Below are positions 1-64,000 of a DNA stretch of 64,000 nt, piece after piece. Under the pieces are notes generated by a model, which searched no databases, was not told the origin of the DNA, and saw only the letters and a program-made list of their open reading frames with translations. This DNA comes from Deltaproteobacteria bacterium GWA2_38_16. Its GTDB lineage: Bacteria > Bdellovibrionota > JACOXK01 > 2-02-FULL-40-11. How positions within the stretch are numbered: the first letter of the stretch is position 1; the number at the start of each line of letters is the position of its first letter. Where the stretch lies: positions 1-64,000 of the forward strand of contig MGPE01000006.1 in assembly GCA_001797335.1 (NCBI GenBank). The letters run 5' to 3'. Position numbers and translations under genes: made by a program.

Positions 1-616
1 TATAACCCAAAAAATCTCCTCCATTGGGATAATAGGCCATACTTATTGGAGAGGCTCTAGAACCTGAATATTGATCATAAAACCCCACCGATCGAGGGTA
101 AAATGTCCCTTCAATCGTTATAGATTCCCTGACATTGATAAATTGATACAGATTAAAACTATTATCAAAATACTCCAAATCCGCCAAATATTCGAAGGGT
201 CCATGAGCTAAATTAGGAATTACCAATCCCACAACAGGAGATATCTTGGGTGCTACATAGTTTAATTGTCCTGTACTAGGATTAACTATAGCTTTAATAG
301 CCTCAGGAAAATAAGTAGAAATAATATTGAGATTCGTAGTTAAAACTTCAACTTTATTTTGATGGAGCCAGGTTGCAGGATCTAGTCTTCGAAATTTAAA
401 TTTTCCGGATTGCCCAGATTGAAGCGTTAAGCTCACATGATTTCCTGGACTAAAATATCGATCTGCCGCATAGATTATTGACACCGTCTTTAAATCTAAG
501 TCCGAAACAGGGGGAAATAATTCTGAATCTGGTTTATCCCCACTACTACAGGATAGAATTTGAAGACTTATTATAATAAGTAAAAGAAAAGTCCCTATAT
601 GATTCTTTATCTTCAT
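1..616 (-). CDS. Putative exported lipoprotein, 3' end outside window
   Basis: The reading frame is open from an ATG at 616 down to base 1, about 205 codons, so the C-terminus lies outside the window. The product begins with a basic start, a hydrophobic stretch and a lipobox-like LQILSC followed by SSGDK, so it is probably a lipoprotein with the lipidated Cys near residue 23. The rest is rich in aromatic and beta-type residues; no domain was recognised. Its ATG overlaps the stop of the upstream secreted-protein gene as ATGA (613-616), which implies translational coupling and membership in the same operon. Function unknown. Confidence 0.7.
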   Translation of the reverse strand, partial: MKIKNHIGTFLLLIIISLQILSCSSGDKPDSELFPPVSDLDLKTVSIIYAADRYFSPGNHVSLTLQSGQSGKFKFRRLDPATWLHQNKVEVLTTNLNIISTYFPEAIKAIVNPSTGQLNYVAPKISPVVGLVIPNLAHGPFEYLADLEYFDNSFNLYQFINVRESITIEGTFYPRSVGFYDQYSGSRASPISMAYYPNGGDFLGY

Positions 617-1866
617 TGTAAGGTCTCCTTTACTTCAATCCACATTTTTTGCTTTCCATCAATTTGTCCTCGATAAATAGTGTACCCCACATGGAAACGA
701 TCCATAATAGACAAAAGCCCCTTTTTTCTTTGAATACGAATCGTTCCAGGAGCTTTGACAGTTTCAAAACCTGATGAAAAATCTAAAACCTGATCCACCA
801 AACGAACTATTTCTGTAGGTTCTAAATGAAATAGACTTGCCCCCTGTGCGAGGGTTAAAAGTTTATTTTTTATTTTATCCTTTGAATTTAAATTAAATGG
901 CATATAGTCCCAGGCCAAATTTTGATCTAATACATCCATAATCTCATCCACTACCCGATCAGCCGCTTTAGGATCTTGAGTTAAAAGCATCAAGACGACA
1001 TCTTCTTTTAGAAATTTCATTTTTTGAGGATTCAGTTTCACTAACTCTTGCTTATTTTCTTCTTTTTTCTCAGTTTCCAAAATTTTCGATAAAGATGCCA
1101 TATCTTGAACTCCCGAGAGAACAGATTTAAGTTCTATCTTTTTCTTTGGAGAAACTATTCGAAGAATCCGTGGATAAACATCTGGATTTATCTCAAATTC
1201 ATATCCTGAAATAGAAAGAGGAAATCCAAAAAAAGCTTTGGTTGAATCTCCATATGGCACTTCAGAAACTAACGCTCTAGAAACATTGCCCCACACTTTT
1301 GGAGAAAAAAGATCTATGACTTTAATGGTTTTTGATTCAAATATTTTACTAAAAAATTCCTGAAATACTTTTTCTTGTATTCGTTCCAAAGAGACTTCTG
1401 TCGAAAAAGATAATGCCATGTCCAAATCATGACCTGAAGAAAAAACAGAAACTTCCATCCCTTTTTTATTTTTAATAAACGAAATGAGCGCCTTTGAAGT
1501 CTTATTATTTTCATTTAATTCATAAAGATACGCTTGAGATGTAAGATCTCCCCATCCATAAACAGGGGGAACAGTATTTAAACTTAAGTTTCCCTTAAAC
1601 GTATGGTTCGAAGCAGCCCAAACATACCAAGGTCTATGTGTGAGCGGGTGAAGATATACCTGGTAACAGAGCAACTCCCTCATGGAAGCACTGGGAGATA
1701 CGGGCCGTTCAATAGTTATTTTTTTAAACTCATCAATATTATTTTCTAAAAAACTAAAACTCCCTGGATTTGGCTGAACAGAAATAATATGATTTAATTC
1801 CGCATAGACATAGAATGGAGTAAAAAATAAAATTATTCCAAAAATTTTTAACGCTTTTTTATTCAT
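613..1866 (-). CDS. Secreted protein of unknown function, 417 aa
   Basis: The N-terminus has a clear Sec signal peptide (MNKKALKIFGIILFF..., likely cleaved after YVYA near residue 22), so the product is exported. No family was recognised. The middle part is mixed alpha/beta. Residues around 285-370 look helical and acidic, and the C-terminal 45 residues are strand-like. The start at 1866 is supported by a GTGGAG ribosome site just upstream. It starts 2 bases after the preceding secreted-protein gene and ends in an ATGA overlap with the lipoprotein gene, so the three form one operon of exported products. A role at the cell surface is inference only. Confidence 0.72.
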   Translation of the reverse strand: MNKKALKIFGIILFFTPFYVYAELNHIISVQPNPGSFSFLENNIDEFKKITIERPVSPSASMRELLCYQVYLHPLTHRPWYVWAASNHTFKGNLSLNTVPPVYGWGDLTSQAYLYELNENNKTSKALISFIKNKKGMEVSVFSSGHDLDMALSFSTEVSLERIQEKVFQEFFSKIFESKTIKVIDLFSPKVWGNVSRALVSEVPYGDSTKAFFGFPLSISGYEFEINPDVYPRILRIVSPKKKIELKSVLSGVQDMASLSKILETEKKEENKQELVKLNPQKMKFLKEDVVLMLLTQDPKAADRVVDEIMDVLDQNLAWDYMPFNLNSKDKIKNKLLTLAQGASLFHLEPTEIVRLVDQVLDFSSGFETVKAPGTIRIQRKKGLLSIMDRFHVGYTIYRGQIDGKQKMWIEVKETLQ

Positions 1867-1868
1867 TT

Positions 1869-2192
1869 TTACTCCACTAAAACTTTAAATGATCCTTTTA
1901 ACACCCAAACATTTGGGATCTTCCATCCATTTTTATTATAAATATCCGTTACCTCACATCGAATTTGAACTTCTTTAGCAGTAGCTTTACTTAAAACATC
2001 TGTTACAACTGCTTCATCATAACGACATCGTTCTTCAGCACCTTTATCAGGATACATTCCGCCAGGCCCATAATATCCTGGATAGTCTGTTCCTTGGCTT
2101 TGATAGGACTTTGTCTCCCACTGAGGGGCAGCAAACACAGGCTGCATTAGAAAAGTACCCATTAAAAATACCATTAACGATAATAAACGCAT
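1869..2192 (-). CDS. Small secreted protein, 107 aa
   Basis: The start at 2192 was preferred over an upstream in-frame codon because AAAGGAGG sits a few bases before it and a signal peptide begins there (MRLLSLMVFLMGTFLMQPVFAA). The mature protein is about 85 residues with a Tyr/Gly/Pro-rich segment (TDYPGYYGPGGMYPD) and two Cys, which may form a disulphide in the periplasm. No family was recognised. It is the first gene of a three-gene secreted-protein operon and has a perfect 17-bp palindrome about 85 bases upstream (2275-2291), so it may be controlled by the neighbouring TIGR02147 regulator. Confidence 0.7.
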   Translation of the reverse strand: MRLLSLMVFLMGTFLMQPVFAAPQWETKSYQSQGTDYPGYYGPGGMYPDKGAEERCRYDEAVVTDVLSKATAKEVQIRCEVTDIYNKNGWKIPNVWVLKGSFKVLVE

Positions 2193-2274
2193 AATTCCTC
2201 CTTTAGGTGAGGATTGCTTTAACACTGACTCTTTTTTTCTGTCAACGTGGAATGGTGAAAAAAGACAAGAAAGT

Positions 2275-2291
2275 GTTGTCTATTGGACAAC
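2275..2291. promoter_or_regulatory. Palindromic operator-like site, copy 1
   Basis: GTTGTC-TATTG-GACAAC is a perfect 6-bp inverted repeat with a 5-bp spacer. The same arms and spacing recur at 4309-4325 in front of the TIGR02147 regulator gene. This copy lies between the 394-aa secreted-protein gene and the next minus-strand gene (start 2192), a suitable place to control that second transcription unit. It is likely a binding site for the regulator encoded at 3480-4280; that assignment is inference. Confidence 0.6.
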
Positions 2292-2298
2292 GAATGGA

Positions 2299-3483
2299 CT
2301 AATGTTTAGGAAAAAGGAGATGAAGTCGTTCATACATATGCTCAACAATGCCTTCTTGCTGCAACTCTTCTTGAATACGCTCGTCATCGTTTAGCATCGT
2401 GGCTTTGTCTTGGGGTGACAGAGCTTCAATTTGATTTAAGATCTCTTCATACTGCTCATTAAAATTTCGAATCGTGGATTGCATGTGAGCCATGAATACA
2501 TTTTTTGTGTCGCTTTCCAAATCTTTCTCTAATTCTGTTATGGCCAATATGGCGAGCTGAATTTCTAAAGCCAAGACATCACGTTTAATCATCACATTTT
2601 CGGGGCTTCGAAGAAGTGCATATTGCCTTTCATTATATTTTCCAACGGTTTGAATATAGAGTTCTTGTTGAGTTGCTTCGTCCCCATAGGCCATAGAACC
2701 CGGAACAAACATTAAGAGAAAACCACCCACTTTCATGAAAAGCTTTACATAACCAGGGGTCACATGATTTGCGGCCACCATTAAAATACCCCCTCCCGCC
2801 ATACTGGACATAACAAAGATAGGCCGAGGAACGCCAGAGTCTGTTAACGCTACTTTTTTAATTCCGGAAGCTAAAAGCATAAGTGTAGAGGGATTCACAA
2901 ATACCCCAGAATCATCTAAGTAATTAATCTGTGCATAAACTTTATAAGCTCGAAGGATAATGTTTTCCACCTCATCCAATTTAGGCTCAATGCGACCTAA
3001 AAATTCTTCATCGGATTCATAATATTTTGGTTTAAATAACGTATGGCGAGCCGATTCCCTACACATAAGCATGATCGCTCCCAACGCGGTAATGTTAAGC
3101 TCTTCACATCTTTTTAAATTAATTTTAATTGGGGCCGCAAAGGTATGAAATGTCAAAGCCGTTTTTTCACTGCCACGTTTCAAAAACTGTCCCCGTTCGG
3201 ACTCACCACAAAATATTAACGGAGGCGTTGCTCTTAAATCACTGATCAGTTGTTCTCGAAATTCTTGGTAATACTCTATGGAATAACTGGGTAAATCTGT
3301 TTTTATTTTTAACATTTTAGGAGTGACGGTTTGTAAAACCCGAATTGCCATTTCTTTAGATTCTTTAATCTTAATTTCTACATAATCCCCTCCCCCTTCC
3401 ACATGCCCACCACCGGAAAAACACTCTCCAGCCATGAATAGAAAAGTAAGGGTTACAAAAAAATTAAAAGAGTATTTTTTCAT
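2299..3483 (-). CDS. Secreted protein paired with TIGR02147 regulator, 394 aa
   Basis: The product starts with a signal peptide (MKKYSFNFFVTLTFLFMAGECFS) and the mature end is Gly-rich (GGGHVEGGGDYVEIKI), reminiscent of the GNGGDVVVC start of the other TIGR02147-linked secreted protein at 38963. Hydrophobic segments lie near residues 225-265 and could be one or two membrane helices. The C-terminal third is a long charged helical region. Cys residues around 92, 125 and 140 may pair. No catalytic motif is evident. It overlaps the regulator gene by ATGA (3480-3483), so the two are translationally coupled. Function unknown; cell envelope location inferred. Confidence 0.72.
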   Translation of the reverse strand: MKKYSFNFFVTLTFLFMAGECFSGGGHVEGGGDYVEIKIKESKEMAIRVLQTVTPKMLKIKTDLPSYSIEYYQEFREQLISDLRATPPLIFCGESERGQFLKRGSEKTALTFHTFAAPIKINLKRCEELNITALGAIMLMCRESARHTLFKPKYYESDEEFLGRIEPKLDEVENIILRAYKVYAQINYLDDSGVFVNPSTLMLLASGIKKVALTDSGVPRPIFVMSSMAGGGILMVAANHVTPGYVKLFMKVGGFLLMFVPGSMAYGDEATQQELYIQTVGKYNERQYALLRSPENVMIKRDVLALEIQLAILAITELEKDLESDTKNVFMAHMQSTIRNFNEQYEEILNQIEALSPQDKATMLNDDERIQEELQQEGIVEHMYERLHLLFPKH

Positions 3484-4280
3484 ATTTTTTCCGTCGCTCT
3501 AAAAAGCTGAATCGCCAATTGATAAACTTCCATTTTATTCGATTTGGTTAACAATTTTTCCATATCTCCCCTAAATTTTCGGATAAGTTCACGAGCTTCT
3601 TTCAATTTGGAAGTATCAATCCCAAACGTAACAGAGCTCATGTGCCTTTCATCCACACTCTGAGAATCCAAGCTTTTTAAAGCTCTTTCTAAGGATTGCT
3701 TGTGAAATTTAAGAAATGCTTCATTGGGGATATCGGTAGAAGCTACATACGTCGATTGCATTTTTCTCCATTGATTTCCATCACACATTAAAAGTTTTAA
3801 TCGTTGAAGTCTTTCAATAGCCAACTCTACTTCAGCTTGAGAAATACCCAATTTCTTTGCTATCCAACGAGGATTGGGTTTAAATCCTTTGACTTCAATT
3901 AATTCCAAAATGGCATAATGATACCAATCTGAAATAAGCTTAAACATGTCTCCTTCCAAAGAATAAAAATCTTTAGAAGGACGGATTTCTTTTAACCGGT
4001 TTTCAATATATTCTTTTGACACCAAATTTTTGGCTGTATCAAAATGGACCAATTGGCAAAAATATTCTCTTTTATTGCCTTTCAAATTTAAAATAGAAGA
4101 CACTTCCAGAGCCTTCTCATAAGACATTCTTTTTTTACCTTGTAATACGCGGCTTAACTGCCCCGGACTCATCTTGAGTTGATAGGCATAGGAGCGAAGA
4201 GAATATTTAGGATTTACGTGGCAGCGCCTGGCCAATTCCGTTTTAAGATAGGTTCGATAATCCTGGTGCTCAAAAATCAT
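3480..4280 (-). CDS. TIGR02147 / DUF4423 family transcriptional regulator
   Basis: The N-terminal part (about residues 5-70) has the family pattern: YRTYLK, then SLRSYAYQLKMSPGQLSRVLQ as a helix-turn-helix, then EYFCQL. The C-terminal DUF4423 domain has the typical SDWYHYAILELI segment and the conserved region SSVTFGIDTSKLKEARELI. Length 266 aa is normal for the family. Such proteins are found in Bdellovibrio-like and Fibrobacter genomes; ligands and regulons are mostly unknown. The gene heads an operon with a secreted protein. Its promoter contains a palindrome (4309-4325) also present before the next operon, so autoregulation is likely. The ATG sits almost directly at the predicted transcription start. 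Confidence 0.88.
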   Translation of the reverse strand: MIFEHQDYRTYLKTELARRCHVNPKYSLRSYAYQLKMSPGQLSRVLQGKKRMSYEKALEVSSILNLKGNKREYFCQLVHFDTAKNLVSKEYIENRLKEIRPSKDFYSLEGDMFKLISDWYHYAILELIEVKGFKPNPRWIAKKLGISQAEVELAIERLQRLKLLMCDGNQWRKMQSTYVASTDIPNEAFLKFHKQSLERALKSLDSQSVDERHMSSVTFGIDTSKLKEARELIRKFRGDMEKLLTKSNKMEVYQLAIQLFRATEKI

Positions 4281-4285
4281 GCAGC

Positions 4286-4316
4286 ATTATATATGATGAA
4301 AACAAGGCGTTGTCAA
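4286..4316 (-). promoter_or_regulatory. Promoter of TIGR02147 regulator operon
   Basis: On the minus strand a perfect -35 box TTGACA (4311-4316) is followed after 19 bases by TATAAT (4286-4291), or after 17 bases by TATATA (4288-4293). With the usual spacing to +1, transcription would begin at or next to the ATG at 4280, so the message is probably leaderless. The -35 box lies inside the 4309-4325 palindrome, so a bound protein would block polymerase. Confidence 0.6.
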
Positions 4317-4325
4317 CTGGACAAC
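4309..4325. promoter_or_regulatory. Palindromic operator-like site, copy 2
   Basis: GTTGTC-AACTG-GACAAC is a perfect inverted repeat with the same arms and 5-bp spacing as the copy at 2275-2291. It overlaps the -35 element of the regulator's promoter, a typical arrangement for negative autoregulation. Binding by the TIGR02147 protein is inferred from position and repetition. Confidence 0.62.
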
Positions 4326-4332
4326 AGTAGAT

Positions 4333-5235
4333 CTAGAAATGAATAACTTTTAGAAGATCTGTATATCGCCCTTCAATATGAGCCCAATCAATTTCTTTTA
4401 AGCGATTAAAACTAAAATCTTCTACGGTAAAAGAGGCCATGACCGTTCCATAGACCATCGCTTTTCGAAGCGTCGTGTCATTAAGAGGATCCAGGCTTTT
4501 AGCCAAATATCCCATAAATCCCCCGGCAAACGTATCTCCTGCACCCGTAGGATCATGAATGGTTTCTAAAGGATATGCTGGAACCACAAATATATTGCCT
4601 TCATTATAGAGCATGGCTCCATGCTCTCCGCGCTTAATCACAATTTTATGAGGGCCCATATCAGAAATTTCTTTGGCCGCTCGAAGAAGACTGGCTTTTC
4701 CAGAAAGAAGCCTGGCCTCTCCCTCATTTAAAAGTAAAATATCGACGTCTTTTAAGGTTTCTCGAAGTGCTTCGGGCTTTCCTTCAATCCAAAAATTCAT
4801 GGTATCACAGGCCACCACCTTTGTTTTCTTCACTTGCCCCAACACCTGCTTTTGAAGACGAGGATCAAAATTAGCTAAAAATACAAACTGTGTTTCACGA
4901 TAATGCTCGGGGAGCTGGGGATCAAATTGTTCTAACACATTTAAATGGGTATTTAAGGTAATGGCTTCATTTAAATCTCGCTTATACTCGCCCTTCCAGT
5001 GAAAGGTTTTTCCATCAAGGCGCACAATGCCATCGGTACAAATATTTTTAGAATTTAAATACTCAAGATGAGATTCTGGAAAATCTTCTCCAATGACTCC
5101 CACCATTTTAACAGGACAAAAAAACTGAGCCGCCATGGAAAAATAATTAGCTGACCCTCCTAAAATTTTTTCTACTCGTCCCCAAGGTGTTTCAACTGTA
5201 TCAAATGCAACGGTTCCCACAACCACAATACTCAT
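4333..5235 (-). CDS. PfkB/ribokinase family sugar or nucleoside kinase
   Basis: A 300-aa member of the ribokinase/PfkB fold. The N-terminus MSIVVVGTVAFDT and GGSANYFSMAAQ correspond to PfkB substrate-binding motifs. The C-terminal signature DPTGAGDTFAGGF (about 228-240) carries the anion hole and the catalytic Asp near 234. The gene overlaps mtnP as ATGA (5232-5235) and is therefore co-translated with MTA phosphorylase. Members of this family act on ribose, adenosine and related sugars, so a substrate from methylthioadenosine or purine salvage is plausible. The exact substrate cannot be read from the sequence. Confidence 0.85.
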   Translation of the reverse strand: MSIVVVGTVAFDTVETPWGRVEKILGGSANYFSMAAQFFCPVKMVGVIGEDFPESHLEYLNSKNICTDGIVRLDGKTFHWKGEYKRDLNEAITLNTHLNVLEQFDPQLPEHYRETQFVFLANFDPRLQKQVLGQVKKTKVVACDTMNFWIEGKPEALRETLKDVDILLLNEGEARLLSGKASLLRAAKEISDMGPHKIVIKRGEHGAMLYNEGNIFVVPAYPLETIHDPTGAGDTFAGGFMGYLAKSLDPLNDTTLRKAMVYGTVMASFTVEDFSFNRLKEIDWAHIEGRYTDLLKVIHF

Positions 5236-6086
5236 ACATATTTTCCTGTTAAAAGTTTCAAATTTTCTTTGAGTGGAAGAGGGATTTTGGTTAGATCTGT
5301 AACAATGGCATTCTTAAGTGCCTGCTCACAACTACAGTTTCTTTTTTTAGGAATCAGAAAACAAACCTCTTTTATAATTTTTTTAGCAGTATCCACATTT
5401 TTTTTAATCGTGGCAAGAACTTTATCGGCAGATACTGCCTCTTCGCCTTCTTTCCAACAATCAAAATCAGTTGAAAAAGCCAATGTGACATAACAAAGTT
5501 GAGCTTCTCTGGCAAGTTTACATTCTGGCACATTGGTCATCCCAATGACATCTACATTCCAAGATCGATAGAGCAGTGACTCTGCTTTCGTTGAAAATTG
5601 AGGCCCTTCCATACAAAGATACGTTCCGGTTCGATGCACCCGTTGGGTCACTTTTTGAGTCGCTTCGTAAGCAATTTTAGCTAATTCCGGACAAATAGGA
5701 TGCGCCAAAGAAACATGCGCCACACATCCTCCTTCAAAAAATGTATGCTTTCGAATGCCCTTGGTTCGATCTATAAATTGATCAATGATCACCACATCTC
5801 CTGGAGGGATGTTTTCTTTCATACTTCCTACCGCACTAACTGAGAGGACTACTTCTACCCCCAGTTTTTTAAGCCCCCAAATATTGGCTCTATAATTAAT
5901 TTCTGAAGGAGAGAGTCGATGCCCTTTTCCATGACGAGGCAAAAAAACAAGAGTGGTTTGATTAAATTCCCCAAGAATAAACGGATCTGAGGGATTGCCA
6001 AAAGGAGTAGTTACTTTTTCTTCACGGACATTTTGAAGCCCATCGATCTCGTAAAGACCCGACCCACCAATAACCCCAATTACCAT
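5232..6086 (-). CDS. mtnP: S-methyl-5'-thioadenosine phosphorylase
   Basis: A 284-aa class of purine nucleoside phosphorylase that cleaves MTA with phosphate to adenine and 5-methylthioribose-1-phosphate in the cytosol. Visible family features are VIGVIGGSGLYEIDGL at the N-terminus, FLPRHGKGHRLSPSEINYRAN (phosphate and substrate contacts), TYLCMEGPQFSTKAES, and VIGMTNVPECKLAREA with the conserved Met and Glu. Asp residues in STDFDCW are the base-recognition residues expected for 6-amino purines. It overlaps the upstream secreted-protein gene by 7 bases and the downstream kinase by ATGA. Length and motifs are full, so it is probably active. Confidence 0.93.
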   Translation of the reverse strand: MVIGVIGGSGLYEIDGLQNVREEKVTTPFGNPSDPFILGEFNQTTLVFLPRHGKGHRLSPSEINYRANIWGLKKLGVEVVLSVSAVGSMKENIPPGDVVIIDQFIDRTKGIRKHTFFEGGCVAHVSLAHPICPELAKIAYEATQKVTQRVHRTGTYLCMEGPQFSTKAESLLYRSWNVDVIGMTNVPECKLAREAQLCYVTLAFSTDFDCWKEGEEAVSADKVLATIKKNVDTAKKIIKEVCFLIPKKRNCSCEQALKNAIVTDLTKIPLPLKENLKLLTGKYV

Positions 6087-6736
6087 ACATTTAGCTGAAC
6101 TGTCGTTCGTGCTGAGCCATTCACATCTTCAAAATAAAGCGTGTAAGACCCTTGAGGCATCCAAGACGATGCATAAATAATCCCCGGAGGATCAATACGA
6201 ACAAAACTAGGAGTAAGTCGTCCGAACATATCTCTTAAATAATATCGCAACGTATAATTAAATACTCTCTCCCCATAACCATTATAACAGTGGATGTTTA
6301 AATAGGCAGAACTTCCTCTCGTTAAATTTAAGGTATTGGGAAAAACCTCGATTCTAAAAATTTCATAGGGATAGGGAGGGTTCTGAGTAATTTGAACATT
6401 GGCCTCATCACGAAGATGGCTCACAGGTTCTGTCACCACCACTTTAAATCGCCCTAAAAAATAAGAATCTGCTCTAAAAAATCCGGTTTCATCAATCCAG
6501 CCCGGAAGTGTAGTTTCAAATCCACCCACATCCTCTATCACCCACGTTAACGGAACATTCAGTTTTTGTCCCTCTTCATTATCCCATACCGTACACTCAA
6601 ATTTAAACCAACTTCCTGGACTTAACGTGACATTTTTTTGTGAAAAAGGAATTTCAATTCTGGTAATAGCAGCCGAAGCAACATGGTAAGAAAATAGGAC
6701 CCCTAAAAAACTCAACACAAAGAGATTCTTTTTCAT
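6080..6736 (-). CDS. Secreted protein with Ig-like beta domains, 218 aa
   Basis: A signal peptide (MKKNLFVLSFLGVLFSYHVASA) precedes about 195 residues that look entirely beta-stranded. Two similar halves each begin with a pattern of the type I-x-I-P followed by L-S/T-x-G-S (ITRIEIPFSQKNVTLSPGS and FRIEVFPNTLNLTRGSS), as in bacterial Ig-like (BIG2-type) domains. It is probably periplasmic or surface exposed; function unknown. A good AGGAG ribosome site precedes the ATG. The 3' end overlaps mtnP by 7 bases, an odd operon partner for a salvage enzyme. Confidence 0.7.
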   Translation of the reverse strand: MKKNLFVLSFLGVLFSYHVASAAITRIEIPFSQKNVTLSPGSWFKFECTVWDNEEGQKLNVPLTWVIEDVGGFETTLPGWIDETGFFRADSYFLGRFKVVVTEPVSHLRDEANVQITQNPPYPYEIFRIEVFPNTLNLTRGSSAYLNIHCYNGYGERVFNYTLRYYLRDMFGRLTPSFVRIDPPGIIYASSWMPQGSYTLYFEDVNGSARTTVQLNVW

Positions 6737-6779
6737 GATTTAATCTCCTAGTTTTTTAACTTCTTTTTTTATTTTTTTA

Positions 6780-7883
6780 TTAATGAACACTCACACCACT
6801 AACGACATCATTATTCATAACATTCGTGGTGGGAGAAGTCAATGAAGATGGCGCACTGCAGAGCTGCCCACAGGCAGCCAAGATATCTCGCCCCCGACTT
6901 TTTCGAACCATTGCTGTCGTATCCTGACTATTCAGATATTCTTGAAAAATAGACACTGCATCATCCGTTGGTCTTTTAAAAGCAGAACCAGGATGTTCAT
7001 TAAATGGAATGAGATTTACTTTACATTTAACTCCTTGAAGACGTTGGACTAATTCCTTGGCATGCTCTAGAGAGTCATTCACTCCTCCCAACATCACATA
7101 CTCAATAGTTAATCGACGATTGGGCTTTAAAGGATATTGTTTACATGCTTCTAGCAGTTCATCCATGTCGTATTTTTTATTCATGGGCATAATGCTACTT
7201 CGAACGTGATCATTGGAAGCATTCAGAGAAATCGCAAGATTAACATCAGAACTTTTACCAAATTGTAAAATTTTAGGCGCCAACCCTACGGTAGAAACTG
7301 TAATTTTCCGCCCAGAAATATTAAAAGCCCATTTAGATCTTAAAATATCAATAGCATCTAACACCGCCTCTATATTATCCAAAGGCTCTCCCATCCCCAT
7401 CATCACAATATTGGTGATTTTTCTTTCTACCTTTTTTTGAACCTCTAAAAGCTGATTTACAATTTCAGAAGGTTTTAAATTACGAATGAGCCCTTGTTGG
7501 GCCGTCAAACAAAATTTACACCCCATCCGGCAACCTACCTGAGTAGACACACATAATGTCACTCGCCCCACATCCGGAATATACACGGATTCAATGGTAT
7601 TTTTATCAGACAGTTCAAATAAAAATTTCTGAGTTCCATCTAAAGAAAGCTGCCGTTGGGAGATCTTTAAAAAACTCACCTCACACTGTTTTTCCAGCGA
7701 TTCCCTGCTTTTTTGAGATAGATCGGTCATTTCAGAAAAAGAACCTACTCCTTTTTGAAAAATCCATTTCATGATCTGCGGAGCTCGAAAGGGCTTTTCC
7801 CCTTGGGCAACGAGATAGTTTTTTAACTTCTCATAAGGCAGATTTTTAACATCGGTTTTTAAATTTAGTTGAACTTGTGTCAT
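6780..7883 (-). CDS. rlmN: 23S rRNA (adenine-2503-C2)/tRNA methyltransferase RlmN
   Basis: Radical-SAM enzyme that methylates C2 of A2503 in 23S rRNA and A37 in some tRNAs. The 4Fe-4S motif CRMGCKFC (CxxxCxxC) lies near residues 118-125, followed by VMMGMGEPLDN (SAM-binding GEP) and the C-terminal catalytic Cys in RDILAACGQL. The ATG at 7883 gives 367 aa, the normal family size. An in-frame TTG at 7922 would leave only 2 bases to the divergent kinase gene. The ATG overlaps the stop of a 7-codon ORF (7880-7903) that carries the better ribosome site, so initiation may be coupled. The last 20 residues are a non-conserved tail. Confidence 0.92.
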   Translation of the reverse strand: MTQVQLNLKTDVKNLPYEKLKNYLVAQGEKPFRAPQIMKWIFQKGVGSFSEMTDLSQKSRESLEKQCEVSFLKISQRQLSLDGTQKFLFELSDKNTIESVYIPDVGRVTLCVSTQVGCRMGCKFCLTAQQGLIRNLKPSEIVNQLLEVQKKVERKITNIVMMGMGEPLDNIEAVLDAIDILRSKWAFNISGRKITVSTVGLAPKILQFGKSSDVNLAISLNASNDHVRSSIMPMNKKYDMDELLEACKQYPLKPNRRLTIEYVMLGGVNDSLEHAKELVQRLQGVKCKVNLIPFNEHPGSAFKRPTDDAVSIFQEYLNSQDTTAMVRKSRGRDILAACGQLCSAPSSLTSPTTNVMNNDVVSGVSVH

Positions 7884-7903
7884 AGTCGTGTTTTGTGTAA
7901 CAT
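7880..7903 (-). CDS. Possible 7-codon leader peptide before rlmN
   Basis: On the minus strand AAAGGGAG precedes an ATG at 7903 encoding MLHKTRL and a TGA that overlaps the rlmN ATG (ATGA, 7880-7883). The ribosome site is better placed for this tiny ORF than for rlmN, so the ORF may feed ribosomes to rlmN. It is too short to be certain. Confidence 0.3.
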   Translation of the reverse strand: MLHKTRL

Positions 7904-7924
7904 GAATTCTCCCTTTTTTCAATT

Positions 7925-9949
7925 ATGAGTACCTTAACGATTAGTGCTTTGTTTTGTGCTTTTGTGGCCATTGCCTTTGCTATTATTACGGCTTCTAAAA
8001 GCACCACTGAAAAACGGTATCGCTGGTTTTCCATTATGTGTCTGGAACTAGCCCTCTGGAATCTTTTTTTCTTTTTTTCTAGAACCTTTTATTCTGCACT
8101 GTTAGAACGCATTCATCTCCTCATGACCTTAATTTTAGCCCCTACCAGTGGTTATTTTTTATTACAACTCACCGAAAAAATTGATCAAAAACAACCCACC
8201 TTTATTAAAACCCAAACCTTGGGCTATAGCGTGGGTATTATTTTAGCTTTAGGTTTTTTTCTACCGGACAATAAACTTTTTTGGTTTAAACACGGCTCTT
8301 ACACCTATGCTGTTTTTGTTATTGGGTATGCTTTTTTCCTCCTCGCTCAAAATTTAAGAAAAGCCTCTTTGGGTATTCAAGAAAAAAAACGACAAACCTA
8401 TTTAATCGCCGGAGGAATTTTTACCCTTCTTATGCTCATTTTTGATCAGCTGTCTGAAAGTGGATTTCCTCTACCCGCCCTAGGCAATGTGGTTTTGGTC
8501 ATTTATCTTTATTTTATTTACCAGACTATTACACGACGGAAAGTATTAGATCTTGAGGATCTAACGGCCAAGGGAGTTTTATTTTTTATCTTAAGTGCCA
8601 TTTTAACTATTATCTATGTCATTTTGGTATCATGGGTAGAAGGTTCTGCCTTATTTCTCTTTAATACGTTTGTGGCTTCCTTTGTTATTTTAATTCTTTT
8701 TGAGCCAGTTAAAACGCTCACCCAAAAAGTAACCTACAATTTTTTCTTACAAGGACGCCTTAAAACAGAAGAACAATTGGACCGCATTAAAAATATACTC
8801 ATTGATATTACCAACCTCAATGATTTAACCCATGAAGTTTTAGTGGGACTTAAAAATGCTTTAAAAGCTACCCAAGCCCATTTTTTTCTTTTGGATCCTG
8901 AAGGAACTAAATTTAAACTCATTCAATCTCTAGCCCCCGATCCTTCTAAAGTAAATGTCACAGAAGTTTTGGCGAACCATGATTTTATTAAATATCTTCA
9001 GCGAAAAAACCCCCTTCCCGCTAGTACCTATTTTTTAAATCGTGAAATTCTAGAAGGAAGCCAAGGCATTAAAGAAAAACTTCTGCAGGCCACTCAAATG
9101 TTTTCTGCTTTTAATACCGAAGTTGCTTTTCCCTTTATGCTGGAGGGGAAAATATTGGGGTTTTGCACTTTCACCAATGAACTTTCTGATACGGCCTATT
9201 CTCTCCAAGAGTTAAGACTTTTGATTCCGCTCTCAAAACAAATTGCCTACACTCTTAAAAATTTAGAAATTTATGACACCATGCGAGAGCGAGATCGGCT
9301 GGCCACGCTGGGAGAAATGTCTGCTGGGCTTGCCCACGAAATTAGAAATCCCTTAGGCGCCATCAAAGGCGCTGCGCAATATCTTCTGCCCTCTACGGAA
9401 CAGAGCTCACAAAATGATTTTTTAAAAATTATTGTCGATGAAGTAGATCGACTCAACAAAGTCGTCACTCAATTTTTAACCTATGCAAAACCTTTTCAGC
9501 AAAATTTTATAGAAACCGATGCTTCTGAACTCATTAAAAAATCTCTTCAAAACATGGCCGCCAGTACCCCCCCTTCTATCCTTATTTCTTATGAAGAAAA
9601 TTCTAAACTTCCACTGATGATGGCCGATCCACAGCAATTAAACCAAGTATTTTTAAATCTCATTTTAAATGCTTTTGATGCCATGCCGAAAGGTGGAAAA
9701 CTTAAAATTCATACAAAAGTAGTTGAACCCAATATTCAAATTATTTTTGAAGATACAGGAGAAGGTATTGTGCCTGAAAATTTAAAAAATCTTTTTATCC
9801 CTTTTTTCACAACAAAAAAAGAAGGCTCTGGATTGGGCCTTCCCATTTGTCAAAAAATTATTAAAGCCCATCAGGGCAATATAAAAGTGGAAAGTACATT
9901 GCAGAAAGGCACAAAATTTATTATGACTCTTCCTTATAAAAAACAATGA
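7925..9949 (+). CDS. Membrane sensor histidine kinase with GAF domain (NtrB-like)
   Basis: A 674-aa sensor. The first 265 residues hold about eight or nine membrane helices (7TM-type sensor module). A GAF-like domain follows (about 280-455), then the dimerisation/phosphoacceptor domain EMSAGLAHEIRNPLGAIKG with His471, and a HATPase domain with N box NQVFLNLILNAFDAM, G1 box DTGEGI and G2 box GSGLGLPI. The layout resembles PrsK-type and NtrB-type kinases that signal to sigma-54 regulators. The stop overlaps the start of the NtrC-type regulator gene (ATGA, 9946-9949), so the two form a two-component pair. The sensed signal is unknown. The gene is divergent from rlmN, and any promoter must lie within the rlmN 5' end. 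Confidence 0.9.
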   Translation: MSTLTISALFCAFVAIAFAIITASKSTTEKRYRWFSIMCLELALWNLFFFFSRTFYSALLERIHLLMTLILAPTSGYFLLQLTEKIDQKQPTFIKTQTLGYSVGIILALGFFLPDNKLFWFKHGSYTYAVFVIGYAFFLLAQNLRKASLGIQEKKRQTYLIAGGIFTLLMLIFDQLSESGFPLPALGNVVLVIYLYFIYQTITRRKVLDLEDLTAKGVLFFILSAILTIIYVILVSWVEGSALFLFNTFVASFVILILFEPVKTLTQKVTYNFFLQGRLKTEEQLDRIKNILIDITNLNDLTHEVLVGLKNALKATQAHFFLLDPEGTKFKLIQSLAPDPSKVNVTEVLANHDFIKYLQRKNPLPASTYFLNREILEGSQGIKEKLLQATQMFSAFNTEVAFPFMLEGKILGFCTFTNELSDTAYSLQELRLLIPLSKQIAYTLKNLEIYDTMRERDRLATLGEMSAGLAHEIRNPLGAIKGAAQYLLPSTEQSSQNDFLKIIVDEVDRLNKVVTQFLTYAKPFQQNFIETDASELIKKSLQNMAASTPPSILISYEENSKLPLMMADPQQLNQVFLNLILNAFDAMPKGGKLKIHTKVVEPNIQIIFEDTGEGIVPENLKNLFIPFFTTKKEGSGLGLPICQKIIKAHQGNIKVESTLQKGTKFIMTLPYKKQ

Positions 9950-11349
9950 ATTCAAAAATTTTAATTGTCGATGACGAAGCGAATATTCGAAAGGTATTAA
10001 AGGCTCTCTTAGAACAAGAACACTATACCGTACATGAAGCACGAGATGGCATTGAAGCCCTTGCCCTTCTTAAAAAAGAAGAAATACATACTATTATTAC
10101 GGATCTTCGCATGCCCAATTTAGATGGCATGGGACTTTTAAAATCTGTTTCGAAGTCCTACCCTGACATTCCTGTCATTATCATTACAGCACATGAAAGT
10201 GTGGATTCCGCCGTTTCTGCTTTAAAACTGGGGGCCTTAGATTACATTTCAAAACCCTTTGATAAATTAGAAATGATGGACGTCGTCAAAAAAGCCATCA
10301 CTGTTTTTCATTCTAAATCCAAAGCTCCAACTGATAAAGAAATTCATTCAGAATTGGTCAATCATAGTCCTCAAATGAAAGAAGTCTTAAACATCATTAA
10401 AAAAGTAGCTGATAGCCCCTCCACCATTTTAATTACCGGTGAAAGCGGCACCGGAAAAGAATTGGCAGCTAGAGCACTTCATGAAAATAGCTCAAGATCT
10501 CAAAAACCGTTTATCACCATCAATTGTTCTGCTATCCCAGCCACTCTTATTGAATCTGAACTTTTTGGATATGAAAAAGGGGCTTTTACGGGGGCCGTTT
10601 CGGCCAAACCCGGTCGTTTTGAACTGGCAGATCAAGGAACCTTGTTTTTAGATGAAATTGCAGAAATCCCCCTTGAACTTCAGGCAAAGCTTTTAAGAGT
10701 TCTTCAAGAAAATGAGATTGAACGCGTGGGAAGTGTGAAAACTCTTAAAATTGATATTCGACTCATTACTGCCACCAATAAAGACCTTTTAGAAGAGGTT
10801 AAAAAGGGAACTTTTAGAGAAGATTTGTATTACAGACTCAACGTGGTTCCCATTTATCTCCCTCCCTTAAGAGAACGAAAAGAAGACTTTCCGCATTTAG
10901 TTGACTTTTTCATTCAAAAGTATAACAAAAAACTTGGAAAAAACATTCGCTCTATAGATAAAAACGCAATGGACATTCTCATGCAATACAAATGGCCTGG
11001 AAATATTAGAGAGCTTCAACATGTGATTGAACGGATGATTCTTTTAAGCGAAAAAGATATCTTAACCACAGAAAACTTACCTTCAGAAATGTCTCAGCTT
11101 TCAACTATTATGACCCCCAGCATTCGGCCTGAAGATTTTGCAGCACAAGGCTCTTTTAAAGATATCGTTAAAGAAACCACTCAAAAAATTGAAAAAAATT
11201 TGATTGTGAAGGCTTTGGAAGACACCCATGGCAATGTAACCAAGGCTGCAAAAATTCTTGGCATTAGCAGGAAAAGTCTGCAGAATAAAATGAAGGAATA
11301 TCAACTCAGAGATCCTTTGGCTCCCGATGTCGAAGAGGATTCTGAATAA
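9946..11349 (+). CDS. NtrC-family sigma-54-dependent response regulator
   Basis: Domains in order: receiver (1-120) with acidic pocket D9/D10, phosphoacceptor D53 (ITDLRMPNLDG) and K at SKPF; AAA+ sigma-54 interaction domain with Walker A GESGTGKE, the GAFTGA loop that contacts sigma-54 (EKGAFTGAV), Walker B GTLFLDEIAEIP and the R-finger region; C-terminal Fis-type helix-turn-helix GNVTKAAKILGISRKSLQNK. All key motifs are intact, so it should activate RpoN promoters when phosphorylated by the coupled kinase. It lies 17 bases before gdhA, so nitrogen or amino-acid control is a reasonable guess. Two strong sigma-54 promoters occur in this window at 40869 and 41833. Confidence 0.95.
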   Translation: MNSKILIVDDEANIRKVLKALLEQEHYTVHEARDGIEALALLKKEEIHTIITDLRMPNLDGMGLLKSVSKSYPDIPVIIITAHESVDSAVSALKLGALDYISKPFDKLEMMDVVKKAITVFHSKSKAPTDKEIHSELVNHSPQMKEVLNIIKKVADSPSTILITGESGTGKELAARALHENSSRSQKPFITINCSAIPATLIESELFGYEKGAFTGAVSAKPGRFELADQGTLFLDEIAEIPLELQAKLLRVLQENEIERVGSVKTLKIDIRLITATNKDLLEEVKKGTFREDLYYRLNVVPIYLPPLRERKEDFPHLVDFFIQKYNKKLGKNIRSIDKNAMDILMQYKWPGNIRELQHVIERMILLSEKDILTTENLPSEMSQLSTIMTPSIRPEDFAAQGSFKDIVKETTQKIEKNLIVKALEDTHGNVTKAAKILGISRKSLQNKMKEYQLRDPLAPDVEEDSE

Positions 11350-11366
11350 CGTATAAGGAAACCCAT

Positions 11367-12644
11367 ATGAACAATGAACTTTTAAACATGGAATTGCTCT
11401 CCGGCCCTTTGTATCAAAATGCTATTCGCCAGTTGGATTTGGCCTGCGACACCATGAAGCTAGACCCAAATGTGGCAGCCCGTCTTAAATACCCCAAGCG
11501 AGCCCTGATTGTTTCTGTACCGGTACGCATGGATGATGGCCACATTAAGGTGTTTGAAGGATATCGTGTTCAACACAATATGACGCTTGGACCTGGAAAA
11601 GGAGGCATTCGATACCATCCTTCCGTAACACTCAGTGAAACAGCAGCTCTGGCTATGCTGATGACTTTAAAATGCGCTCTCTTTGGTCTACCTCTTGGAG
11701 GTGCTAAAGGCGGGGTACGATGTAATGCCAATCATATGTCTCGGGGTGAAAAGCAACGCCTTACCCGACGATACACCACTGAAATTGCAAATTTCATTGG
11801 CCCAGATAAAGACATTCCTGCTCCTGACATAGGAACCGATGAACAAACCATGGCCTGGATGATGGATACCTATAGCCAGCTCATTGGCTTTGCTATTCCA
11901 GGCGTTGTCACTGGAAAACCCCTTGAAGTAGGCGGCTCCTTAGGAAGAACAGATTCTACAGGACAAGGAGTAGCCTATTCCGTTATGTGTGCAGCAAAAC
12001 ACTTAGGCATTACCTTAGACAAAAACACAACCGTTGTAGTTCAAGGGTATGGAAAAGTAGGAGCCTCTGCGGCCAGGAAAATGAATAAAATTGGATGTAC
12101 TATTATTGGAGCCAGCGATGAAAACGGAGGAATTTATAATCCTAAAGGACTAGATCTTCAAAAAATCAGCGATCATTTAGCCGCGAAAAATCCTCTAAAT
12201 ACTTTTCCCGACGCTGAACCTGTAACAAATAGCGAACTCTTAGAACTGAAATGCGATGTTTTAATTCCAGCCGCTGTAGAATCTCAGATTACTGAAAAAA
12301 ATGCTGCTCGCATTAAATGTAAAATCTTAGCAGAAGGTGCCAATAGCCCAACCACTCAAGAAGCAGATCCTATTTTATATGACAAGGGCATATTTCTTAT
12401 TCCAGATATTTTGGCCAACGCGGGAGGCGTTACGGTTTCTTACTTTGAATGGGTCCAAGGACTTCAAAAATTCTTTTGGGATGAAAAAGAAGTTAATAAC
12501 CGACTTTGGAATATTATGTCCGACACCTTTGATAAAGTTATTCTGACTCAAAAAGAATTTAAAGTGAACATGCGTCTTTCAGCCTTGATTTCATCCATCA
12601 GACATTTGTCGAAGGCTATGCTTGTTCGCGGCTTCTTCCCGTAA
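11367..12644 (+). CDS. gdhA: Glutamate dehydrogenase (Glu/Leu/Phe/Val family)
   Basis: A 425-aa enzyme that interconverts glutamate and 2-oxoglutarate plus ammonia with NAD(P). The substrate lobe has GPGKGGIRYHPSV and PLGGAKGGV with the catalytic Lys, and PAPDIGTDEQTMAWMMDTYS. The Rossmann domain has VVVQGYGKVG. The C-terminal ANAGGVTVSYFEWVQGLQ is typical of the short hexameric family. AAGGAAACCC before the ATG serves as ribosome site. It follows the NtrC-type regulator with only 17 bases between, so it is probably in the same operon. Its last 54 bases overlap a convergent glycosyltransferase gene. Confidence 0.93.
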   Translation: MNNELLNMELLSGPLYQNAIRQLDLACDTMKLDPNVAARLKYPKRALIVSVPVRMDDGHIKVFEGYRVQHNMTLGPGKGGIRYHPSVTLSETAALAMLMTLKCALFGLPLGGAKGGVRCNANHMSRGEKQRLTRRYTTEIANFIGPDKDIPAPDIGTDEQTMAWMMDTYSQLIGFAIPGVVTGKPLEVGGSLGRTDSTGQGVAYSVMCAAKHLGITLDKNTTVVVQGYGKVGASAARKMNKIGCTIIGASDENGGIYNPKGLDLQKISDHLAAKNPLNTFPDAEPVTNSELLELKCDVLIPAAVESQITEKNAARIKCKILAEGANSPTTQEADPILYDKGIFLIPDILANAGGVTVSYFEWVQGLQKFFWDEKEVNNRLWNIMSDTFDKVILTQKEFKVNMRLSALISSIRHLSKAMLVRGFFP

Positions 12645-13886
12645 TACGTAATTCGTTATCACTAAAAAATATAGTAAAATATTGAAAAGCGGCCATATTT
12701 TAAAAACAAAGCTTACATATGTCTCTCCCTGATAGGGATATAGGTTAACAAGTTTCCATATTTTTGTGTGTGTAAAAAAAATAGCAACCCCACAAAGAGC
12801 AATCAAATATAAATTTGGATTCCGAAAATTTATTTTTTGAATACCTAGATGTACAAGACAATATATTAAAGGGAAAAAAAGTGTTACATTATTAGCAAGC
12901 CAACAATTTGGATTAAATAAGTTCATTAAAATAAATAAAATACTCAACACAAATAAATCCGAATGCTCTTTGTAATTGCAAATTCTTACCAATAAAAAAG
13001 GAAAAATCAGCATTAAAAATCCAATCATAATAGAAATCCCCATAATAAGGGTATTGGATAAAGATAAAACATTAAGCCCATAGTTCTCTGCAGTACCAAA
13101 ATAACGTCCTATTAATGCGTACAAAGACTGATTGGATATTCTAAAAATAACAATATCAGCATTACCACCTGCCTGAATAATAGAGCTGATCCAACTTGAA
13201 ATTAGACTTAAAGGAGCTGCTGGGTTTAAACATAAAACTGTCAATATATTCAACAATATAAAAGCAAGAATTGTTAAACCTATAAATCGAAAATCCCTTT
13301 TAAAAAGAAAAAAAATTAAAAATATTAATACTGGCAATTTAATAGCAATGGCCAGCGAAAAAAATATAGCACTATGCTTTCGTTTTTGATTACCATATGC
13401 CCATAAAGAGCCCAACACACACAGAAATAAAAGAATATCCGACTGACCAAGTGTAATTTCTGTTGTAACCGCTTTAATGAGAATCAGAAGCGCCAAGATA
13501 AATATACTTGCCCTAAATTGTATATTATATTTTAAAAATATTTTTTTTATAAGATAGAGGCATCCCATAAGAAATCCAATATTTGAAATTATCCATAAAA
13601 TAGAGCTAACCTGCATGCTAAAAAATCCATACGGCACAAGCAAAAGACTGATGACGGGTGCATATTTAAAAAAATCTGGCAAATTTGGATTTGAATATAC
13701 ATTTCCACCACCCCGGAGAATATATTTTCCAGTTTCATAAAAAACATTAAAATCCATGAGATAGATTGAAGAAAAATCCAAGAGGTAGCTAATTACAAAT
13801 CTACAAAATAAAAAAATAAAGATAATTAAAAAAATTATTGAGACATGGTCTAACCTATCAATAAATCTACAAAATATTTGTCTCAT
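12591..13886 (-). CDS. Glycosyltransferase family 87-like integral membrane protein
   Basis: A 431-aa polytopic protein with around ten hydrophobic helices. Near residue 44 it has DFNVFYETGKYILRGG followed by NVYSNP, the pattern seen in GT87 (DUF2029) polyprenol-phosphate-sugar mannosyltransferases. It probably transfers a sugar from a lipid carrier on the outer face of the inner membrane. The gene is visibly more A/T-rich than its neighbours, and its final 18 codons run antisense into the end of gdhA (12591-12644), as if the original stop was lost. A second membrane glycosyltransferase lies upstream. Donor and acceptor unknown. Confidence 0.75.
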   Translation of the reverse strand: MRQIFCRFIDRLDHVSIIFLIIFIFLFCRFVISYLLDFSSIYLMDFNVFYETGKYILRGGGNVYSNPNLPDFFKYAPVISLLLVPYGFFSMQVSSILWIISNIGFLMGCLYLIKKIFLKYNIQFRASIFILALLILIKAVTTEITLGQSDILLFLCVLGSLWAYGNQKRKHSAIFFSLAIAIKLPVLIFLIFFLFKRDFRFIGLTILAFILLNILTVLCLNPAAPLSLISSWISSIIQAGGNADIVIFRISNQSLYALIGRYFGTAENYGLNVLSLSNTLIMGISIMIGFLMLIFPFLLVRICNYKEHSDLFVLSILFILMNLFNPNCWLANNVTLFFPLIYCLVHLGIQKINFRNPNLYLIALCGVAIFFTHTKIWKLVNLYPYQGETYVSFVFKIWPLFNILLYFLVITNYVLREEAANKHSLRQMSDG

Positions 13887-13940
13887 ATCGTGATCTTATA
13901 TCATAAAAATTTTGGCATTCATAGTTATGATAAATTATCA

Positions 13941-15377
13941 TTATAATTTTAAAATCAAAAGGTAGTACTTTTCACGTGGGCAGTGGTTGAAAAAAAAGTT
14001 TATTGCTCCGCACTTTTGATGCATCCCAAAATTCCCTTGCTCTTCCCATAGCGTTAAATATTTTTGTTTAAGCCCGATTACCCAGGGGAGTGTTTTATCA
14101 ATATTTTTTAAAAGATTCCCTTCTGAAATGCGCACCACTCCAATAGTTGCTTTTTGATACAAACCATCATGAGATTCTTTAGTAAGAAGATCTTCGAAAT
14201 TCACCATCCAGCCTTCTCGTTTTCCATACACAAACACTCCGGGATCGGGGACATCTTGCATTACTAAAAGCTTATCTTGAGATTGAGAGAGTGTTTCAAG
14301 TTTCTCTCCTAAAATTTTAGGACTACTATCAAACCGCATGAGCTTATAACTCTCTCGTAAAGAAAGCCAACTCAACGCCAATACAAAACACAACGATACA
14401 GCAAAGGGATGCTTAAGTTTTTGAAGAAAAAATATCCATCCTAAGGCCGTCGCAATGACTAAAAAAGGAATAAACTGAAATTCATAAAACCAGTGGATAT
14501 CATGCCCTTGGGTTAAAAATCCTAAAGACAAAAAAATCATGACTAATGACAAAATAAAAAATAAATTTTTTCGATATTTAAAAAAGCCCACACATAAAAA
14601 TAAAAATCCTAAAAACGTCACACCATATTTGCTAATCCCTAAAAAGTGATGCTGCCACTCTCCCCAATGCCATTTGCCACCAATAGGATGTTCAAACATA
14701 AAGAGTGTATAGATAAGCCACAGCCCTTCTACCAAAGGAGGAAGCATAAAAAGGAGATAAAATTTTATATTTTTTTTATCGAAATGGCTCCAAGCATAAC
14801 CTAATAAAGGCAAGAGCAAAAAAACACCATAGTAACGCGTTACCGTAAAACAGATGGCACAGAGTAAAGAAAAATAATAATTTTTACGCAGTCCATACAA
14901 AGAAGCTAGAAAAAAAGTTACCATCGCCATATCTGAAATAAAATACGTAGAATAGGCCAACGTAATAGGAGAAAGTGAAAATAAAGCTACGCTCCAATAA
15001 GCCACTCTTATAGAATAATTTTCTTTAACAAACTGAAATAAAAAGAAAGAACCTGCTAAAAAAAATATAAAACTTAATATTCGTCCCACCAAAAGAGGCT
15101 CCAGAGGTAAAAACTGTATTCCAACAGAAGCTAAAAGATTAAATAGAGGAAAATCTTCACACCACCGAATAGGAAGATCATGATCGGGACTCAAAAAATA
15201 GAGATTAAAACTTAAAGAATTTTTAAAAATATTAAAATGCTCTTTAGCCAGATTTTCGGCCATATTGACCTGCACCAATTCTTTTTCATACCAACTGGGC
15301 AAAAAGAGAGGATAGAGTCTAAAACATACAAATAGAACAAACGTTAGAATCAATAACGTTTTTTCACGTTTACTCAT
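13941..15377 (-). CDS. Glycosyltransferase family 39/PMT-like membrane protein
   Basis: A 478-aa protein with about ten to twelve membrane helices followed by a soluble C-terminal domain of about 130 residues. The N-terminal region (YEKELVQVNMAENLAKE with an acidic residue in the first periplasmic loop) and the LARYYG-type region TVTRYYGVFLLLP are typical of ArnT/PMT_2-like GT39 enzymes that use polyprenyl-phosphate sugars. A polyprenol-P-mannose synthase-like gene is found at 35986 and could supply the donor. The gene lies 4 bases after pyk on the same strand. Substrate not deducible. Confidence 0.75.
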   Translation of the reverse strand: MSKREKTLLILTFVLFVCFRLYPLFLPSWYEKELVQVNMAENLAKEHFNIFKNSLSFNLYFLSPDHDLPIRWCEDFPLFNLLASVGIQFLPLEPLLVGRILSFIFFLAGSFFLFQFVKENYSIRVAYWSVALFSLSPITLAYSTYFISDMAMVTFFLASLYGLRKNYYFSLLCAICFTVTRYYGVFLLLPLLGYAWSHFDKKNIKFYLLFMLPPLVEGLWLIYTLFMFEHPIGGKWHWGEWQHHFLGISKYGVTFLGFLFLCVGFFKYRKNLFFILSLVMIFLSLGFLTQGHDIHWFYEFQFIPFLVIATALGWIFFLQKLKHPFAVSLCFVLALSWLSLRESYKLMRFDSSPKILGEKLETLSQSQDKLLVMQDVPDPGVFVYGKREGWMVNFEDLLTKESHDGLYQKATIGVVRISEGNLLKNIDKTLPWVIGLKQKYLTLWEEQGNFGMHQKCGAINFFFNHCPREKYYLLILKL

Positions 15378-15381
15378 GAAA

Positions 15382-16812
15382 TTAGATTTGATGTACTTTC
15401 ACAATATGCGTTGTATCCGGAGAGTGCGTAAAGATACCCGTCGTAATCACAATTCGATCTCCCCGTTTTACCATTTTTAAATGAAGCAGCCTATTTCGAA
15501 TAGTTTTAAAAACTTCTCTATTTTTAAAAAGATGTTTTATCCAATAACATCGTACTCCCCACACCAAAGACAATCGTTTCATGGTGTGAGGGCTATCGGT
15601 TAATGCAATAATAGGCTGTCTGGGACGACACCGGGCAATGAGGGTAGCCGATCTTCCCTTTTCTGTGAGGCAACAAATAAATTTTGCTCCGATACTTTCT
15701 GAAATCTGACATGCGGCTTTTTCTAGATGCCCACGAGAAGCGGAGACAACACCTCCTTGAATATGGGGTTCAATAAAATATCTTTGATCTTGGTGGCGAT
15801 CGTGATGTTCTACCTCACGAATAATTTTATCCATCGTGGATACTGCTTTAAAAGGATATTGGCCTGAAGCCGTTTCACTAGAAAGCATCAGAGCATCTGA
15901 GCCATCTAAAACAGCATTGGCCACATCTGAAGCTTCCGCCCGGGTGGGTCTAGAATGAAACACCATAGAATCTAACATTTGAGTTGCCGTAATGACAGGC
16001 TTCAACGCTCGATTACACTTTTGAATAATTTCTTTTTGAAGACAAGGCACAATTTCCGTTGAACTTTCTACGGCCAAATCTCCCCGGGCAATCATAATGC
16101 CATCGGACACACTTAAAATTTCATCAAAGTTATCAATAGCCTCTCGTTTTTCGATTTTAGCAATAATCCCAATAGACTTTGATTTAGGAATTCTTTTTCG
16201 AAGTTCTATAATATCTTGTTTACTGCGCACAAAAGAGAGCGCCACAAAATCAACACCCTCACGAATTCCAAATGCTAAATCTTTTTTATCTTTTGTGGTT
16301 AAAGACACATTTTGAGTTTTAATATAGGGAATGTTCACTCCCTTATTTTCTTTTAAAATTCCTCCACTCACCACCCGACATTCAATAAACTGATTTTTAG
16401 TTCTTAATACTTCGAGTTCAATCAACCCATCATCGATCAAAATAGGATTCCCCTTTTTTAAAAGCCTGGGGAGAGGACGGTATGGGATAGAAATAATTTC
16501 ATGATTTCCAATAATCTCTCTTGTTGTAATCGTAATTTTTTGCCCATTTCTTATTTTTATTTCATCTTGTGATAATTTTCCGGTTCTAATTTTCGGGCCT
16601 TGAAGATCTTGAAGAATGGTCACGGGCTTTTTAAGTACCTCACTTTTTTCTCGAATACAGCGAATAACCTTTTCATAGGTCTTATAATCGCCATGAGAAA
16701 AATTAAGACGGGCCACATTCATGCCCGTTTTTATGAGCTTTTCAATCGCCTCATTTGAAAAGGTGGCTGGCCCTAAGGTGCAAACAATTTTAACTCTTCG
16801 GATCCAATCCAT
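15382..16812 (-). CDS. pyk: Pyruvate kinase
   Basis: Converts PEP and ADP to pyruvate and ATP. Family motifs are complete: RRVKIVCTLGPAT at the N-terminus, MNVARLNFSHG, ILQDLQGPKIRTG, the active-site region GIIAKIEKREA (catalytic Lys), MIARGDLAVE and ATQMLDSMVFHSRPTRAE. The C-terminal domain (from about residue 355) is present, giving 476 aa. The start at the ATG 16812 was preferred over a start 6 codons upstream because the family normally begins close to RRVKIV; neither has a strong ribosome site. PpdK is also encoded in this window, so flux between PEP and pyruvate can run both ways. Confidence 0.95.
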   Translation of the reverse strand: MDWIRRVKIVCTLGPATFSNEAIEKLIKTGMNVARLNFSHGDYKTYEKVIRCIREKSEVLKKPVTILQDLQGPKIRTGKLSQDEIKIRNGQKITITTREIIGNHEIISIPYRPLPRLLKKGNPILIDDGLIELEVLRTKNQFIECRVVSGGILKENKGVNIPYIKTQNVSLTTKDKKDLAFGIREGVDFVALSFVRSKQDIIELRKRIPKSKSIGIIAKIEKREAIDNFDEILSVSDGIMIARGDLAVESSTEIVPCLQKEIIQKCNRALKPVITATQMLDSMVFHSRPTRAEASDVANAVLDGSDALMLSSETASGQYPFKAVSTMDKIIREVEHHDRHQDQRYFIEPHIQGGVVSASRGHLEKAACQISESIGAKFICCLTEKGRSATLIARCRPRQPIIALTDSPHTMKRLSLVWGVRCYWIKHLFKNREVFKTIRNRLLHLKMVKRGDRIVITTGIFTHSPDTTHIVKVHQI

Positions 16813-16839
16813 AAGCTTTAAGCATAGCAAATTTTATTC

Positions 16840-18210
16840 TTATCTCTCAAGCAGATTTAAGGCAGAGACTAACGATTTTTTGAGGCATGAAAGCTCGGAT
16901 TCAAAAACAGTTCGTAGATCAATAACAAAACACTCTTTTTGAATACGTCCAATAACAGGGATAGTATCTTGAGAAAGTCTTAAATGTTGTTCAAACTGAA
17001 GCAATTTTCCCTTAGGCAAAGAAAAACATAAAGCCACTGTGGGAATAGACAGTTTTGGAAACGCCCCTCCCCCCACCTTGGATACATCTTCTCGAATTAT
17101 CATGAATGACAGTGCTAATTCCGATTTTAATGTTTGAGCTCTAGCTCTCAATACATCCATGGGAGTTAAAAGTAGTTTTAAAAATGGAATTTCTTCTTCT
17201 GGATGAGGAAGCGTATAAATTCTTAGCGTCTCTTCTAGCGCAGTCAAGAGTAACTTATCTACTCTTAATACACGATAAAGTGGATTTTTTTTAAGTTTTT
17301 CAATCCACTTTTTCTTTCCCACAATGAGCCCTGCCTGAGGACCTCCTAAAAGCTTATCTCCACTAAAGGTAATAAGATCTGCCCCCTGCTCTATGCACTC
17401 AGAAATAAGAGGCTCATCTTGAAATATTGGCCATTTTCGAAACAAGAGACCACTACCCGCATCAAATAAAAGGGGCTTTTTCCTTTTTCGAGAAAGTTGG
17501 GCCAATTCACGGATAGGGACTTCTTGGGTAAAACCCACAATATCGTAATTGCTCTTATGTATTTTTAAAAAAAGAGAAGTAGATACATCGCAGGCTTTTT
17601 CATAATCTTTAAGTCTTGTTTTATTCGTGGTCCCAACTTCTTTTAGGAGGGCTCCGCTTTTTTCCATGATATCGGGGATTCGAAAAGAACTGCCAATCTC
17701 TACAAGTTCACTTCTAGAAATTAATACTTTTTTCTGAAAAGCCAAAGTATTCAGACACAAAAAGAGAGCTGCGGCATTATTATTGACCACCAAGGCACTT
17801 TGGGCCCCTGTTAATGCGCACAAGAGTTTTTCAAGATGGTCTAATCGTTCTCCCCGCTCATTTTTTTTAATATTAAACTCTACCGTGCTATAGCCCTCTC
17901 CAACTTCTTTTATTTTTTCTAAGGCTTTTTTGGCTAAAGGAGCTCTTCCTAAATTGGTATGGATCAACACTCCAGTAGCATTGATGACTCTTTTTAAAGA
18001 AGATTTTTGAAATTGTAAAAAATTTTGAGACAATCGATCATACATATGGTCTTTACTAATAGGCTTTTTAGTTTCTTGAACCTCACACCGAATATCGTCT
18101 AAAGTCGTTCGAATAATCTGAAGAGCCCAATCCCTAGACAACGTTTCTACCCAATGTTGAACTTTTGGATTTTCTAAAATGGCGTGAACTGAGGGAATAT
18201 CTCTTAACAT
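16840..18210 (-). CDS. selA: L-seryl-tRNA(Sec) selenium transferase
   Basis: PLP enzyme that converts seryl-tRNA(Sec) to selenocysteyl-tRNA(Sec). Visible features: LRDIPSVHAIL at the N-terminus, VINATGVLIHTNLGRAPL, the PLP lysine in TFSGDKLLGGPQAGLIVG, and the C-terminal GGGAFPKLSIPTVAL. At about 456 aa it has the normal size. ATG 18210 was chosen over a GTG three codons earlier. No selB, selC, selD or obvious selenoprotein was found in the window, so the rest of the pathway must be elsewhere. Downstream pyk is 27 bases away on the same strand. Confidence 0.93.
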   Translation of the reverse strand: MLRDIPSVHAILENPKVQHWVETLSRDWALQIIRTTLDDIRCEVQETKKPISKDHMYDRLSQNFLQFQKSSLKRVINATGVLIHTNLGRAPLAKKALEKIKEVGEGYSTVEFNIKKNERGERLDHLEKLLCALTGAQSALVVNNNAAALFLCLNTLAFQKKVLISRSELVEIGSSFRIPDIMEKSGALLKEVGTTNKTRLKDYEKACDVSTSLFLKIHKSNYDIVGFTQEVPIRELAQLSRKRKKPLLFDAGSGLLFRKWPIFQDEPLISECIEQGADLITFSGDKLLGGPQAGLIVGKKKWIEKLKKNPLYRVLRVDKLLLTALEETLRIYTLPHPEEEIPFLKLLLTPMDVLRARAQTLKSELALSFMIIREDVSKVGGGAFPKLSIPTVALCFSLPKGKLLQFEQHLRLSQDTIPVIGRIQKECFVIDLRTVFESELSCLKKSLVSALNLLER

Positions 18211-18286
18211 TTTCCACACACATAGACTATCCCCCCTATAAAAGCAAATATCTACTAAACAATTCCTTATCTACACTTACTTTTGG

Positions 18287-18306
18287 GTGTGAATTCATTT
18301 TCACAC
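18287..18306. repeat. Inverted repeat in the selA upstream region
   Basis: GTGTGAA-TTCATT-TTCACAC is a perfect 7-bp inverted repeat with a 6-bp spacer, in the 259-bp gap between divergent selA and the lipid-kinase-like gene. It could be an operator for either gene. The rest of the gap holds a short patch with recurring CATGGCC/GCCATACAT words (about 18346-18381) and an AT-rich stretch; no RNA gene was recognised. Confidence 0.4.
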
Positions 18307-18469
18307 TCTGCATATCAAACCATAGGTACAAAACTACCCAGAATAGCCATACATGGCCATATATTCATGGCCCTAGCCATACATTAATCTATTGATATTA
18401 TTATATTTTTTTACTTTCGCTCATTTTGACGCAGGATGGCATAGAATATGCTTCTTTTTAAATATTAAG

Positions 18470-19177
18470 ATGAGAGTTCAAGCAACACATACTTTAAAAT
18501 CAGCATCTTTTAAGGACAAACCTTGGGCAGGGCTTGTTATTCCATTCCCAAAACCCGCCACTAAAAAAGAAGTTCAGCTTTTAAGAAAAGCATGGCATGT
18601 GGGAATGATTTTAACAGTAATGTACTTATATGCTGATGTCTTTACCACGCGCCAAATGGCACTCACAGTGCTTAGTCTCATTGGACTTCCTTTTGTATTC
18701 TTAGATATCTCACGACTTTGGTGGAAACCTTTAAATAAATTTATTGTTTCTGTTTTTGGCCCTACGATGCGCAAACGCGAACTATTTTCTGTAAGTGCCA
18801 CTACACCCTTTATTCTATCCAGTTTCATTGTCATTTCCTTTTTCCCAAAACCTATTGCTCTTTTGTCTTTAGCTTGTCTTGCCCTAGGAGATGTCGCTGC
18901 CAATATTGTTGGAATTAAATTTGGGAAAGATAAAATTGTAGAAGGAAAATCACTTCAAGGATCTTTGGCTTGTTTTTCTGTCTGTTTCCTCTTAACGTTT
19001 GCTTTCATCGTAAACTATTCGCTTATTTCTGAATATGCTACACTTATTTGTCTCATAGGGGGACTTGTACCAACAGTTGCTGAAATTATTTCTTCAAAGA
19101 CACTGGATGATAATTTTTTAATCCCCGTACTCACTGCTTCTATTTTATATCCGGTATTACTTTTCTTTGGTTGGTAG
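18470..19177 (+). CDS. Dolichol/diacylglycerol kinase-like (CTP-dependent) membrane protein
   Basis: A 235-aa protein with six or seven predicted membrane helices. The segment LALGDVAANIVGIKFGKDKIVEGKSLQGSLACF matches the conserved region of the SEC59/DGK1/VTE5 group (GD-x-A-A, G-x-x-x-G, GKSLEGS), which phosphorylates isoprenoid alcohols or diacylglycerol, often with CTP. An inner membrane lipid kinase role is likely. The ATG at 18470 removes an N-terminal 26 residues that lack similarity. The 3' end overlaps convergent rodZ-like by 21 bases. The substrate may be a polyprenol for the nearby glycosyltransferases; that is inference. Confidence 0.72.
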   Translation: MRVQATHTLKSASFKDKPWAGLVIPFPKPATKKEVQLLRKAWHVGMILTVMYLYADVFTTRQMALTVLSLIGLPFVFLDISRLWWKPLNKFIVSVFGPTMRKRELFSVSATTPFILSSFIVISFFPKPIALLSLACLALGDVAANIVGIKFGKDKIVEGKSLQGSLACFSVCFLLTFAFIVNYSLISEYATLICLIGGLVPTVAEIISSKTLDDNFLIPVLTASILYPVLLFFGW

Positions 19178-19885
19178 ACTTGCGCCTGATGGGAAAATAA
19201 AGGTTTTTGCTCCGGTTAGAGAATGCGGCATTTCTTTATCATTTAAGGTAAATTTAACCCCTTCCACATCTGAAACAAAAAAACGTAACACCTTTTTTGC
19301 ATGAAGCTCTGTCGATCCACCGGCCTTCAAAGGTAAAGGATAAGGAGCATCTGAATCAATCTGTACCTTTAGCCAAATATCTTTAGGGGCTTGAATAATT
19401 AATTTGTATCCTCCCGCGGGAGCTATGCTTTCTTTTCCTCCTAAAGATACTTCTGATGATGATGTTGTTTCAGTTGTTGAAATATCTCCAATGGGTTTTA
19501 CCTGCTTAGGTTCTCTAAATAAAAAAGAAGCTACAATCACGAGCACTATAAAAGATACAGTGGCAGATACTAATAAAAAGTTTTTTTGCAGATAAAAAGG
19601 AGTTTCAGAAATCTCATTCACTGAAGATACAATAGGATCACTTTTCGGTTGAGTATTTAAAAAATTTTCATACTGATGAAGAACCTCATTTACATCCAGA
19701 CTCAAATATTTTGAAATGGACCTTAGCATTCCCTTCACATAAGGCATAGGAGGCAAATTTTCATGACGATCTTCTTCTAACGCCTGAATCCGAGAAACAT
19801 GATAACAGGTAAATTTAGCTAAATCTTCTTGGCTAATATTTTTAAGTTCTCGCGCTTTTCTTAAAAAATTCCCTAATGTTTCCAT
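19157..19885 (-). CDS. RodZ-like helix-turn-helix membrane protein with DUF4115
   Basis: Residues 1-70 form a Xre-type HTH like RodZ (LGNFLRKARELKNISQEDLAKFT, then PMPYVKGMLRSISKYLSLD). A single membrane helix follows at about 112-132 (FLLVSATVSFIVLVIVASFLF). The C-terminal DUF4115 beta domain (about 160-242) contains IIQAPKDIWLKVQIDS. This architecture is that of the cell-shape protein RodZ that links MreB to the elongation machinery, or of related DUF4115 proteins. The protein is shorter than E. coli RodZ, with a short periplasmic linker. No mre genes are nearby, so the cell-shape role is inferred from the fold only. Confidence 0.8.
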   Translation of the reverse strand: METLGNFLRKARELKNISQEDLAKFTCYHVSRIQALEEDRHENLPPMPYVKGMLRSISKYLSLDVNEVLHQYENFLNTQPKSDPIVSSVNEISETPFYLQKNFLLVSATVSFIVLVIVASFLFREPKQVKPIGDISTTETTSSSEVSLGGKESIAPAGGYKLIIQAPKDIWLKVQIDSDAPYPLPLKAGGSTELHAKKVLRFFVSDVEGVKFTLNDKEMPHSLTGAKTFIFPSGASLPTKEK

Positions 19886-19953
19886 ATTTTTTAAAGTGTA
19901 TCGTATTTTTTGTATTTTACAATTCTATTTTTTTAGTTTATAGCCTAAAACAC

Positions 19954-21063
19954 GTGAAAATAAAATTTTATCTTCTGATATTGTTTTTTTTCTTGCCTCT
20001 TTCTGCCTGGCCATGGGGTGGACATTATTTAATTACCACATACGCCACTGAAAAAGTTACCTGGCTCAATCAATTTCATGAAATTCGGGTTACTCCCTTC
20101 CAAGATTTTTTATCCAAAGCTTTTTCAAAAGATTTTACCCAAAAAGATTTCTTAAACCAGTACCAATTAAATTCTACTTATAAAATAGACTATAAACATC
20201 CCCTGAATGGGACTATTGATGCACGCTCTATTTTAATTGCCCATACCGATGAACCTGATTGGGGGATGGATCAAAATATGGATATTTCTCCAGATCAAAA
20301 ATTTATGGGGGGAACAATCGGCCCTACAAGCCAAGCTTTTCGCCATCTTTATTGGAAAACATGGAGTTTAAAAGCTCCCTGGCGGACTTTTCACATACCC
20401 CCTCGAGAAATGGGACAGGCTTTAAGAAGAGCACAAATTTTTTATGACCTTGCTCAAACCGCATTTGAGGCAAAACAACCTTATTGGGCATTCCGATTTT
20501 TAGCGTGGTCCCTTCATTATATACAAGACTTAGGTCAACCCTTTCACAGTAGCCAACTCCTCACCCCAAAATTTATTGATTGGAATTCTATCTTCAATTT
20601 TAATCAACTCATCAAGCGGACCACTCAAATCATTTCCAATTACCATTTTTTGTATGAAGATTATGTGGTTTATAAACTAGAAGAAGAAGCCAAGCACCCT
20701 AGTGATACTCCTTTTATTTCAATCTTAAAAAAAGATACTTTTACATACAGTTCCAGCGCCTATTTAATTGCCAGACACTCTGCCGACACCTCTAACCGTC
20801 TTTCTTATTCCATCGGGGAAGCCTGCTTTACTTTTTTTGGAAAAAGATTTTTAGAATCTGCAATTGATGTCCCCCATAGCCCAAAAGGTACCTTTCCCAT
20901 GAAACCTTTTGATGAGACAAAAGAACTTTCTTCTGCTAAAAAACACCTTTTTATTCAAAATACTGCCCAGAGCTTAGAAAAAACCGGTTTTTATACTCGC
21001 TCCCTTTTAGAACTGGCCAAAGAGGAGTTTCTTTCAACCGACTTGAAGAATCTTGAAAAGTAG
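19954..21063 (+). CDS. Secreted zinc-dependent phospholipase C / S1-P1 nuclease-like protein
   Basis: The GTG at 19954 gives a compact signal peptide (VKIKFYLLILFFFLPLSA) with cleavage just before Trp, so the mature protein starts WPWGGH. In P1/S1 nucleases and Bacillus phospholipase C the free N-terminal Trp and a His (at position 6 in P1) bind zinc, and both are present. Other zinc ligands fit: HTDEPDW, HYIQDLGQPFH (H-x3-D-x5-H) and HFLYE (H-x3-E). It probably hydrolyses phospholipids or nucleic acids outside the cell or in the periplasm. An ATG at 19876 is possible but would overlap the divergent rodZ-like gene and spoil the signal peptide. Confidence 0.72.
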   Translation: MKIKFYLLILFFFLPLSAWPWGGHYLITTYATEKVTWLNQFHEIRVTPFQDFLSKAFSKDFTQKDFLNQYQLNSTYKIDYKHPLNGTIDARSILIAHTDEPDWGMDQNMDISPDQKFMGGTIGPTSQAFRHLYWKTWSLKAPWRTFHIPPREMGQALRRAQIFYDLAQTAFEAKQPYWAFRFLAWSLHYIQDLGQPFHSSQLLTPKFIDWNSIFNFNQLIKRTTQIISNYHFLYEDYVVYKLEEEAKHPSDTPFISILKKDTFTYSSSAYLIARHSADTSNRLSYSIGEACFTFFGKRFLESAIDVPHSPKGTFPMKPFDETKELSSAKKHLFIQNTAQSLEKTGFYTRSLLELAKEEFLSTDLKNLEK

Positions 21064-21073
21064 TGTAAAAACA

Positions 21074-21385
21074 ATGCCTATGTTTAAGATTAAGTTTAAA
21101 GATGACTATGAAAAAGAAGTGTATACCGTCTATTGCCAAACTCAGGATTTAGATTTGGGCGGGCATCCTTATTTTGTCACCGTTAAAAAACTTATAGATT
21201 CCTCTGTCCACAGTCCCATTATTGAGATCAATAACAAAGAGAAAAAACGTTTTAGAGACACCAAGTCATTACTGATTCCTATTCAAAACATTGTTTTAAT
21301 TGAACAAGTCGCCGATGAAAAATCTAGGATCGTAGAAGTAAAAGTCCCCCTTTCCCCATTTGTAAAAACGACCAGAAGTCCATGA
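21074..21385 (+). CDS. DUF1820 family protein
   Basis: A short cytosolic protein of about 103 aa. The pattern FKIKF...VYTVYC, then a loop, then [21 protein letters not shown] resembles DUF1820 proteins of proteobacteria (KR-x-F/Y-(I/V)-P-(M/I)-x-x-(V/I)-I-x-I-(D/E)-x-V). The ATG at 21074 lies just before the conserved start. The function of the family is unknown. It overlaps greA as ATGA (21382-21385), so the two are translationally coupled, which hints at a transcription- or RNA-linked role. Confidence 0.65.
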
Positions 21386-21855
21386 ATAAAGAACCTATTA
21401 CGCTTGAAGGCCATGAACGGCTGAAAGAAGAAATTCATCGTTTAAAAACCAAAGAACGTCCCCGCATCATTAAAGCCATTGCTGAAGCCAGAGCCCATGG
21501 GGATTTAAAAGAAAATGCGGAATATCACGCTGCCCGGGAAGAACAAGGACTTTTAGAAGCTCGGATCGCAGAATTAGAAAACACCCTAGCCCTAGCCCAA
21601 GTTATTGATCATAAAGCTCTTTCCAATGGGCATATCGCTTTTGGAGCAACGGTTACGTTGTTAGATCTTCAAACCTCACAGCAAAAAAAATATCAAATTG
21701 TAGGCAAATTTGAATCGGATATCAAAGCAGGGAAAATCCCCATCGCCTCTCCCATCGCCAGAGCCTTGATTGGAAGGAAAGTGGGGGAAGAAGTCAGCAT
21801 TCAGGTCCCCAAAGGTCTTCAGGAATTTGAAGTTCTTAAGATAGAATATCTCTAA
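21382..21855 (+). CDS. greA: Transcription elongation factor GreA
   Basis: A 157-aa factor that rescues backtracked RNA polymerase by stimulating transcript cleavage in the secondary channel. The N-terminal coiled coil contains the tip motif [20 protein letters not shown] with the acidic residues (D and E) that position magnesium. The C-terminal FKBP-like domain has [17 protein letters not shown]. Length and motifs are standard. The start overlaps the DUF1820 gene (ATGA). Confidence 0.95.
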
Positions 21856-21865
21856 AAAATAATGC

Positions 21866-21894
21866 TTGTATTTATAACAAAGTGGAGATATATA
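21866..21894 (+). promoter_or_regulatory. Promoter of the RRM protein gene
   Basis: TTGTAT (21866-21871), a 17-base spacer, then TATATA (21889-21894) form a good sigma-70-type promoter just after greA. Transcription would start near 21901, giving a leader of about 85 nt before the ATG at 21986. Confidence 0.6.
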
Positions 21895-21929
21895 CTTTTT
21901 TTGTAAATATGTCCGACCTTAGAGCTTTC

Positions 21930-21942
21930 GAGCATGGTGCTC
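21930..21942 (+). promoter_or_regulatory. Hairpin in the leader of the RRM gene
   Basis: GAGCA-TGG-TGCTC forms a perfect 5-bp stem with a 3-base loop inside the predicted 85-nt leader, about 45 bases before the start codon. The ribosome site AAGGAG is separate from the stem. It may be part of a structured, temperature-responsive leader, as seen in cold-shock genes; that role is inference. Confidence 0.35.
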
Positions 21943-21985
21943 ATGTCCTCTGAAGATGGATCCCAAATTAAGGAGAAATTAGAAA

Positions 21986-22339
21986 ATGGGTAAAAAACTA
22001 TACGTAGGTAATCTTGCTTTTTCAACAACGCAAGACGCGCTTCAACAATTATTTGCACAGGCTGGTACTGTAGAGTCTGCAACGATCATTTCAGATCGTG
22101 TCACTGGACGCAGTAAAGGCTTTGGCTTTGTAGAAATGGCTTCTGATCAAGAAGCTACTGATGCCATTACAAAATTAAATGGCCAAGAAATTGAAGGACG
22201 CGCCATTGTGGTTTCGGAAGCTCGTCCCCAAGCTCCTCGCGAAAGCAGAGGTGGTTTTGGTGGTGGCGGCGGCCGTGGTGGTAGTAGAGGTGGTTTTGGT
22301 GGTGGCGGCGGCGGTCGCGGTGGAAGAGGTCGCTTCTAA
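21986..22339 (+). CDS. Glycine-rich RRM RNA-binding protein
   Basis: A 117-aa protein. Residues 1-80 are one RNA recognition motif with RNP2 KLYVGNLAF and RNP1 KGFGFVEM, including the aromatic residues that stack on RNA. Residues 85-117 are a Gly/Arg-rich tail with two near repeats (RGGFGGGGGRGG and RGGFGGGGGGRGG), like eukaryotic and cyanobacterial glycine-rich proteins. Bacterial members are often cold-induced RNA chaperones. It has its own promoter, a long leader and a terminator, so it is probably a monocistronic, highly expressed gene. The ribosome site AAGGAG is well placed. Confidence 0.92.
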   Translation: MGKKLYVGNLAFSTTQDALQQLFAQAGTVESATIISDRVTGRSKGFGFVEMASDQEATDAITKLNGQEIEGRAIVVSEARPQAPRESRGGFGGGGGRGGSRGGFGGGGGGRGGRGRF

Positions 22340-22365
22340 ACTTACTTACATTTAATTAAGTTACA

Positions 22366-22404
22366 AAAACCCTAATCGTGAGAAATCGCGGTTAGGGTTT
22401 TTTA
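22366..22404. terminator. Rho-independent terminator between RRM gene and pyrD
   Basis: AAAACCCTAA (22366-22375) pairs with TTAGGGTTTT (22392-22401), and a CG pair extends the stem in the loop region. A T-run follows on the plus strand and an A-run precedes it, so it can act in both directions. The pyrD stop codon (22392-22394) lies inside the right arm. Confidence 0.85.
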
Positions 22405-23357
22405 TTTGATCTATGAATTCTTGAAATAAGGCTGGGGCCTTGGAAGATAAAGCCGGTGTAGAGTTCAATTAAATCTGCCCCAGCATTGAATTTTCGAAGG
22501 GCGTCGTGCTCAGAAAAAATTCCCCCCACACCGATTAAAACCAAATCTTTCGAAAGTTCTTTTAAGCGTTTTAAAAGAGCCGTTGATTTTTCTTCAAGAG
22601 GAGCTCCGCTCATTCCCCCTTGGGCAACAACCATCGTATTCGTAGCCACAAAACCTGCAATATTTAGCTCTTGGGCAATATGTATCATATCCTCAAGATC
22701 TTTTTGAGCAATATCTGGAGAAATCTTAATAAAGAGTGGCTTTTGAGAAACGTGTTTAATGCATTCTAAGAGATGCTTAAAATAAGAAGGTTCTTGAAGC
22801 CTTCGAAGTTCAGGTGTGTTAGGTGAGCTAATATTTACCACAAAAAAATCGACATACAGGTTCGCTTTTTTAATACAAAAAACATAATCATCTGCTGCCT
22901 GTTCTAATGGAGTTTCTTTATTTTTTCCAATGTTAAGTCCAACAGGAATGTGCAGCCCAGGTTTTGCTTTTTGAATACGTTCTAAAACCCGCTCAACCCC
23001 ATCATTATTAAATCCCATACAATTTACCAATGCCTTTTCCTTTTGAAGTCTAAAGAGCCGAGGTTTTGGATTTCCAAATTGTGGGCGAGGAGTTACGGTA
23101 CCTACTTCTATAAAACCAAATCCTAGAGCCTGCCAGGCTAAAAGAGCTTTGGCATTTTTATCAAACCCGGCAGCTAAACCGACTGGATTTTTAAACGTAA
23201 TTCCTAATAATGTTTTTTCTAACGCTGGATTTTCATAATAATATAATAAGGACAATATCCAGCGAACCGGGACAAGAGATAATAAATATATCAGAATATT
23301 ATGAACACATTCAGGATCAAACAAAAACAAAATCGGACGAAGTAATTTATAAAGCAT
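22392..23357 (-). CDS. pyrD: Dihydroorotate dehydrogenase (quinone), class 2
   Basis: Flavoenzyme of pyrimidine synthesis that oxidises dihydroorotate and passes electrons to quinone at the inner membrane. The N-terminal hydrophobic helix (LYKLLRPILFLFDPECVHN...) is the class 2 membrane anchor and quinone tunnel. NPVGLAAGFDKNA, GFIEVGTVTP and the substrate/FMN motif VVNISSPNTP (with the catalytic Ser) are present, as is the C-terminal GVGGI phosphate site. 321 aa. It overlaps the upstream coaBC gene by 11 bases, and its end is embedded in a terminator. Confidence 0.93.
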   Translation of the reverse strand: MLYKLLRPILFLFDPECVHNILIYLLSLVPVRWILSLLYYYENPALEKTLLGITFKNPVGLAAGFDKNAKALLAWQALGFGFIEVGTVTPRPQFGNPKPRLFRLQKEKALVNCMGFNNDGVERVLERIQKAKPGLHIPVGLNIGKNKETPLEQAADDYVFCIKKANLYVDFFVVNISSPNTPELRRLQEPSYFKHLLECIKHVSQKPLFIKISPDIAQKDLEDMIHIAQELNIAGFVATNTMVVAQGGMSGAPLEEKSTALLKRLKELSKDLVLIGVGGIFSEHDALRKFNAGADLIELYTGFIFQGPSLISRIHRSNKKP

Positions 23358-24540
23358 GCTCTAATTTTTGGATAATTGTTTTAATAATCTCTTCTTTAGA
23401 GTTTACTTGAAGCATAGAATTATTTCTATCCAAAATAAGAGCAGGATGTTGTTGATTGGAAATTTGAAAAAGGTCATTGGCAATAACGACGTGAACATTC
23501 ATGGATTCTAAGGCCTCATTTCCCAGTTTCAATAATTCCTCTTTTGTTTTTTTCCATTCAAGCTTAAATCCAATTTTAAAAACCTGAGTTACTTTATCTA
23601 TTTCACGAATAATTTTAGGTGTTTGGATAAATTCCACTTCTAATTTTTCTGCAGAAGATAGTTTTTTATCTTCCACATGAGTCGGTACATGGTCTAATAC
23701 AGCGGCGGCAAAAATAGCGGCTTGATATTGTTGGTATTGAAGTTCGGAAAGAACAGTCTCCATCATCTCAGCCGGAGTTTGAACAGATAATACCGTATAA
23801 AAAGAATGAGGTTTAAAACACCCCGGACCATAAACCAAGGTTGGAAGCGCCCCTCTTAAATAGAGCTCATGAGCAAGCCTCACTGAAAGTTCTCCGGTAG
23901 AAAAATTTCCAATGTGTCTCACAGGATCAATAGGAGCCTGAGTCGGTCCACCCGTAATCAAGATCTTTTTCCCACTGAGAGGATGATGAGTTTTATTTAA
24001 AAGATGACTCACCTGTGACACAATGGTTTCAATTTTAGGAAATTTTTCTTTCCCTTCTTCGTGTTTTGTTTCGATAAAATATATATTTTTTTGCTCTGTT
24101 AAAAAAGCTAAATTCTTTTTTAACACCGGATTTTGGGCAAGAGATTCATGCATCGTGGGGACAAAGACGATGGGCATCTTTTTTCCCCACTGAGAAGCGA
24201 TCAGAGTTGTCACCACATTATCGGCTAATCCCAAAGCTACTTTATTAATGGTATTTAACGTTGCCGGAGCCACCAACACTAAATCACACTCTACAATATG
24301 CTCTACCCTTCCAGTTAAGTCGGCAATGGGAGGTGCTTCTACTGCCCATTCTAAAGCTAAGGGTGTAATAAATTTTTGAGAAGATGCAGTCATGTATGCC
24401 TTCACCTCCGCCCCATAGCGACGAAGCTCACGAGCAAGTTTTACGGTTTCAACGGCTGCAATGCCGCCGGTCACACATAAGGCAATACGTTTACCCAAAA
24501 GGGTATTAAATTTTATCTCTACTGAATGATCTGAATACAT
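23347..24540 (-). CDS. coaBC: CoaBC-like bifunctional CoA biosynthesis protein, archaeal-type motifs
   Basis: The N-terminal half is the FMN-dependent phosphopantothenoylcysteine decarboxylase fold (CVTGGIAAVETVKLARELRRYG; LVAPATLNTINKVALGLADN; VPTMHESL). The C-terminal half is the phosphopantothenate-cysteine ligase fold (ITGGPTQAPIDPVRHIGNFSTGE; AAAVLDH). Two points are unusual for bacteria. The PAMN motif is PTMHESL, and the usual Cys-containing ACG-x-GRM clamp is replaced by HEEGKEKFPKIETIV, which from memory resembles archaeal CoaBC. So it probably makes phosphopantetheine, but it may have come from or along with an archaeal-type lineage. 397 aa. It overlaps pyrD by 11 bases and follows ppdK by 11 bases. 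Confidence 0.82.
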   Translation of the reverse strand: MYSDHSVEIKFNTLLGKRIALCVTGGIAAVETVKLARELRRYGAEVKAYMTASSQKFITPLALEWAVEAPPIADLTGRVEHIVECDLVLVAPATLNTINKVALGLADNVVTTLIASQWGKKMPIVFVPTMHESLAQNPVLKKNLAFLTEQKNIYFIETKHEEGKEKFPKIETIVSQVSHLLNKTHHPLSGKKILITGGPTQAPIDPVRHIGNFSTGELSVRLAHELYLRGALPTLVYGPGCFKPHSFYTVLSVQTPAEMMETVLSELQYQQYQAAIFAAAVLDHVPTHVEDKKLSSAEKLEVEFIQTPKIIREIDKVTQVFKIGFKLEWKKTKEELLKLGNEALESMNVHVVIANDLFQISNQQHPALILDRNNSMLQVNSKEEIIKTIIQKLEHAL

Positions 24541-24551
24541 ATCTGGATATA

Positions 24552-27200
24552 TTATTTCTTTAATACAGCTTGTGCTGCAGCCAAGCGAGCCACAGGCACT
24601 CTATAGGGGGAGCAACTAACATAATTTAACTTAGTTCGATAGCAAAATTCAACTGAAGAAGGATCACCTCCATGTTCACCACAAATTCCAATTTTAAGGT
24701 CCGGAGTAGTCTTTCGGCCTAATTCAACAGCCATTTCAATCAAACGTCCCACTCCTTTTTGATCAATACTGACAAAGGGATCCACATCATAAATGCCTGT
24801 TTCAATATACTTCGGTAAAAAATGTCCTGAATCATCTCTAGAAATTCCAAAAGTGGTTTGAGTCAAGTCATTGGTTCCAAAAGAAAAAAACTCCGCACTC
24901 TTAGCAATTTGATCTGCCGTCAGTGCAGCCCTGGGAAGTTCAATCATCGTTCCCACTTTATAATCAATGTGAAGTTTATATTTTTCTAAAACCTCTTTAC
25001 AAATCTTAACCACCCTCTCTTTAATCAAATCAAATTCTTTCACATCTCCCACAATGGGAATCATAATTTCAGGGATTAAATCCATTTTTTCCTTCTGAAC
25101 CATTTCGCAGGCCGCTTCCATAATTGCTTGAACTTGCATTTCATAAATTTCTGGATAGGCCACTCCCAATCTACAGCCTCTAAATCCCAGCATGGGATTA
25201 AACTCACTTAACCCTTTGGCTTTTTGTTTAATCTTTGAAAAGGACACATTAATTTTATGCGCCAATTCTGCTAAATCTTTACTTGTTTGAGGCAAAAATT
25301 CATGAAGAGGCGGATCAAGCAATCGAATGGTCACAGGATATCCCTTCATTTCCTTAAAAATTCCCATAAAATCTTGTTTTTGCATCGGAAGCAGTTTTGA
25401 CAGTGCCGTTCTTCTAGTTTCTTCCGTATCTGCTAAAATCATCTCCCGCATAACATCAATCCGCTCAGGATCAAAAAACATATGCTCTGTCCGACAAAGT
25501 CCAATGCCTTCCGCCCCAAACTGTCTTGCTACTTTGGCATCGTGAGGAGTATCCGCATTGGCCCTCACTCGAATGGACCGAACTTCATCTACCCACGTCA
25601 TCAGTTTTTCATAATATTGATCTAATTTGGGCTGAACGGTTGGGATCACTCCCAAATATACTTCTCCGGTAGTTCCATTAATGGTAATTAAATCTCCCGC
25701 ATGCACTTTTTTATCATTTACCATCATATACTTATGTTCAGAATCAATTTGAATATCGTGACACCCCACAATGCAACATTTTCCCATTCCGCGAGCCACA
25801 ACCGCGGCGTGAGAGGTCATCCCCCCTCGGGCTGTTAGAATTCCACTGGCTACATGCATGCCATGAATATCTTCTGCAGATGTTTCTGCTCGAACTAAAA
25901 TTACTTTATGCCCCCCCTCTACCCATTTTTCAGCCGTTTCTGGAGAAAATACTACTTCTCCACTTACCGCTCCTGGAGAAGCAGCCAATCCTTTGGCAAT
26001 CACTTCTTTGGGAGCCTCTGGATCAATCATGGGATGCAAAAGCTGCTCTAATTGCGCTGGTTCAATTCTTAAAATAGCCTCTTCTTGTGAAATCATTTTT
26101 TCTTGAACCATGTCAAAAGCAATACGAACTGCTGCTTTGGCAGAACGTTTTCCGCGTCTGGTTTGCAAAATCCACACTTTTCCTTTTTGGATGGTAAACT
26201 CTACATCTTGCATGTCTTTATAATGCTTTTCTAAACGTTCAAAAAAATCACACAACTCTTTACACGCCTTGGGCATGGTTTTTTCAAGACTATGCGAGGA
26301 AGGGGCATCCCCTAAGAGAGGCGACGGAGTTCGAATACCCGCCACCACATCTTCTCCTTGAGCATTGAGCAGATATTCTCCAAATACTTCCTTGTCTCCT
26401 GTAGAAGGATCTCTGGTAAAAGCAACGCCCGTCGCAGAATCATCCCCCAAATTTCCAAACACCATTGCTTGCACGTTGACCGCAGTTCCCCACTGAGAAG
26501 GAATATGGTGGATTTTTCGATAGGTAATGGCCCTAGGTGAATTCCAAGAATGAAATACCGCCCCAATGGCTCCCCAGAGTTGTTCAAAAGGATCTTGGGG
26601 AAACTCTTTTCCCGTTGTTTTTTTAACCAATTGTTTATATTCACCCACCAACTCTTTTAATGCTTGGGCATTTAACTCCACATCTTGAGTCACTTTTGCT
26701 TTTTTCTTTTTGGCTGACAACAATGCTTCAAATTTATGAATATCAATATCTAAAACTACATTGCTATACATTTGGATAAATCGACGATAGCTGTCATAGG
26801 CAAAACGTTCTTTTTGAGTTTGCGCAATTAACCCCTCAATTGTCTTATCATTTAAACCCAAGTTTAAAATGGTATCCATCATTCCGGGCATACTGATTCT
26901 GGCACCGGAGCGAACTGATACTAAAAGAGGATTTTTGATATCCCCAAACTTTGTTCCTAACACTTCTTCCACAAAACTTAATTTGGTTAAAACTTCTTTT
27001 TCCAATCCTTCGGGATAGTGATTATTATGTTCATAAAAGTAAGAACACACTTCGGTAGAAATGGTAAACCCGGGAGGAACGGGAATGGAAAGCTTGGTCA
27101 TTTCTGCAAGCCCTGAGCCTTTTCCTCCTAAGATATCTTTTCTGGCAGGGTCTCCTTCAGCATTACTATTACCAAAAAAATAGACATATGGTTTAGACAT
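24552..27200 (-). CDS. ppdK: Pyruvate, phosphate dikinase
   Basis: An 882-aa enzyme interconverting pyruvate, ATP and phosphate with PEP, AMP and pyrophosphate. The nucleotide domain starts with FFGNSNAEGDPARKDILGGKGSGLAEM. The central swivelling domain holds the phosphohistidine in GGMTSHAAVVARGMGKCC. The C-terminal PEP/pyruvate TIM barrel ends with GICGEHGGDPSSVEF and the catalytic Cys region. All three domains are intact and the length is standard. Together with pyruvate kinase it allows gluconeogenesis from pyruvate. It lies between glyQS and coaBC on the same strand, 4 and 11 bases away. Confidence 0.96.
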   Translation of the reverse strand: MSKPYVYFFGNSNAEGDPARKDILGGKGSGLAEMTKLSIPVPPGFTISTEVCSYFYEHNNHYPEGLEKEVLTKLSFVEEVLGTKFGDIKNPLLVSVRSGARISMPGMMDTILNLGLNDKTIEGLIAQTQKERFAYDSYRRFIQMYSNVVLDIDIHKFEALLSAKKKKAKVTQDVELNAQALKELVGEYKQLVKKTTGKEFPQDPFEQLWGAIGAVFHSWNSPRAITYRKIHHIPSQWGTAVNVQAMVFGNLGDDSATGVAFTRDPSTGDKEVFGEYLLNAQGEDVVAGIRTPSPLLGDAPSSHSLEKTMPKACKELCDFFERLEKHYKDMQDVEFTIQKGKVWILQTRRGKRSAKAAVRIAFDMVQEKMISQEEAILRIEPAQLEQLLHPMIDPEAPKEVIAKGLAASPGAVSGEVVFSPETAEKWVEGGHKVILVRAETSAEDIHGMHVASGILTARGGMTSHAAVVARGMGKCCIVGCHDIQIDSEHKYMMVNDKKVHAGDLITINGTTGEVYLGVIPTVQPKLDQYYEKLMTWVDEVRSIRVRANADTPHDAKVARQFGAEGIGLCRTEHMFFDPERIDVMREMILADTEETRRTALSKLLPMQKQDFMGIFKEMKGYPVTIRLLDPPLHEFLPQTSKDLAELAHKINVSFSKIKQKAKGLSEFNPMLGFRGCRLGVAYPEIYEMQVQAIMEAACEMVQKEKMDLIPEIMIPIVGDVKEFDLIKERVVKICKEVLEKYKLHIDYKVGTMIELPRAALTADQIAKSAEFFSFGTNDLTQTTFGISRDDSGHFLPKYIETGIYDVDPFVSIDQKGVGRLIEMAVELGRKTTPDLKIGICGEHGGDPSSVEFCYRTKLNYVSCSPYRVPVARLAAAQAVLKK

Positions 27201-27204
27201 GACG

Positions 27205-28500
27205 TTAAGCCTCTAATTTTTTTCTTAAAAATTCCATGAGCTGGGTCATATTTACACGATCTTGTTTCATGGAATCTCGATCTCTGACTGTTACTGCTTC
27301 GTCCTTTAAAGAATCAAAATCAACCGTCACACACAAGGGAGTCCCAATTTCATCTTGCCGACGGTATCTGCGCCCAATACTGGCTGCTTCATCATATCGG
27401 GTTAAATAAAAAGGCCGAACCATTTCTTGAAGTTTATGAGTAAGTTCTTGAAGTCCGGCATTCTTAATGAGAGGGAAAAAGGCCACTTTAATAGGGGCCA
27501 GTTTTGGATGAAATCGAAGAACAGATCTTTTTTCATCCTTGGCTTCTTCCTCATGATAGGCATCAATAAGACAAGCAAGTAGAGTTCGATCACATCCCAC
27601 AGATGTTTCTATGACATAAGGAGTATATTTTTCTTTGGTAGCTTCATCAAAATACTGAAGAGATTTTCCAGAATATTGTTGATGCCGGGATAAATCAAAA
27701 TCTGTACGGTTATGAATCCCTTCTATTTCTTGCCATCCAAATGGAAATTCATACTGAACATCAAAGGCTTTTTTTGCATAATGTGCCAGTTCCCCTTTCG
27801 TATGTTCATGAAATTGCAATTTTTTAGGATTCAGTCCTAAAGATTTGTGCCATTTTAATCTTTCTTCTTTCCAATGATCAAAATATTGTTCATCAGAACC
27901 CGGCTTAACAAAATATTGCATTTCCATCTGTTCAAATTCACGGGTTCTAAAAATAAAATTTCCAGGAGTAATTTCATTTCGAAATGCCTTTCCAATTTGA
28001 GCAATCCCAAAAGGAATTTTATGGCGAAGCGTTGTTTGAACATTTAAAAAATTAACATAAATTCCTTGGGCCGTTTCTGGACGTAAATAGACAATACTAC
28101 TTTCATCTTCTATGGGTCCCATAAACGTTTTAAACATGAGATTAAATTGACGCATCTCTGTCAGTTCACCGGAACAGTCGGGACATTTTTTTTCTGTCAG
28201 TTGATCTGGACGAAATCGGTGTTTACATTTCTTGCAATCAACCAGAGGATCTGTAAACCCCGCCACATGTCCTGATGCCTCCCACACTTTTGGGTGCATT
28301 AAAATAGAAGCATCGATGCCTTCAATATCTTCTCGATTGACCATGGCATTCCACCACAATCGTTTAATATTATTTTTAAGTTCAACGCCTAAAGGACCAT
28401 AATCCCAACAGCTATTAATCCCTCCATAGATTTCACTGCTTTGAAAAATAAATCCTCTTCTTTTACATAAAGAAACGAGCTCATTCATATCTAAGGTCAT
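27205..28500 (-). CDS. glyQS: Glycyl-tRNA synthetase, dimeric type
   Basis: Class II synthetase of the alpha-2 type. Motifs visible: [17 protein letters not shown] at the N-terminus, a zinc-type CKKCKHRF...KKCPDC insert (about 87-115), motif 2 [23 protein letters not shown], motif 3 [12 protein letters not shown], and the anticodon-binding domain from about residue 335 ([29 protein letters not shown]). 431 aa is at the short end for the family. It overlaps msbA as ATGA (28497-28500), which couples translation of this housekeeping gene to a lipid exporter. Confidence 0.95.
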
Positions 28501-30236
28501 GGCTGATACCCCAATTGTTTAGAAAACTGCAGTTGATAAAACTTATGATATTGCCCCTCTTGTTTCATTAGGGTTTCATGCGTCCCCTCTTCTACAATTT
28601 CTCCATCAGACAAAACCAAAATACGATGCGCATGTTGAATCGTAGAAAGTCTGTGCGCAATAATAAAACTGGTTCGTCCTTTCATCAGCTGTTCAATGGC
28701 TTTTTGAACTAAAATCTCAGATTCAGTATCTAACGCAGACGTAGCTTCATCCAAAATTAAAATAGGAGCATTTTTCAGGAGTGCCCTAGCAATGGAAATT
28801 CTCTGACGCTCTCCTCCAGAAAGCTTAACCCCTCTTTCTCCAACAACCGTATCATACTGATGAGGGAGCTCCATAATAAAATCATGAGCATGGGCTGCTT
28901 TCGCTGCTTCAACCACATCCTTTTGTGAACGCCCTTGATCTCCATACGCAATATTGGCACCAACCGTATCATTAAATAAAAATACATCTTGAGATACCAG
29001 CGCAACTTGTTGACTTAAAGATTCTAAAGTCACATCTCGAACATCCATTCCATCAACAGAAATGGCTCCTTCTGTTACATCATAAAAACGAGGAACCAGA
29101 TTAACCAGAGTTGTTTTTCCTCCTCCACTGGATCCCACCAGCGCAATCACCTCACCCTTTTGAATGGTTAAATTAATATTTCTTAATACCCATTGTTCTT
29201 CATTTTTATATTTAAAGGACACTTGTTCAAAAGTAATATTTTTTGAGAACGTTTTTAAGGGAAGCGCATGGGGAGTATTTTCAACACTCGGGGTTAAATC
29301 TAAAATAGAAAAAACACGCGTTGCCGCTGCTAGTCCTTTTTGAAATCCTATATAAAGAGAATTAAGTTTTTTAATCGGATCAATGAGAAATCCCAATGCA
29401 AAACCAACACTAAAGATATCCCCTCCACTCACTTGTTGCGAAAGAACCCGATTTCCCCCATAAACGGTTAAAAATGCCAATCCAAATCCCCCTAAAATGC
29501 CTAAAACAGGCGCTAACAATCCCTCCACTTTCATCCATCGAAATTGAACCCCCAATAAACGTTCATTATCCAATCGAAATTTTCTATGTAAAAATTTCTC
29601 CAAACCAAATGCTTTTACAATCCGAATGCCACTTAAGGTTTCATGAATGGTAGAGTTTAATGTTGCCCATTGTTCCTGGCGCTGATGGGTCATTTTTCGT
29701 AATTTTTTCCCTATTCTAGAAATCATCAATACAAGAGGTGGCATCATCACTAAAGAAATAAGAGTTAACTTCCAATCTCTATAAAAAGAAACCGAAATAA
29801 GTCCTATAATGGTGAAAGGATCTAAAAATAGGGAATTAATCCGTCCATAAGCTTCTAACATTAAAATAACATCACTGTTGATTACAGACATCATCCTTCC
29901 CGTAGAAGCTTGAGAATAATAATCTAACGATAAAGAAATATATTTTTTATAGAGCTCAACCCGGATGGTCCTGACAATCCTTTCACTCAGATAGGAAATC
30001 CAAACGGTGTAAATATATCTTGAGACAGAACAAAAAATAGCAAAACAAATAATAAAAAGAGGCATCATTTTAAGTATGTCTCTTTTCTTTCCAACTAAAA
30101 TATCATCTAAAAATGGTTTTACAGAAAGAGCTGCCCCGGGTTGAAGAGAGGAAGCAAAAATGCCTAAAATGAGCACCCCTAAAAACTCCCATCGATAGGG
30201 CTTTGCATAGGAAAGAACTCGCCGCAGGGTTTTCAT
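28497..30236 (-). CDS. msbA: Lipid A/phospholipid flippase ABC transporter MsbA
   Basis: A 579-aa half-transporter. The N-terminal transmembrane domain has six helices (about 15-310). The ATPase domain has Walker [11 protein letters not shown], signature [16 protein letters not shown], Walker [13 protein letters not shown] and the H-loop IAHRLST. Family members flip lipid A core or other lipids across the inner membrane. A GmhB-like gene is divergent immediately upstream, consistent with lipopolysaccharide assembly. The stop overlaps the glyQS start (ATGA). Confidence 0.88.
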
Positions 30237-30283
30237 AAATGATTTGCTATGGTTACAATAATAATGATATCAAATCAAGAATT

Positions 30284-30829
30284 ATGAAAGCGGTATTTTT
30301 AGATCGAGATGGCACCATTAACGTTGAAGAACCCAATTATCTTACCGATATTCGAAAGCTTAAAATTTTTGATGAAGCCTTTAAAGCCATTCAATTATTT
30401 AATTGTCATGGGTTTAAAACCATTGTTGTGACAAATCAATCCTGTGTTGGCAGAGGAGTACTCCAAGAAAAAGAACTTATTAAAATTAATACCCAATTAC
30501 AAAAAACATTAGCTAAAAAAAATGCTCACTTAGACTCTATTTATTATTGCCCACACACACCCGATGACCAGTGTCTTTGTCGAAAACCAAAGATTGGATT
30601 ATTACAGCGGGCCGTCCAAGAGCATCATGTTAACTTAGAAAAATCTTTTTTTATTGGAGATCGAGAATTTGACATCTATGCTGGGAAAGCGGCTGGATGC
30701 AAAACCGTACTGGTTCTTACAGGGGCAGGGAAACAAATGTTGGAACGGTTTTCTTTAAAACCTGATTTTATTGCCACCCATCTTCTGGAAGCCGCCCAAT
30801 GGGTTATTCAGCAATCAGCGTCTCTATAA
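30284..30829 (+). CDS. gmhB: D-glycero-D-manno-heptose 1,7-bisphosphate 7-phosphatase (GmhB-like)
   Basis: A HAD-IIIA phosphatase of about 181 aa. Motif I is AVFLDRDGTIN with both catalytic Asp residues, motif II is VVTNQS, and motif III/IV is GDREFDIYAGKAAGC. The zinc loop CPHTPDDQCLCRKP is the hallmark that separates GmhB and histidinol phosphatase-like enzymes from other HADs. It would remove the 7-phosphate in ADP-heptose synthesis for LPS. The ATG at 30284 was chosen over an upstream codon because the family begins at MKAVFLDRD. The 3' end overlaps recO by 26 bases. Confidence 0.85.
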   Translation: MKAVFLDRDGTINVEEPNYLTDIRKLKIFDEAFKAIQLFNCHGFKTIVVTNQSCVGRGVLQEKELIKINTQLQKTLAKKNAHLDSIYYCPHTPDDQCLCRKPKIGLLQRAVQEHHVNLEKSFFIGDREFDIYAGKAAGCKTVLVLTGAGKQMLERFSLKPDFIATHLLEAAQWVIQQSASL

Positions 30830-31577
30830 AACGATACGAATTCATTTCTCTTCCCAAGTGATGAAATAAAAAAGAAGGAAGGAGCGCTTTCATTTCATGG
30901 CGCAGATGTGTTGCCATAGTCACATCTATCTTTTGTTTTGTCATCATGCGATTGACATACAGTATCGTTTCTTTTGAAACTTTTTTAAGAGATTCTTCGC
31001 CATACTGGCTCAGAATGACAGAAGCAGCACACTCATTACATTTTACTCCCCCTTCTCCATATGAAAACAAAAGTTTTTCTGGTAATAACTCTACCTTTTT
31101 TTTGCACTTTAAACAGCCCGTGAGCATCGGCTCATAGCCAATATGAGGCAGGAGTCGCGCCTCGAAAAGTCTCGCCAAGAGATCTTCTTGTTTTGTTTTT
31201 TCCAAAGATTTTAAAAAAGAATGTAAAAAATCAAAAAGATTTTGTGCAGATTCATTCTCGCGCATCACTTCAGAAATAACCTCTAAAAAATAGCACCCAT
31301 AAGCCATTTTATGAATGCTTTTTTTAAGACCAGAAAAAATATTAACAACGGAAACTTCTGACAATCTTGCCAAAGAAGAATGTTGTTTTTGAGAATAGAG
31401 CACGGAAAGCAGCGTTAAGGGTTCTAAGGCACCCCCAAAACGTCTTTTACTTTTTTGAGCATAAGGGGCAATGGCCGTTACCCGACCAAAATCATGTGTT
31501 AATAAAATAACTCTTTTATCATTTTCACTGAAGGGGACTGCTTGAAAAACAAATGCAGAAGTTTTAAGAAGCTCCAT
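30804..31577 (-). CDS. recO: DNA repair protein RecO
   Basis: A 257-aa recombination mediator acting with RecF/RecR to load RecA at gaps. The N-terminal OB fold (TSAFVFQAVPFSENDKRVILLTHDFGRVTAIA), the helical middle and the zinc site CLKCKKK...CNECA (about 160-188) match the family. The gene overlaps convergent gmhB by 26 bases. The upstream flippase-like gene is 18 bases away on the same strand. Confidence 0.9.
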   Translation of the reverse strand: MELLKTSAFVFQAVPFSENDKRVILLTHDFGRVTAIAPYAQKSKRRFGGALEPLTLLSVLYSQKQHSSLARLSEVSVVNIFSGLKKSIHKMAYGCYFLEVISEVMRENESAQNLFDFLHSFLKSLEKTKQEDLLARLFEARLLPHIGYEPMLTGCLKCKKKVELLPEKLLFSYGEGGVKCNECAASVILSQYGEESLKKVSKETILYVNRMMTKQKIDVTMATHLRHEMKALLPSFLFHHLGREMNSYRFIETLIAE

Positions 31578-31595
31578 GAAAAGTAGCCGTTATGT

Positions 31596-32594
31596 TCATA
31601 CGGAAAGAACCTCTTTTTCTGAAGGAGCATTAACAGGCATTTTTTCTCGGTTCAATACATAGACTAAAAGTCCCACCAAAGCCCACACCACAATGACCAT
31701 TTGAACAATGGTCATCATGTCCGCCCCAATGGTGGTAGGTCGCCCATACGCCCATTCAAAAAGTTTTAAAAATGCGGATTGCCCCACCCCTAACCCGGCT
31801 GGTGCAATGGGAATCGACATCACAAACATCCCGAGCGGCAGTAAAAAGAAATATTGCGCAATGGGTAATGCATTCTCACCCAAGGCTCTCACCGCCGCAT
31901 AATATAAAATAACATTCGCAATAAAATTAATGACCGTCATAATTCCCGCTAAAAAAATGACCCCCAAATGTTTTCGATATGCCCAAAAGGACTCTGTCAT
32001 GTCCCTTAAAAAAATAGGCCAACGGGAAGAAAGTGAAAAATTTTTTCTAAATAAAAAAAATAAAAATCCAATCACAACAATTCCAAATCCACCCATAATC
32101 ATTTGTCCTAGAATTTTTAATTCCGAAACAGATTGCACAAAAGAAAAATTAAAAATGACTGCACAAAAAGTGACTACCGTTAACATCATCAGTCCAATAA
32201 ACCGATCCATAACGACAGAAAGAGCCGCCGCCATTTTATTCTTTTCTGTTTTAGAGATATAATACGCTTTCACGACGTCGCCGCTGACAGTTCCGGGAAT
32301 AACAATATTAAAAAAATGCCCAATAAAAACAAGTTTTAAGGCTTTTTTAAAGCTAATTCGAATTCCTTGTGTCGTTAAGAGCAAACGCCATCTCCAAGTG
32401 GTAATCAGTAATGTCACAAGCCCCATCAGCAAAGATAAAATTGTCCAATAAGAGTGTAAAAAAGCATCTTTCACTCGAACTAAATCCACTTTCCCAGAAG
32501 TAATTAAATAAACAAAAATAGCCACCGCAAACGCCAATTTAAGAATTTGAATTAAAAAAGATTTTATCTTTGCCTTTTTCATATTGGATGTCAT
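31596..32594 (-). CDS. Lysylphosphatidylglycerol synthase TM-region/UPF0104 flippase-like protein
   Basis: A 332-aa integral membrane protein with about eight helices. Features of the UPF0104/AglD/LPG_synthase_TM family are present: WRWRLLLTTQGIRISFKKALKLVFIGHFFNIVIPGTVSGDVVKAY, followed by VVMDRFIGLM, and the C-terminal IPIAPAGLGVGQSAFLKLF. Members are thought to move lipid-linked sugars or act in glycolipid assembly. It lacks the soluble synthase domain of MprF. The start could also be the Met 4 codons in. It is divergent from the nucleotide-sugar operon at 32672. Confidence 0.8.
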   Translation of the reverse strand: MTSNMKKAKIKSFLIQILKLAFAVAIFVYLITSGKVDLVRVKDAFLHSYWTILSLLMGLVTLLITTWRWRLLLTTQGIRISFKKALKLVFIGHFFNIVIPGTVSGDVVKAYYISKTEKNKMAAALSVVMDRFIGLMMLTVVTFCAVIFNFSFVQSVSELKILGQMIMGGFGIVVIGFLFFLFRKNFSLSSRWPIFLRDMTESFWAYRKHLGVIFLAGIMTVINFIANVILYYAAVRALGENALPIAQYFFLLPLGMFVMSIPIAPAGLGVGQSAFLKLFEWAYGRPTTIGADMMTIVQMVIVVWALVGLLVYVLNREKMPVNAPSEKEVLSV

Positions 32595-32671
32595 TCTCGC
32601 GAAAGCAAGAATCTAAGTCAATTAAATCCTTATAATTGACTTATATAAATGAGTGATCTAAAAACTGATCT

Positions 32672-33973
32672 ATGGACATTGCCGTCATTGGAACCGGATA
32701 TGTAGGATTGGTAGCAGGGACCTGTTTTGCCGATAGCGGAAACCAGGTATATTGTGTTGATGTAGATAAGACCAAAATCAAAAATCTATCCTGTGGGATT
32801 GTCCCCTTCTATGAACCTGGTCTAGAAGATCTTATTAAGCGAAATACCAAAAATAAAAGACTAACGTTTACAATAGACTCTGCTTTGGCCATTCAACAAT
32901 CAAAAGTTATTTTTATTGCCGTTGGCACTCCTCAAGATGAAGACGGCTCTTCAGATTTAAAATATGTCTTTAACGTAGCCCGCACCATTGCTGAACACAT
33001 GAATGAATCTAAAATTATTGTTCTTAAAAGTACTGTTCCCGTAGGCACACACCAAAAAGTATCTGATATCCTACAAAAAAATACCTCGCACCCATTTGCT
33101 ATTATTTCAAACCCCGAGTTTTTAAAAGAAGGAACCGCCATCGAAGATTTCTTAAAACCAGAGCGTGTGGTACTGGGAGGAAACCATGAAGAAGCCTTAA
33201 ATACCTTAAAAGAACTCTATGCACCTTTTGTTCGTTCTGGAAACCCAATTTTTATCATGGATAATACCTCTGCAGAACTATCTAAATATGCCTGCAATTC
33301 CTTTCTGGCCGCCAAAATTTCTTTTATCAATGAAATAGCCAACTTTTGTGAATCTGTTGGAGCCGATATTGAACCTATTCGGCAAGTCATGATGAGTGAT
33401 TCTCGAATAGGACATAAATTTCTATATCCTGGAACAGGTTATGGAGGTTCTTGTTTTCCAAAAGATGTTCAAGCCCTTTTAGCCTCTAGCCAAATTCACG
33501 GAAAATCTCTCAAGGTGCTACAGGCTGTTGAAGAGGTAAATCGCGCGCAAAAAGAAATTTTATTTCATAAACTCTATACGTATTTTTCAGGGAAACTATC
33601 CGGAAAAACCATTGCCATTTGGGGTCTTGCTTTTAAGCCCAATACGGATGATATGAGAGAAGCTCCAGCTATTGCTGTTATTAAAAATTTACTTAAGCAT
33701 AAAGCTAAAATAAAAGTCTACGATCCTGTTGCGCTCCTAACCGCCAAACACATTTTTGAAAATAAAATTGAATATTTTGAAGATAGCTATGAGTGCTTAA
33801 AAGATGCAGATGCTCTTCTTATTTTAACAGAATGGAATGAATTTCGAAAACCCAATTTCAAAAAAATAAAAAGCCTTCTCACACAACCCCTTATTTTTGA
33901 CGGACGTAATCTCTTTAATCCAAAGATGATGAAAGAGTATGGATTTTACTATGAAGGGATCGGCTTAATATGA
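32672..33973 (+). CDS. ugd: UDP-glucose 6-dehydrogenase
   Basis: Oxidises UDP-glucose to UDP-glucuronate with two [24 protein letters not shown] is the NAD-binding start, [12 protein letters not shown] and STVPVGT follow, and the catalytic Cys lies in [17 protein letters not shown]. The C-terminal UDP-binding domain has [17 protein letters not shown]. 433 aa. It is the first gene of a four-gene operon, and its stop overlaps the decarboxylase start (ATGA, 33970-33973), so the product is channelled to the next enzyme. Confidence 0.95.
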
Positions 33974-34902
33974 AACACGCTATTGTGACAGGAGGAGCGG
34001 GTTTCCTAGGCTCCCACCTCTGCGACACTCTTCTAGAACGAAATTATCACGTTACTTGCATCGATAATTTCATTACGGGGAGTCCTAAGAATATTGCACA
34101 TCTCACCTCTCATCCAAATTTTACTTTCACTGAGCACGACGTTACTAAATATATTCAAATAGAGGGGCCTATAGATGCCATTTTTCATTTTGCTTCTCCA
34201 GCCAGTCCCATTGATTATCAAAAAATTCCTATTCCCACATTAAAGGTGGGCGCTCTCGGCACTCATAATGTCTTGGGTTTAGCAAAAGCTAAAAAAGCCA
34301 CTATTCTTTTGGCTTCTACTTCTGAAGTCTATGGAGATCCCCTCGTTCATCCGCAAAAAGAAGATTACTGGGGAAATGTAAATCCCATTGGTCCTAGAGG
34401 ATGTTATGATGAAGCCAAACGATTTTTAGAAGCGATGACCATGGCCTACCATCGAGTTCATGGATTAAAAACACGAATTATCCGGATTTTTAATACCTAT
34501 GGCCCTCGCCAACGACTGGATGATGGCAGAGCCATTCCTACTTTTATCACTCAAGCATTGAAGAATGAAGACATTACTATTTTTGGGGATGGTTCCCAAA
34601 CCCGAAGCTTTTGCTATGTAGATGATTTAATTTCAGGAATTTATAAACTATTCCAATCAGATTATTCTTACCCTGTAAACATTGGAAATCCTACGGAACT
34701 CACCATTCATGAAATGGCTAAAAAAGTGATTGAAGTCATACACAGTAAAAGTAAATTCATCTATAAATCTCTTCCACAAGATGACCCTAAAACCAGACAA
34801 CCGGATATAACCCTTGCCAAAAAATTGTTGCAATGGGAGCCTAAAATCAGTCTGGAAGAAGGATTAAAACGATCCATGGATTATTTCAAAAGGAGTTTAT
34901 GA
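33970..34902 (+). CDS. uxs: UDP-glucuronate decarboxylase (UDP-xylose synthase), SDR family
   Basis: A 310-aa extended short-chain dehydrogenase. [15 protein letters not shown] binds [19 protein letters not shown] and [18 protein letters not shown] follow, then [16 protein letters not shown] holds the catalytic Tyr-x-x-x-Lys (YDEAK), and NTYGPR is typical of UXS. It converts UDP-glucuronate from Ugd to UDP-xylose through a 4-keto intermediate. The overlaps with ugd and with the aminotransferase gene (34899-34902) support a single pathway. Confidence 0.9.
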
Positions 34903-36026
34903 TGATGAATGTTCAAATATTAGATCTTAAAAAACAATATGAAGCCCTTAAACCTCAAATTCAAACAGCCATTCAACGTGTTTTAGATCAAGGAATTTAT
35001 GTATTAGGCCCAGAAGTGCAAAAACTTGAAAAAGATTTAGCCCAATATGTAGGAAGCCCCCATGCTTTAGGAACTTCTTCGGGGACTGATGCTCTTTTAT
35101 TGGCTCTTTTAACGATTGGGATTGAACCCAATGACGAAGTTATTACCACTCCCCTTTCATTTGTTGCCACCAGTGAAGTCATTTCATTTTTAAAAGCGAA
35201 ACCTGTATTTGTAGATGTTGATCCTCAGACATTTTGCATCGATCCCACTCAAATTGAAGCAGCTATTACCTCTAAAACCAAAGCTATTATTCCAGTCCAC
35301 ATTTTTGGCCAGTGTGCGGATATGGATCCTATTTTAGACATTGCCAAAAAACATAAGCTTTTTGTCATTGAAGATGCCTGTCAGGCTATCGGCGCAGAAT
35401 ATAAAGGACGAAAAGCAGGATCTATGGGAGATTTTGGAGCTTTGAGTTTCTACCCTTCTAAAAATCTGGGCACCTATGGAGATGGAGGAATGCTGTTTGT
35501 AAAAGATGAAAAAAACTTTATCTCTGCTAGAGAATATCGAACCCATGGAGAATATCCTAAAACCTATAATCACAAAAAAATTGGGATGAATGCCCGCCTT
35601 GCTGCCCTTCCCGCTGCCGTTTTAAATGTTAAGTTCCCCTATATTGATCAGTGGAATGAGCAGCGAAGAGAAAAAGCTCAAACCTATTATCGCCTTTTTG
35701 AAGAAGCAGGGCTTTTAAATAAGATTACGCTTCCTAAAGTTGCTTCATACAACAAACCTGTTTTTCATTTATACGTTATTTTAACTCAGCATAAAAATAA
35801 CCTCATAGAGCATTTAAAATCCAATGGTATTCAAACAGGGAATCATTTCCCAACCCCCCTTCCCTATCTGGAGTGTTATAAAGAAGCTGGATACATCAAA
35901 GGAAATCTCCCAAATGCCGAAAAAATTTGTTCTCAAACCGTTTCTCTTCCCATGTACCCTGAATTAACCCTTGAGGAACAGCAGTATGTCGTCTCAAAAA
36001 TCCGTCATTATTATTCCAACCTATAA
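34899..36026 (+). CDS. DegT/DnrJ/EryC1/StrS-family sugar aminotransferase
   Basis: A 375-aa PLP enzyme. [14 protein letters not shown] binds PLP phosphate, [19 protein letters not shown] follows, and the Schiff-base Lys is in [15 protein letters not shown]. The C-terminal [12 protein letters not shown] is usual for the family. It transaminates a nucleotide-linked keto sugar. The preceding Ugd and UDP-glucuronate decarboxylase suggest a UDP-pentose or uronate ketosugar substrate, but the motif [11 protein letters not shown] is shared by 3-amino-sugar enzymes, so the position of amination is open. AAAGGAG lies before three consecutive Met codons. Confidence 0.85.
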
Positions 36027-36693
36027 TGAAAAGGACAATGTCCCTCAATTAACATCTCAAATTTTTCACTTTATCCCCCAAACAGATATTTTGTTTATTG
36101 ACGACAATTCTCCAGATGGAACCAGACAAAAAATAAAAGAGCTTCAAAAAAATAATCCTCATCTTTATCTTCTCGAACGCCCACAAAAAATGGGTCTGGG
36201 AAGTGCCTACATCACTGGATTTAAATGGGCGCTGGAACATCATTATGATTTTATTTTTGAAATGGATGCCGATCTTTCCCATCAACCCAAATATCTTCCA
36301 AAATTTTTAGAAGCGGCCAAAACTCATGATCTGGTATTAGGGTCTCGATATATTCCCGGAGGAGGAGTAGAAAATTGGAACCTTTTTCGAAGACTCTTAA
36401 GTCGAGGAGGAAGCCTCTACTCTCGTTTTTGGCTTCGCTTGCCTTATAAAGATCTCACGGGCGGATTTAAATGCTTTAGATCACAAGTTCTCAAATCCCT
36501 CAATTTAGATTCTGTTCGTGCTGAAGGGTATTGTTTTCAAGTGGAACTCACTTTTAGAGCTCATCAAAAAGGATTTAAGATTGCAGAAGTTCCTATTATT
36601 TTTCCTGAACGCACCCATGGAAAATCTAAGATCTCTCGAAAAATTGTTCTAGAAGCTCTCTGGAAAGTCCCTCTTCTATATTTCCGATCTTAA
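35986..36693 (+). CDS. Polyprenol monophosphomannose synthase-like GT2
   Basis: A 235-aa glycosyltransferase of the DPM1/Ppm group. [17 protein letters not shown] starts the GT-A fold, IDDNSPDGT and FEMDADLSHQPKYLP (DxD) bind the nucleotide sugar, and DLTGGFKCFRSQVL with EGYCFQVELTFRAHQKG and ERTHGKSKIS follow. It lacks C-terminal membrane helices, like single-domain DPM1. It probably makes a polyprenyl-phosphate sugar used by the GT39/GT87 enzymes elsewhere in the window. The ATG at 35986 has GAGGAA upstream. The gene overlaps the aminotransferase by 41 bases. Confidence 0.87.
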   Translation: MSSQKSVIIIPTYNEKDNVPQLTSQIFHFIPQTDILFIDDNSPDGTRQKIKELQKNNPHLYLLERPQKMGLGSAYITGFKWALEHHYDFIFEMDADLSHQPKYLPKFLEAAKTHDLVLGSRYIPGGGVENWNLFRRLLSRGGSLYSRFWLRLPYKDLTGGFKCFRSQVLKSLNLDSVRAEGYCFQVELTFRAHQKGFKIAEVPIIFPERTHGKSKISRKIVLEALWKVPLLYFRS

Positions 36694-37508
36694 AGTGTCC
36701 AATACATTCCCAAAACAGGGAAAACATGCCCATAGCTCTCAGCTACTGAGTTTCTCGAAGCTGCTGAAAGCCCTAATTTTAAATGAAAAACTTTCCATGC
36801 AAAGGTATAGTAAACTTCTCCCATATAAAAACGCTTTTCAACAGCATCTCCTAATGCTGGAACTAAATGAAGAGCTAAGGCTAAAGAACCACAATATTCA
36901 TCTTTTTTATTACGAAGACGCATTTCTGTAGTAGTACGCAAATGGATATCATCTATAGAACTATCTCGAATGACTCTATCATAAAATAGGATACTCGATC
37001 CTTCTCCATACAGCGCTCTAAAATAACTTCGAGAAATTGATGTATGCTGCAAAATGGCATCCGCTAAAAAAACAGAATGTTGGAAATAAGGGAGTAATTC
37101 CACATTTTTTTCTGGGACAACAACATTTTTTTCATCCCCATTAGGATTATAAATAACGCTACTTCCAAATTGAAAAGCTCCCCACTTAGGATCTAAAATA
37201 GGAGCCCACGACATATCTAAATTTAAAAGAGTTAAGATATTAGCAAGGATATTGGTGGAAGCTTCTACATTATAATTAAATCCCGCAGTTAAATCAGTAA
37301 GAATCCCAATACGAACATCACCCGGAGGAAGGGGGACACCACTTCCAGGAAGGATTTCATACGCTTCCATTTTATCGATACGACCTTCTTCTTTTTTTGA
37401 AAAAATAGCATCCTCCTTCGCATCGTCCTTCTCATCATCCTTCTCTGGCCATCCATTTGAAACAAAACCAAAAACCATTAAAAAAACCAAAAAATAATAC
37501 TTATTCAT
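36690..37508 (-). CDS. Exported protein, possible outer-membrane beta-barrel, 272 aa
   Basis: A signal peptide (MNKYYFLVFLMVFGFVSNGWP) is followed by a strongly charged stretch EKDDEKDDAKEDA and then about 200 residues with alternating hydrophobic/polar strands, many aromatic residues and a C-terminal MYWTL. This suits a small barrel or a periplasmic beta protein. No family was recognised. It begins one base after ndk ends on the same strand, so they may share a transcript. The last 4 bases overlap the convergent GT2 gene. Confidence 0.65.
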   Translation of the reverse strand: MNKYYFLVFLMVFGFVSNGWPEKDDEKDDAKEDAIFSKKEEGRIDKMEAYEILPGSGVPLPPGDVRIGILTDLTAGFNYNVEASTNILANILTLLNLDMSWAPILDPKWGAFQFGSSVIYNPNGDEKNVVVPEKNVELLPYFQHSVFLADAILQHTSISRSYFRALYGEGSSILFYDRVIRDSSIDDIHLRTTTEMRLRNKKDEYCGSLALALHLVPALGDAVEKRFYMGEVYYTFAWKVFHLKLGLSAASRNSVAESYGHVFPVLGMYWTL

Positions 37509-37928
37509 TCAGCACCCCCGTACAAGTTCAGGGAAAAAGAATTCTACTTCACGCGCTGCAGAAGCCGCAGAATCTGATCCATGAACAGAGTTTTTTTCAA
37601 GACTTAACGCATATTCTTTTCGAATCGTTCCCGGAAGGGCTTGTGCAGGATTCGTCGCACCCATAACTTCTCTGTTTTTTGCAATGGCATTTTCACGTTG
37701 CAATACCATAAGCACTACAGGACCTGAAGTCATATATTCCACAAGACTATTATAAAAAGGCCTTGCCTTATGCTCGATATAAAAATCTTTGGCATCGTCC
37801 TTGGTTAAACGCTGCAATTTCATCGCAACGACTTTAAATCCTTCTTTTTCAAACCGACCAACAATCGTCCCAATCAGATTTCTTTCCACTGCATCTGGTT
37901 TAATTATCGATAATGTTTTTTCAATCAT
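37509..37928 (-). CDS. ndk: Nucleoside diphosphate kinase
   Basis: A 139-aa enzyme that transfers phosphate between nucleoside di- and triphosphates through a phosphohistidine, here His116 in [24 protein letters not shown] and [14 protein letters not shown] are family signatures. The ATG at 37928 has AAAGGAGAG directly upstream and a promoter just beyond, so the 37 extra upstream codons of the open frame are not coding. Confidence 0.96.
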
Positions 37929-37952
37929 TTTCTCTCCTTTATTTAGAAAACA

Positions 37953-37981
37953 CTTATATCTGAAACCAATTGCATCCTCAA
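37953..37981 (-). promoter_or_regulatory. Promoter of ndk
   Basis: On the minus strand TTGAGG (37976-37981), a 17-base spacer and TATAAG (37953-37958) form a sigma-70-type promoter. It predicts a start near 37946 and a leader of about 18 nt with the ribosome site AAAGGAG. It supports the short ndk start. Confidence 0.6.
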
Positions 37982-38099
37982 GTTTTTTGATGTTTGGATT
38001 AACGCAAAGGACATAGATGAAAAGTCTGTTTGGTTCCATAGTCTTCTAAAACAGCACTCAAGTGAACACAAAAAAGTTACAAAAAATACACATCTAGTA

Positions 38100-38128
38100 T
38101 TGACCTGCCGCAAGAATTGATTTAAAGC
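38100..38128 (+). promoter_or_regulatory. Probable promoter of the second TIGR02147 regulator
   Basis: TTGACC (38100-38105), a 17-base spacer and TAAAGC (38123-38128) stand immediately before the ATG at 38139. The -10 match is weak. If correct, transcription starts only a few bases before the ATG, and no ribosome site is visible, so the message would be leaderless or nearly so, like the other TIGR02147 gene. Confidence 0.4.
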
Positions 38129-38138
38129 AGTAACCCTG

Positions 38139-38966
38139 ATGCAGATAAATGTTTATGAATTTACAGACCCAAGGGAATTTTTGGTCAGTGTTTTAAAAGA
38201 AAAACAAACCGTAAACCCTAGATTTTCCCTTAGAACATGGTCAAGACAACTCGGGTTTTCTAGCCCCAATATGCTTTCTATGATTTTACGAGGGGAACGA
38301 TCGTTAAGACCCAAGGTAGTAACAAGCATCGCAGAAACTTTAAACTTAAAGGAAACTGAAAAAAAATATTTTGAGATTTTGACGGTCTTTTCCCGTGCCA
38401 AAACCCCAAATGAAAAAAATATTTACGCCAACATTTTAAAAGAAATTAGACCGGATAAGAAGTTTTCAACTTTAGCTCTTGATGAATTTAAATGCATTTC
38501 AGATTGGTATCACATTGCCGTTATTGAGATGCTAAGACTTAAAGACTTTAAAGAAGAGCCTTCATGGATTTCTAAACGCTTGGGATCAACAGTATCAACC
38601 CAAATAATTAAAGATGCCATTGCAAGGCTTTTTAGGCTTGGAATTTTAACAAGAGACAAGAGAGGAAAGCTTATTTGCCATAAGAAAGATTACTCTACAA
38701 CCTATGATGTACCTCATGAAGCAATTCAAAAGTTTCATACGCAAATGCTTGAGAAGGCACAAAATGCTTTAAAAGATCAGCCTGTGGATAAACGAGAAGT
38801 TTCTTCTATTACCTTTACGATCGATTCTTCCAAAATTAAAAAAGCAAAAGAAATGATTAGACGTTTCCAAGATGAACTTTCAAAGGTGATCTCTACGGAT
38901 AATGGAGATCAAACATATCAATTCAATGTTCAATTCTTTAACCTGACAGATGGAGGTCAAAAATGA
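38139..38966 (+). CDS. TIGR02147 / DUF4423 family transcriptional regulator, second copy
   Basis: A 275-aa paralogue of the regulator at 3480-4280. The N-terminal HTH part has FTDPREFLVSVLKE, SLRTWSRQLGFSSPNMLSMIL and EKKYFEILTVF. The DUF4423 part has CISDWYHIAVIEMLRL and SSITFTIDSSKIKKAKEMI, aligned with the same positions of the first copy. It overlaps the next secreted-protein gene by ATGA (38963-38966), exactly as the first copy overlaps its partner. Each regulator therefore seems dedicated to its coupled exported protein. The GTTGTC-N5-GACAAC palindrome is not present here, so its operator differs. Function and ligand unknown. Confidence 0.87.
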   Translation: MQINVYEFTDPREFLVSVLKEKQTVNPRFSLRTWSRQLGFSSPNMLSMILRGERSLRPKVVTSIAETLNLKETEKKYFEILTVFSRAKTPNEKNIYANILKEIRPDKKFSTLALDEFKCISDWYHIAVIEMLRLKDFKEEPSWISKRLGSTVSTQIIKDAIARLFRLGILTRDKRGKLICHKKDYSTTYDVPHEAIQKFHTQMLEKAQNALKDQPVDKREVSSITFTIDSSKIKKAKEMIRRFQDELSKVISTDNGDQTYQFNVQFFNLTDGGQK

Positions 38967-40621
38967 AAAAAATAATGTTTATACTCATAGTCATCCTACT
39001 TTCCTCATTAAGCTATGCGGATGTTAAAGTTGGGAATGGAGGAGATGTGGTTGTCTGCCGGAATGCATCAAATGAAATTACTTCTATCGAGGCTTTAGAT
39101 ATTTATGAGGGAAGGGTTCGGTGGCAGATTGAACTTGATTTAGGAGAGGCTTCTTTATTTCCACTTCAAAAAGTAGAATTAGCTCTCTCAAGATTAGGGC
39201 GTATTTCTTCTATCCGGGCTGAGCGGTATTTAGAAAAAGCCAAGCAGTTTGAAGCGGATGCGCTTTTTTTAGATAACACCGAACTTCCGGATATCTCTGA
39301 TTCTAATCATTTAATTTTTCCAAAAAACTGTAAAGTCGAACAAATTATTATTCAACGGACTCCTACTTTCCCTGATGATAGACGATATTTGATCAGCAAT
39401 GATCTTTGGAAACAATTAGACCCTACCAATAAAGCTGCTCTTATACTTCACGAAATTATTTATGGAGAAGCTCTTGAGTATGATCATCCAGATTCTGTTC
39501 CTACCCGTTACTTTAGTGCTCATCTCATGTCTCATCGTTTTGAGTCCTTTACCCCAAAGGAAATGGCTGATTTTTTAAAAATGATACGTTTTAGGAAGTT
39601 TGATTACCAAGGTTTTGTCTATGACAACAATGAGGAGTGCCACCGTCATCTTTCAGAGTATAGTCCTGATTGGCTTGAAATCCAATTTTATAATGATGGC
39701 GTAACCGTTGACAAGGGGTGTGTTTCAAGTGGCTCAGTTGTGGTTCAAGGAAAGACGCTCTCTATTAGGGGCCGAGTTTCATTCCATGATAATGGGCAAC
39801 CTCATGCTTTCTTTCCAAAATTTTCAGATTCTTTATCTCTGCAGATAGGCGAAAGAGAATATAGTGTAGAGAAGAGAGGTGAAATGCAACTCCATCCCGA
39901 TGGGAACTTAAAGTTTGTTAGGTTATTGTTAGATAATAAATATGAAACGGCTTTTAAATCTTCAACATATGATCTGATCGTTATTGATTCGCATGATTAT
40001 GGAGATTCAGAGGTGCTAAAAGTTGGTCTTTATCCCAATGGAATCATTAGTTCTCTTGAAACCTATGGTGGCCCGTCTTATTCTAGTCAAATTATGGGTT
40101 GGGGAATAATGCAAGGTCAAAAAATAAATATTTTCTCAGATCATGTTTATTTTTTCCCAGATGGAACTGTCAGGGGAGCTAGAATTTCTCGTGAAACTCC
40201 TTTAAATTTTACGATTGAAGGTCATCAGCTTAGATTTGCATCTGAAGTTGAACTTTATGATACAGGGACATTAAAAAAAGGGCTTTTTATAGCAGTCCCC
40301 CAAAATAATTTTTGGGGAACATCAGCCTACTTTGAAAAAGAAACCATTCTTCTTTCTGTTGGAGACAGTAAAGTTCTTTTTTTTCTGAAAGATAAAACCG
40401 ATGATTTTTCGGAAGGCCGATATATCCTTTTTTATCCTGGTTATAAAGTTCAATCTGGAAAGATTGCTCAGCGAACAACATTTAAAGCCGTTGATGGGCG
40501 AACTTTACGCATTCCGAAGGGATTTACAGGCTCTGAGGGTGCTCGAACTTTAAGCCTTCCAGCGGGAACGTGGGTTGTGTTAGATGAGAATGGGCGATTA
40601 CTACAGTGGCAGGAGGAGTAA
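38963..40621 (+). CDS. Large secreted protein paired with TIGR02147 regulator, 552 aa
   Basis: A signal peptide (MKKIMFILIVILLSSLSYA) leads to DVKVGNGGDVVVCRN, a start seen in a family of exported proteins of predatory Bdellovibrio-like bacteria (recalled). Residues about 150-175 contain ALILHEIIYGEALEYDH, which resembles a metalloprotease helix but lacks the second His of HExxH, so catalysis is uncertain. The second half (about 220-552) is beta-rich, with recurring units of the type L-Y/F-x-x-G-x-(V/I/L), such as VYFFPDGTVRGA, VELYDTGTLKKG and VGLYPNGIISS, like MORN or toxin-type beta repeats. Probably periplasmic or surface located. It is coupled to the upstream regulator. Confidence 0.72.
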   Translation: MKKIMFILIVILLSSLSYADVKVGNGGDVVVCRNASNEITSIEALDIYEGRVRWQIELDLGEASLFPLQKVELALSRLGRISSIRAERYLEKAKQFEADALFLDNTELPDISDSNHLIFPKNCKVEQIIIQRTPTFPDDRRYLISNDLWKQLDPTNKAALILHEIIYGEALEYDHPDSVPTRYFSAHLMSHRFESFTPKEMADFLKMIRFRKFDYQGFVYDNNEECHRHLSEYSPDWLEIQFYNDGVTVDKGCVSSGSVVVQGKTLSIRGRVSFHDNGQPHAFFPKFSDSLSLQIGEREYSVEKRGEMQLHPDGNLKFVRLLLDNKYETAFKSSTYDLIVIDSHDYGDSEVLKVGLYPNGIISSLETYGGPSYSSQIMGWGIMQGQKINIFSDHVYFFPDGTVRGARISRETPLNFTIEGHQLRFASEVELYDTGTLKKGLFIAVPQNNFWGTSAYFEKETILLSVGDSKVLFFLKDKTDDFSEGRYILFYPGYKVQSGKIAQRTTFKAVDGRTLRIPKGFTGSEGARTLSLPAGTWVVLDENGRLLQWQEE

Positions 40622-40623
40622 AT

Positions 40624-40746
40624 ATGAATCTGATTGGATATACCGTTCATTTACCACCTGTTGATGTTGATAGAGTCTATTTTGAAAGAACAGAAGACGA
40701 CAGATTCATTCAAAAAGACATCGCAGAGGAAACGAATCCTAAATAA
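40624..40746 (+). CDS. Small ORF, 40 aa, downstream of the secreted protein
   Basis: An ATG 2 bases after the preceding stop has the strong site AGGAGGAG at 40611-40618, which lies within the end of the secreted-protein gene. It encodes 40 residues starting MNLIGYTVHLPPVDVDR and ending in ETNPK. It is charged, with no signal peptide or membrane helix, and was not recognised. The close coupling and ribosome site argue that it is translated. It could be a truncated remnant of a longer gene. Confidence 0.45.
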   Translation: MNLIGYTVHLPPVDVDRVYFERTEDDRFIQKDIAEETNPK

Positions 40747-40822
40747 AAATAGCATCCATACCACTTGGACTGTGGGATACTTTTTAGGCGTTCTTCCATC
40801 CAAATAAGCGGGTAATCTTATC

Positions 40823-40838
40823 GGACGGTTTTCCGTCC
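40823..40838. promoter_or_regulatory. Perfect palindrome upstream of sigma-54 promoter 1
   Basis: GGACGG-TTTT-CCGTCC is a perfect 6-bp inverted repeat with a 4-bp spacer, 30 bases before the -24 box. It could be a site for an NtrC-type activator or another regulator, or a hairpin. Part of it (ACGGTTTTCCGTC) recurs as ACGGTTTTCAGTC at 41815-41827 before sigma-54 promoter 2. Confidence 0.45.
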
Positions 40839-40868
40839 ACATTTTTCGCATTTTAAGCTCAAAACCCC

Positions 40869-40885
40869 TGGCACAGGCTTTGCAT
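40869..40885 (+). promoter_or_regulatory. Sigma-54 (-24/-12) promoter 1
   Basis: TGGCAC-AGGCT-TTGCAT matches the RpoN consensus TGGCAC-N5-TTGCA, with exactly 10 bases between GG and GC. The predicted start is near 40895, 12 bases before the ATG at 40907. It needs an activator of the NtrC family such as the one at 9946-11349. Confidence 0.85.
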
Positions 40886-40906
40886 ATATGTGGTTCGGGA
40901 GGATTT

Positions 40907-41239
40907 ATGGTATCTAAGAGAACATTAGAGTGGAGAGACACCCAAAAGGATTATATTGAAAAATGGAGAATAAAAATAAAAGAACTACATCAGTTATCTT
41001 TTTTGGAACGATGGAATCAAGATAAGTTTGAGATGGAAGTTCTTCGTTTTATTGAGAACCAAAAGATGAAGGCTGTTTTTATCTTTGCAAAAAATTTTAT
41101 TGATCGTTATAAAGAAGGAAAATTTCAAAAAGAAATGGCACGAATTTATAAAGAAATTATTGATTATGGAGTGATTGAACCAAGTCGATTACATTACTTT
41201 TTTAATTTAATAGAAAACATGCGGAGGAAACAAAAATGA
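40907..41239 (+). CDS. Hypothetical protein, sigma-54 cassette 1, first ORF (110 aa)
   Basis: The ATG at 40907 is preceded by GGGAGGA (40897-40903) and a sigma-54 promoter. It encodes a 110-aa basic, Lys/Arg-rich helical protein starting MVSKRTLEWRDTQKD and ending NLIENMRRKQK. There is no signal peptide or membrane helix, so it is cytosolic. The many Phe/Trp/Lys residues could suit nucleic-acid or protein binding, but no family was recognised. It overlaps the next ORF as ATGA (41236-41239). Confidence 0.65.
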   Translation: MVSKRTLEWRDTQKDYIEKWRIKIKELHQLSFLERWNQDKFEMEVLRFIENQKMKAVFIFAKNFIDRYKEGKFQKEMARIYKEIIDYGVIEPSRLHYFFNLIENMRRKQK

Positions 41240-41499
41240 AACAGTGTAAAAAACCGTTTGATATTTATGAATATCTTAAAGAACTTTCCAGGTTTTCTAA
41301 AAATGCCCCTGAAACGGATGAACAGATGAAACAAGTTTGCCAGGAATTTGAACGCAGCATGGATAATATGAGCGAAGAAGAAAAAGAGAAATTAAGAGGA
41401 GTTTTTGTAAAATGTGATGAGGATGCCAAGGCTGATCGAGCTTATCAAAAAAAGAAAAGCGTAGCTCCTCTTTCTAAATCAACAGAAACTACCTTTTAA
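41236..41499 (+). CDS. Hypothetical protein, sigma-54 cassette 1, second ORF (87 aa)
   Basis: An 87-aa acidic helical protein with four Cys spread along it (residues 4, 34, 60 region) and a basic, Ser/Thr-rich tail. A GCGGAGG site lies before its ATG inside the previous ORF, and the two genes overlap by ATGA. The basic first product with an acidic second product recalls small two-component modules such as toxin-antitoxin pairs, but no such family was recognised. The stop at 41499 lies 11 bases before the free copy of the sucD-end repeat. Confidence 0.62.
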   Translation: MKQCKKPFDIYEYLKELSRFSKNAPETDEQMKQVCQEFERSMDNMSEEEKEKLRGVFVKCDEDAKADRAYQKKKSVAPLSKSTETTF

Positions 41500-41510
41500 A
41501 TTACAATTAC

Positions 41511-41551
41511 GATAAAACTTTTGCGACGGTTTCGCCGATATCGGCGGGGCT
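41511..41551. repeat. 41-bp direct repeat, free copy of the sucD 3' end
   Basis: This sequence matches 40 of 41 bases of 42538-42578, which is the true end of sucD. On the minus strand it would encode [13 protein letters not shown], and the one mismatch (CCC for CCT) would be a silent proline change. No longer sucD remnant is attached. It contains the palindrome GCCGATATCGGC (41534-41545). A detached gene end with a silent change is typical of site-specific insertion at the 3' end of a gene. Confidence 0.8.
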
Positions 41552-41832
41552 TTGGAACCTCTCCCCTCCTCCCCTCACGCCAGCTTCTTAGGTACCACCC
41601 TTTTTGGTGGACTTGGTACTCTTTGGTTTTATGTTTATATTTATATGAGTTGTATTAGTTACTCTCTTCCGAATGGTATCTACAGATAACGAAATCACTA
41701 GATGATCTCTTTTGACCATTTGCATCATCAAAATAGACGGTAACTTTCGTAGTAACTTAAATATCAAAGCATCGCTTTCAGCATGAATTAGTGCTTAGAT
41801 GTTCAGCATATCAAACGGTTTTCAGTCACCCC

Positions 41833-41849
41833 TGGCACAAGGATTGCAT
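41833..41849 (+). promoter_or_regulatory. Sigma-54 (-24/-12) promoter 2
   Basis: TGGCAC-AAGGA-TTGCAT has the exact RpoN spacing (10 bases between GG and GC). It shares the flanks CCCC and AT with promoter 1. The predicted start is about 41859, two bases before the ATG at 41861, so the transcript would be leaderless; indeed no ribosome site precedes that ATG. Confidence 0.85.
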
Positions 41850-41860
41850 ATCCTGCCGCT

Positions 41861-42229
41861 ATGGGAAAATATGCTACTCATTATACAGATGCAGAACTGA
41901 AAGCTATTACAGAACAATGGTTAAAAGATAAAAAACGCATTGACGCTGATCCGACGTTTGAATACTATCTCGATAAAGATAGAGAGTATGGACGACACCT
42001 CAATAATAAAAATTTACAGCTCTTGTTTCGTCATACATCCAGATTGTATTGGAACGGTATTGTAAGATCAGATTTTTTGCTTCACCCTAGGGAAAAATCG
42101 TTTATACCAAAAGTTTACGAAAAGATAAAAGAAGATGGATATTACACGAGATCTAAAGAGACGGAAAAGAAAATCAGAGTGTGGTCTGCTCATGCCTGTT
42201 CCAGGCAAACCCGTCCAAAACAGTCTTGA
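41861..42229 (+). CDS. Hypothetical protein, sigma-54 cassette 2, first ORF (122 aa)
   Basis: A 122-aa basic, Tyr/Lys/Arg-rich protein starting MGKYATHYTDAELKAITEQ. The first 100 residues look helical; the last 20 ([15 protein letters not shown]) overlap the next ORF and may be poorly constrained. No domain, signal peptide or membrane helix was recognised. Transcription from the sigma-54 promoter would begin two bases before the ATG, so initiation is probably leaderless. Like the first ORF of cassette 1 it is basic and is followed by an acidic partner. Confidence 0.65.
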   Translation: MGKYATHYTDAELKAITEQWLKDKKRIDADPTFEYYLDKDREYGRHLNNKNLQLLFRHTSRLYWNGIVRSDFLLHPREKSFIPKVYEKIKEDGYYTRSKETEKKIRVWSAHACSRQTRPKQS

Positions 42230-42542
42230 TGAAGAAAACAAAATTATGTTAGAAAATGGTGAAATTATTGAAATACCAGATGATATAAAAAGTTTACCAG
42301 AATTCGATTGGGATGATCCTAAAACTCAAGAATGGGTGAATGAAGAAGAAAAACAGCATATTAAAAAATATGGGAAATTGACCACAGAACAAATGACTCA
42401 AATCTATAAGACAAAATGCCAATTTTTAAATGATGATCCTTCTCTTGATCCAAAGAAAGCCTTTGATCTAGCCTGGGAAAAAACCTTACAAAAGAAATTA
42501 TCTCCACACATTGCCCGAGAAAATTTAAGAAAATTAAGATAA
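42192..42542 (+). CDS. Hypothetical protein, sigma-54 cassette 2, second ORF (116 aa)
   Basis: An acidic protein that overlaps the first ORF by 38 bases in another frame. The ATG at 42192 ([11 protein letters not shown]) is a choice; the frame is open further upstream, and an ATG at 42246 ([13 protein letters not shown]) also fits. The middle is rich in Asp/Glu ([18 protein letters not shown]) and the end is basic ([13 protein letters not shown]). The TAA at 42540-42542 lies inside the 41-bp repeat, and the gene overlaps convergent sucD by 9 bases. Not recognised. Confidence 0.58.
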
Positions 42543-43402
42543 AACTTTTGCGACGGTTTCGCCGATATCGGCAGGGCTCAAGGCAACATGCACACCAGCG
42601 GATTTTAGCGCTTGAATTTTTTCTTTGGCTGTCCCCTTGCCTCCTGCAATAATGGCACCCGCATGGCCCATTCTTTTTCCAGCAGGAGCGGTGGTTCCCG
42701 CAATAAAACTAATCACTGGTTTTTTAACATCTCGTTTAATAAAATCTGCAGCTTCTTCTTCGGCCGTTCCCCCAATTTCTCCGATCATCACAATGGCGTC
42801 GGTATCTTTATCTTTTTCAAAAAGTCCTAGTAAATCAATAAAATTAGTTCCAATTACCGGATCTCCACCAATTCCAATACAAGTTGACTGACCAAGCCCC
42901 AAGCGTGTGAGTTGATCCACGGCTTCATAGGTCAGCGTACCACTTCGAGAAATAACTCCCACACGTCCTTTCTTATGAATATGCCCTGGCATAATGCCAA
43001 TTTTACATTCTCCAGGCGTAATTACCCCGGGACAATTGGGACCCACCAAACGAGTTTTAGATTGTTTTTTAAGAATTTGTTTAATTTTTAATACATCTAA
43101 TGCTGGAATTCCTTCGGTAATACAAATGACTAAATCTAAAGCAGCATCAATAGCCTCGCGAATCGCGGCTGCAGCAAACTTGGGAGGAACAAAAATAACT
43201 GAAGCACTGGCTCCTGTTTTTTCTTTGGCTTCTTTCACAGAATTAAAAACAGGGATTTCATCTACAACTTCTCCCCCTTTTTGAGGGGTAACACCGGCTA
43301 CGATTTTCGTCCCATAAGCCACACACTGTCTGGCATGAAAGGTTCCTTCTTTCCCCGTAAGACCTTGAACCAATACTTTTGTGTCTTTATTGACTAAGAT
43401 AC

Positions 43403-43406
<4 letters not shown>
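42534..43406 (-). CDS. sucD: Succinyl-CoA synthetase alpha subunit
   Basis: A 290-aa subunit forming succinyl-CoA/succinate with SucC and making ATP or [21 protein letters not shown] binds Co[21 protein letters not shown] follows, and the phosphohistidine is His248 in [14 protein letters not shown]. The gene is complete to its stop at 42534. It overlaps sucC by ATGA (43403-43406) and a convergent small ORF by 9 bases. Its last 41 bases are the sequence repeated at 41511. Confidence 0.96.
42538..42578. repeat. 41-bp direct repeat, copy within the sucD 3' end
   Basis: This copy codes for the last residues of SucD ([13 protein letters not shown]) on the minus strand. It matches the free copy at 41511-41551 in 40 of 41 bases. 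It includes the palindrome GCCGATATCGGC (42561-42572) and the stop of the convergent ORF. It is the presumed insertion target. Confidence 0.8.
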
Positions 43407-45507
<2,101 letters not shown>

Positions 45508-46695
45508 TTAAAGGTTATCAATAATGGCTGTCCCAAATTCCGAACATTTTAAAAGTTTTGCCCCTTCCATACTTCGCTCTAAATCATAGGTTACCCGTTT
45601 TTGAGAAATGGTTTTTTCAATAGATTTAACAATCAATTCCGCTGCTTTGCCCCATCCTAAATGTTCAAACATCATGACTCCCGATAAGATGACAGATCCT
45701 GGATTTACTTTATCTTGATTGGCATATTTTGGTGCTGTTCCATGGGTAGCTTCAAAAATGGCGCAGTTATCCCCAATGTTGGCTCCGGGGGCTAATCCCA
45801 ATCCACCCACTTGAGCTACGGCTGCATCACTCAAAAAATCTCCATTTAAATTAGGGGTAGCCACCACACTGTATTCATCAGGTCGCAATAACACTTGCTG
45901 AAACATTTGATCTGCAATCCGATCTTTGATCACTACTTTTCCTTTCGGAGCTTTTCCTTTAAATTCATTATATAAAATATCTTCGGTAATCGTATCTTTA
46001 GAAAATTCTTCTCTGGCCAACTCATAGCCCCATTCTTTAAAAGCACCCTCTGTAAATTTCATAATATTGCCTTTATGTACCAAGGTGACACTGGGTTTTC
46101 CATGATCTATGGCATATTGAATGGCCCTTCGGATAAGCCTTTTAGAACCAAATGCAGACATGGGCTTTATGCCAATTCCTGATTCCGGGCGAATTTTTGC
46201 TTTCATCTCACCGGTTAAAAATTCCCATACTTTTTTAGCTTCGGGAGTTCCCGCTTTCCATTCAATCCCCGCATATACGTCTTCTGTATTTTCACGAAAA
46301 ATTACAATATCCAGCTTTTCTGGATGCTTCACCGGAGCCGGAACGCCTTGAAAATATCGCACTGGACGCACACAGGCATATAAATCAAAAATATGTCTCA
46401 ACGTGACATTCAAACTTCGAATCCCTCCGCCCACGGGAGTTGTAAGGGGTCCTTTAATGGCAATTCCATATTCTCGGATTGTTTTTAGAGTATCTTCCGG
46501 TAACCATTCATTATATTTATTCTTAGCTTTTTCTCCGGCATAAATCTCAAGCCATTCAATTTTTTTCTTTCCCCCAAAGGCTTTTTTTATGGCGGCATCA
46601 AATACCCGAACAGAGGCTTTCCAAATATCAGGCCCTGTCCCATCCCCTTCAATAAACGGAATAATCAGATGATCTTTAGTAGTTTTTTCTCCCAT
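45508..46695 (-). CDS. icd: Isocitrate dehydrogenase (NADP)
   Basis: A 395-aa enzyme converting isocitrate to 2-oxoglutarate and CO2. [12 protein letters not shown], the substrate site [20 protein letters not shown] (Ser equivalent to the E. coli phosphorylation site), [20 protein letters not shown] and [19 protein letters not shown] are present. The Lys-Tyr in GTAPKYA indicates NADP specificity. It is the first gene of the TCA operon. AGGTG before the ATG serves as ribosome site. Confidence 0.95.
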
Positions 46696-46721
46696 ATTTC
46701 ACCTCACAAAAATTACCCTGA

Positions 46722-46792
46722 ACTTAATGGATTTTGGAACTCTGTGTCAATTAAAAACCCTGTTTGACTTTCATAAGTGATTTTGCTAGCGT
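46722..46792. promoter_or_regulatory. Divergent promoter region between icd and livK
   Basis: For icd (minus strand) TTGACA (46745-46750) is followed after 17 bases by TTAAGT (46722-46727). For livK (plus strand) TTGACT (46764-46769) is followed after 17 bases by TAGCGT (46787-46792). The -35 boxes are good and the -10 boxes weak. The two face away from each other with 13 bases between, so they may be controlled together. Confidence 0.42.
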
Positions 46793-46829
46793 TTGCCCAA
46801 ATTTAACATCCCTTAAAAGGAGGATTTCC

Positions 46830-47963
46830 ATGAAGAAAGTTAACTTTCTACTACTCTCAACGCTTCTTATTTTTTCTCTTACCTCATGCACTAAAAAAAC
46901 CGATCAAAATGTTATTAAAGTAGGCGAATATGGCTCGCTTACAGGATCCGAAGCCACTTTTGGGACTTCAACTCATAACGGCATTATGCTGGCCATTGAT
47001 GAACTCAATAGCGCAGGAGGCATTGCTGGGAAAAAAATAAAGGTCATTACTGTTGATGATCAGGGAAAGCCAGAAGAAGCAGCTTCAGCCGTCACAAAAC
47101 TCATTACCAGCGACAAAGTGGCTGTCATTTTAGGAGAAGTTGCTAGTTCTAGATCTTTGGCTGGTGCTCCGATTGCTCAACGATATAAAATTCCCATGGT
47201 CTCTCCTTCTTCTACCAATCCTAAAGTCACTCAAGTTGGAAATTATATTTTTAGAACCTGTTTTATTGATCCCTTCCAGGGAAAAGTGATGGCTAATTTT
47301 GCTAAAAATACGCTTAAAGCTAAAAAAGTAGCTATTTTGAGAGATGTCAAAAGCGACTATAGCGTTGGACTGGCAGAATTTTTTACCAAAACATTTACCG
47401 ATGGTGGCGGAAAAGTGGTGGTAGACCTCTCTTACACGGCAGGTGACATTGATTTTAAAGCTCAGCTCACCACTATTCGATCCAAAGGGGTGGAAGCGAT
47501 TTTTGTTCCTGGATACTATACTGAAGTAGGCCTCATTGCACGCCAAGCAAAAGAATTGGGTGTTTCTGTTCCGCTCCTTGGAGGAGATGGATGGGATTCT
47601 GCACGGCTTACAGAAATTGCCGGAAATTCTTTAGATAATTCTTATTTCAGCAATCACTATACGGCTGAAAGTAAAGATCCCCGTGTTGCTGAATTTGTAG
47701 AAAAATACAAAAAAGTATTCGGTCAAGTTCCAGACGGTCTAGCAGCCATGGGGTATGATGCCGCACTTGTTCTCATTGATGCTTTAAAAAGAGCAAAAAC
47801 GTTAACCCCCGATGATATTCGCGATGCCTTAGCAGCCACAAAAAATTTTCAAGCGGTCACTGGAGTTATTAGTTTTAACGATAATCGTGATGCCGAAAAA
47901 GCAGCAGTTGTTTTGGCTGTTAAAAACGGTCAATTTAAATTCGTCGAAACAGTAAACCCGTAA
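46830..47963 (+). CDS. livK: Branched-chain amino acid ABC transporter substrate-binding lipoprotein
   Basis: A periplasmic type I binding protein of about 377 aa. The ATG at 46830 is preceded by AAAGGAGG, and the signal peptide ends in the lipobox LTSC, so the protein is a lipoprotein anchored to a membrane, as expected for LivK-type receptors. VIKVGEYGSLTGSEATFG and the ligand loop GEVASSRSLAGAPIAQ are typical. It is followed by the two permeases and two ATPases of the system (livHMGF). The ligand is probably Leu/Ile/Val or another amino acid; specificity cannot be read. Confidence 0.92.
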   Translation: MKKVNFLLLSTLLIFSLTSCTKKTDQNVIKVGEYGSLTGSEATFGTSTHNGIMLAIDELNSAGGIAGKKIKVITVDDQGKPEEAASAVTKLITSDKVAVILGEVASSRSLAGAPIAQRYKIPMVSPSSTNPKVTQVGNYIFRTCFIDPFQGKVMANFAKNTLKAKKVAILRDVKSDYSVGLAEFFTKTFTDGGGKVVVDLSYTAGDIDFKAQLTTIRSKGVEAIFVPGYYTEVGLIARQAKELGVSVPLLGGDGWDSARLTEIAGNSLDNSYFSNHYTAESKDPRVAEFVEKYKKVFGQVPDGLAAMGYDAALVLIDALKRAKTLTPDDIRDALAATKNFQAVTGVISFNDNRDAEKAAVVLAVKNGQFKFVETVNP

Positions 47964-47964
47964 A

Positions 47965-48867
47965 TTGGAAGAATTCTTACAGCACATTATAAACGGCATA
48001 TCTCTTGGCAGTATCTATGGGCTTATCGCCTTGGGATACACCATGGTCTATGGTATTTTAAAGCTCATTAACTTTGCCCATGGTGATGTGTACATGATGG
48101 GTGCTTTTTTTGGATTTTTCTTTGCTCATTGGCTTGGCTTTTCTCACGCTCCCTCGACCATTCATGGCGTTATTGTCTTGGTTTTGGCTATGGCCGCCTG
48201 TGGAGCTCTCGGTTTTACCATAGAACGCTTCGCTTATCGTCCCCTAAGACAGATGCCCCGATTAAATCTATTGATCACGGCTATTGGGGTTTCTCTCTTT
48301 TTAGAAAACGGCGGCCAAATTTTATTTGGTGCAGATCCTAAATTTTTTCCAGAGCTTATTGAAAGAATCGTTTTATTTCGTATTGGGAACATTAGTATTA
48401 GTAATTACCAAGTCATTGTTATTGGAGTTTCATTGGCATTGATGATTCTTCTTCAATATATTATTTTTCACACCAAAACTGGAAAAGCCATGCAAGCTGT
48501 CTCTTTTAGTCATGAAAAAGCAAGCCTTATGGGAATTAATACGGATCGCATTATTAGCTTTACGTTTGTATTGGGATCCGCATTGGCAGCTGCTGCAGGA
48601 ATTTTAGTGGGGCTTTCTTATCCCCGGATTGATCCTTTAATGGGAATTATGTTTGGATTAAAAGCATTTGTCGCCGCCGTGTTGGGGGGCATTGGCTCTA
48701 TTCCTGGAGCCATTGTGGGAGCACTGCTGATGGGGCTTTCGGAAGAAATGGTGATAGGGTATTTATCCTCCACTTACCGCGATGCACTGGCCTTTTGCCT
48801 TTTAATTTTAATTTTACTTATTAAACCTACCGGGCTATTTGGAAAAACCACATCAGAAAAAGTATAA
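47965..48867 (+). CDS. livH: Branched-chain amino acid ABC transporter permease LivH
   Basis: A 300-aa permease with about eight helices. LIALGYTMVYGILKLINFAHGDVYMMGAF is the family start, and FVLGSALAAAAGILVG with LKAFVAAVLGGIGSIPGAIVGALLMG is the coupling region. The start is a TTG one base after the livK stop; no ATG is available at a suitable place and there is no clear ribosome site, so translation probably depends on livK. Confidence 0.92.
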   Translation: MEEFLQHIINGISLGSIYGLIALGYTMVYGILKLINFAHGDVYMMGAFFGFFFAHWLGFSHAPSTIHGVIVLVLAMAACGALGFTIERFAYRPLRQMPRLNLLITAIGVSLFLENGGQILFGADPKFFPELIERIVLFRIGNISISNYQVIVIGVSLALMILLQYIIFHTKTGKAMQAVSFSHEKASLMGINTDRIISFTFVLGSALAAAAGILVGLSYPRIDPLMGIMFGLKAFVAAVLGGIGSIPGAIVGALLMGLSEEMVIGYLSSTYRDALAFCLLILILLIKPTGLFGKTTSEKV

Positions 48868-48871
48868 CACA

Positions 48872-49879
48872 ATGACACCTCATTCGATTTTTAGACAAAT
48901 TATTCTTTTTATAGCCATTTGTTTAATCCTTTTTATTTTTAATATCGTCACTCCCTATGTTTTAAATGCGTATCTTTGTATGATCGTTATTTATTGCGGG
49001 ATTAATATTATTTTAGGCACTAGTCTAAATATTATTAATGGCCTAACTGGACAATTTTCCATGGGCCATGCTGGATTTATGGCCGTAGGCGCTTATGCAT
49101 CTGCTGCATGTAGTTACTACTATCTCTCTCCTCTTTTGAATTCTCTTTCCACCTCATCCTTTATCACGTTGTTAGTCCAACAATTTTTTTTGGTCATTGC
49201 TTTGATCGTAGGAGGCGGAGCCGCTGCACTTTTTGGATATCTCGTGGGACTGCCCTCATTAAAACTGCGAGGGGATTATTTGGGTATTGTCACCTTAGGG
49301 TTTGGTGAAATCATTCGCGTTACAATTTTAAACATGGATTCTCTAGGCGGAGCCAGAGGCTTTACAGGAATTCCAGCTTGGTCAAACTTTTTTTGGATTT
49401 ATTTTTTTGTTGTTGCTGTCGTTATGACGAGTTTTCGACTCATGCGCTCTTACCATGGCCGAGCCCTTCTTTCGATACGAGAAGATGAAATTGCAGCAGA
49501 ATCCATTGGCATTAATATTACCGGCCATAAAGTAAGAGCTTTTGTCTTTAGTTCTTTTTTTGCTGGAATCGCTGGAGGACTTTTTGCTCATTTCATTGGA
49601 TATTTAAATCCCAGTTCTTTTACTTTTATCAAATCTTTTGAGGCTATTATTATTGTTGTTTTAGGGGGGATGGGATCTATTTCTGGCTCTATCATTGCTG
49701 CCATTATTACTACCATCCTTCCAGAAGCTCTAAGACCTCTTCAAGAAATCACCAAACTGGATTTTAGAATGGTGATTTATCCTCTTCTTTTATTAACATT
49801 GATGCTTACTCGTCCTCAGGGACTCTTTGGTAATAAAGAAATTTCTTTTTCTTTTCTTAAAAGGAAAAAATCAAAATGA
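48872..49879 (+). CDS. livM: Branched-chain amino acid ABC transporter permease LivM
   Basis: A permease of about 335 aa with some nine helices. NIINGLTGQFSMGHAGFMAVGAYASA, LKLRGDYLGIVTLGFGEIIRV and FKAIIIVVLGGMGSISGSI-type motifs mark LivM. The ATG at 48872, 5 bases after the livH stop, was chosen over an overlapping start within livH. It overlaps livG as ATGA (49876-49879). Confidence 0.92.
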   Translation: MTPHSIFRQIILFIAICLILFIFNIVTPYVLNAYLCMIVIYCGINIILGTSLNIINGLTGQFSMGHAGFMAVGAYASAACSYYYLSPLLNSLSTSSFITLLVQQFFLVIALIVGGGAAALFGYLVGLPSLKLRGDYLGIVTLGFGEIIRVTILNMDSLGGARGFTGIPAWSNFFWIYFFVVAVVMTSFRLMRSYHGRALLSIREDEIAAESIGINITGHKVRAFVFSSFFAGIAGGLFAHFIGYLNPSSFTFIKSFEAIIIVVLGGMGSISGSIIAAIITTILPEALRPLQEITKLDFRMVIYPLLLLTLMLTRPQGLFGNKEISFSFLKRKKSK

Positions 49880-50640
49880 GTGCTCTTTTAAAAACACAAA
49901 ATTTAACCATGCGTTTTCGAGGGTTGGTGGCTGTTTCTAATTTTAATTTAGCCCTTTCTAAAAATGAACTCGTAGGTCTCATTGGCCCCAATGGGGCTGG
50001 AAAAACGACCGTGTTTAATATGCTAACCGGCGTTTATTGCCCTTCTAATGGGGATATTGAATTAGATGGAGAATCTTTAAATGAGCTTAAGCCTCACGAC
50101 ATTACCGCCAGAGGAATTGCGCGTACCTTTCAAAATATTAGACTTTTTAAAGATCTTTCTGTGTTAGACAACGTAAAACTAGGACATCACATTCACATGA
50201 CCTATGGACTTTGGGCAACTACAGTTCAATCTGCTCATTTTTACGAGGAAGAAGAAAAAATAGAGCAAGATTCTTTAAAACTTTTACAAATTTTTAATTT
50301 AGAAAAAATGGCTCATTTTCAAGCCAAAAATCTCCCTTATGGCGCCCAACGACACCTAGAAATTTTACGAGCTCTCGCAACCAAACCTAAAATTTTACTT
50401 TTGGATGAACCCGCCGCTGGGCTTAATCACACAGAAACGGAAAGCTTAATGGAAACCATTCAGCATATTAGAGAAAAATTTGATTTAACCATTTTACTCA
50501 TTGAACATGACATGAAACTCGTCATGGGTATTTGTGAACGCATTTTAGTCTTAGACCACGGAGAAACCATTGCCCAAGGAACGCCCAAGGAAATTCAACA
50601 AAATCCTGTGGTGATTAAAGCATATTTGGGAGAATCATGA
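49876..50640 (+). CDS. livG: Branched-chain amino acid ABC transporter ATPase LivG
   Basis: A 254-aa ATPase. Walker A is GPNGAGKTTVF, the Q-loop is in ARTFQNIRLF, the signature is the LivG-type LPYGAQRHLEILRAL, Walker B is ILLLDEPAAGL and the H-loop is LLIEHDMKLVMG. The C-terminal GETIAQGTPKEIQQNPVVIKAYLG is typical. It is coupled to livM and livF by ATGA overlaps. Confidence 0.94.
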   Translation: MSALLKTQNLTMRFRGLVAVSNFNLALSKNELVGLIGPNGAGKTTVFNMLTGVYCPSNGDIELDGESLNELKPHDITARGIARTFQNIRLFKDLSVLDNVKLGHHIHMTYGLWATTVQSAHFYEEEEKIEQDSLKLLQIFNLEKMAHFQAKNLPYGAQRHLEILRALATKPKILLLDEPAAGLNHTETESLMETIQHIREKFDLTILLIEHDMKLVMGICERILVLDHGETIAQGTPKEIQQNPVVIKAYLGES

Positions 50641-51350
50641 GCGAGCTTTTAAAAATAGATAATATCACCGTAAGCTATGGTGCTATTAAAGCATTAAAGG
50701 GGATTTCACTTTCTGTTAATGTAGGCCAAATTGTGACTTTGATTGGCGCCAATGGCGCTGGAAAAAGCACCACCCTTCGAACCATTTCTGGTCTTTTGAA
50801 ACCTCAAGAAGGAAAAGTGTATTTTGAAGGTCGAGATATTTCTGGGGTAAAACCACACCTGATTGTCCAAACGGGCATTTCTCAAGCGCCGGAAGGACGA
50901 GGCATTTTTGCTAATTTATCGGTGGAAGATAATTTAGAAATGGGCGCTTACACACGCCACGACACGGAAGAAATTAAAAAAGACAAAGAAGAAGTTTTTC
51001 AACTTTTTCCTATTTTAAAAGAAAGACGGAAACAAGAAGGAGGAACTCTTTCTGGAGGTGAACAACAAATGCTTACCATTTCCAGAGCTCTCATGGCTCG
51101 CCCAAAACTGTTACTCTTAGATGAGCCTTCTTTAGGGCTAGCCCCTCAAATCATTAAGCAAATTTTTAAAGTTATTTCGGCTATTAATAAAAAAGGAACC
51201 ACTATTCTACTTGTCGAACAAAATGCCAATATGGCCCTTCATATTGCCCATAACGCCTATGTCTTAGAAACCGGGAAAATTGTTCTTTCCGGAAACGCCC
51301 AATCCCTTCTCACCAATCCCGATGTCAAAAAAGCATATCTAGGAGAATAA
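50637..51350 (+). CDS. livF: Branched-chain amino acid ABC transporter ATPase LivF
   Basis: A 237-aa ATPase, partner of LivG. Walker A GANGAGKSTTL, signature LSGGEQQMLTISRALM, Walker B LLLLDEPSLGLAP and H-loop LLVEQNANMAL are all present. APEGRGIFANLSVEDNL is the usual LivF region. It ends the transporter operon, 5 bases from a convergent protease gene. Confidence 0.94.
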   Translation: MSELLKIDNITVSYGAIKALKGISLSVNVGQIVTLIGANGAGKSTTLRTISGLLKPQEGKVYFEGRDISGVKPHLIVQTGISQAPEGRGIFANLSVEDNLEMGAYTRHDTEEIKKDKEEVFQLFPILKERRKQEGGTLSGGEQQMLTISRALMARPKLLLLDEPSLGLAPQIIKQIFKVISAINKKGTTILLVEQNANMALHIAHNAYVLETGKIVLSGNAQSLLTNPDVKKAYLGE

Positions 51351-51355
51351 GTTTT

Positions 51356-53260
51356 TTACTGACCTTCAGGTTCAGGAGTCGTTTCAGCAGGAGAAGTTGC
51401 AGCAGCGGGTTCTGGCTGAGGAGCAGCAGGGAATAAAACTTCTAGTGCTTTATTGAGCCACCCTTTGGTTTCTCCGGTAATATCTTTAAGCGTTGGAGAA
51501 AACTGAACATCTGCTACGGTAGGAATATTTTCACTGATAAAGTTTTTATGTGCTTTAAAAGGCAAAATATGCCCCTCTTTTTCAACTATTTCTTTGGATG
51601 GAACCCCAAATAAACTGTTGGGGATATACACCTGAAGAGTATTATGACTATCCACCCATTTTCTTGGAAAACCATTCTCTTCATCATCCCAAAAACCAGC
51701 TCCTGTCCCATTGGTGTGAGTTCCAATTAAGGTTGCTCTTTTAGAATTTTTAAGAAGGGAAGCAGTCATATCACAGGCACTAATACAATTGGGTGTAATG
51801 AGGGCTACAATTTTTTTATCATACCCTTTAACGTCTTCATCTGTTTTAATATCTTCTCCTACCATTAAAGAAATATGTTCCTCCTGTTTATTCACGGCAT
51901 TTTCATATTCATCCCAAAAATATCGAGCATCGGTATAATTTGACAAAAACCGAGCAGCCAATTCCGTATGATTCAACATCTGAGACAGAAACCATCCACT
52001 GTGAGCCGTTGCACGTACGCTCATCACATGGGAAGCATATGTTTTATCCTTCTCCATTAAAATAGATAATAGCTGTGCAGGATAAGAACCTCTGCCACCC
52101 CCATTGACACGTAAATCTAATATAAGAGGCAATTCTTTTTCTTTACATTGAGCGATGAATCCCTTAATAGGCTTTAAAAAATCTTGAGGTTCACCTAGTG
52201 AACCATCTGCATTTATTTTTTTAAAACTTTTAGAGGCAAATGTACGTAACTGCATATAACAAAAAACCTTTTGTGCAGAAGCAATCACTTCTCCCATGGA
52301 TAAACTGGTATTTTCATCATCATCCGCATATACAGAAAGGGCATTACCTAAAATCAATGGATTTGCATCAGAATATCCATCTACGCCCGATCCTTTTCGC
52401 TTCCATTCCATTTTTTCTTCTGAATAATCCCACGCTGGCAATTCTGTAGAAGGAATATCCAATTCTTTAAAAAGAAGTGCTGTGTCTACCCTATCTCCCG
52501 TCAGCTTATTCCACCACCAAGGTAAGCGAATAACTTTTTCTTCTGCTCCGGTTTTCACTTTTATATCCATATAATTTTTAGTGGGATAATTAAAATTACG
52601 CCAAAAAAGAGCTTGAAGAGCTCCCTCTCTACGATAGATAGCCGAACTGGCCCCTATAAATGGCTCAAGGCGATGAATCCCATCTTCTATCGATTGACCA
52701 TCAATTTCAACTACTTCTGTTCCAATAGATAATAATTTATCCAAATCTTTAAGTTCATTTCTTTCTTGTATATATAAGATAATTTTTGATAATTTTTGAG
52801 AAATATAAAACTTTTGATCTATTTCTTTTAAAAAAATTCCAACCAATATAGAAGGTCTTCTTGCAGCTGCTTCTATCCCAAAATGCGTGTCTTGAAAGCT
52901 GGCTATGCATTGCTGCATACGATCTAAAAAATGAAGGTTATTATCATTTGTCATTTCCTTTTCGGTTTGGACACATTGATTTAAATGCTCTTTACTATCT
53001 AAACCTATGCGCTCTTTTTTAAGATATAAAAGTGAATATTTATTTAAAATTACCTCCCTCATTTCACAGACAATTTTGACGCGATCTTGTTGAGAACAGA
53101 CCATTTTATCTAAACATTTTTTAGAAGTGTTTTCATGCGGAACAGACTTAACCGCAGAATCTAAACTGGAAAGGCCATCACAAATATCAGGCTCTGCCCA
53201 CAAGGAAAGAGCGATAAAATTAAATATCAAAGCGAAAAAAACTATTTTTCGTAACATCAT
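51356..53260 (-). CDS. Secreted S41 family (C-terminal processing-like) peptidase
   Basis: About 634 aa with a signal peptide (MMLRKIVFFALIFNFIALSLWA) from the ATG at 53260, which follows ACGAGGGTTT. A Cys-containing N-terminal region and a PDZ-like part (around IGTEVVEIDGQSIEDGI) precede the S41 core: LILDLRVNGGGRGSYPAQLL and the nucleophile region ITPNCISACDMTASLLKNS, then GTHTNGTGAGFW. The end is a Pro/Ala/Glu-rich tail (PEPAAATSPAETTPEPEGQ). It probably trims exported proteins in the periplasm. The classical Ser-Lys dyad is not certain from reading alone. Confidence 0.82.
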   Translation of the reverse strand: MMLRKIVFFALIFNFIALSLWAEPDICDGLSSLDSAVKSVPHENTSKKCLDKMVCSQQDRVKIVCEMREVILNKYSLLYLKKERIGLDSKEHLNQCVQTEKEMTNDNNLHFLDRMQQCIASFQDTHFGIEAAARRPSILVGIFLKEIDQKFYISQKLSKIILYIQERNELKDLDKLLSIGTEVVEIDGQSIEDGIHRLEPFIGASSAIYRREGALQALFWRNFNYPTKNYMDIKVKTGAEEKVIRLPWWWNKLTGDRVDTALLFKELDIPSTELPAWDYSEEKMEWKRKGSGVDGYSDANPLILGNALSVYADDDENTSLSMGEVIASAQKVFCYMQLRTFASKSFKKINADGSLGEPQDFLKPIKGFIAQCKEKELPLILDLRVNGGGRGSYPAQLLSILMEKDKTYASHVMSVRATAHSGWFLSQMLNHTELAARFLSNYTDARYFWDEYENAVNKQEEHISLMVGEDIKTDEDVKGYDKKIVALITPNCISACDMTASLLKNSKRATLIGTHTNGTGAGFWDDEENGFPRKWVDSHNTLQVYIPNSLFGVPSKEIVEKEGHILPFKAHKNFISENIPTVADVQFSPTLKDITGETKGWLNKALEVLFPAAPQPEPAAATSPAETTPEPEGQ

Positions 53261-53448
53261 AAACCCTCGTTTTGTTAAAAGTGGGGTGAAATTCTGACGA
53301 TATATTAGCAATTTCTATGCCATTTAATCTAAGACAAGACATTTTAAAAACATCAGTAATATTAATAAGATAAAAAATGATTTTTCATATAGACAGAGGC
53401 TCTAGGATGTTTAAAGAGATAATTTTGTTTAAAGATTATACAAAATTT

Positions 53449-54747
53449 TTAGGGGAATAAAACCGTATGATTTAAACCAAAGGTGTGGATGAGATAGGTG
53501 GAAAGAAAGGGAACGTAGGTAATGATGAGAAGTGCAATCAATAAAATAATTAAAAAGGGAACCGTTGCTACATACAGAGAAAGTACGGGTTTTCTAAATC
53601 GCATGGAAGAAATAAAAAGATTAATCCCTACCGGTGGCGTAATATAACCAATCTCTAAGTTTGTAAGAAAAATAATCCCTAAATGAATGGGATCTACCCC
53701 AAAAGCTTTCGCCACTGGAACAATCAACGGCACAACCACAATCGTAGCAGAAAAAATATCCATCATACAACCGACAATCAAAAGAAAAATATTTAAGACC
53801 ACCAAAAACATCACTTTGCTTGTAATATAAACCTTCATGAGATCTAAAATCTTCATGGGAATTTGTTCATCAATTAAGTAATTGGTAAGCCCTAGCGCAC
53901 ATCCTAAAATAATAAGAATAGATCCCACTAAAATCATGCTTTCTTTAATGATACGGGGAAGATCTTTGGTAAAAGAAATATCCCGATAAATAATCCCCTC
54001 AACAATTAAAACATAAAAAGCAGTAACTGCGGCAGCTTCTGTCGCTGTAAAATATCCCCCATAAATCCCTACTAAAATAATAAAAGGAAGAGGAATTTCC
54101 CAGGCAGCGGCTCGAAGCGAACGAAACACTTCTTTAAAGACAAATGGACTTCTCGCCACCTTAAACGCAATCCCCTGTTGCATAGAATAAAGCGATAAAA
54201 GAATAATGAGAAGAATTCCGGGTAAAATTCCTGCCATAAAAAGTTGATCAATGCTGACATTGGCTACCAAACCATAAAGAATTAAAGGAAGAGAGGGAGG
54301 AAATAAAAGTCCCAAACTTCCACAGGTAGTGACAATACCCGTACTAAATTTATCTGAATATTTTTCTGAAATAAGAATGGGATATAAAAGCCCTCCCATG
54401 GCAATAATGGTGACCCCACTAGCGCCGGTAAAGGCTGTAAAAAAAGCACAGGTAAGAAGTGTCACAATGGCTAATCCCCCAGGAATCCATCCGACAAGAG
54501 CTTTGGCCACATCAATAAGTCTTTTAGGAGTTCCACTCTCCGCCATCACGTATCCTGCAAATGTAAAAAGAGGAATCGTCAACAGCGTTGGGGCTGAAGC
54601 AATGCGATACATTTCAATAATAACTGCAGAGAGATCAATCCCCGCCACATAAAAACATAAAAAGGCAACTCCACCGATAATAATAAAAAGAGGTGTTCCT
54701 AAAAGGGCCAGCAGAACAAATGCCAGAACAAATAGCAGAGAAATCAT
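53449..54747 (-). CDS. dctM: TRAP transporter large permease (DctM)
   Basis: A 432-aa membrane protein with about twelve helices. LLALLGTPLFIIIGGVAF, PLFTFAGYVMAESGTPKRLIDVA and FTGASGVTIIAMGGLLYPIL are DctM family marks, as is TNLEIGYITPPVGINLF. It is the transport subunit of a sodium-coupled TRAP carrier. It overlaps the small permease gene as ATGA (54744-54747). Confidence 0.93.
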   Translation of the reverse strand: MISLLFVLAFVLLALLGTPLFIIIGGVAFLCFYVAGIDLSAVIIEMYRIASAPTLLTIPLFTFAGYVMAESGTPKRLIDVAKALVGWIPGGLAIVTLLTCAFFTAFTGASGVTIIAMGGLLYPILISEKYSDKFSTGIVTTCGSLGLLFPPSLPLILYGLVANVSIDQLFMAGILPGILLIILLSLYSMQQGIAFKVARSPFVFKEVFRSLRAAAWEIPLPFIILVGIYGGYFTATEAAAVTAFYVLIVEGIIYRDISFTKDLPRIIKESMILVGSILIILGCALGLTNYLIDEQIPMKILDLMKVYITSKVMFLVVLNIFLLIVGCMMDIFSATIVVVPLIVPVAKAFGVDPIHLGIIFLTNLEIGYITPPVGINLFISSMRFRKPVLSLYVATVPFLIILLIALLIITYVPFLSTYLIHTFGLNHTVLFP

Positions 54748-55217
54748 GAAAAAATATCCTCAATTGCTTTGATTAAAAATCGAAAAGAAATAAAACCAAA
54801 CCCAATAGGGATAATGAGTTGAATCACCCAAAAAGGAATTCCCAAGAATGCCATCCCTTGTGCCTCATATTCAGATTTCACAAATCCATAAGAAGCCATC
54901 ATGAAAACAATTCCCATTCCAAAAGAAAAAAGGCTGGTCAATACTTCTGAAATACGTTTCCAAAAGGGAGACAAAAATTTAGTGAGTGCATCAATGGTAA
55001 TATGACGGTTTTGTTGAGTGGCTAATGAGGCCCCGATAAATCCCACCCAAAGCACCATATTTCTTAAACACACATCCGCCCAGGTAAAGCCACCTGAAAA
55101 AAAATTTCTCATAATGACCTGAGAAAAAGAAAGCCCAATCATGATCAATACAAAACCTACCAACAAAAATGTCTCAAGCCGTGCAATCGTATCGTTTAAG
55201 GATTTTAAAAATTTCAT
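54744..55217 (-). CDS. dctQ: TRAP transporter small permease (DctQ)
   Basis: A 157-aa protein with four membrane helices. ETFLLVGFVLIMIGLSFSQVIMRNFFSGGFTWADVCLRNMVLWVGFIGAS is the family pattern, including the W-x-D/E motif. It supports the DctM subunit. ATGA overlaps join it to dctP (55214-55217) and dctM. Confidence 0.92.
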   Translation of the reverse strand: MKFLKSLNDTIARLETFLLVGFVLIMIGLSFSQVIMRNFFSGGFTWADVCLRNMVLWVGFIGASLATQQNRHITIDALTKFLSPFWKRISEVLTSLFSFGMGIVFMMASYGFVKSEYEAQGMAFLGIPFWVIQLIIPIGFGFISFRFLIKAIEDIFS

Positions 55218-56221
55218 GATTTATGCTTAATTCGATATTCGGAAATGAGTTTAAGCACGCGATCCACTAAATCTTTAGAATAGAGTTTTCCAATTAAGGC
55301 CTGTTGAACTTTTTCGGCAGTTTTAGTCATTTCTTCTACATCTTTGGGTGACATTTGAACAAATTTAATCCCATTTTTCTTTAAAACATCATAGGATTTG
55401 GCATTATCCTCTCGGGTGGCTTTAATAATTTTTTGAGAATATTTCGTGGCCACTTCTTTTAATATTTTTTGATTTTCTAAAGAGAGTTGATCAAATACTT
55501 TTTTAGATACCACCATGGCTCCTGTGGCATTGGCTAGGGCGGGCTCTGTCATATATTTTACTTTTGTAAACCACTGAAGCGCAATAGCCGCCAAAGGAGG
55601 CGCATAAAAAGAATCAATCAATCCTGTTTGAAGAGACGTCATCACATCTGTAATGGATAAAGGGACAGGAACAATTTTATAAGCTTGCGCTAAGGCTTTG
55701 ACTAAGGGATCCCCTTCCCACGCCCACATTTTTACTTTTTGAATTTGCACTTGGCTGGTAATAGGAGTTGTTGAAAAAACATTTACAAATCCTGCTTCTG
55801 CCCATCCTAAAAAAATAAATCCCTTTTTTTCAAATTCTTGTTCAAAATAAGATTTTAATTGAGAGGTCACATGATCGACCTCTTTATAATTTTTAAAAAT
55901 AAAAGGAAGTTCCATAACCCGAACTGCAGGAACCACTTGCCCCAGTCCTACACCTGTAAATCCCCCGGCATGCACTTGGCCTGCCCTAATTTTTCGAATA
56001 ACATCGAGTTCATCTCCTGAAACTCCTCCTGCATACAGTTTAAATTTAATCTCTCCTTTGGACTTTGACTCAAGTTCTTTATTAAACTCATGCATAATGT
56101 TCATCCAGGTGGATCCTTCGGGTGCTAAAATAGAAAGCTTGATTTCTTGTATTTTTTTTGCCGCCCCATGCAAAGGAGAAACAAGCATTATTCCAATCAT
56201 GATTAAAAATACTTTTTTCAT
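55214..56221 (-). CDS. dctP: TRAP transporter substrate-binding protein (DctP)
   Basis: A 335-aa periplasmic receptor with a signal peptide (MKKVFLIMIGIMLVSPLHGAA). IKLSILAPEGSTWMNIMHEFNKELE, KLYAGGVSGDELDVIRKIRAGQVHAGGF and VMELPFIF follow the DctP fold. The usual Arg for carboxylate ligands near the middle is not obvious here, so the substrate may not be a simple carboxylate. AGGAG precedes the ATG. It lies 8 bases after the TatT-like gene. Confidence 0.9.
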   Translation of the reverse strand: MKKVFLIMIGIMLVSPLHGAAKKIQEIKLSILAPEGSTWMNIMHEFNKELESKSKGEIKFKLYAGGVSGDELDVIRKIRAGQVHAGGFTGVGLGQVVPAVRVMELPFIFKNYKEVDHVTSQLKSYFEQEFEKKGFIFLGWAEAGFVNVFSTTPITSQVQIQKVKMWAWEGDPLVKALAQAYKIVPVPLSITDVMTSLQTGLIDSFYAPPLAAIALQWFTKVKYMTEPALANATGAMVVSKKVFDQLSLENQKILKEVATKYSQKIIKATREDNAKSYDVLKKNGIKFVQMSPKDVEEMTKTAEKVQQALIGKLYSKDLVDRVLKLISEYRIKHKS

Positions 56222-56229
56222 TACTCCTC

Positions 56230-57144
56230 CTAAAAAAATGCTTTCTTATTTTCCAAAAGTCTTTTGGCTTTTTTCTTGGCCAATTGAGTAATTAAATTTT
56301 GCTCTGGATAAATATCTTCTGGCGCTTGCATCACTTCATTCAATAGCTTTTGAAACAAATGTTCATCTTGAGTCTGAATCGCATAGTACTGAGCATAGAG
56401 CACTTGCGTCATTAAAAACTTGCGATCTTTTAATTTTAAAGCGGCTTCAAAATGGGTTTTAGATTTAGCTTTATTGCCTCCCAACATCGGAGGACGCGCT
56501 CCATAATAAGCTCCAAAGAAAAGATGAGGCCCTGCAAAAAAGTACGTTTCGTCCAATTCCATAACCCTATTCATCATCCGCTCTACTTTGGGGGCAATGG
56601 CAATGGCTTCTGGAGATTGTAAATTTAAATTAATCCAATTCCCCCAATTATAGGCTGTCCAAAAAAGAGCCGGCACATCGCTTTTTCCAAAATCAGATAA
56701 AGATTTTTCAAACGTTTCAAAATCTGAGTTTAAGGCTTGTGAAAAATCCAAACTTTCTTCTTCTAAGATCCGAAGGGCATAGTTTTTTCCCCGAATGTAA
56801 AAACGTTCTGCTCTCGCTTTAAAAATATTAGACTTAGAAGGATCTTTTTCTTTCCACTCCAAATAATGATCTTCTATAAATCCAAAAGCATAGCCTCCAT
56901 AACTTTTAGAGGCTAAAATCAAAAGGGTCGAATTCGAAGGATCCGATTTAAGCATCCCATCAATCACTTTAAGATTGGCAGCAATGGCTTGTTCGGCCAG
57001 CTCTAAATCACTTTCTTCTTCAAATGCCGCTGATCCATCTGCAAAAATATCGGCGGTGGTTCGAACCGCAAATATTTTTATGGAACACGCTGAAAAAATA
57101 CATAAAACAAGAGGAGTAAGCACAGCTAAAAAAAATTTTGGCAT
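56230..57144 (-). CDS. TRAP transporter TatT-like lipoprotein
   Basis: A 304-aa lipoprotein (signal MPKFFLAVLTPLVLCIFSAC with lipobox FSAC) with a TPR-like all-helical body. The start SIKIFAVRTTADIFADGSAAFEEESDLELAEQAI and the motif FFGAYYGARPPMLGGNKAKSKTHFEAAL are typical of the TatT (T-component) partners of TRAP receptors, which form trimers that hold the DctP protein. It heads the TRAP operon and is therefore probably part of the same uptake system. Confidence 0.88.
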   Translation of the reverse strand: MPKFFLAVLTPLVLCIFSACSIKIFAVRTTADIFADGSAAFEEESDLELAEQAIAANLKVIDGMLKSDPSNSTLLILASKSYGGYAFGFIEDHYLEWKEKDPSKSNIFKARAERFYIRGKNYALRILEEESLDFSQALNSDFETFEKSLSDFGKSDVPALFWTAYNWGNWINLNLQSPEAIAIAPKVERMMNRVMELDETYFFAGPHLFFGAYYGARPPMLGGNKAKSKTHFEAALKLKDRKFLMTQVLYAQYYAIQTQDEHLFQKLLNEVMQAPEDIYPEQNLITQLAKKKAKRLLENKKAFF

Positions 57145-57211
57145 ATTCTTTTTTTATACCTGAGAAGCCTTCTTGCGGGCAACATAAAACAGTGGTATAA
57201 GAGTTGTTTAT

Positions 57212-57754
57212 ATGCGCATCCAAATCTTTTTTATTCTTCTCGTTCTTTTAATAGGATCTACCACTTTCGCAGCAGAATCAGAAGAAACAATATCTGTAAA
57301 CCCTCGAGATGACTACAGATTTGGCGTTGGCACCATGGTGGGAGGTCCTTTTGGTGTTATGGGCTTAATTGCCGATATGAATTGGGATTCTTTGGTCAAT
57401 GCGGAGGTGGGAGTCGGATCAGGTATTTATTATGATTCTTATTCTCTTCATGGCCGTTATTTAATTTTAGATAATGCTCTTACTCCTTATGTGGGAGGTG
57501 GATTTGCTTATTGGGATAGCAGCGCAGATGGACATAAAATAGCCCAGAACTCGGATTCCGCTGTTAAGCTTGGTTTAGTAAAATCCGATGGAACAAACCT
57601 TAAAGGGGGCATTGTGCTTTTGCCTATTTCTTTAGGGCTTCATTATCTTTCCCAAAATGGATTATCTTTATTTGCCGATTTTGAATTTATTACCTCCCTT
57701 GCTAGTTTTTCCGCTGTTCCCTATGGCGCCTTGGGATTTCAGTGGTATTTCTAA
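57212..57754 (+). CDS. Small outer-membrane-like beta protein, 180 aa
   Basis: A signal peptide (MRIQIFFILLVLLIGSTTFAA) is followed by about 155 residues of alternating strands with many Gly/Tyr residues, ending in GFQWYF. The terminal Phe and aromatic pattern fit an outer membrane beta-barrel of eight strands. Family not recognised. It starts 67 bases from the divergent TatT-like gene and precedes an exported HEAT-like protein by 8 bases. Confidence 0.7.
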   Translation: MRIQIFFILLVLLIGSTTFAAESEETISVNPRDDYRFGVGTMVGGPFGVMGLIADMNWDSLVNAEVGVGSGIYYDSYSLHGRYLILDNALTPYVGGGFAYWDSSADGHKIAQNSDSAVKLGLVKSDGTNLKGGIVLLPISLGLHYLSQNGLSLFADFEFITSLASFSAVPYGALGFQWYF

Positions 57755-57762
57755 AATAATTT

Positions 57763-59394
57763 ATGAAGAAATTGGTTTTATTTCTTTTTTTCTTGCATGG
57801 TTATGTTTTTGCTCAATCTGAAATTCAGTGGAATGGATGGGAGCTTTCTCAGCAAGATCCAAGAAGTTGGAAATTAGCTTATCTCAAATTGGCTCATGAG
57901 CTGCCTTCTAGCCCCACTAAAGATTTTTTAACTTATGAAAACTTTTCTGCTACCCTCAGCGCATTAAAAAGTGAGGAGGCATTCCCAAAAACATTTGGAG
58001 ACTTAAGACAATTTTTTTTAAAAGAGCCTGTTCCTCCCTCTGAAGCTACTTTTATGCTCACCCCCGAACAACATGCCCAAGCTCTCGTTCAAGAACTCTC
58101 ATTTTGGAAAGATAAATTAAATTCTTCTGAAATGCCTTCGGGGACTATCCGTTCCGCCATGGCTATAGCATATTGTAAAACCTTGGGAGAACAGGTTGTT
58201 CAAACTTTTTTAAGAGAATCTGGAAATTATAATTTAAGAAGAGATATTTTATTGCCTCTGGCCACCCTTCTTAAATCGGATGCCGCTTGGTATATCCGAC
58301 ATGATCTCTTAACCCCTATTTTTATGTATCAGCTGTTTCAAGGATCTCATTTTGAACTCGATCTTTTAGACATCATGGTTTCAGATCCCGATTATAGAGT
58401 TCGCCTACGCCTTTTAAATTTATTTGAACGATCCAACTTTTCTTATACATTACTTCGATCAGCCCTTCTTCAAATAATTGAAGAAGATTCTCACTCTGGC
58501 GTTAAAGAAAAAGCTCAAGCACTGCTTCGCAGTTTAGCTCAACGACAAACTGACATGGATGGTGGGCCAGAAGGAGTGCTTTTTGCCGCACCTGCCGCAG
58601 CATCTCCTCTCGAAGAAGAACCTAAAACTTCTAGAAAAATTAGAGGCTCTACTCGACGATTTCGAAAACCCACCGATATTTTAACCAAAATTTTGGACTT
58701 ACAAAAAGAAGTAGCTCCCAAAGATATACCTCTTTCTGAAACAGATCCAAAACTAATCCCCTTTTTACAAGATCTTCTTTTTTCTAAGGAGCAACCTTTA
58801 TACGTGCGAATTTCTGCTTTGGAACTTTTATTTTATTATGAAGATCAGATGATGCCCATTTTGAAAGAGGCACTTCTGTCCGATCAAGTTCCAGATGAAA
58901 TCAAACTTCAGATTTTAAATACTATTAAAAAAGGGGTTACCACTGAATTGGTACCTGCAATACAAGCCATTGCCTATGGAGAAACAGGGAAGCCCTCTGC
59001 AACCGTAAGACTTATTGCTTTAACTACTCTTACTCGTTATAGAGAAACCCATCCTCCTTCTCTCAGTAGCGCCCTTGATAGGAGTCAGGAAAGGCTAGAA
59101 CTTATTGCCAGAGCTCGGGAAATTTATCAAAAAATTCCAGATCATTTTGCAGAACGAGTGGTTCGTCAGATGGAAAACAAAGAATGGACCCCTATCCATA
59201 TTTTAGAAGTCATGAGAAGAACCCGAAGACATTACTTCCCCAATGAACTTCCTGCACAAAGACGCGAATGGTTTGAAGCTTTACACAAAGCTGGAATTTT
59301 GAAAAAAATTTTTGAACTTGAGGATGCCTCTTTTGAAAAACTTCGCCCTTTGATTATCCAAGCTTTAGAAAAAGATATCCGAAGACCAAAATAA
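57763..59394 (+). CDS. Exported HEAT-repeat-like protein, 543 aa
   Basis: A signal peptide (MKKLVLFLFFLHGYVFAQ) leads to a mainly helical protein. Units such as DPDYRVRLRLLNLFERSNF, PLYVRISALELLFYYED and SATVRLIALTTLTRYRE look like HEAT-type repeats used for protein binding. A basic, low-complexity linker (SRKIRGSTRRFRKP, about 290-305) separates two helical halves. It is in an operon with the small barrel-like protein. Function unknown; a periplasmic scaffold role is inference. Confidence 0.7.
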   Translation: MKKLVLFLFFLHGYVFAQSEIQWNGWELSQQDPRSWKLAYLKLAHELPSSPTKDFLTYENFSATLSALKSEEAFPKTFGDLRQFFLKEPVPPSEATFMLTPEQHAQALVQELSFWKDKLNSSEMPSGTIRSAMAIAYCKTLGEQVVQTFLRESGNYNLRRDILLPLATLLKSDAAWYIRHDLLTPIFMYQLFQGSHFELDLLDIMVSDPDYRVRLRLLNLFERSNFSYTLLRSALLQIIEEDSHSGVKEKAQALLRSLAQRQTDMDGGPEGVLFAAPAAASPLEEEPKTSRKIRGSTRRFRKPTDILTKILDLQKEVAPKDIPLSETDPKLIPFLQDLLFSKEQPLYVRISALELLFYYEDQMMPILKEALLSDQVPDEIKLQILNTIKKGVTTELVPAIQAIAYGETGKPSATVRLIALTTLTRYRETHPPSLSSALDRSQERLELIARAREIYQKIPDHFAERVVRQMENKEWTPIHILEVMRRTRRHYFPNELPAQRREWFEALHKAGILKKIFELEDASFEKLRPLIIQALEKDIRRPK

Positions 59395-59397
59395 TCC

Positions 59398-60309
59398 TTA
59401 ATACCAAAGCTCAAGTTTATGAGGGAAAATAGAAAAGGTGGCGGGTAAAGTTCCCACCGTATCCCCATCGACTTCTAACGCAACTGTATCCGAGGAAGTG
59501 GCCGTTAAGGTACGACATTGTAATCTTTCTACCTCGGCCATCTCTAACACTTTCCCCTGATAAATTTTTTGCATATTAAAAATTCCCTGAAGTTTTGGAA
59601 GATCCCCAATAAGGGTAAGATCAAAAAGACCATCTGTGAGTACAGCCTTGGGTCCCCACATCATGCCACTGCCACTATATTTTCCATTACAGATAAATAC
59701 ATTATTAATCACAATCTTCTTTTTTTCTTTTCCATTCATTTCTAAAGTTACGGTCGGATTTTGATAGGATAAAAATGTGGTTAAGGTGGCACTCAAATAT
59801 GTTAACGTCGCTCCAAAACTTTTTTGTGATTGATTGACTTTATTACAAATTTCTCCTGCACACCCAAAGCTTGCAATATTTAAGAACAGTTGTTTTTGTA
59901 TTTTTCCTTTTTTATCCCGATACTCAACTTCTCCTACATCACAAGAAAGGGTTCGATTTTTTCGCAAACTATCGATCGCGGCTTCAGGACTAAAAACTCC
60001 CAGCGTCTTTAAAAAATCTGACCCACTCCCTAGGGGAAGTGTCCCTAAAATCGCTTTAGGCTGAATGGGTTTTTCATGTTCAAAGAAACCATTTACAGCT
60101 TCCGCTAAAGATCCATCTCCCCCAACAACTAAAATTCTTTCAATTCCCTCTTTAAGAGCATGTTGGGTAATGTCTTTTGTCTCCCCAGCCCTTTGAGTCC
60201 AAATTTCTTTAAACGGTTTTAAAAAATCTAGAGATTTTGAAAAAAGAGGCCATCGTTTGGCCGACTTTCCACCTCCCGCCTTGGGATTCACAATAATCAG
60301 GGTTTTCAT
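59398..60309 (-). CDS. Diacylglycerol kinase-like lipid kinase (DagK/YegS family)
   Basis: A 303-aa enzyme with the DAGK catalytic domain: IIVNPKAGGGKSAKRW at the N-terminus, VVGGDGSLAEAVNGFF (ATP-binding GGDGT-type loop) and LPLGSGSDFLKTLG. It phosphorylates diacylglycerol or another lipid alcohol. The gene overlaps the upstream flavoprotein gene as ATGA (60306-60309), so it belongs to the glycerol-3-phosphate operon. It ends 3 bases from the convergent HEAT-like gene. The lipid substrate is unknown. Confidence 0.85.
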   Translation of the reverse strand: MKTLIIVNPKAGGGKSAKRWPLFSKSLDFLKPFKEIWTQRAGETKDITQHALKEGIERILVVGGDGSLAEAVNGFFEHEKPIQPKAILGTLPLGSGSDFLKTLGVFSPEAAIDSLRKNRTLSCDVGEVEYRDKKGKIQKQLFLNIASFGCAGEICNKVNQSQKSFGATLTYLSATLTTFLSYQNPTVTLEMNGKEKKKIVINNVFICNGKYSGSGMMWGPKAVLTDGLFDLTLIGDLPKLQGIFNMQKIYQGKVLEMAEVERLQCRTLTATSSDTVALEVDGDTVGTLPATFSIFPHKLELWY

Positions 60310-61694
60310 GATAAAAGTTTATCAGGATTTAAAATATGATTAGGGTCTAACGTCTTTTTAATTTTAGATAAAACATTCCACCCCTCATTCAATTCTTTTT
60401 TAAGCCACTCTTTCTTTAAAAGCCCAATCCCATGATGGTGGCTAATCGTCCCCTGAGAAACCAAACATGTTTCCATGGCTTTTTTCCAAATGAGGTCATA
60501 TTTTTGGAGGGCTTCTTTTTCTTCCACATTCCCAACAAACGTAAAATAAATAGAGCCCCCGGTTAGATAAAAATGAGAAAAATGCGCCAATACAATAATT
60601 TCTTCTTGAATTGCTTTTTTCATAGAGTGATACAAATTTTCTAGATGGTGCCATGGGGCAGCCACTTCAATGGTATCTAAAATCATTCCTTCAGAAGATA
60701 AAATTTGAATCATTTTTTGATCATTTAAATCAAATCGATGTTCCCACCAGTGCTTAGCCGGAAGTGCTCCTAAATCCTTCCCCTCTTTATTTAAAATCCT
60801 CTGCGCTATCTTTTGTTGAATTTGAACAAGCTCCGCCTCTTCTCCTTCAAAGGTTAAAAGGAGTAGATTTCCACTGACCTTAAGTCCTGTTTCTCCAAAG
60901 GCCACCTGTGTTTCGCTTTCATCATACAGACGAACCCCACACGGAAAAATTTCTTTTTGGACCAGCGTTCGAATGGCTAAAAGGGCCTGGGAGATCTCTT
61001 GAAAAGAAAAAGACAAAAATTCTCTCACTGAAGGCACCGTATGCACCTGGCAAGTTGCCTCTACCACAATCCCTAACGTTCCTTCGGCTCCTAAAAAAAG
61101 TTCATTGAGCGATGGCCCTGTAGCGGTTCGAGGAGTCAATTTTGTTTCTACCAGACTTCCATCGGCCAGTACTACTTTTAAGGATAAAAGCATATCTTCA
61201 ATGGATCCATAGTAAGTAGAAAGTTGTCCAGAAGCGCGGGTTGAAATCCACCCTCCCAGAGTTGAAATATCAAAAGACGCTGGAAAGTGACATAGTGTTA
61301 GTCCTTTTTGATTTAGGCTTTTCTCCAATTCTGGGCCTAAAATACCTGCTTCCGCTGTTACAGTATGTGAAACGATATTAATGTCTTTAACTTGATTTAA
61401 TTTTCGTAAATCTAAAGCAATACTCTCTTGAGTAATAGTGGCTCCCCCGCAGACGCCACTCCCGCCTCCAAAGGGAACAATGGCTATTATTTGATGAGCA
61501 TTGGCCCACTGAACCAGTTTTTGAACATCTAAAATAGTTTTGGGCTGAAAAACAACGGTAGGAAATTTTATTTTTTGCCCTAACCGTTTTTGAATGAGGT
61601 ATCTTGGCCATAAATCTCCAGCGTATTTCTGTAAGATTTTTTCTTCAACAAACACTTGTCCCGGAAATATTTTTTTTAATTCGTTAATTTGCAT
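60306..61694 (-). CDS. FAD-linked oxidase, alkyl-dihydroxyacetonephosphate synthase-like
   Basis: A 462-aa VAO-type flavoprotein: FAD-binding domain with VPFGGGSGVCGGA and a C-terminal FAD-oxidase C domain. Several stretches are close to alkylglycerone-phosphate synthase (AGPS): LCHFPASFDISTLGGWISTRASG, YGSIEDMLLSLKVV and ISHHHGIGLLKKEWL. AGPS swaps the acyl chain of acyl-DHAP for a fatty alcohol to make ether lipids. The genes upstream encode G3P dehydrogenase subunits that produce DHAP, and the next gene encodes a lipid kinase, which fits. A D-lactate or glycolate oxidase-type activity is the alternative. Confidence 0.75.
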   Translation of the reverse strand: MQINELKKIFPGQVFVEEKILQKYAGDLWPRYLIQKRLGQKIKFPTVVFQPKTILDVQKLVQWANAHQIIAIVPFGGGSGVCGGATITQESIALDLRKLNQVKDINIVSHTVTAEAGILGPELEKSLNQKGLTLCHFPASFDISTLGGWISTRASGQLSTYYGSIEDMLLSLKVVLADGSLVETKLTPRTATGPSLNELFLGAEGTLGIVVEATCQVHTVPSVREFLSFSFQEISQALLAIRTLVQKEIFPCGVRLYDESETQVAFGETGLKVSGNLLLLTFEGEEAELVQIQQKIAQRILNKEGKDLGALPAKHWWEHRFDLNDQKMIQILSSEGMILDTIEVAAPWHHLENLYHSMKKAIQEEIIVLAHFSHFYLTGGSIYFTFVGNVEEKEALQKYDLIWKKAMETCLVSQGTISHHHGIGLLKKEWLKKELNEGWNVLSKIKKTLDPNHILNPDKLLS

Positions 61695-62091
61695 GAGATT
61701 TTGTAAATTTCATGATCTGAGTAAGCGGAACTCCTGTGGGGCATACTTTTTCTCCCTCTAAACACCCTTCTTCCCCATAAGCCGTAAAATCACCATTCAG
61801 TGAAATTTCAGGCAATGACCTTGTATATGAAAAAGCAAGAATCGCGGGTATCATAAATTTTTGATAAAAATCTTTTTGTGCCATTTCACACTGACTCACA
61901 CACAGTCCACAAAAAACACAATTGGAGTATTTTACCCAGTGAGTTCTATCTTGAAGGGCTAGAGGGAATATATGATCTTCCTTATAATCTGCTAAAAATT
62001 GTGCAAGGCCTCGTTTTTGAAACCAGCGCTTAAAGCATAAATGCACTATAAGCGCTAAGGCTAAGTTTATTTTTGCATAGAGTGATTTCAC
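61684..62091 (-). CDS. Small iron-sulfur protein, GlpC-like N-terminal part
   Basis: A 135-aa protein with a hydrophobic N-terminal helix (about 8-20) and one 4Fe-4S motif CVFCGLCVSQC (about 58-68). A second site is reduced to two Cys (CLEGEKVCPTGVP, about 110-120). In GlpC and HdrC-like proteins two full clusters and CCG domains follow; here the CCG domains are missing. It probably passes electrons from GlpAB to the membrane. It overlaps glpB by ATGA (62088-62091) and the flavoprotein gene by 11 bases. Confidence 0.7.
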   Translation of the reverse strand: MKSLYAKINLALALIVHLCFKRWFQKRGLAQFLADYKEDHIFPLALQDRTHWVKYSNCVFCGLCVSQCEMAQKDFYQKFMIPAILAFSYTRSLPEISLNGDFTAYGEEGCLEGEKVCPTGVPLTQIMKFTKSHAN

Positions 62092-63209
62092 GTCATTATC
62101 TCTCCAGCCCTATATCCTGTCACCACTTGCACACCAAAACAATTTCCCCCTCGATAGGGATCAACCCCTGAAAGAACCGTTCCACAAGCTCTAAGATTTT
62201 CATATACTACTTCCCCATATTCATTAACAGGCACTAAATTTTCATTTGTTTTTACCCCGCACTGAAACAAAGGTTGTTTTTTTGAGAAAGATGGATCCAC
62301 TAAATCACGGATCGGGGTTTCATTGATTTTTTTATTCTCATAAAACAACGGCAAACCAAATACAGTTTCTTGAAAAGCATCTACTCCTTTATAAAGGCCT
62401 CCTGAAAAAAACTTTCCAGTCGCTAAAATAAAGTGATGGGCTAAAACTTCTTCTTCATTAACCGTGACAGACATTATTTTCTTTTTTTCATGAGAAAAAG
62501 AAGAAACTTTTCCCTGTATAATAGGAATATTGGCTTTTCTTAAAGCACTCTCTAGCGCTTTTTGTAATCTAAGCCCAGGAACCGAATGACTGCCCCCCAG
62601 CATTTCATAAACGGGAAGGCCTAAAATAGTTTCACATTCTCTCCGAATATCTGAAAAAAATTCAAACCCCAATATAGGCGGCAAAAAAAGAGCCGCATAA
62701 GATTGAAGATTAAATTTTGTCTTAATGGCCTGAGCCAATTTCTTCACTTCTTCTGGATGATCCAATCGTTTGGCCAGCACCGGGGGGAGTAAATTTACAT
62801 CAGATGCATGCAAAGGAACCAAATCACAGACAATGTTGAGATCCTTCGCGGGGCGAGGAATGACTGGAGAAAAAATACCCAACACCAATACTTTCTTTCT
62901 CCCAATAGTTCTAAAATCTAAAAAATGGGATTCCATGGCAAAGGCTGCTTTTTTAAATTCTCCGGTTTGAGATAAAAAAAGATGATTTTCTTCATAAGAT
63001 CCTTGAATTCTCAAAGATACCCACTTTTTTAAAAGTTCAAATGCTTGAGGCAATAAGGGATTGGGTGAAATTTCAAAAGCTCCGGAAGAAAGCGCCGTAG
63101 CTCCCCATCCTTTTCGGATAACGACTACCTTTTTTCCGTAGGAAGAAGCCCTTAAGGCAGCCATTACTCCAGAAAGTCCACTACCAATGACCACAACATC
63201 AACTTTCAA
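62088..63209 (-). CDS. glpB: Anaerobic glycerol-3-phosphate dehydrogenase subunit B-like
   Basis: A 373-aa FAD-dependent protein. VDVVVIGSGLSGVMAALRASSYGKKVVVIRKG binds FAD, GWGATALSSGAFEI is the usual GlpB loop, FILATGKFFSGG and the C-terminal SGVDPYRGGNCFGVQVVTGYRAGE are also found in GlpB. It is translated with glpA (11-base overlap) and the small Fe-S gene (ATGA). In E. coli GlpABC oxidises G3P to DHAP and passes electrons to menaquinone. Confidence 0.82.
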   Translation of the reverse strand: MKVDVVVIGSGLSGVMAALRASSYGKKVVVIRKGWGATALSSGAFEISPNPLLPQAFELLKKWVSLRIQGSYEENHLFLSQTGEFKKAAFAMESHFLDFRTIGRKKVLVLGIFSPVIPRPAKDLNIVCDLVPLHASDVNLLPPVLAKRLDHPEEVKKLAQAIKTKFNLQSYAALFLPPILGFEFFSDIRRECETILGLPVYEMLGGSHSVPGLRLQKALESALRKANIPIIQGKVSSFSHEKKKIMSVTVNEEEVLAHHFILATGKFFSGGLYKGVDAFQETVFGLPLFYENKKINETPIRDLVDPSFSKKQPLFQCGVKTNENLVPVNEYGEVVYENLRACGTVLSGVDPYRGGNCFGVQVVTGYRAGEIMT

Positions 63210-64000
63210 AAAAACCTCCCAAAAGTCTTTGTTTTAATTCTTCTTGAGCAATGGACTCCCCTTGTAAAAAGGGGGCTAAGGCTTTCCACCTTTTTTGTAA
63301 AAAATCTGCCATTTGAAAATGTGGGTCTTTTCCTAAAACATCTTTTAAAATTAAAGCTGCAGGCCACACACAGTCTGCTCCCTGGCACCCACCCCACCCT
63401 AATCGAGTTCTTCGGCCAATATCAGAAATAGACCCTGCCCACTCTTGAGAGATGGCATATCGAATTTCTGCTTCTAACACCGGTTCCGAAGCACAAATCA
63501 CCCGTTTCCATAATGGATTTTCTTTCATCATCTCTAAAATGGTTTTTAACCCTAAGCCATGGCGATAATAAATTCGAGAAAGGGCATAGGCAGAAATTCC
63601 TCCCTCTTTAGCCATCTCTATAATCTCAGCATGAGAAATTGTTTTTTCTCCTCCGGGAAGTGGCCTTACATGAGTTGTACATTTTTCTTTGATGCCTAAT
63701 TTTTTACACACCAAATCCGTCAGTTCTTCACTCATTAAACGATAACTGGCCAGTTTCCCCCCCGCCATCGTTATAAATCCTTTGATGCCTTCACCCTCAT
63801 GATCAAAAATTTTATGCTCCCTGGATAAAGAATCCTCTGTTTTTCCCCATTCATAGAGCGTTGGCCGTATACCCGCATACGTTCCAATCATTCGCTCGTT
63901 TCGGATAGAGGGGAACACTCGTTCAATGGCTTCTAATAAATACTCAACTTCATCTTGCGTCACATCTAAACAATCCGGATCCCCATAAAAATCATCATCA
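63199..64000 (-). CDS. glpA: Glycerol-3-phosphate dehydrogenase subunit A-like, 5' end outside window
   Basis: The frame is open from 63199 to the window edge at 64000; the true start lies beyond. The visible part begins DDDFYGDPDCLDVTQDEVEYLL, the conserved region of GlpA/GlpD, then TYAGIRPTL and GFITMAGGKLASYRLM (FAD and substrate contacts). The C-terminal part has GWGGCQGADCVWP, a BFD-like [2Fe-2S] region expected in GlpA rather than GlpD. It makes DHAP from G3P. An internal GTG at 63963 is not the real start. It overlaps glpB by 11 bases. Confidence 0.85.
   Translation of the reverse strand, partial: DDDFYGDPDCLDVTQDEVEYLLEAIERVFPSIRNERMIGTYAGIRPTLYEWGKTEDSLSREHKIFDHEGEGIKGFITMAGGKLASYRLMSEELTDLVCKKLGIKEKCTTHVRPLPGGEKTISHAEIIEMAKEGGISAYALSRIYYRHGLGLKTILEMMKENPLWKRVICASEPVLEAEIRYAISQEWAGSISDIGRRTRLGWGGCQGADCVWPAALILKDVLGKDPHFQMADFLQKRWKALAPFLQGESIAQEELKQRLLGGFFES

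Follow-up and report, generated by a model that had tools for sequence, protein, structure and literature searches.

The window, which is the whole stretch of 64,000 nucleotides analysed here, carries a gene for a TIGR02147 regulator with a copy of the palindrome GTTGTC-N5-GACAAC on either side, and the question raised by this locus is whether these two palindromes are the operators of the regulator. A preliminary description of the locus had claimed two perfect 17-bp inverted repeats, one over the -35 of the regulator promoter and the other ahead of the next secreted-protein operon. Both repeats are present, at 2275-2291 (GTTGTCTATTGGACAAC, + strand) and 4309-4325 (GTTGTCAACTGGACAAC, + strand), and their placement was correct. 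Since the genes are read on the minus strand, the 4309 palindrome (site 1) is the one over the regulator -35, and the 2275 palindrome (site 2) is the one before the gene for a small exported protein (ATG 2192).

The regulator and its promoters

On the minus strand the order is a kinase-like gene, site 1, the regulator, its exported partner, site 2, the small exported protein and a 417-aa exported protein (Table 1). Site 2 stands 29 bp upstream of the sequence TTGACA-N17-TTAAAG, which is followed by a normal leader with GGAGG. No ribosome site was found before the regulator ATG, and a leaderless mRNA is therefore predicted for that gene. Neither promoter of the locus was listed by a generic promoter scan, and their -10 elements are only fair. 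Among the 78 TIGR02147 genes collected (see below), a good promoter with a -10 ending 4-11 nt from the start codon was found at 20, against about 3 expected from shuffles, a comparison computed on the collected loci only. In most TIGR02147 promoters of G000 the -10 ends 7-11 nt before the ATG, and leaderless regulator mRNAs are predicted there, as at 4281-4316 of the window. The window also contains, at 38139-40621, a second TIGR02147 regulator together with its VGNGGD exported partner (38963-40621); the promoter of this regulator has TTGACC and no clear palindrome.

Table 1. Coordinates of the features at the locus (positions in the window)
Feature	Position	Strand	Remarks
Kinase-like gene (ORF; name from reading of the sequence)	5235-4333	-	upstream of site 1
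Site 1, candidate operator GTTGTCCAGTTGACAAC (minus strand)	4309..4325	-	exact palindrome over -35 of regulator promoter
-35 hexamer TTGACA, regulator promoter	4311..4316	-	from sequence; inside site 1
-10 hexamer TATATA, regulator promoter	4288..4293	-	ends 7 nt before ATG; N17 spacer; promoter score 10.5
TIGR02147/DUF4423 regulator, 266 aa	3480..4280	-	profile scores above both cut-offs
Exported partner, 394 aa, signal peptide then GGGHVEGGGDY	2299..3483	-	overlaps regulator stop by 4 nt (ATGA)
Site 2, candidate operator GTTGTCCAATAGACAAC (minus strand)	2275..2291	-	centred about -73 from predicted start of next operon
Possible extra half-site CTTGTC	2264..2269	-	22 bp (two turns) from first arm of site 2; suggestive only
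Predicted second-operon promoter: TTGACA (2245-2240), N17, TTAAAG (2222-2217)	2217..2245	-	from sequence and alignment with relatives
Small exported protein, 107 aa, ATG 2192, GGAGG ribosome site	1869..2192	-	first gene under site 2
417-aa exported protein, second gene of site-2 operon	613..1866	-	no confident family

The 266-aa protein is a member of both NCBIfam TIGR02147 (170.5 bits over residues 2-264, cut-off 50) and Pfam DUF4423 (PF14394; 165 bits over residues 105-261, cut-off 30). The profile XRE/HTH_3 (PF01381) scored 14.8 bits against a cut-off of 23; helices were predicted at residues 28-34 and 39-46, and the partial structure matches included HigA-like ones. In an AF2 model (pLDDT 92) the protein has an N-terminal helix-turn-helix, a winged helix (about 105-180) and a helical C-terminal part. 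A fold search of the PDB gave no full-length match to the regulator, the best E-value being 0.07, and only partial helix-turn-helix or winged-helix matches were obtained. A PADLOC match to Csa3 was weak and was read as winged-helix similarity. At a strict threshold TIGR02147/DUF4423 proteins were found in 95 of 144 genomes of the phylum, and the genome of the window has 14 TIGR02147 copies. G002:C31 (L121) and G003:C2 (L094) have open frames of about 850-950 aa in which a TIGR02147 domain seems to be part of a longer fusion protein.

Rarity and conservation of the palindrome pair

Exact GTTGTC-N5-GACAAC occurs only twice in the 2.0-Mb genome (19 contigs), with both copies at the window locus and 2 kb apart. 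By a composition estimate about 0.1 exact copies per genome are expected by chance, and a reversed control pattern gave 0 exact copies in the same genome. With up to two mismatches no genome-wide excess was seen (38 motif matches versus 50 for the control), hence the signal sits in the exact and near-exact copies. The single copy with one mismatch (C14:7730-7746, GTTGCCTCATTGACAAC) belongs to the closest TIGR02147 paralogue (67% identity), where it covers the -35 and precedes the start codon by about 30 bp. The preliminary description had proposed a genome-wide scan and had considered that the motif might be scattered; that idea was dropped, since the genome has two exact copies only, and these, together with the near copy, are all in TIGR02147 operons. 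In three other genomes (G025, G010 and G036) exact N5 copies were found in loci without a TIGR02147 match, which fits the chance level of the control pattern.

G001 and G005, two genomes from the same family, contain the orthologous operon; G005 is a MAG (JAHFEZ01) deposited as a deltaproteobacterium. Identity between G005 and the window is 72% for the regulator, 41% for the partner and 47% for the small exported protein. The G001 operon is broken between contigs: C148 carries site 1 and the beginning of the regulator gene, C48 carries site 2 next to a homologue of the small exported protein, and the continuity of the operon was inferred from the gene order in the other two genomes. Comparison of the upstream regions of orthologues, also suggested in the preliminary description, found both sites kept in G001 and G005. 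Site 2 is GTTGTCTAAAAGACAAC in G005 and GTTGTCTATTAGACAAC in G001, with perfect arms and different spacers, and is the sole exact N5 copy in each of these genomes. Site 1 has an N6 spacer in both and lies over TTGACA; it is GTTGTCCAGATTGACAAC in G001, the sole exact N6 copy of that genome, and GTTGTCCAGATTGACAAT in G005, ending in GACAAT. Across the three orthologues 12 of the 12 arm columns are identical at site 2 and 11 of 12 at site 1; the counts for the flank columns are 4/14 and 21/45 at site 2, and 5/25 and 17/40 at site 1.

Site 2 and the -35 are separated by 29 bp in all four cases compared, namely the window, G001, G005 and the C14 paralogue, and the second-operon promoter of the window aligns with TTTACA...TTACAT in G005 and G001 and with TATACA...TTACAT in C14. 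G001 and G005 each have an extra GTTGTC half-site upstream of site 1, at a distance of exactly 22 bp (L067:5328-5367; L065 about 2910-2950), and TTTGTC or TTTGCC occurs in G005 and G001 at the same offset as the CTTGTC half-site near site 2 in the window. Such half-sites at 22 bp may hint at cooperative binding, although they are suggestive only.

Palindromes and exported partners of the TIGR02147 family

A total of 78 TIGR02147 upstream regions (77 once a duplicate is removed) were collected from the genome of the window and its relatives. In 37 of the 78 there is a palindrome whose contiguous arms span 7 bp or more, versus 5.8 (sd 2.7, largest 13) in dinucleotide shuffles; in the non-redundant set clustered at 60% identity the proportion was 31/64 (48%), and in a control of 107 further intergenic upstream regions, taken from these loci, only 12 (11%) had arms of this length. 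Some of the G+C-rich family palindromes may be terminators of upstream genes. The arms are lineage-specific: GTGTTTC-N8-GAAACAC is shared by L074 and L086, GTTTCGA...TCGAAAC by L075 and L085, and GTTAAC...GTTAAC by L053, L056 and L115. Two candidate operators of other paralogues were searched for across the genome. GTTTC-N8-GAAAC has four copies, two of them at TIGR02147 promoters. GGTTTC-N5-GAAACC has one exact copy in the genome, in the L024 promoter beside a tandem neighbour with one mismatch, and its one-mismatch copies show no excess elsewhere in the genome. The L069 promoter (G000:C5:41518-41551) contains two adjacent 17-bp palindromes, GGTTTC-N5-GAAACC and a tandem copy with one mismatch, which have the same 6-5-6 format as those of the window and different arms.

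In many paralogues the palindrome centres peak 60-70 bp before the ATG. This would be near the position of a class I activator if the mRNAs are leaderless, so that the site covering the -35 in the window is a variant. Since many paralogue palindromes lie at 60-70 bp and not over the -35, regulation may differ in sign between family members. Enrichment was weaker in a second set of 21 TIGR02147 genes, mostly of another subclade: arms of at least 7 bp were present at 6 of the 21, so the palindrome is not a uniform feature of the family. GTTG/CAAC was present in the palindrome arm for five of nine regulators with Arg44 in the recognition helix (...LSR...) and for none of the 62 others, a pattern which was spotted after the fact and counted without regard to relatedness.

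The gene following the regulator is also a recurrent feature. Of 74 TIGR02147 genes with an ORF after them, 70 have the start of this ORF between -25 and +30 nt from the stop codon, 46 of them with a 4-nt overlap, and 66 of the ORFs passed a crude signal-peptide test. Throughout the phylum these partners almost always have a GN(G/P/A) or GGG motif, placed directly behind the signal peptide, and the remainder of their sequences is largely unrelated. A glycine-rich GN-type motif was found within residues 16-65 in 63/66 partners versus 15/111 other exported ORFs of the same loci; as this motif set was picked after viewing the partners, the count for strict GNG is fairer, and it gave 31/66 partners versus 5/111 controls. 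Three of the five GNG-positive controls are tandem copies in the L074 operon, which has four tandem copies of the GN-motif exported protein, and the others are from L084 and L085, loci with TIGR02147 operons. In the second set a coupled exported protein or lipoprotein accompanies 20 of 21 genes, with motifs of VGNG, IGNA or TGNP type in nearly all. Ten sites coding for VGNGG were found in the genome of the window, of which eight are at exported proteins of TIGR02147 operons and the other two are not at such N-termini. Pfam searches with the window partner and with a set of ten partners gave nothing above cut-off, and the AF2 model of the partner (pLDDT 56) has no interpretable fold.

Proposed regulation and comparison with known systems

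At the level of sequence, the two sites are rare, paired, conserved in their arms and promoter geometry, and tied to the regulator lineage. An operator would be expected to be conserved at orthologous promoters and rare elsewhere, and this is what was found. We predict, with a probability of about 0.8, that the two palindromes are operators of the adjacent regulator. The preliminary description had read them as a candidate TIGR02147 operator, and this reading is supported by the association of the motif with TIGR02147 operons, by the retention of the sites in orthologues and by the lineage-specific palindromes of the family.

Both palindromes begin about 8 bp after a stop codon, that of the kinase gene (4333) or that of the exported-partner gene (2299), and might instead be intrinsic terminator hairpins of these genes; their predicted RNA hairpins are of -6.6 and -6.5 kcal/mol, and both pass a loose terminator filter. 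The hairpins, however, have only three G-C pairs and are followed by a broken T-run rather than a direct one. Above all, the gene upstream of the regulator in G001 is divergent (L067:4210-5286, minus) and would not be read through site 1, yet the palindrome there is intact, and chiefly for this reason the terminator reading is disfavoured. Furthermore, some 370 bp separate site 1 from the end of the preceding ORF in G005, all four cases have TTGACA within the arm, the 29-bp gap at site 2 does not vary, and exact copies are absent from every other gene end of the genome. We consider terminators very improbable. It is only slightly less improbable that the sites are operators of some other transcription factor encoded elsewhere and that the TIGR02147 protein merely lies between them. 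Binding by the regulator is itself a prediction from sequence, which leaves room for this explanation; but the near copy is at the closest TIGR02147 paralogue and nowhere else, the arm sequence tracks both the regulator lineage and a residue of the recognition helix, and for a general factor one would expect a larger number of sites.

If the palindromes are operators of the TIGR02147 protein, a regulator dimer would bind GTTGTC-N5/6-GACAAC through its N-terminal helix-turn-helix, with the arms one helical turn (11 bp) apart. At site 1 the dimer would cover the -35 of its own leaderless promoter and limit the expression of the regulator and its coupled exported partner, and such autorepression is fairly likely. 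At site 2, near -73 and at a fixed distance of 29 bp from the -35, it may act from a class I-type position as an activator of the operon that begins with the small exported protein; we lean slightly towards activation here, and repression is possible. A variant compatible with the operator prediction is that the regulator represses both promoters, perhaps by looping across 2 kb. The identical arms at both sites and the location of site 1 where a repressor would lie agree with this, whereas the fixed distance of site 2 in four cases is that of a class I activator, and in paralogues such as L074 and L075 the palindromes are, by eye, near -62 before a weak -35. Repression at both promoters is less likely than activation at site 2. 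The regulator would be a local one, its regulon consisting of its own operon, the next operon and perhaps the paralogous C14 operon.

A bolder and rather doubtful hypothesis is that the regulator senses the GN(G/P/A) stretch that directly follows the signal peptide of its partner, or else a cleaved-off peptide. Expression would then be set, through the lineage-specific operators, by export or by a peptide that comes back, and regulator and partner would form a self-monitoring module. If true, a signalling system would have been multiplied into many mutually insulated copies per genome.

The remark in the preliminary description that the DNA sites of the family are little described fits our literature search, which covered few subscription journals and found no paper naming TIGR02147 and no operator, regulon or partner for the family. 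DUF4423 appears in a single paper, in a proteomics table that lists Bd3700 (DUF4423) among the proteins upregulated during growth in prey (PMC12546842). For a family with no DNA site or regulon described in the literature searched, the locus gives a precise 17-bp candidate operator, two promoters and a testable geometry, and the association of Arg44 with GTTG arms would be a first clue to the specificity of TIGR02147 regulators. With the pattern seen across the phylum, of lineage-specific palindromes and a single coupled exported partner with a GN motif per regulator, genes that were anonymous become a regulatory module open to testing.

The TIGR02147 regulator resembles HigA antitoxins in a weak similarity of its N-terminal helix-turn-helix and in partial fold matches. 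It differs in its neighbour, which is exported, matches no Pfam family and is not a toxin enzyme; the HigA profile TIGR02607 matched with 19.6 bits against a cut-off of 47.7 and no HigB toxin is adjacent, and the locus was not assigned to the HigBA toxin-antitoxin systems. In the RRNPP regulators (PlcR, Rgg and ComR) a helix-turn-helix gene stands beside a gene for an exported partner product, and the C-terminal part is a TPR peptide receptor. The gene arrangement in the window is similar; unlike in RRNPP systems, the TIGR02147 partner is an exported protein of 90-650 aa and not a short propeptide, with no sign yet of partner feedback. Membership of RRNPP was rejected, since the DUF4423 region was modelled as a winged helix and helices, no TPR protein was among the PDB matches listed, and TPR_EMC2 was weak and below cut-off. 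Lambda CI and the 434 repressor are autoregulated helix-turn-helix dimers which bind a palindromic operator with half-sites one turn apart, including a site over their own promoter. The window regulator differs from these in combining a helix-turn-helix with a winged helix and a helical part, and in having a translationally coupled exported partner. It is like them in the palindromic site over its own promoter, in the half-sites one turn apart, and in that the same protein may activate elsewhere.

Follow-up and report, generated by a model that had tools for sequence, protein, structure and literature searches.

Two putative toxin-antitoxin gene pairs under a shared sigma-54 promoter module between sucD and ndk, and a candidate integrase-free route for their insertion

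The window analysed here is a 64-kb stretch of contig 6 from a 2.0-Mb genome, which is assembled in 19 contigs and rated 100% complete. Within the window, sucD and ndk are separated by a 4.6-kb block of genes on the opposite strand, including two small-gene units (unit 1 and unit 2; Table 1). Each unit has a sigma-54 promoter and two small genes that are adjacent or overlap in one operon, as in the layout of type II toxin-antitoxin (TA) systems. A copy of the sucD 3' end is detached from the gene and stands between the units, and it is separated from unit 2 by a spacer in which an Rfam search for structured RNA gave no match. TIGR02147-type regulator genes lie near loci of this kind at three places (38139-40621 in the window; L067 3532-5722; L045 514-1311), at two of them beside a large secreted protein gene.

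Table 1. Positions of features in and around the block between ndk and sucD (window coordinates)
Feature	Position	Strand	Basis or remarks
Lineage-specific block, ndk to sucD	37929..42533	.	TIGR02147 gene, secreted protein gene, unit 1, unit 2
TIGR02147 gene	38139-38966		within block; TIGR02147 E 3e-61
Gene for 552-aa secreted protein	38963-40621		within block; ORF listing
Unit 1, full sigma-54 promoter module	40819..40887	+	dyad 40823-40838, TTTTAAGCTCAAAA, -24/-12 core 40869-40883; model R1 E 1.9e-22, alignment
Unit 1 ORF1	40907..41239	+	110 aa, basic, putative toxin
Unit 1 ORF2	41236..41499	+	87 aa, putative antitoxin or partner
Detached copy of sucD 3' end, 47 bp	41505..41551	-	repeat comparison
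Spacer between detached sucD end and unit 2 module	41552..41804	.	no ORF, no RNA family
Unit 2, broken promoter module	41805..41851	+	mutated dyad, ~27 bp missing, -24/-12 core intact 41833-41847
Unit 2 ORF1	41861..42229	+	122 aa, basic, five-helix predicted fold, putative toxin
Unit 2 ORF2	42135..42542	+	135 aa, putative antitoxin or partner; ends inside sucD repeat
Real sucD 3' end, second repeat copy	42532..42578	-	repeat comparison
sucD (succinyl-CoA ligase subunit alpha)	42534..43406	-	Pfam CoA_binding + Ligase_CoA

The two -24/-12 sigma-54 promoters claimed by the first-pass annotation were confirmed (TGGCACAGGCTTTGCA at 40869 and TGGCACAAGGATTGCA at 41833). They are the only sites in the 64-kb window that match TGGCAC-N5-TTGCW, with 0.02 expected, and none of 100 shuffles of the window reached two, which rules out chance. 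A genome search for such promoters, and then for a dyad upstream of them, showed these sites to be the core element of a 72-bp module, of which the genome has 11 full copies in addition to the broken one of unit 2. The 11 copies have a mean column identity of 89% and constant spacing, and they run from a dyad (GGACGGTTTTCCGTCC; GGACGG-N4-CCGTCC, conserved as 6-4-6) through a T-rich spacer and TTTGAGCTCAAA to TGGCAC-N5-TTGCA. The module of unit 2 has kept its -24/-12 core, while its dyad is mutated, about 27 bp are absent relative to its relatives and only positions 48-71 of model R1 are matched. The genome encodes rpoN (E 2.9e-134) and eight Sigma54_activat genes, one of which, with an FHA domain, lies inside an operon that the module itself precedes. 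The dyad would be the site of an activator, and this FHA-type sigma-54 enhancer-binding protein, from one of the module's own Tad operons, is the probable candidate. A variant sigma-54 promoter with a longer distance from dyad to -24 element occurs at two places (L104 1501-1607, i.e. C6:115542, where it lies before a repetitive coiled-coil gene, and C4:26652-26755).

Three of the four ORFs (40907-41239, 41236-41499 and 41861-42229) stand as first annotated, as does the end of the fourth at 42542. The start of the latter, given as 42192, is most likely 42135 (MDITRDLK...), since this start and the out-of-frame overlap of about 95 nt with ORF1 are conserved in the family. The overlap (42135-42229 in the window) was found in most members read and is unusually long for a conserved one. 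The proposed order of a basic first and an acidic second protein holds only loosely, with pI values of 9.7 and 6.3 in unit 1 and of 9.6 and 6.8 in unit 2, or 5.3 when the shorter ORF2 is taken. None of the four proteins had been recognised at first reading, and profile searches of Pfam, NCBIfam and PADLOC likewise gave no family match. Structure prediction yielded a confident five-helix model for unit 2 ORF1, for which Foldseek found no match among the solved or viral structures searched; the single-sequence model of unit 1 ORF1 (pLDDT 52) was too poor for use.

The two units belong to different gene families. The proteins encoded by their first ORFs resemble each other weakly (hhalign probability 3-8%) and no DNA is shared beyond the promoter, so that unit 2 was rejected as a copy of unit 1. 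Both unit 1 proteins have paralogs in L045 (55% identical for ORF1 and 53% for ORF2), and ORF1 also has a homolog in G001; no match to it was found in viral contigs. The unit 2 ORF1 family is patchy, occurring in 9 of the 369 genomes searched in the phylum, and the named relatives to which this protein led are MAGs entered as Deltaproteobacteria bacterium, two with a groundwater label. A phage or plasmid origin of unit 2 ORF1 was considered and rejected, as viral contigs, phages and plasmids gave no match.

The layout of promoter and gene pair, noted at first in the window, recurs at many loci in this genome and its relatives. In this genome the module precedes an operon of secretin, CpaF-type ATPase and FHA-type sigma-54 activator, another of Flp pilin and TadE, and the DNA-uptake helper gene comM, which has a RelE/ParE-type toxin gene (TIGR02683) and a small partner gene behind it. 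It also stands before a RelE/HigB-like + HTH pair, a DUF4258 + MqsA-like pair, unit 1, the unit 1 paralog pair, three unit 2 relatives and one coiled-coil protein gene; several of the matches that name these pairs score below curated cut-offs. The TIGR02683 toxin gene and its partner trail comM as if in one operon (L046 705-1302). A sequence model search found diverged copies of the module, with the dyad GGWCGG-N4-CCGWCC, in the same-family genomes G001-G005; in G005, as outside the family, the matches are weak and could be due to chance. One copy lies directly before the secretin gene in G004, and in G001 an ORF6N gene lies between module and secretin. Other same-family copies precede ComM, BrnT-BrnA and a TadE operon; coiled-coil proteins, a unit 2 pair and a homolog of unit 1 ORF1 also stand behind such copies. 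Small coiled-coil proteins recur behind the module in several genomes of the family (L047 2907-3404, L085 1105-1434, L077 1630-2148, L096 278-577).

Putative mobile promoters are promoter-sized sequences that are repeated nearly identically around a genome. The module resembles them as a promoter-sized, near-identical genome-wide repeat, but it differs in its fixed spacing, its position just upstream of genes and its recurring targets across the family, and for these reasons it fits a regulon. The sigma-54 promoters of units 1 and 2 are thus part of a host regulon as much as part of a cassette, because promoters of this kind also drive the Tad pilus operons and comM; the sharing of one module type by these genes and the TA-like pairs, including the link to ComM, was read from sequence. 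Under such control the pairs would be switched on alongside pilus and competence-type functions. No precedent for several unrelated pairs under one sigma-54 module was found in the literature searched.

In this genome and in G003, known TA pairs stand behind the module in the way these units do. Together with gene order, charge and patchy distribution, this suggests that units 1 and 2 are TA systems. An alternative, which we regard as a minority possibility, is that the pairs serve the Tad/comM regulon as regulators, as defence genes or as effector-immunity pairs, perhaps together with the pilus. Such roles would accord with a promoter module common to the pairs, the Tad operons, comM and coiled-coil proteins, with the missing TA family match and with the finding that Tad-type pili kill prey in Myxococcus (PMC12075869). 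They agree less well with the known TA pairs behind the module, with the lack of any export signal noticed by eye, and with the occurrence of the unit 2 pair elsewhere without the module. Beyond the family, and also in G004, no module was seen before this pair, which makes gene pair and promoter separable.

The duplicated sucD end reported by the first-pass annotation is real, but it measures 47 bp with two differences (96% match) rather than 41 bp with one. Both differences are silent in sucD, as had been said of the first (CCC/CCT, Pro; TCG/TCT, Ser), and both copies translate to the same 14-residue sucD end. Querying the whole genome with 41400-41700 yielded no third copy of the repeat. In seven sampled relatives (G001-G007, five from the same family and two from the same class), as well as in the more distant G011, sucD is directly followed by ndk on the same strand; the same-family relatives represent other genera. 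The adjacency in the seven relatives indicates that the block was added in this lineage, and it supports the earlier proposal that RpoN-type gene pairs were added behind sucD. Since a sucD-end copy stands between the two units, unit 2 and the spacer are most simply seen as the later arrival.

The duplication of gene ends across inserts proved to be a genome-wide pattern. We scanned 1.66 Mb of the genome for direct repeats of at least 26 bp and at least 90% identity lying 250 bp to 12 kb apart, and scored a scar where an ORF of 100 codons or more had its stop codon 0-11 nt before the end of one copy; genes were named by eye. Among 18 repeat families not purely within genes, eight were such scars, in which the last 30-87 bp of a gene are duplicated across an insert. 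Random placement gave a mean of 0.38 gene-end cases and a maximum of 4 in 5,000 trials. The affected genes are sucD (47 bp), a 257-aa gene near the comM operon (48 bp), a thiI-like gene (30 bp), mgtE (45 bp), a 367-aa gene (51 bp), a gspN-like gene (87 bp), an outer-membrane-type gene (34 bp) and an acetyl-CoA acetyltransferase gene (45 bp). The weakest of the eight is the scar around a RelE/HigB-HTH pair, whose 30-bp repeat is a hairpin element that also forms the thiI-like gene end.

Recognised TA genes are present in four of the eight inserts, against 0.16 expected, an enrichment that is biased because some query proteins came from the inserts. The inserts hold the RelE/HigB-HTH pair, an MNT-HEPN pair, a lone XRE gene, two unit-2-type pairs and a Gp49-HTH pair, which has a subtilase gene as its neighbour in a tandem array of three repeat copies; in the remaining two, no recognised TA gene was found. 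The HEPN gene ends inside its repeat, and the stop codon of unit 2 ORF2 likewise lies inside the sucD repeat. In the tandem array, three near-identical 42-48-bp copies of an mgtE-like 3' end (L176, C2:220001-240000, at 9985-10026, 12401-12448 and 13188-13232) enclose the Gp49/HTH TA pair in one interval and the subtilase gene in the other, and the far copy is now also the end of a P-type-ATPase-like ORF on the opposite strand. HicA and its neighbours are also flanked by a repeat, in this case of a gene start. The scar pattern is carried by one genome: samples of G011 (0.4 Mb) and mainly of G002 (0.34 Mb) held no clear case, and the pattern may therefore be particular to this lineage.

A free sucD end could also come from tandem duplication or replication slippage unrelated to the arrival of unit 2. 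A single 47-bp repeat could arise in this way, and the later internal deletion in the gspN-like scar indicates that such places do rearrange. However, unit 2 is no duplicate of unit 1, as they are different gene families, and gene-end repeats occur at eight loci, far above chance, several with recognised TA genes in the insert. We therefore consider local rearrangement very unlikely.

The first-pass annotation had envisaged a cassette-type system with a dedicated recombinase, and this was not supported. The only tyrosine recombinases in the genome are XerD and XerC, the latter beside hslV; the eight repeats vary in length and have no common core by inspection; and the sucD end is not repeated further. 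Three serine recombinases are encoded, each of which would be expected to need one fixed site and could hardly serve eight unrelated ones. Two serine recombinase genes form a close pair, less than 4 kb apart (C10:23840-27590; 501 and 204 codons open), likely in a mobile element. Capture of the XerCD/dif type was rejected, the repeats being neither alike nor dif-like as judged by eye. Site-specific integration would make unit 2 a mobile cassette that is not autonomous, has the sucD 3' end as its att site and depends on a recombinase acting in trans, with other cassettes using other gene ends. The inserts are indeed flanked by direct repeats of gene 3' ends, the mgtE array has two inserts among three near-identical repeats, and half of the eight repeats fall at 45-48 bp (45, 45, 47 and 48, with another at 51). 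Against this, repeat length varies between 30 and 87 bp, none of the inserts read showed a recombinase gene, and the recombinases listed above offer no ready candidate. We think integration of this kind improbable.

Homology-anchored insertion without an integrase is favoured over a cassette recombinase. Incoming DNA would have carried unit 2 convergent to the end of a sucD gene; on one side it would have recombined with the resident sucD by homology, and on the other it would have been closed by an illegitimate joint. Such an event would leave the two units separated by 47 bp from the resident sucD end, the scar of the later insertion, and the same process may have produced the seven other gene-end scars, often around TA genes. 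If donor and recipient share a gene and diverge just past its stop codon, as in homology-facilitated illegitimate recombination, every repeat would end there while its other edge varies. Entry of the DNA by transformation is plausible, since ComM, Tad pili and, by inspection, a ComEC-type ORF are present; Tad pili serve DNA uptake in Liberibacter crescens (PMC8513845). Several findings count against this reading. A random illegitimate joint predicts no clustering of repeats near 45-48 bp, and homology-facilitated illegitimate recombination is rare in experiments (PMC5361080). The module in front of unit 2 is broken, and copies elsewhere also precede non-TA genes, coiled-coil ones among them. 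No TA family matches the proteins of units 1 and 2, the predicted fold of unit 2 ORF1 resembles none known, and the unit 2 pair lacks the module outside the family. The samples of two other genomes held no gene-end scars. On balance, and with modest confidence, we hold it probable that units 1 and 2 are two different TA-like pairs which this lineage acquired between sucD and ndk, which belong to a host sigma-54 regulon and which were inserted without an integrase.

Two known processes, long target duplication and homology-facilitated illegitimate recombination, predict what is seen. The former has been described for restriction-modification systems (Nobusato et al. 2000, as cited in PMC3874152, PMC3031569 and PMC2654758). 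As far as these citing papers describe it, it shares with the present case a selfish-type gene pair, a long and variable direct target repeat, which is found here on both sides of the insert, and no transposase. The cargo here is TA or TA-like, in contrast, the repeats are of 30-87 bp rather than about 100 bp, and they end just past the stop codon of the gene. The latter process has been proposed for the addition of effector-immunity modules in Vibrio cholerae (PMC5361080), where one homologous anchor and one illegitimate joint likewise leave a displaced piece of a gene 3' end and repeated events build arrays. Here, however, the ends of housekeeping genes at many loci provide the anchors, and the pairs do not make up an effector set of a secretion system. 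Integron cassettes and the integrative elements of gene 3' ends also include small promoter-bearing TA units and restore the target gene end, but this genome has no integron-type or phage-type tyrosine recombinase and its repeats no shared att site.

A close parallel in regulation is toxTA of Haemophilus influenzae, a HigB-type TA operon that was acquired horizontally and is controlled by competence (PMC6957337). In the present genome the same predicted module lies before TA-like pairs, comM and the Tad operons. The H. influenzae case is one operon under CRP-S, whereas here several unrelated pairs share one sigma-54 module with Tad and comM genes, and their control is predicted. How the TA operon came under competence control was not known to the authors of that study (PMC6957337).

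How TA genes pass from one chromosome to another when no phage, plasmid or integron carries them is poorly understood. The near-identical gene-end scars make an integrase-free insertion route testable from sequence, and the eight similar scars suggest that such pairs come to lie beside gene ends with no dedicated recombinase involved. Two unrecognised families of protein pairs are involved, one with a confidently predicted fold that matches nothing in the libraries searched, and one sigma-54 module is common to pilus genes, comM and several TA or TA-like pairs that are unrelated to one another. It is a tentative and rather doubtful further step, but the sigma-54 pilus and competence regulon may be a capture platform, in which the module and housekeeping gene ends would act as homology anchors for transforming DNA, which would bring in TA-type pairs again and again, including two TA families not described before, that are switched on in the competent state.
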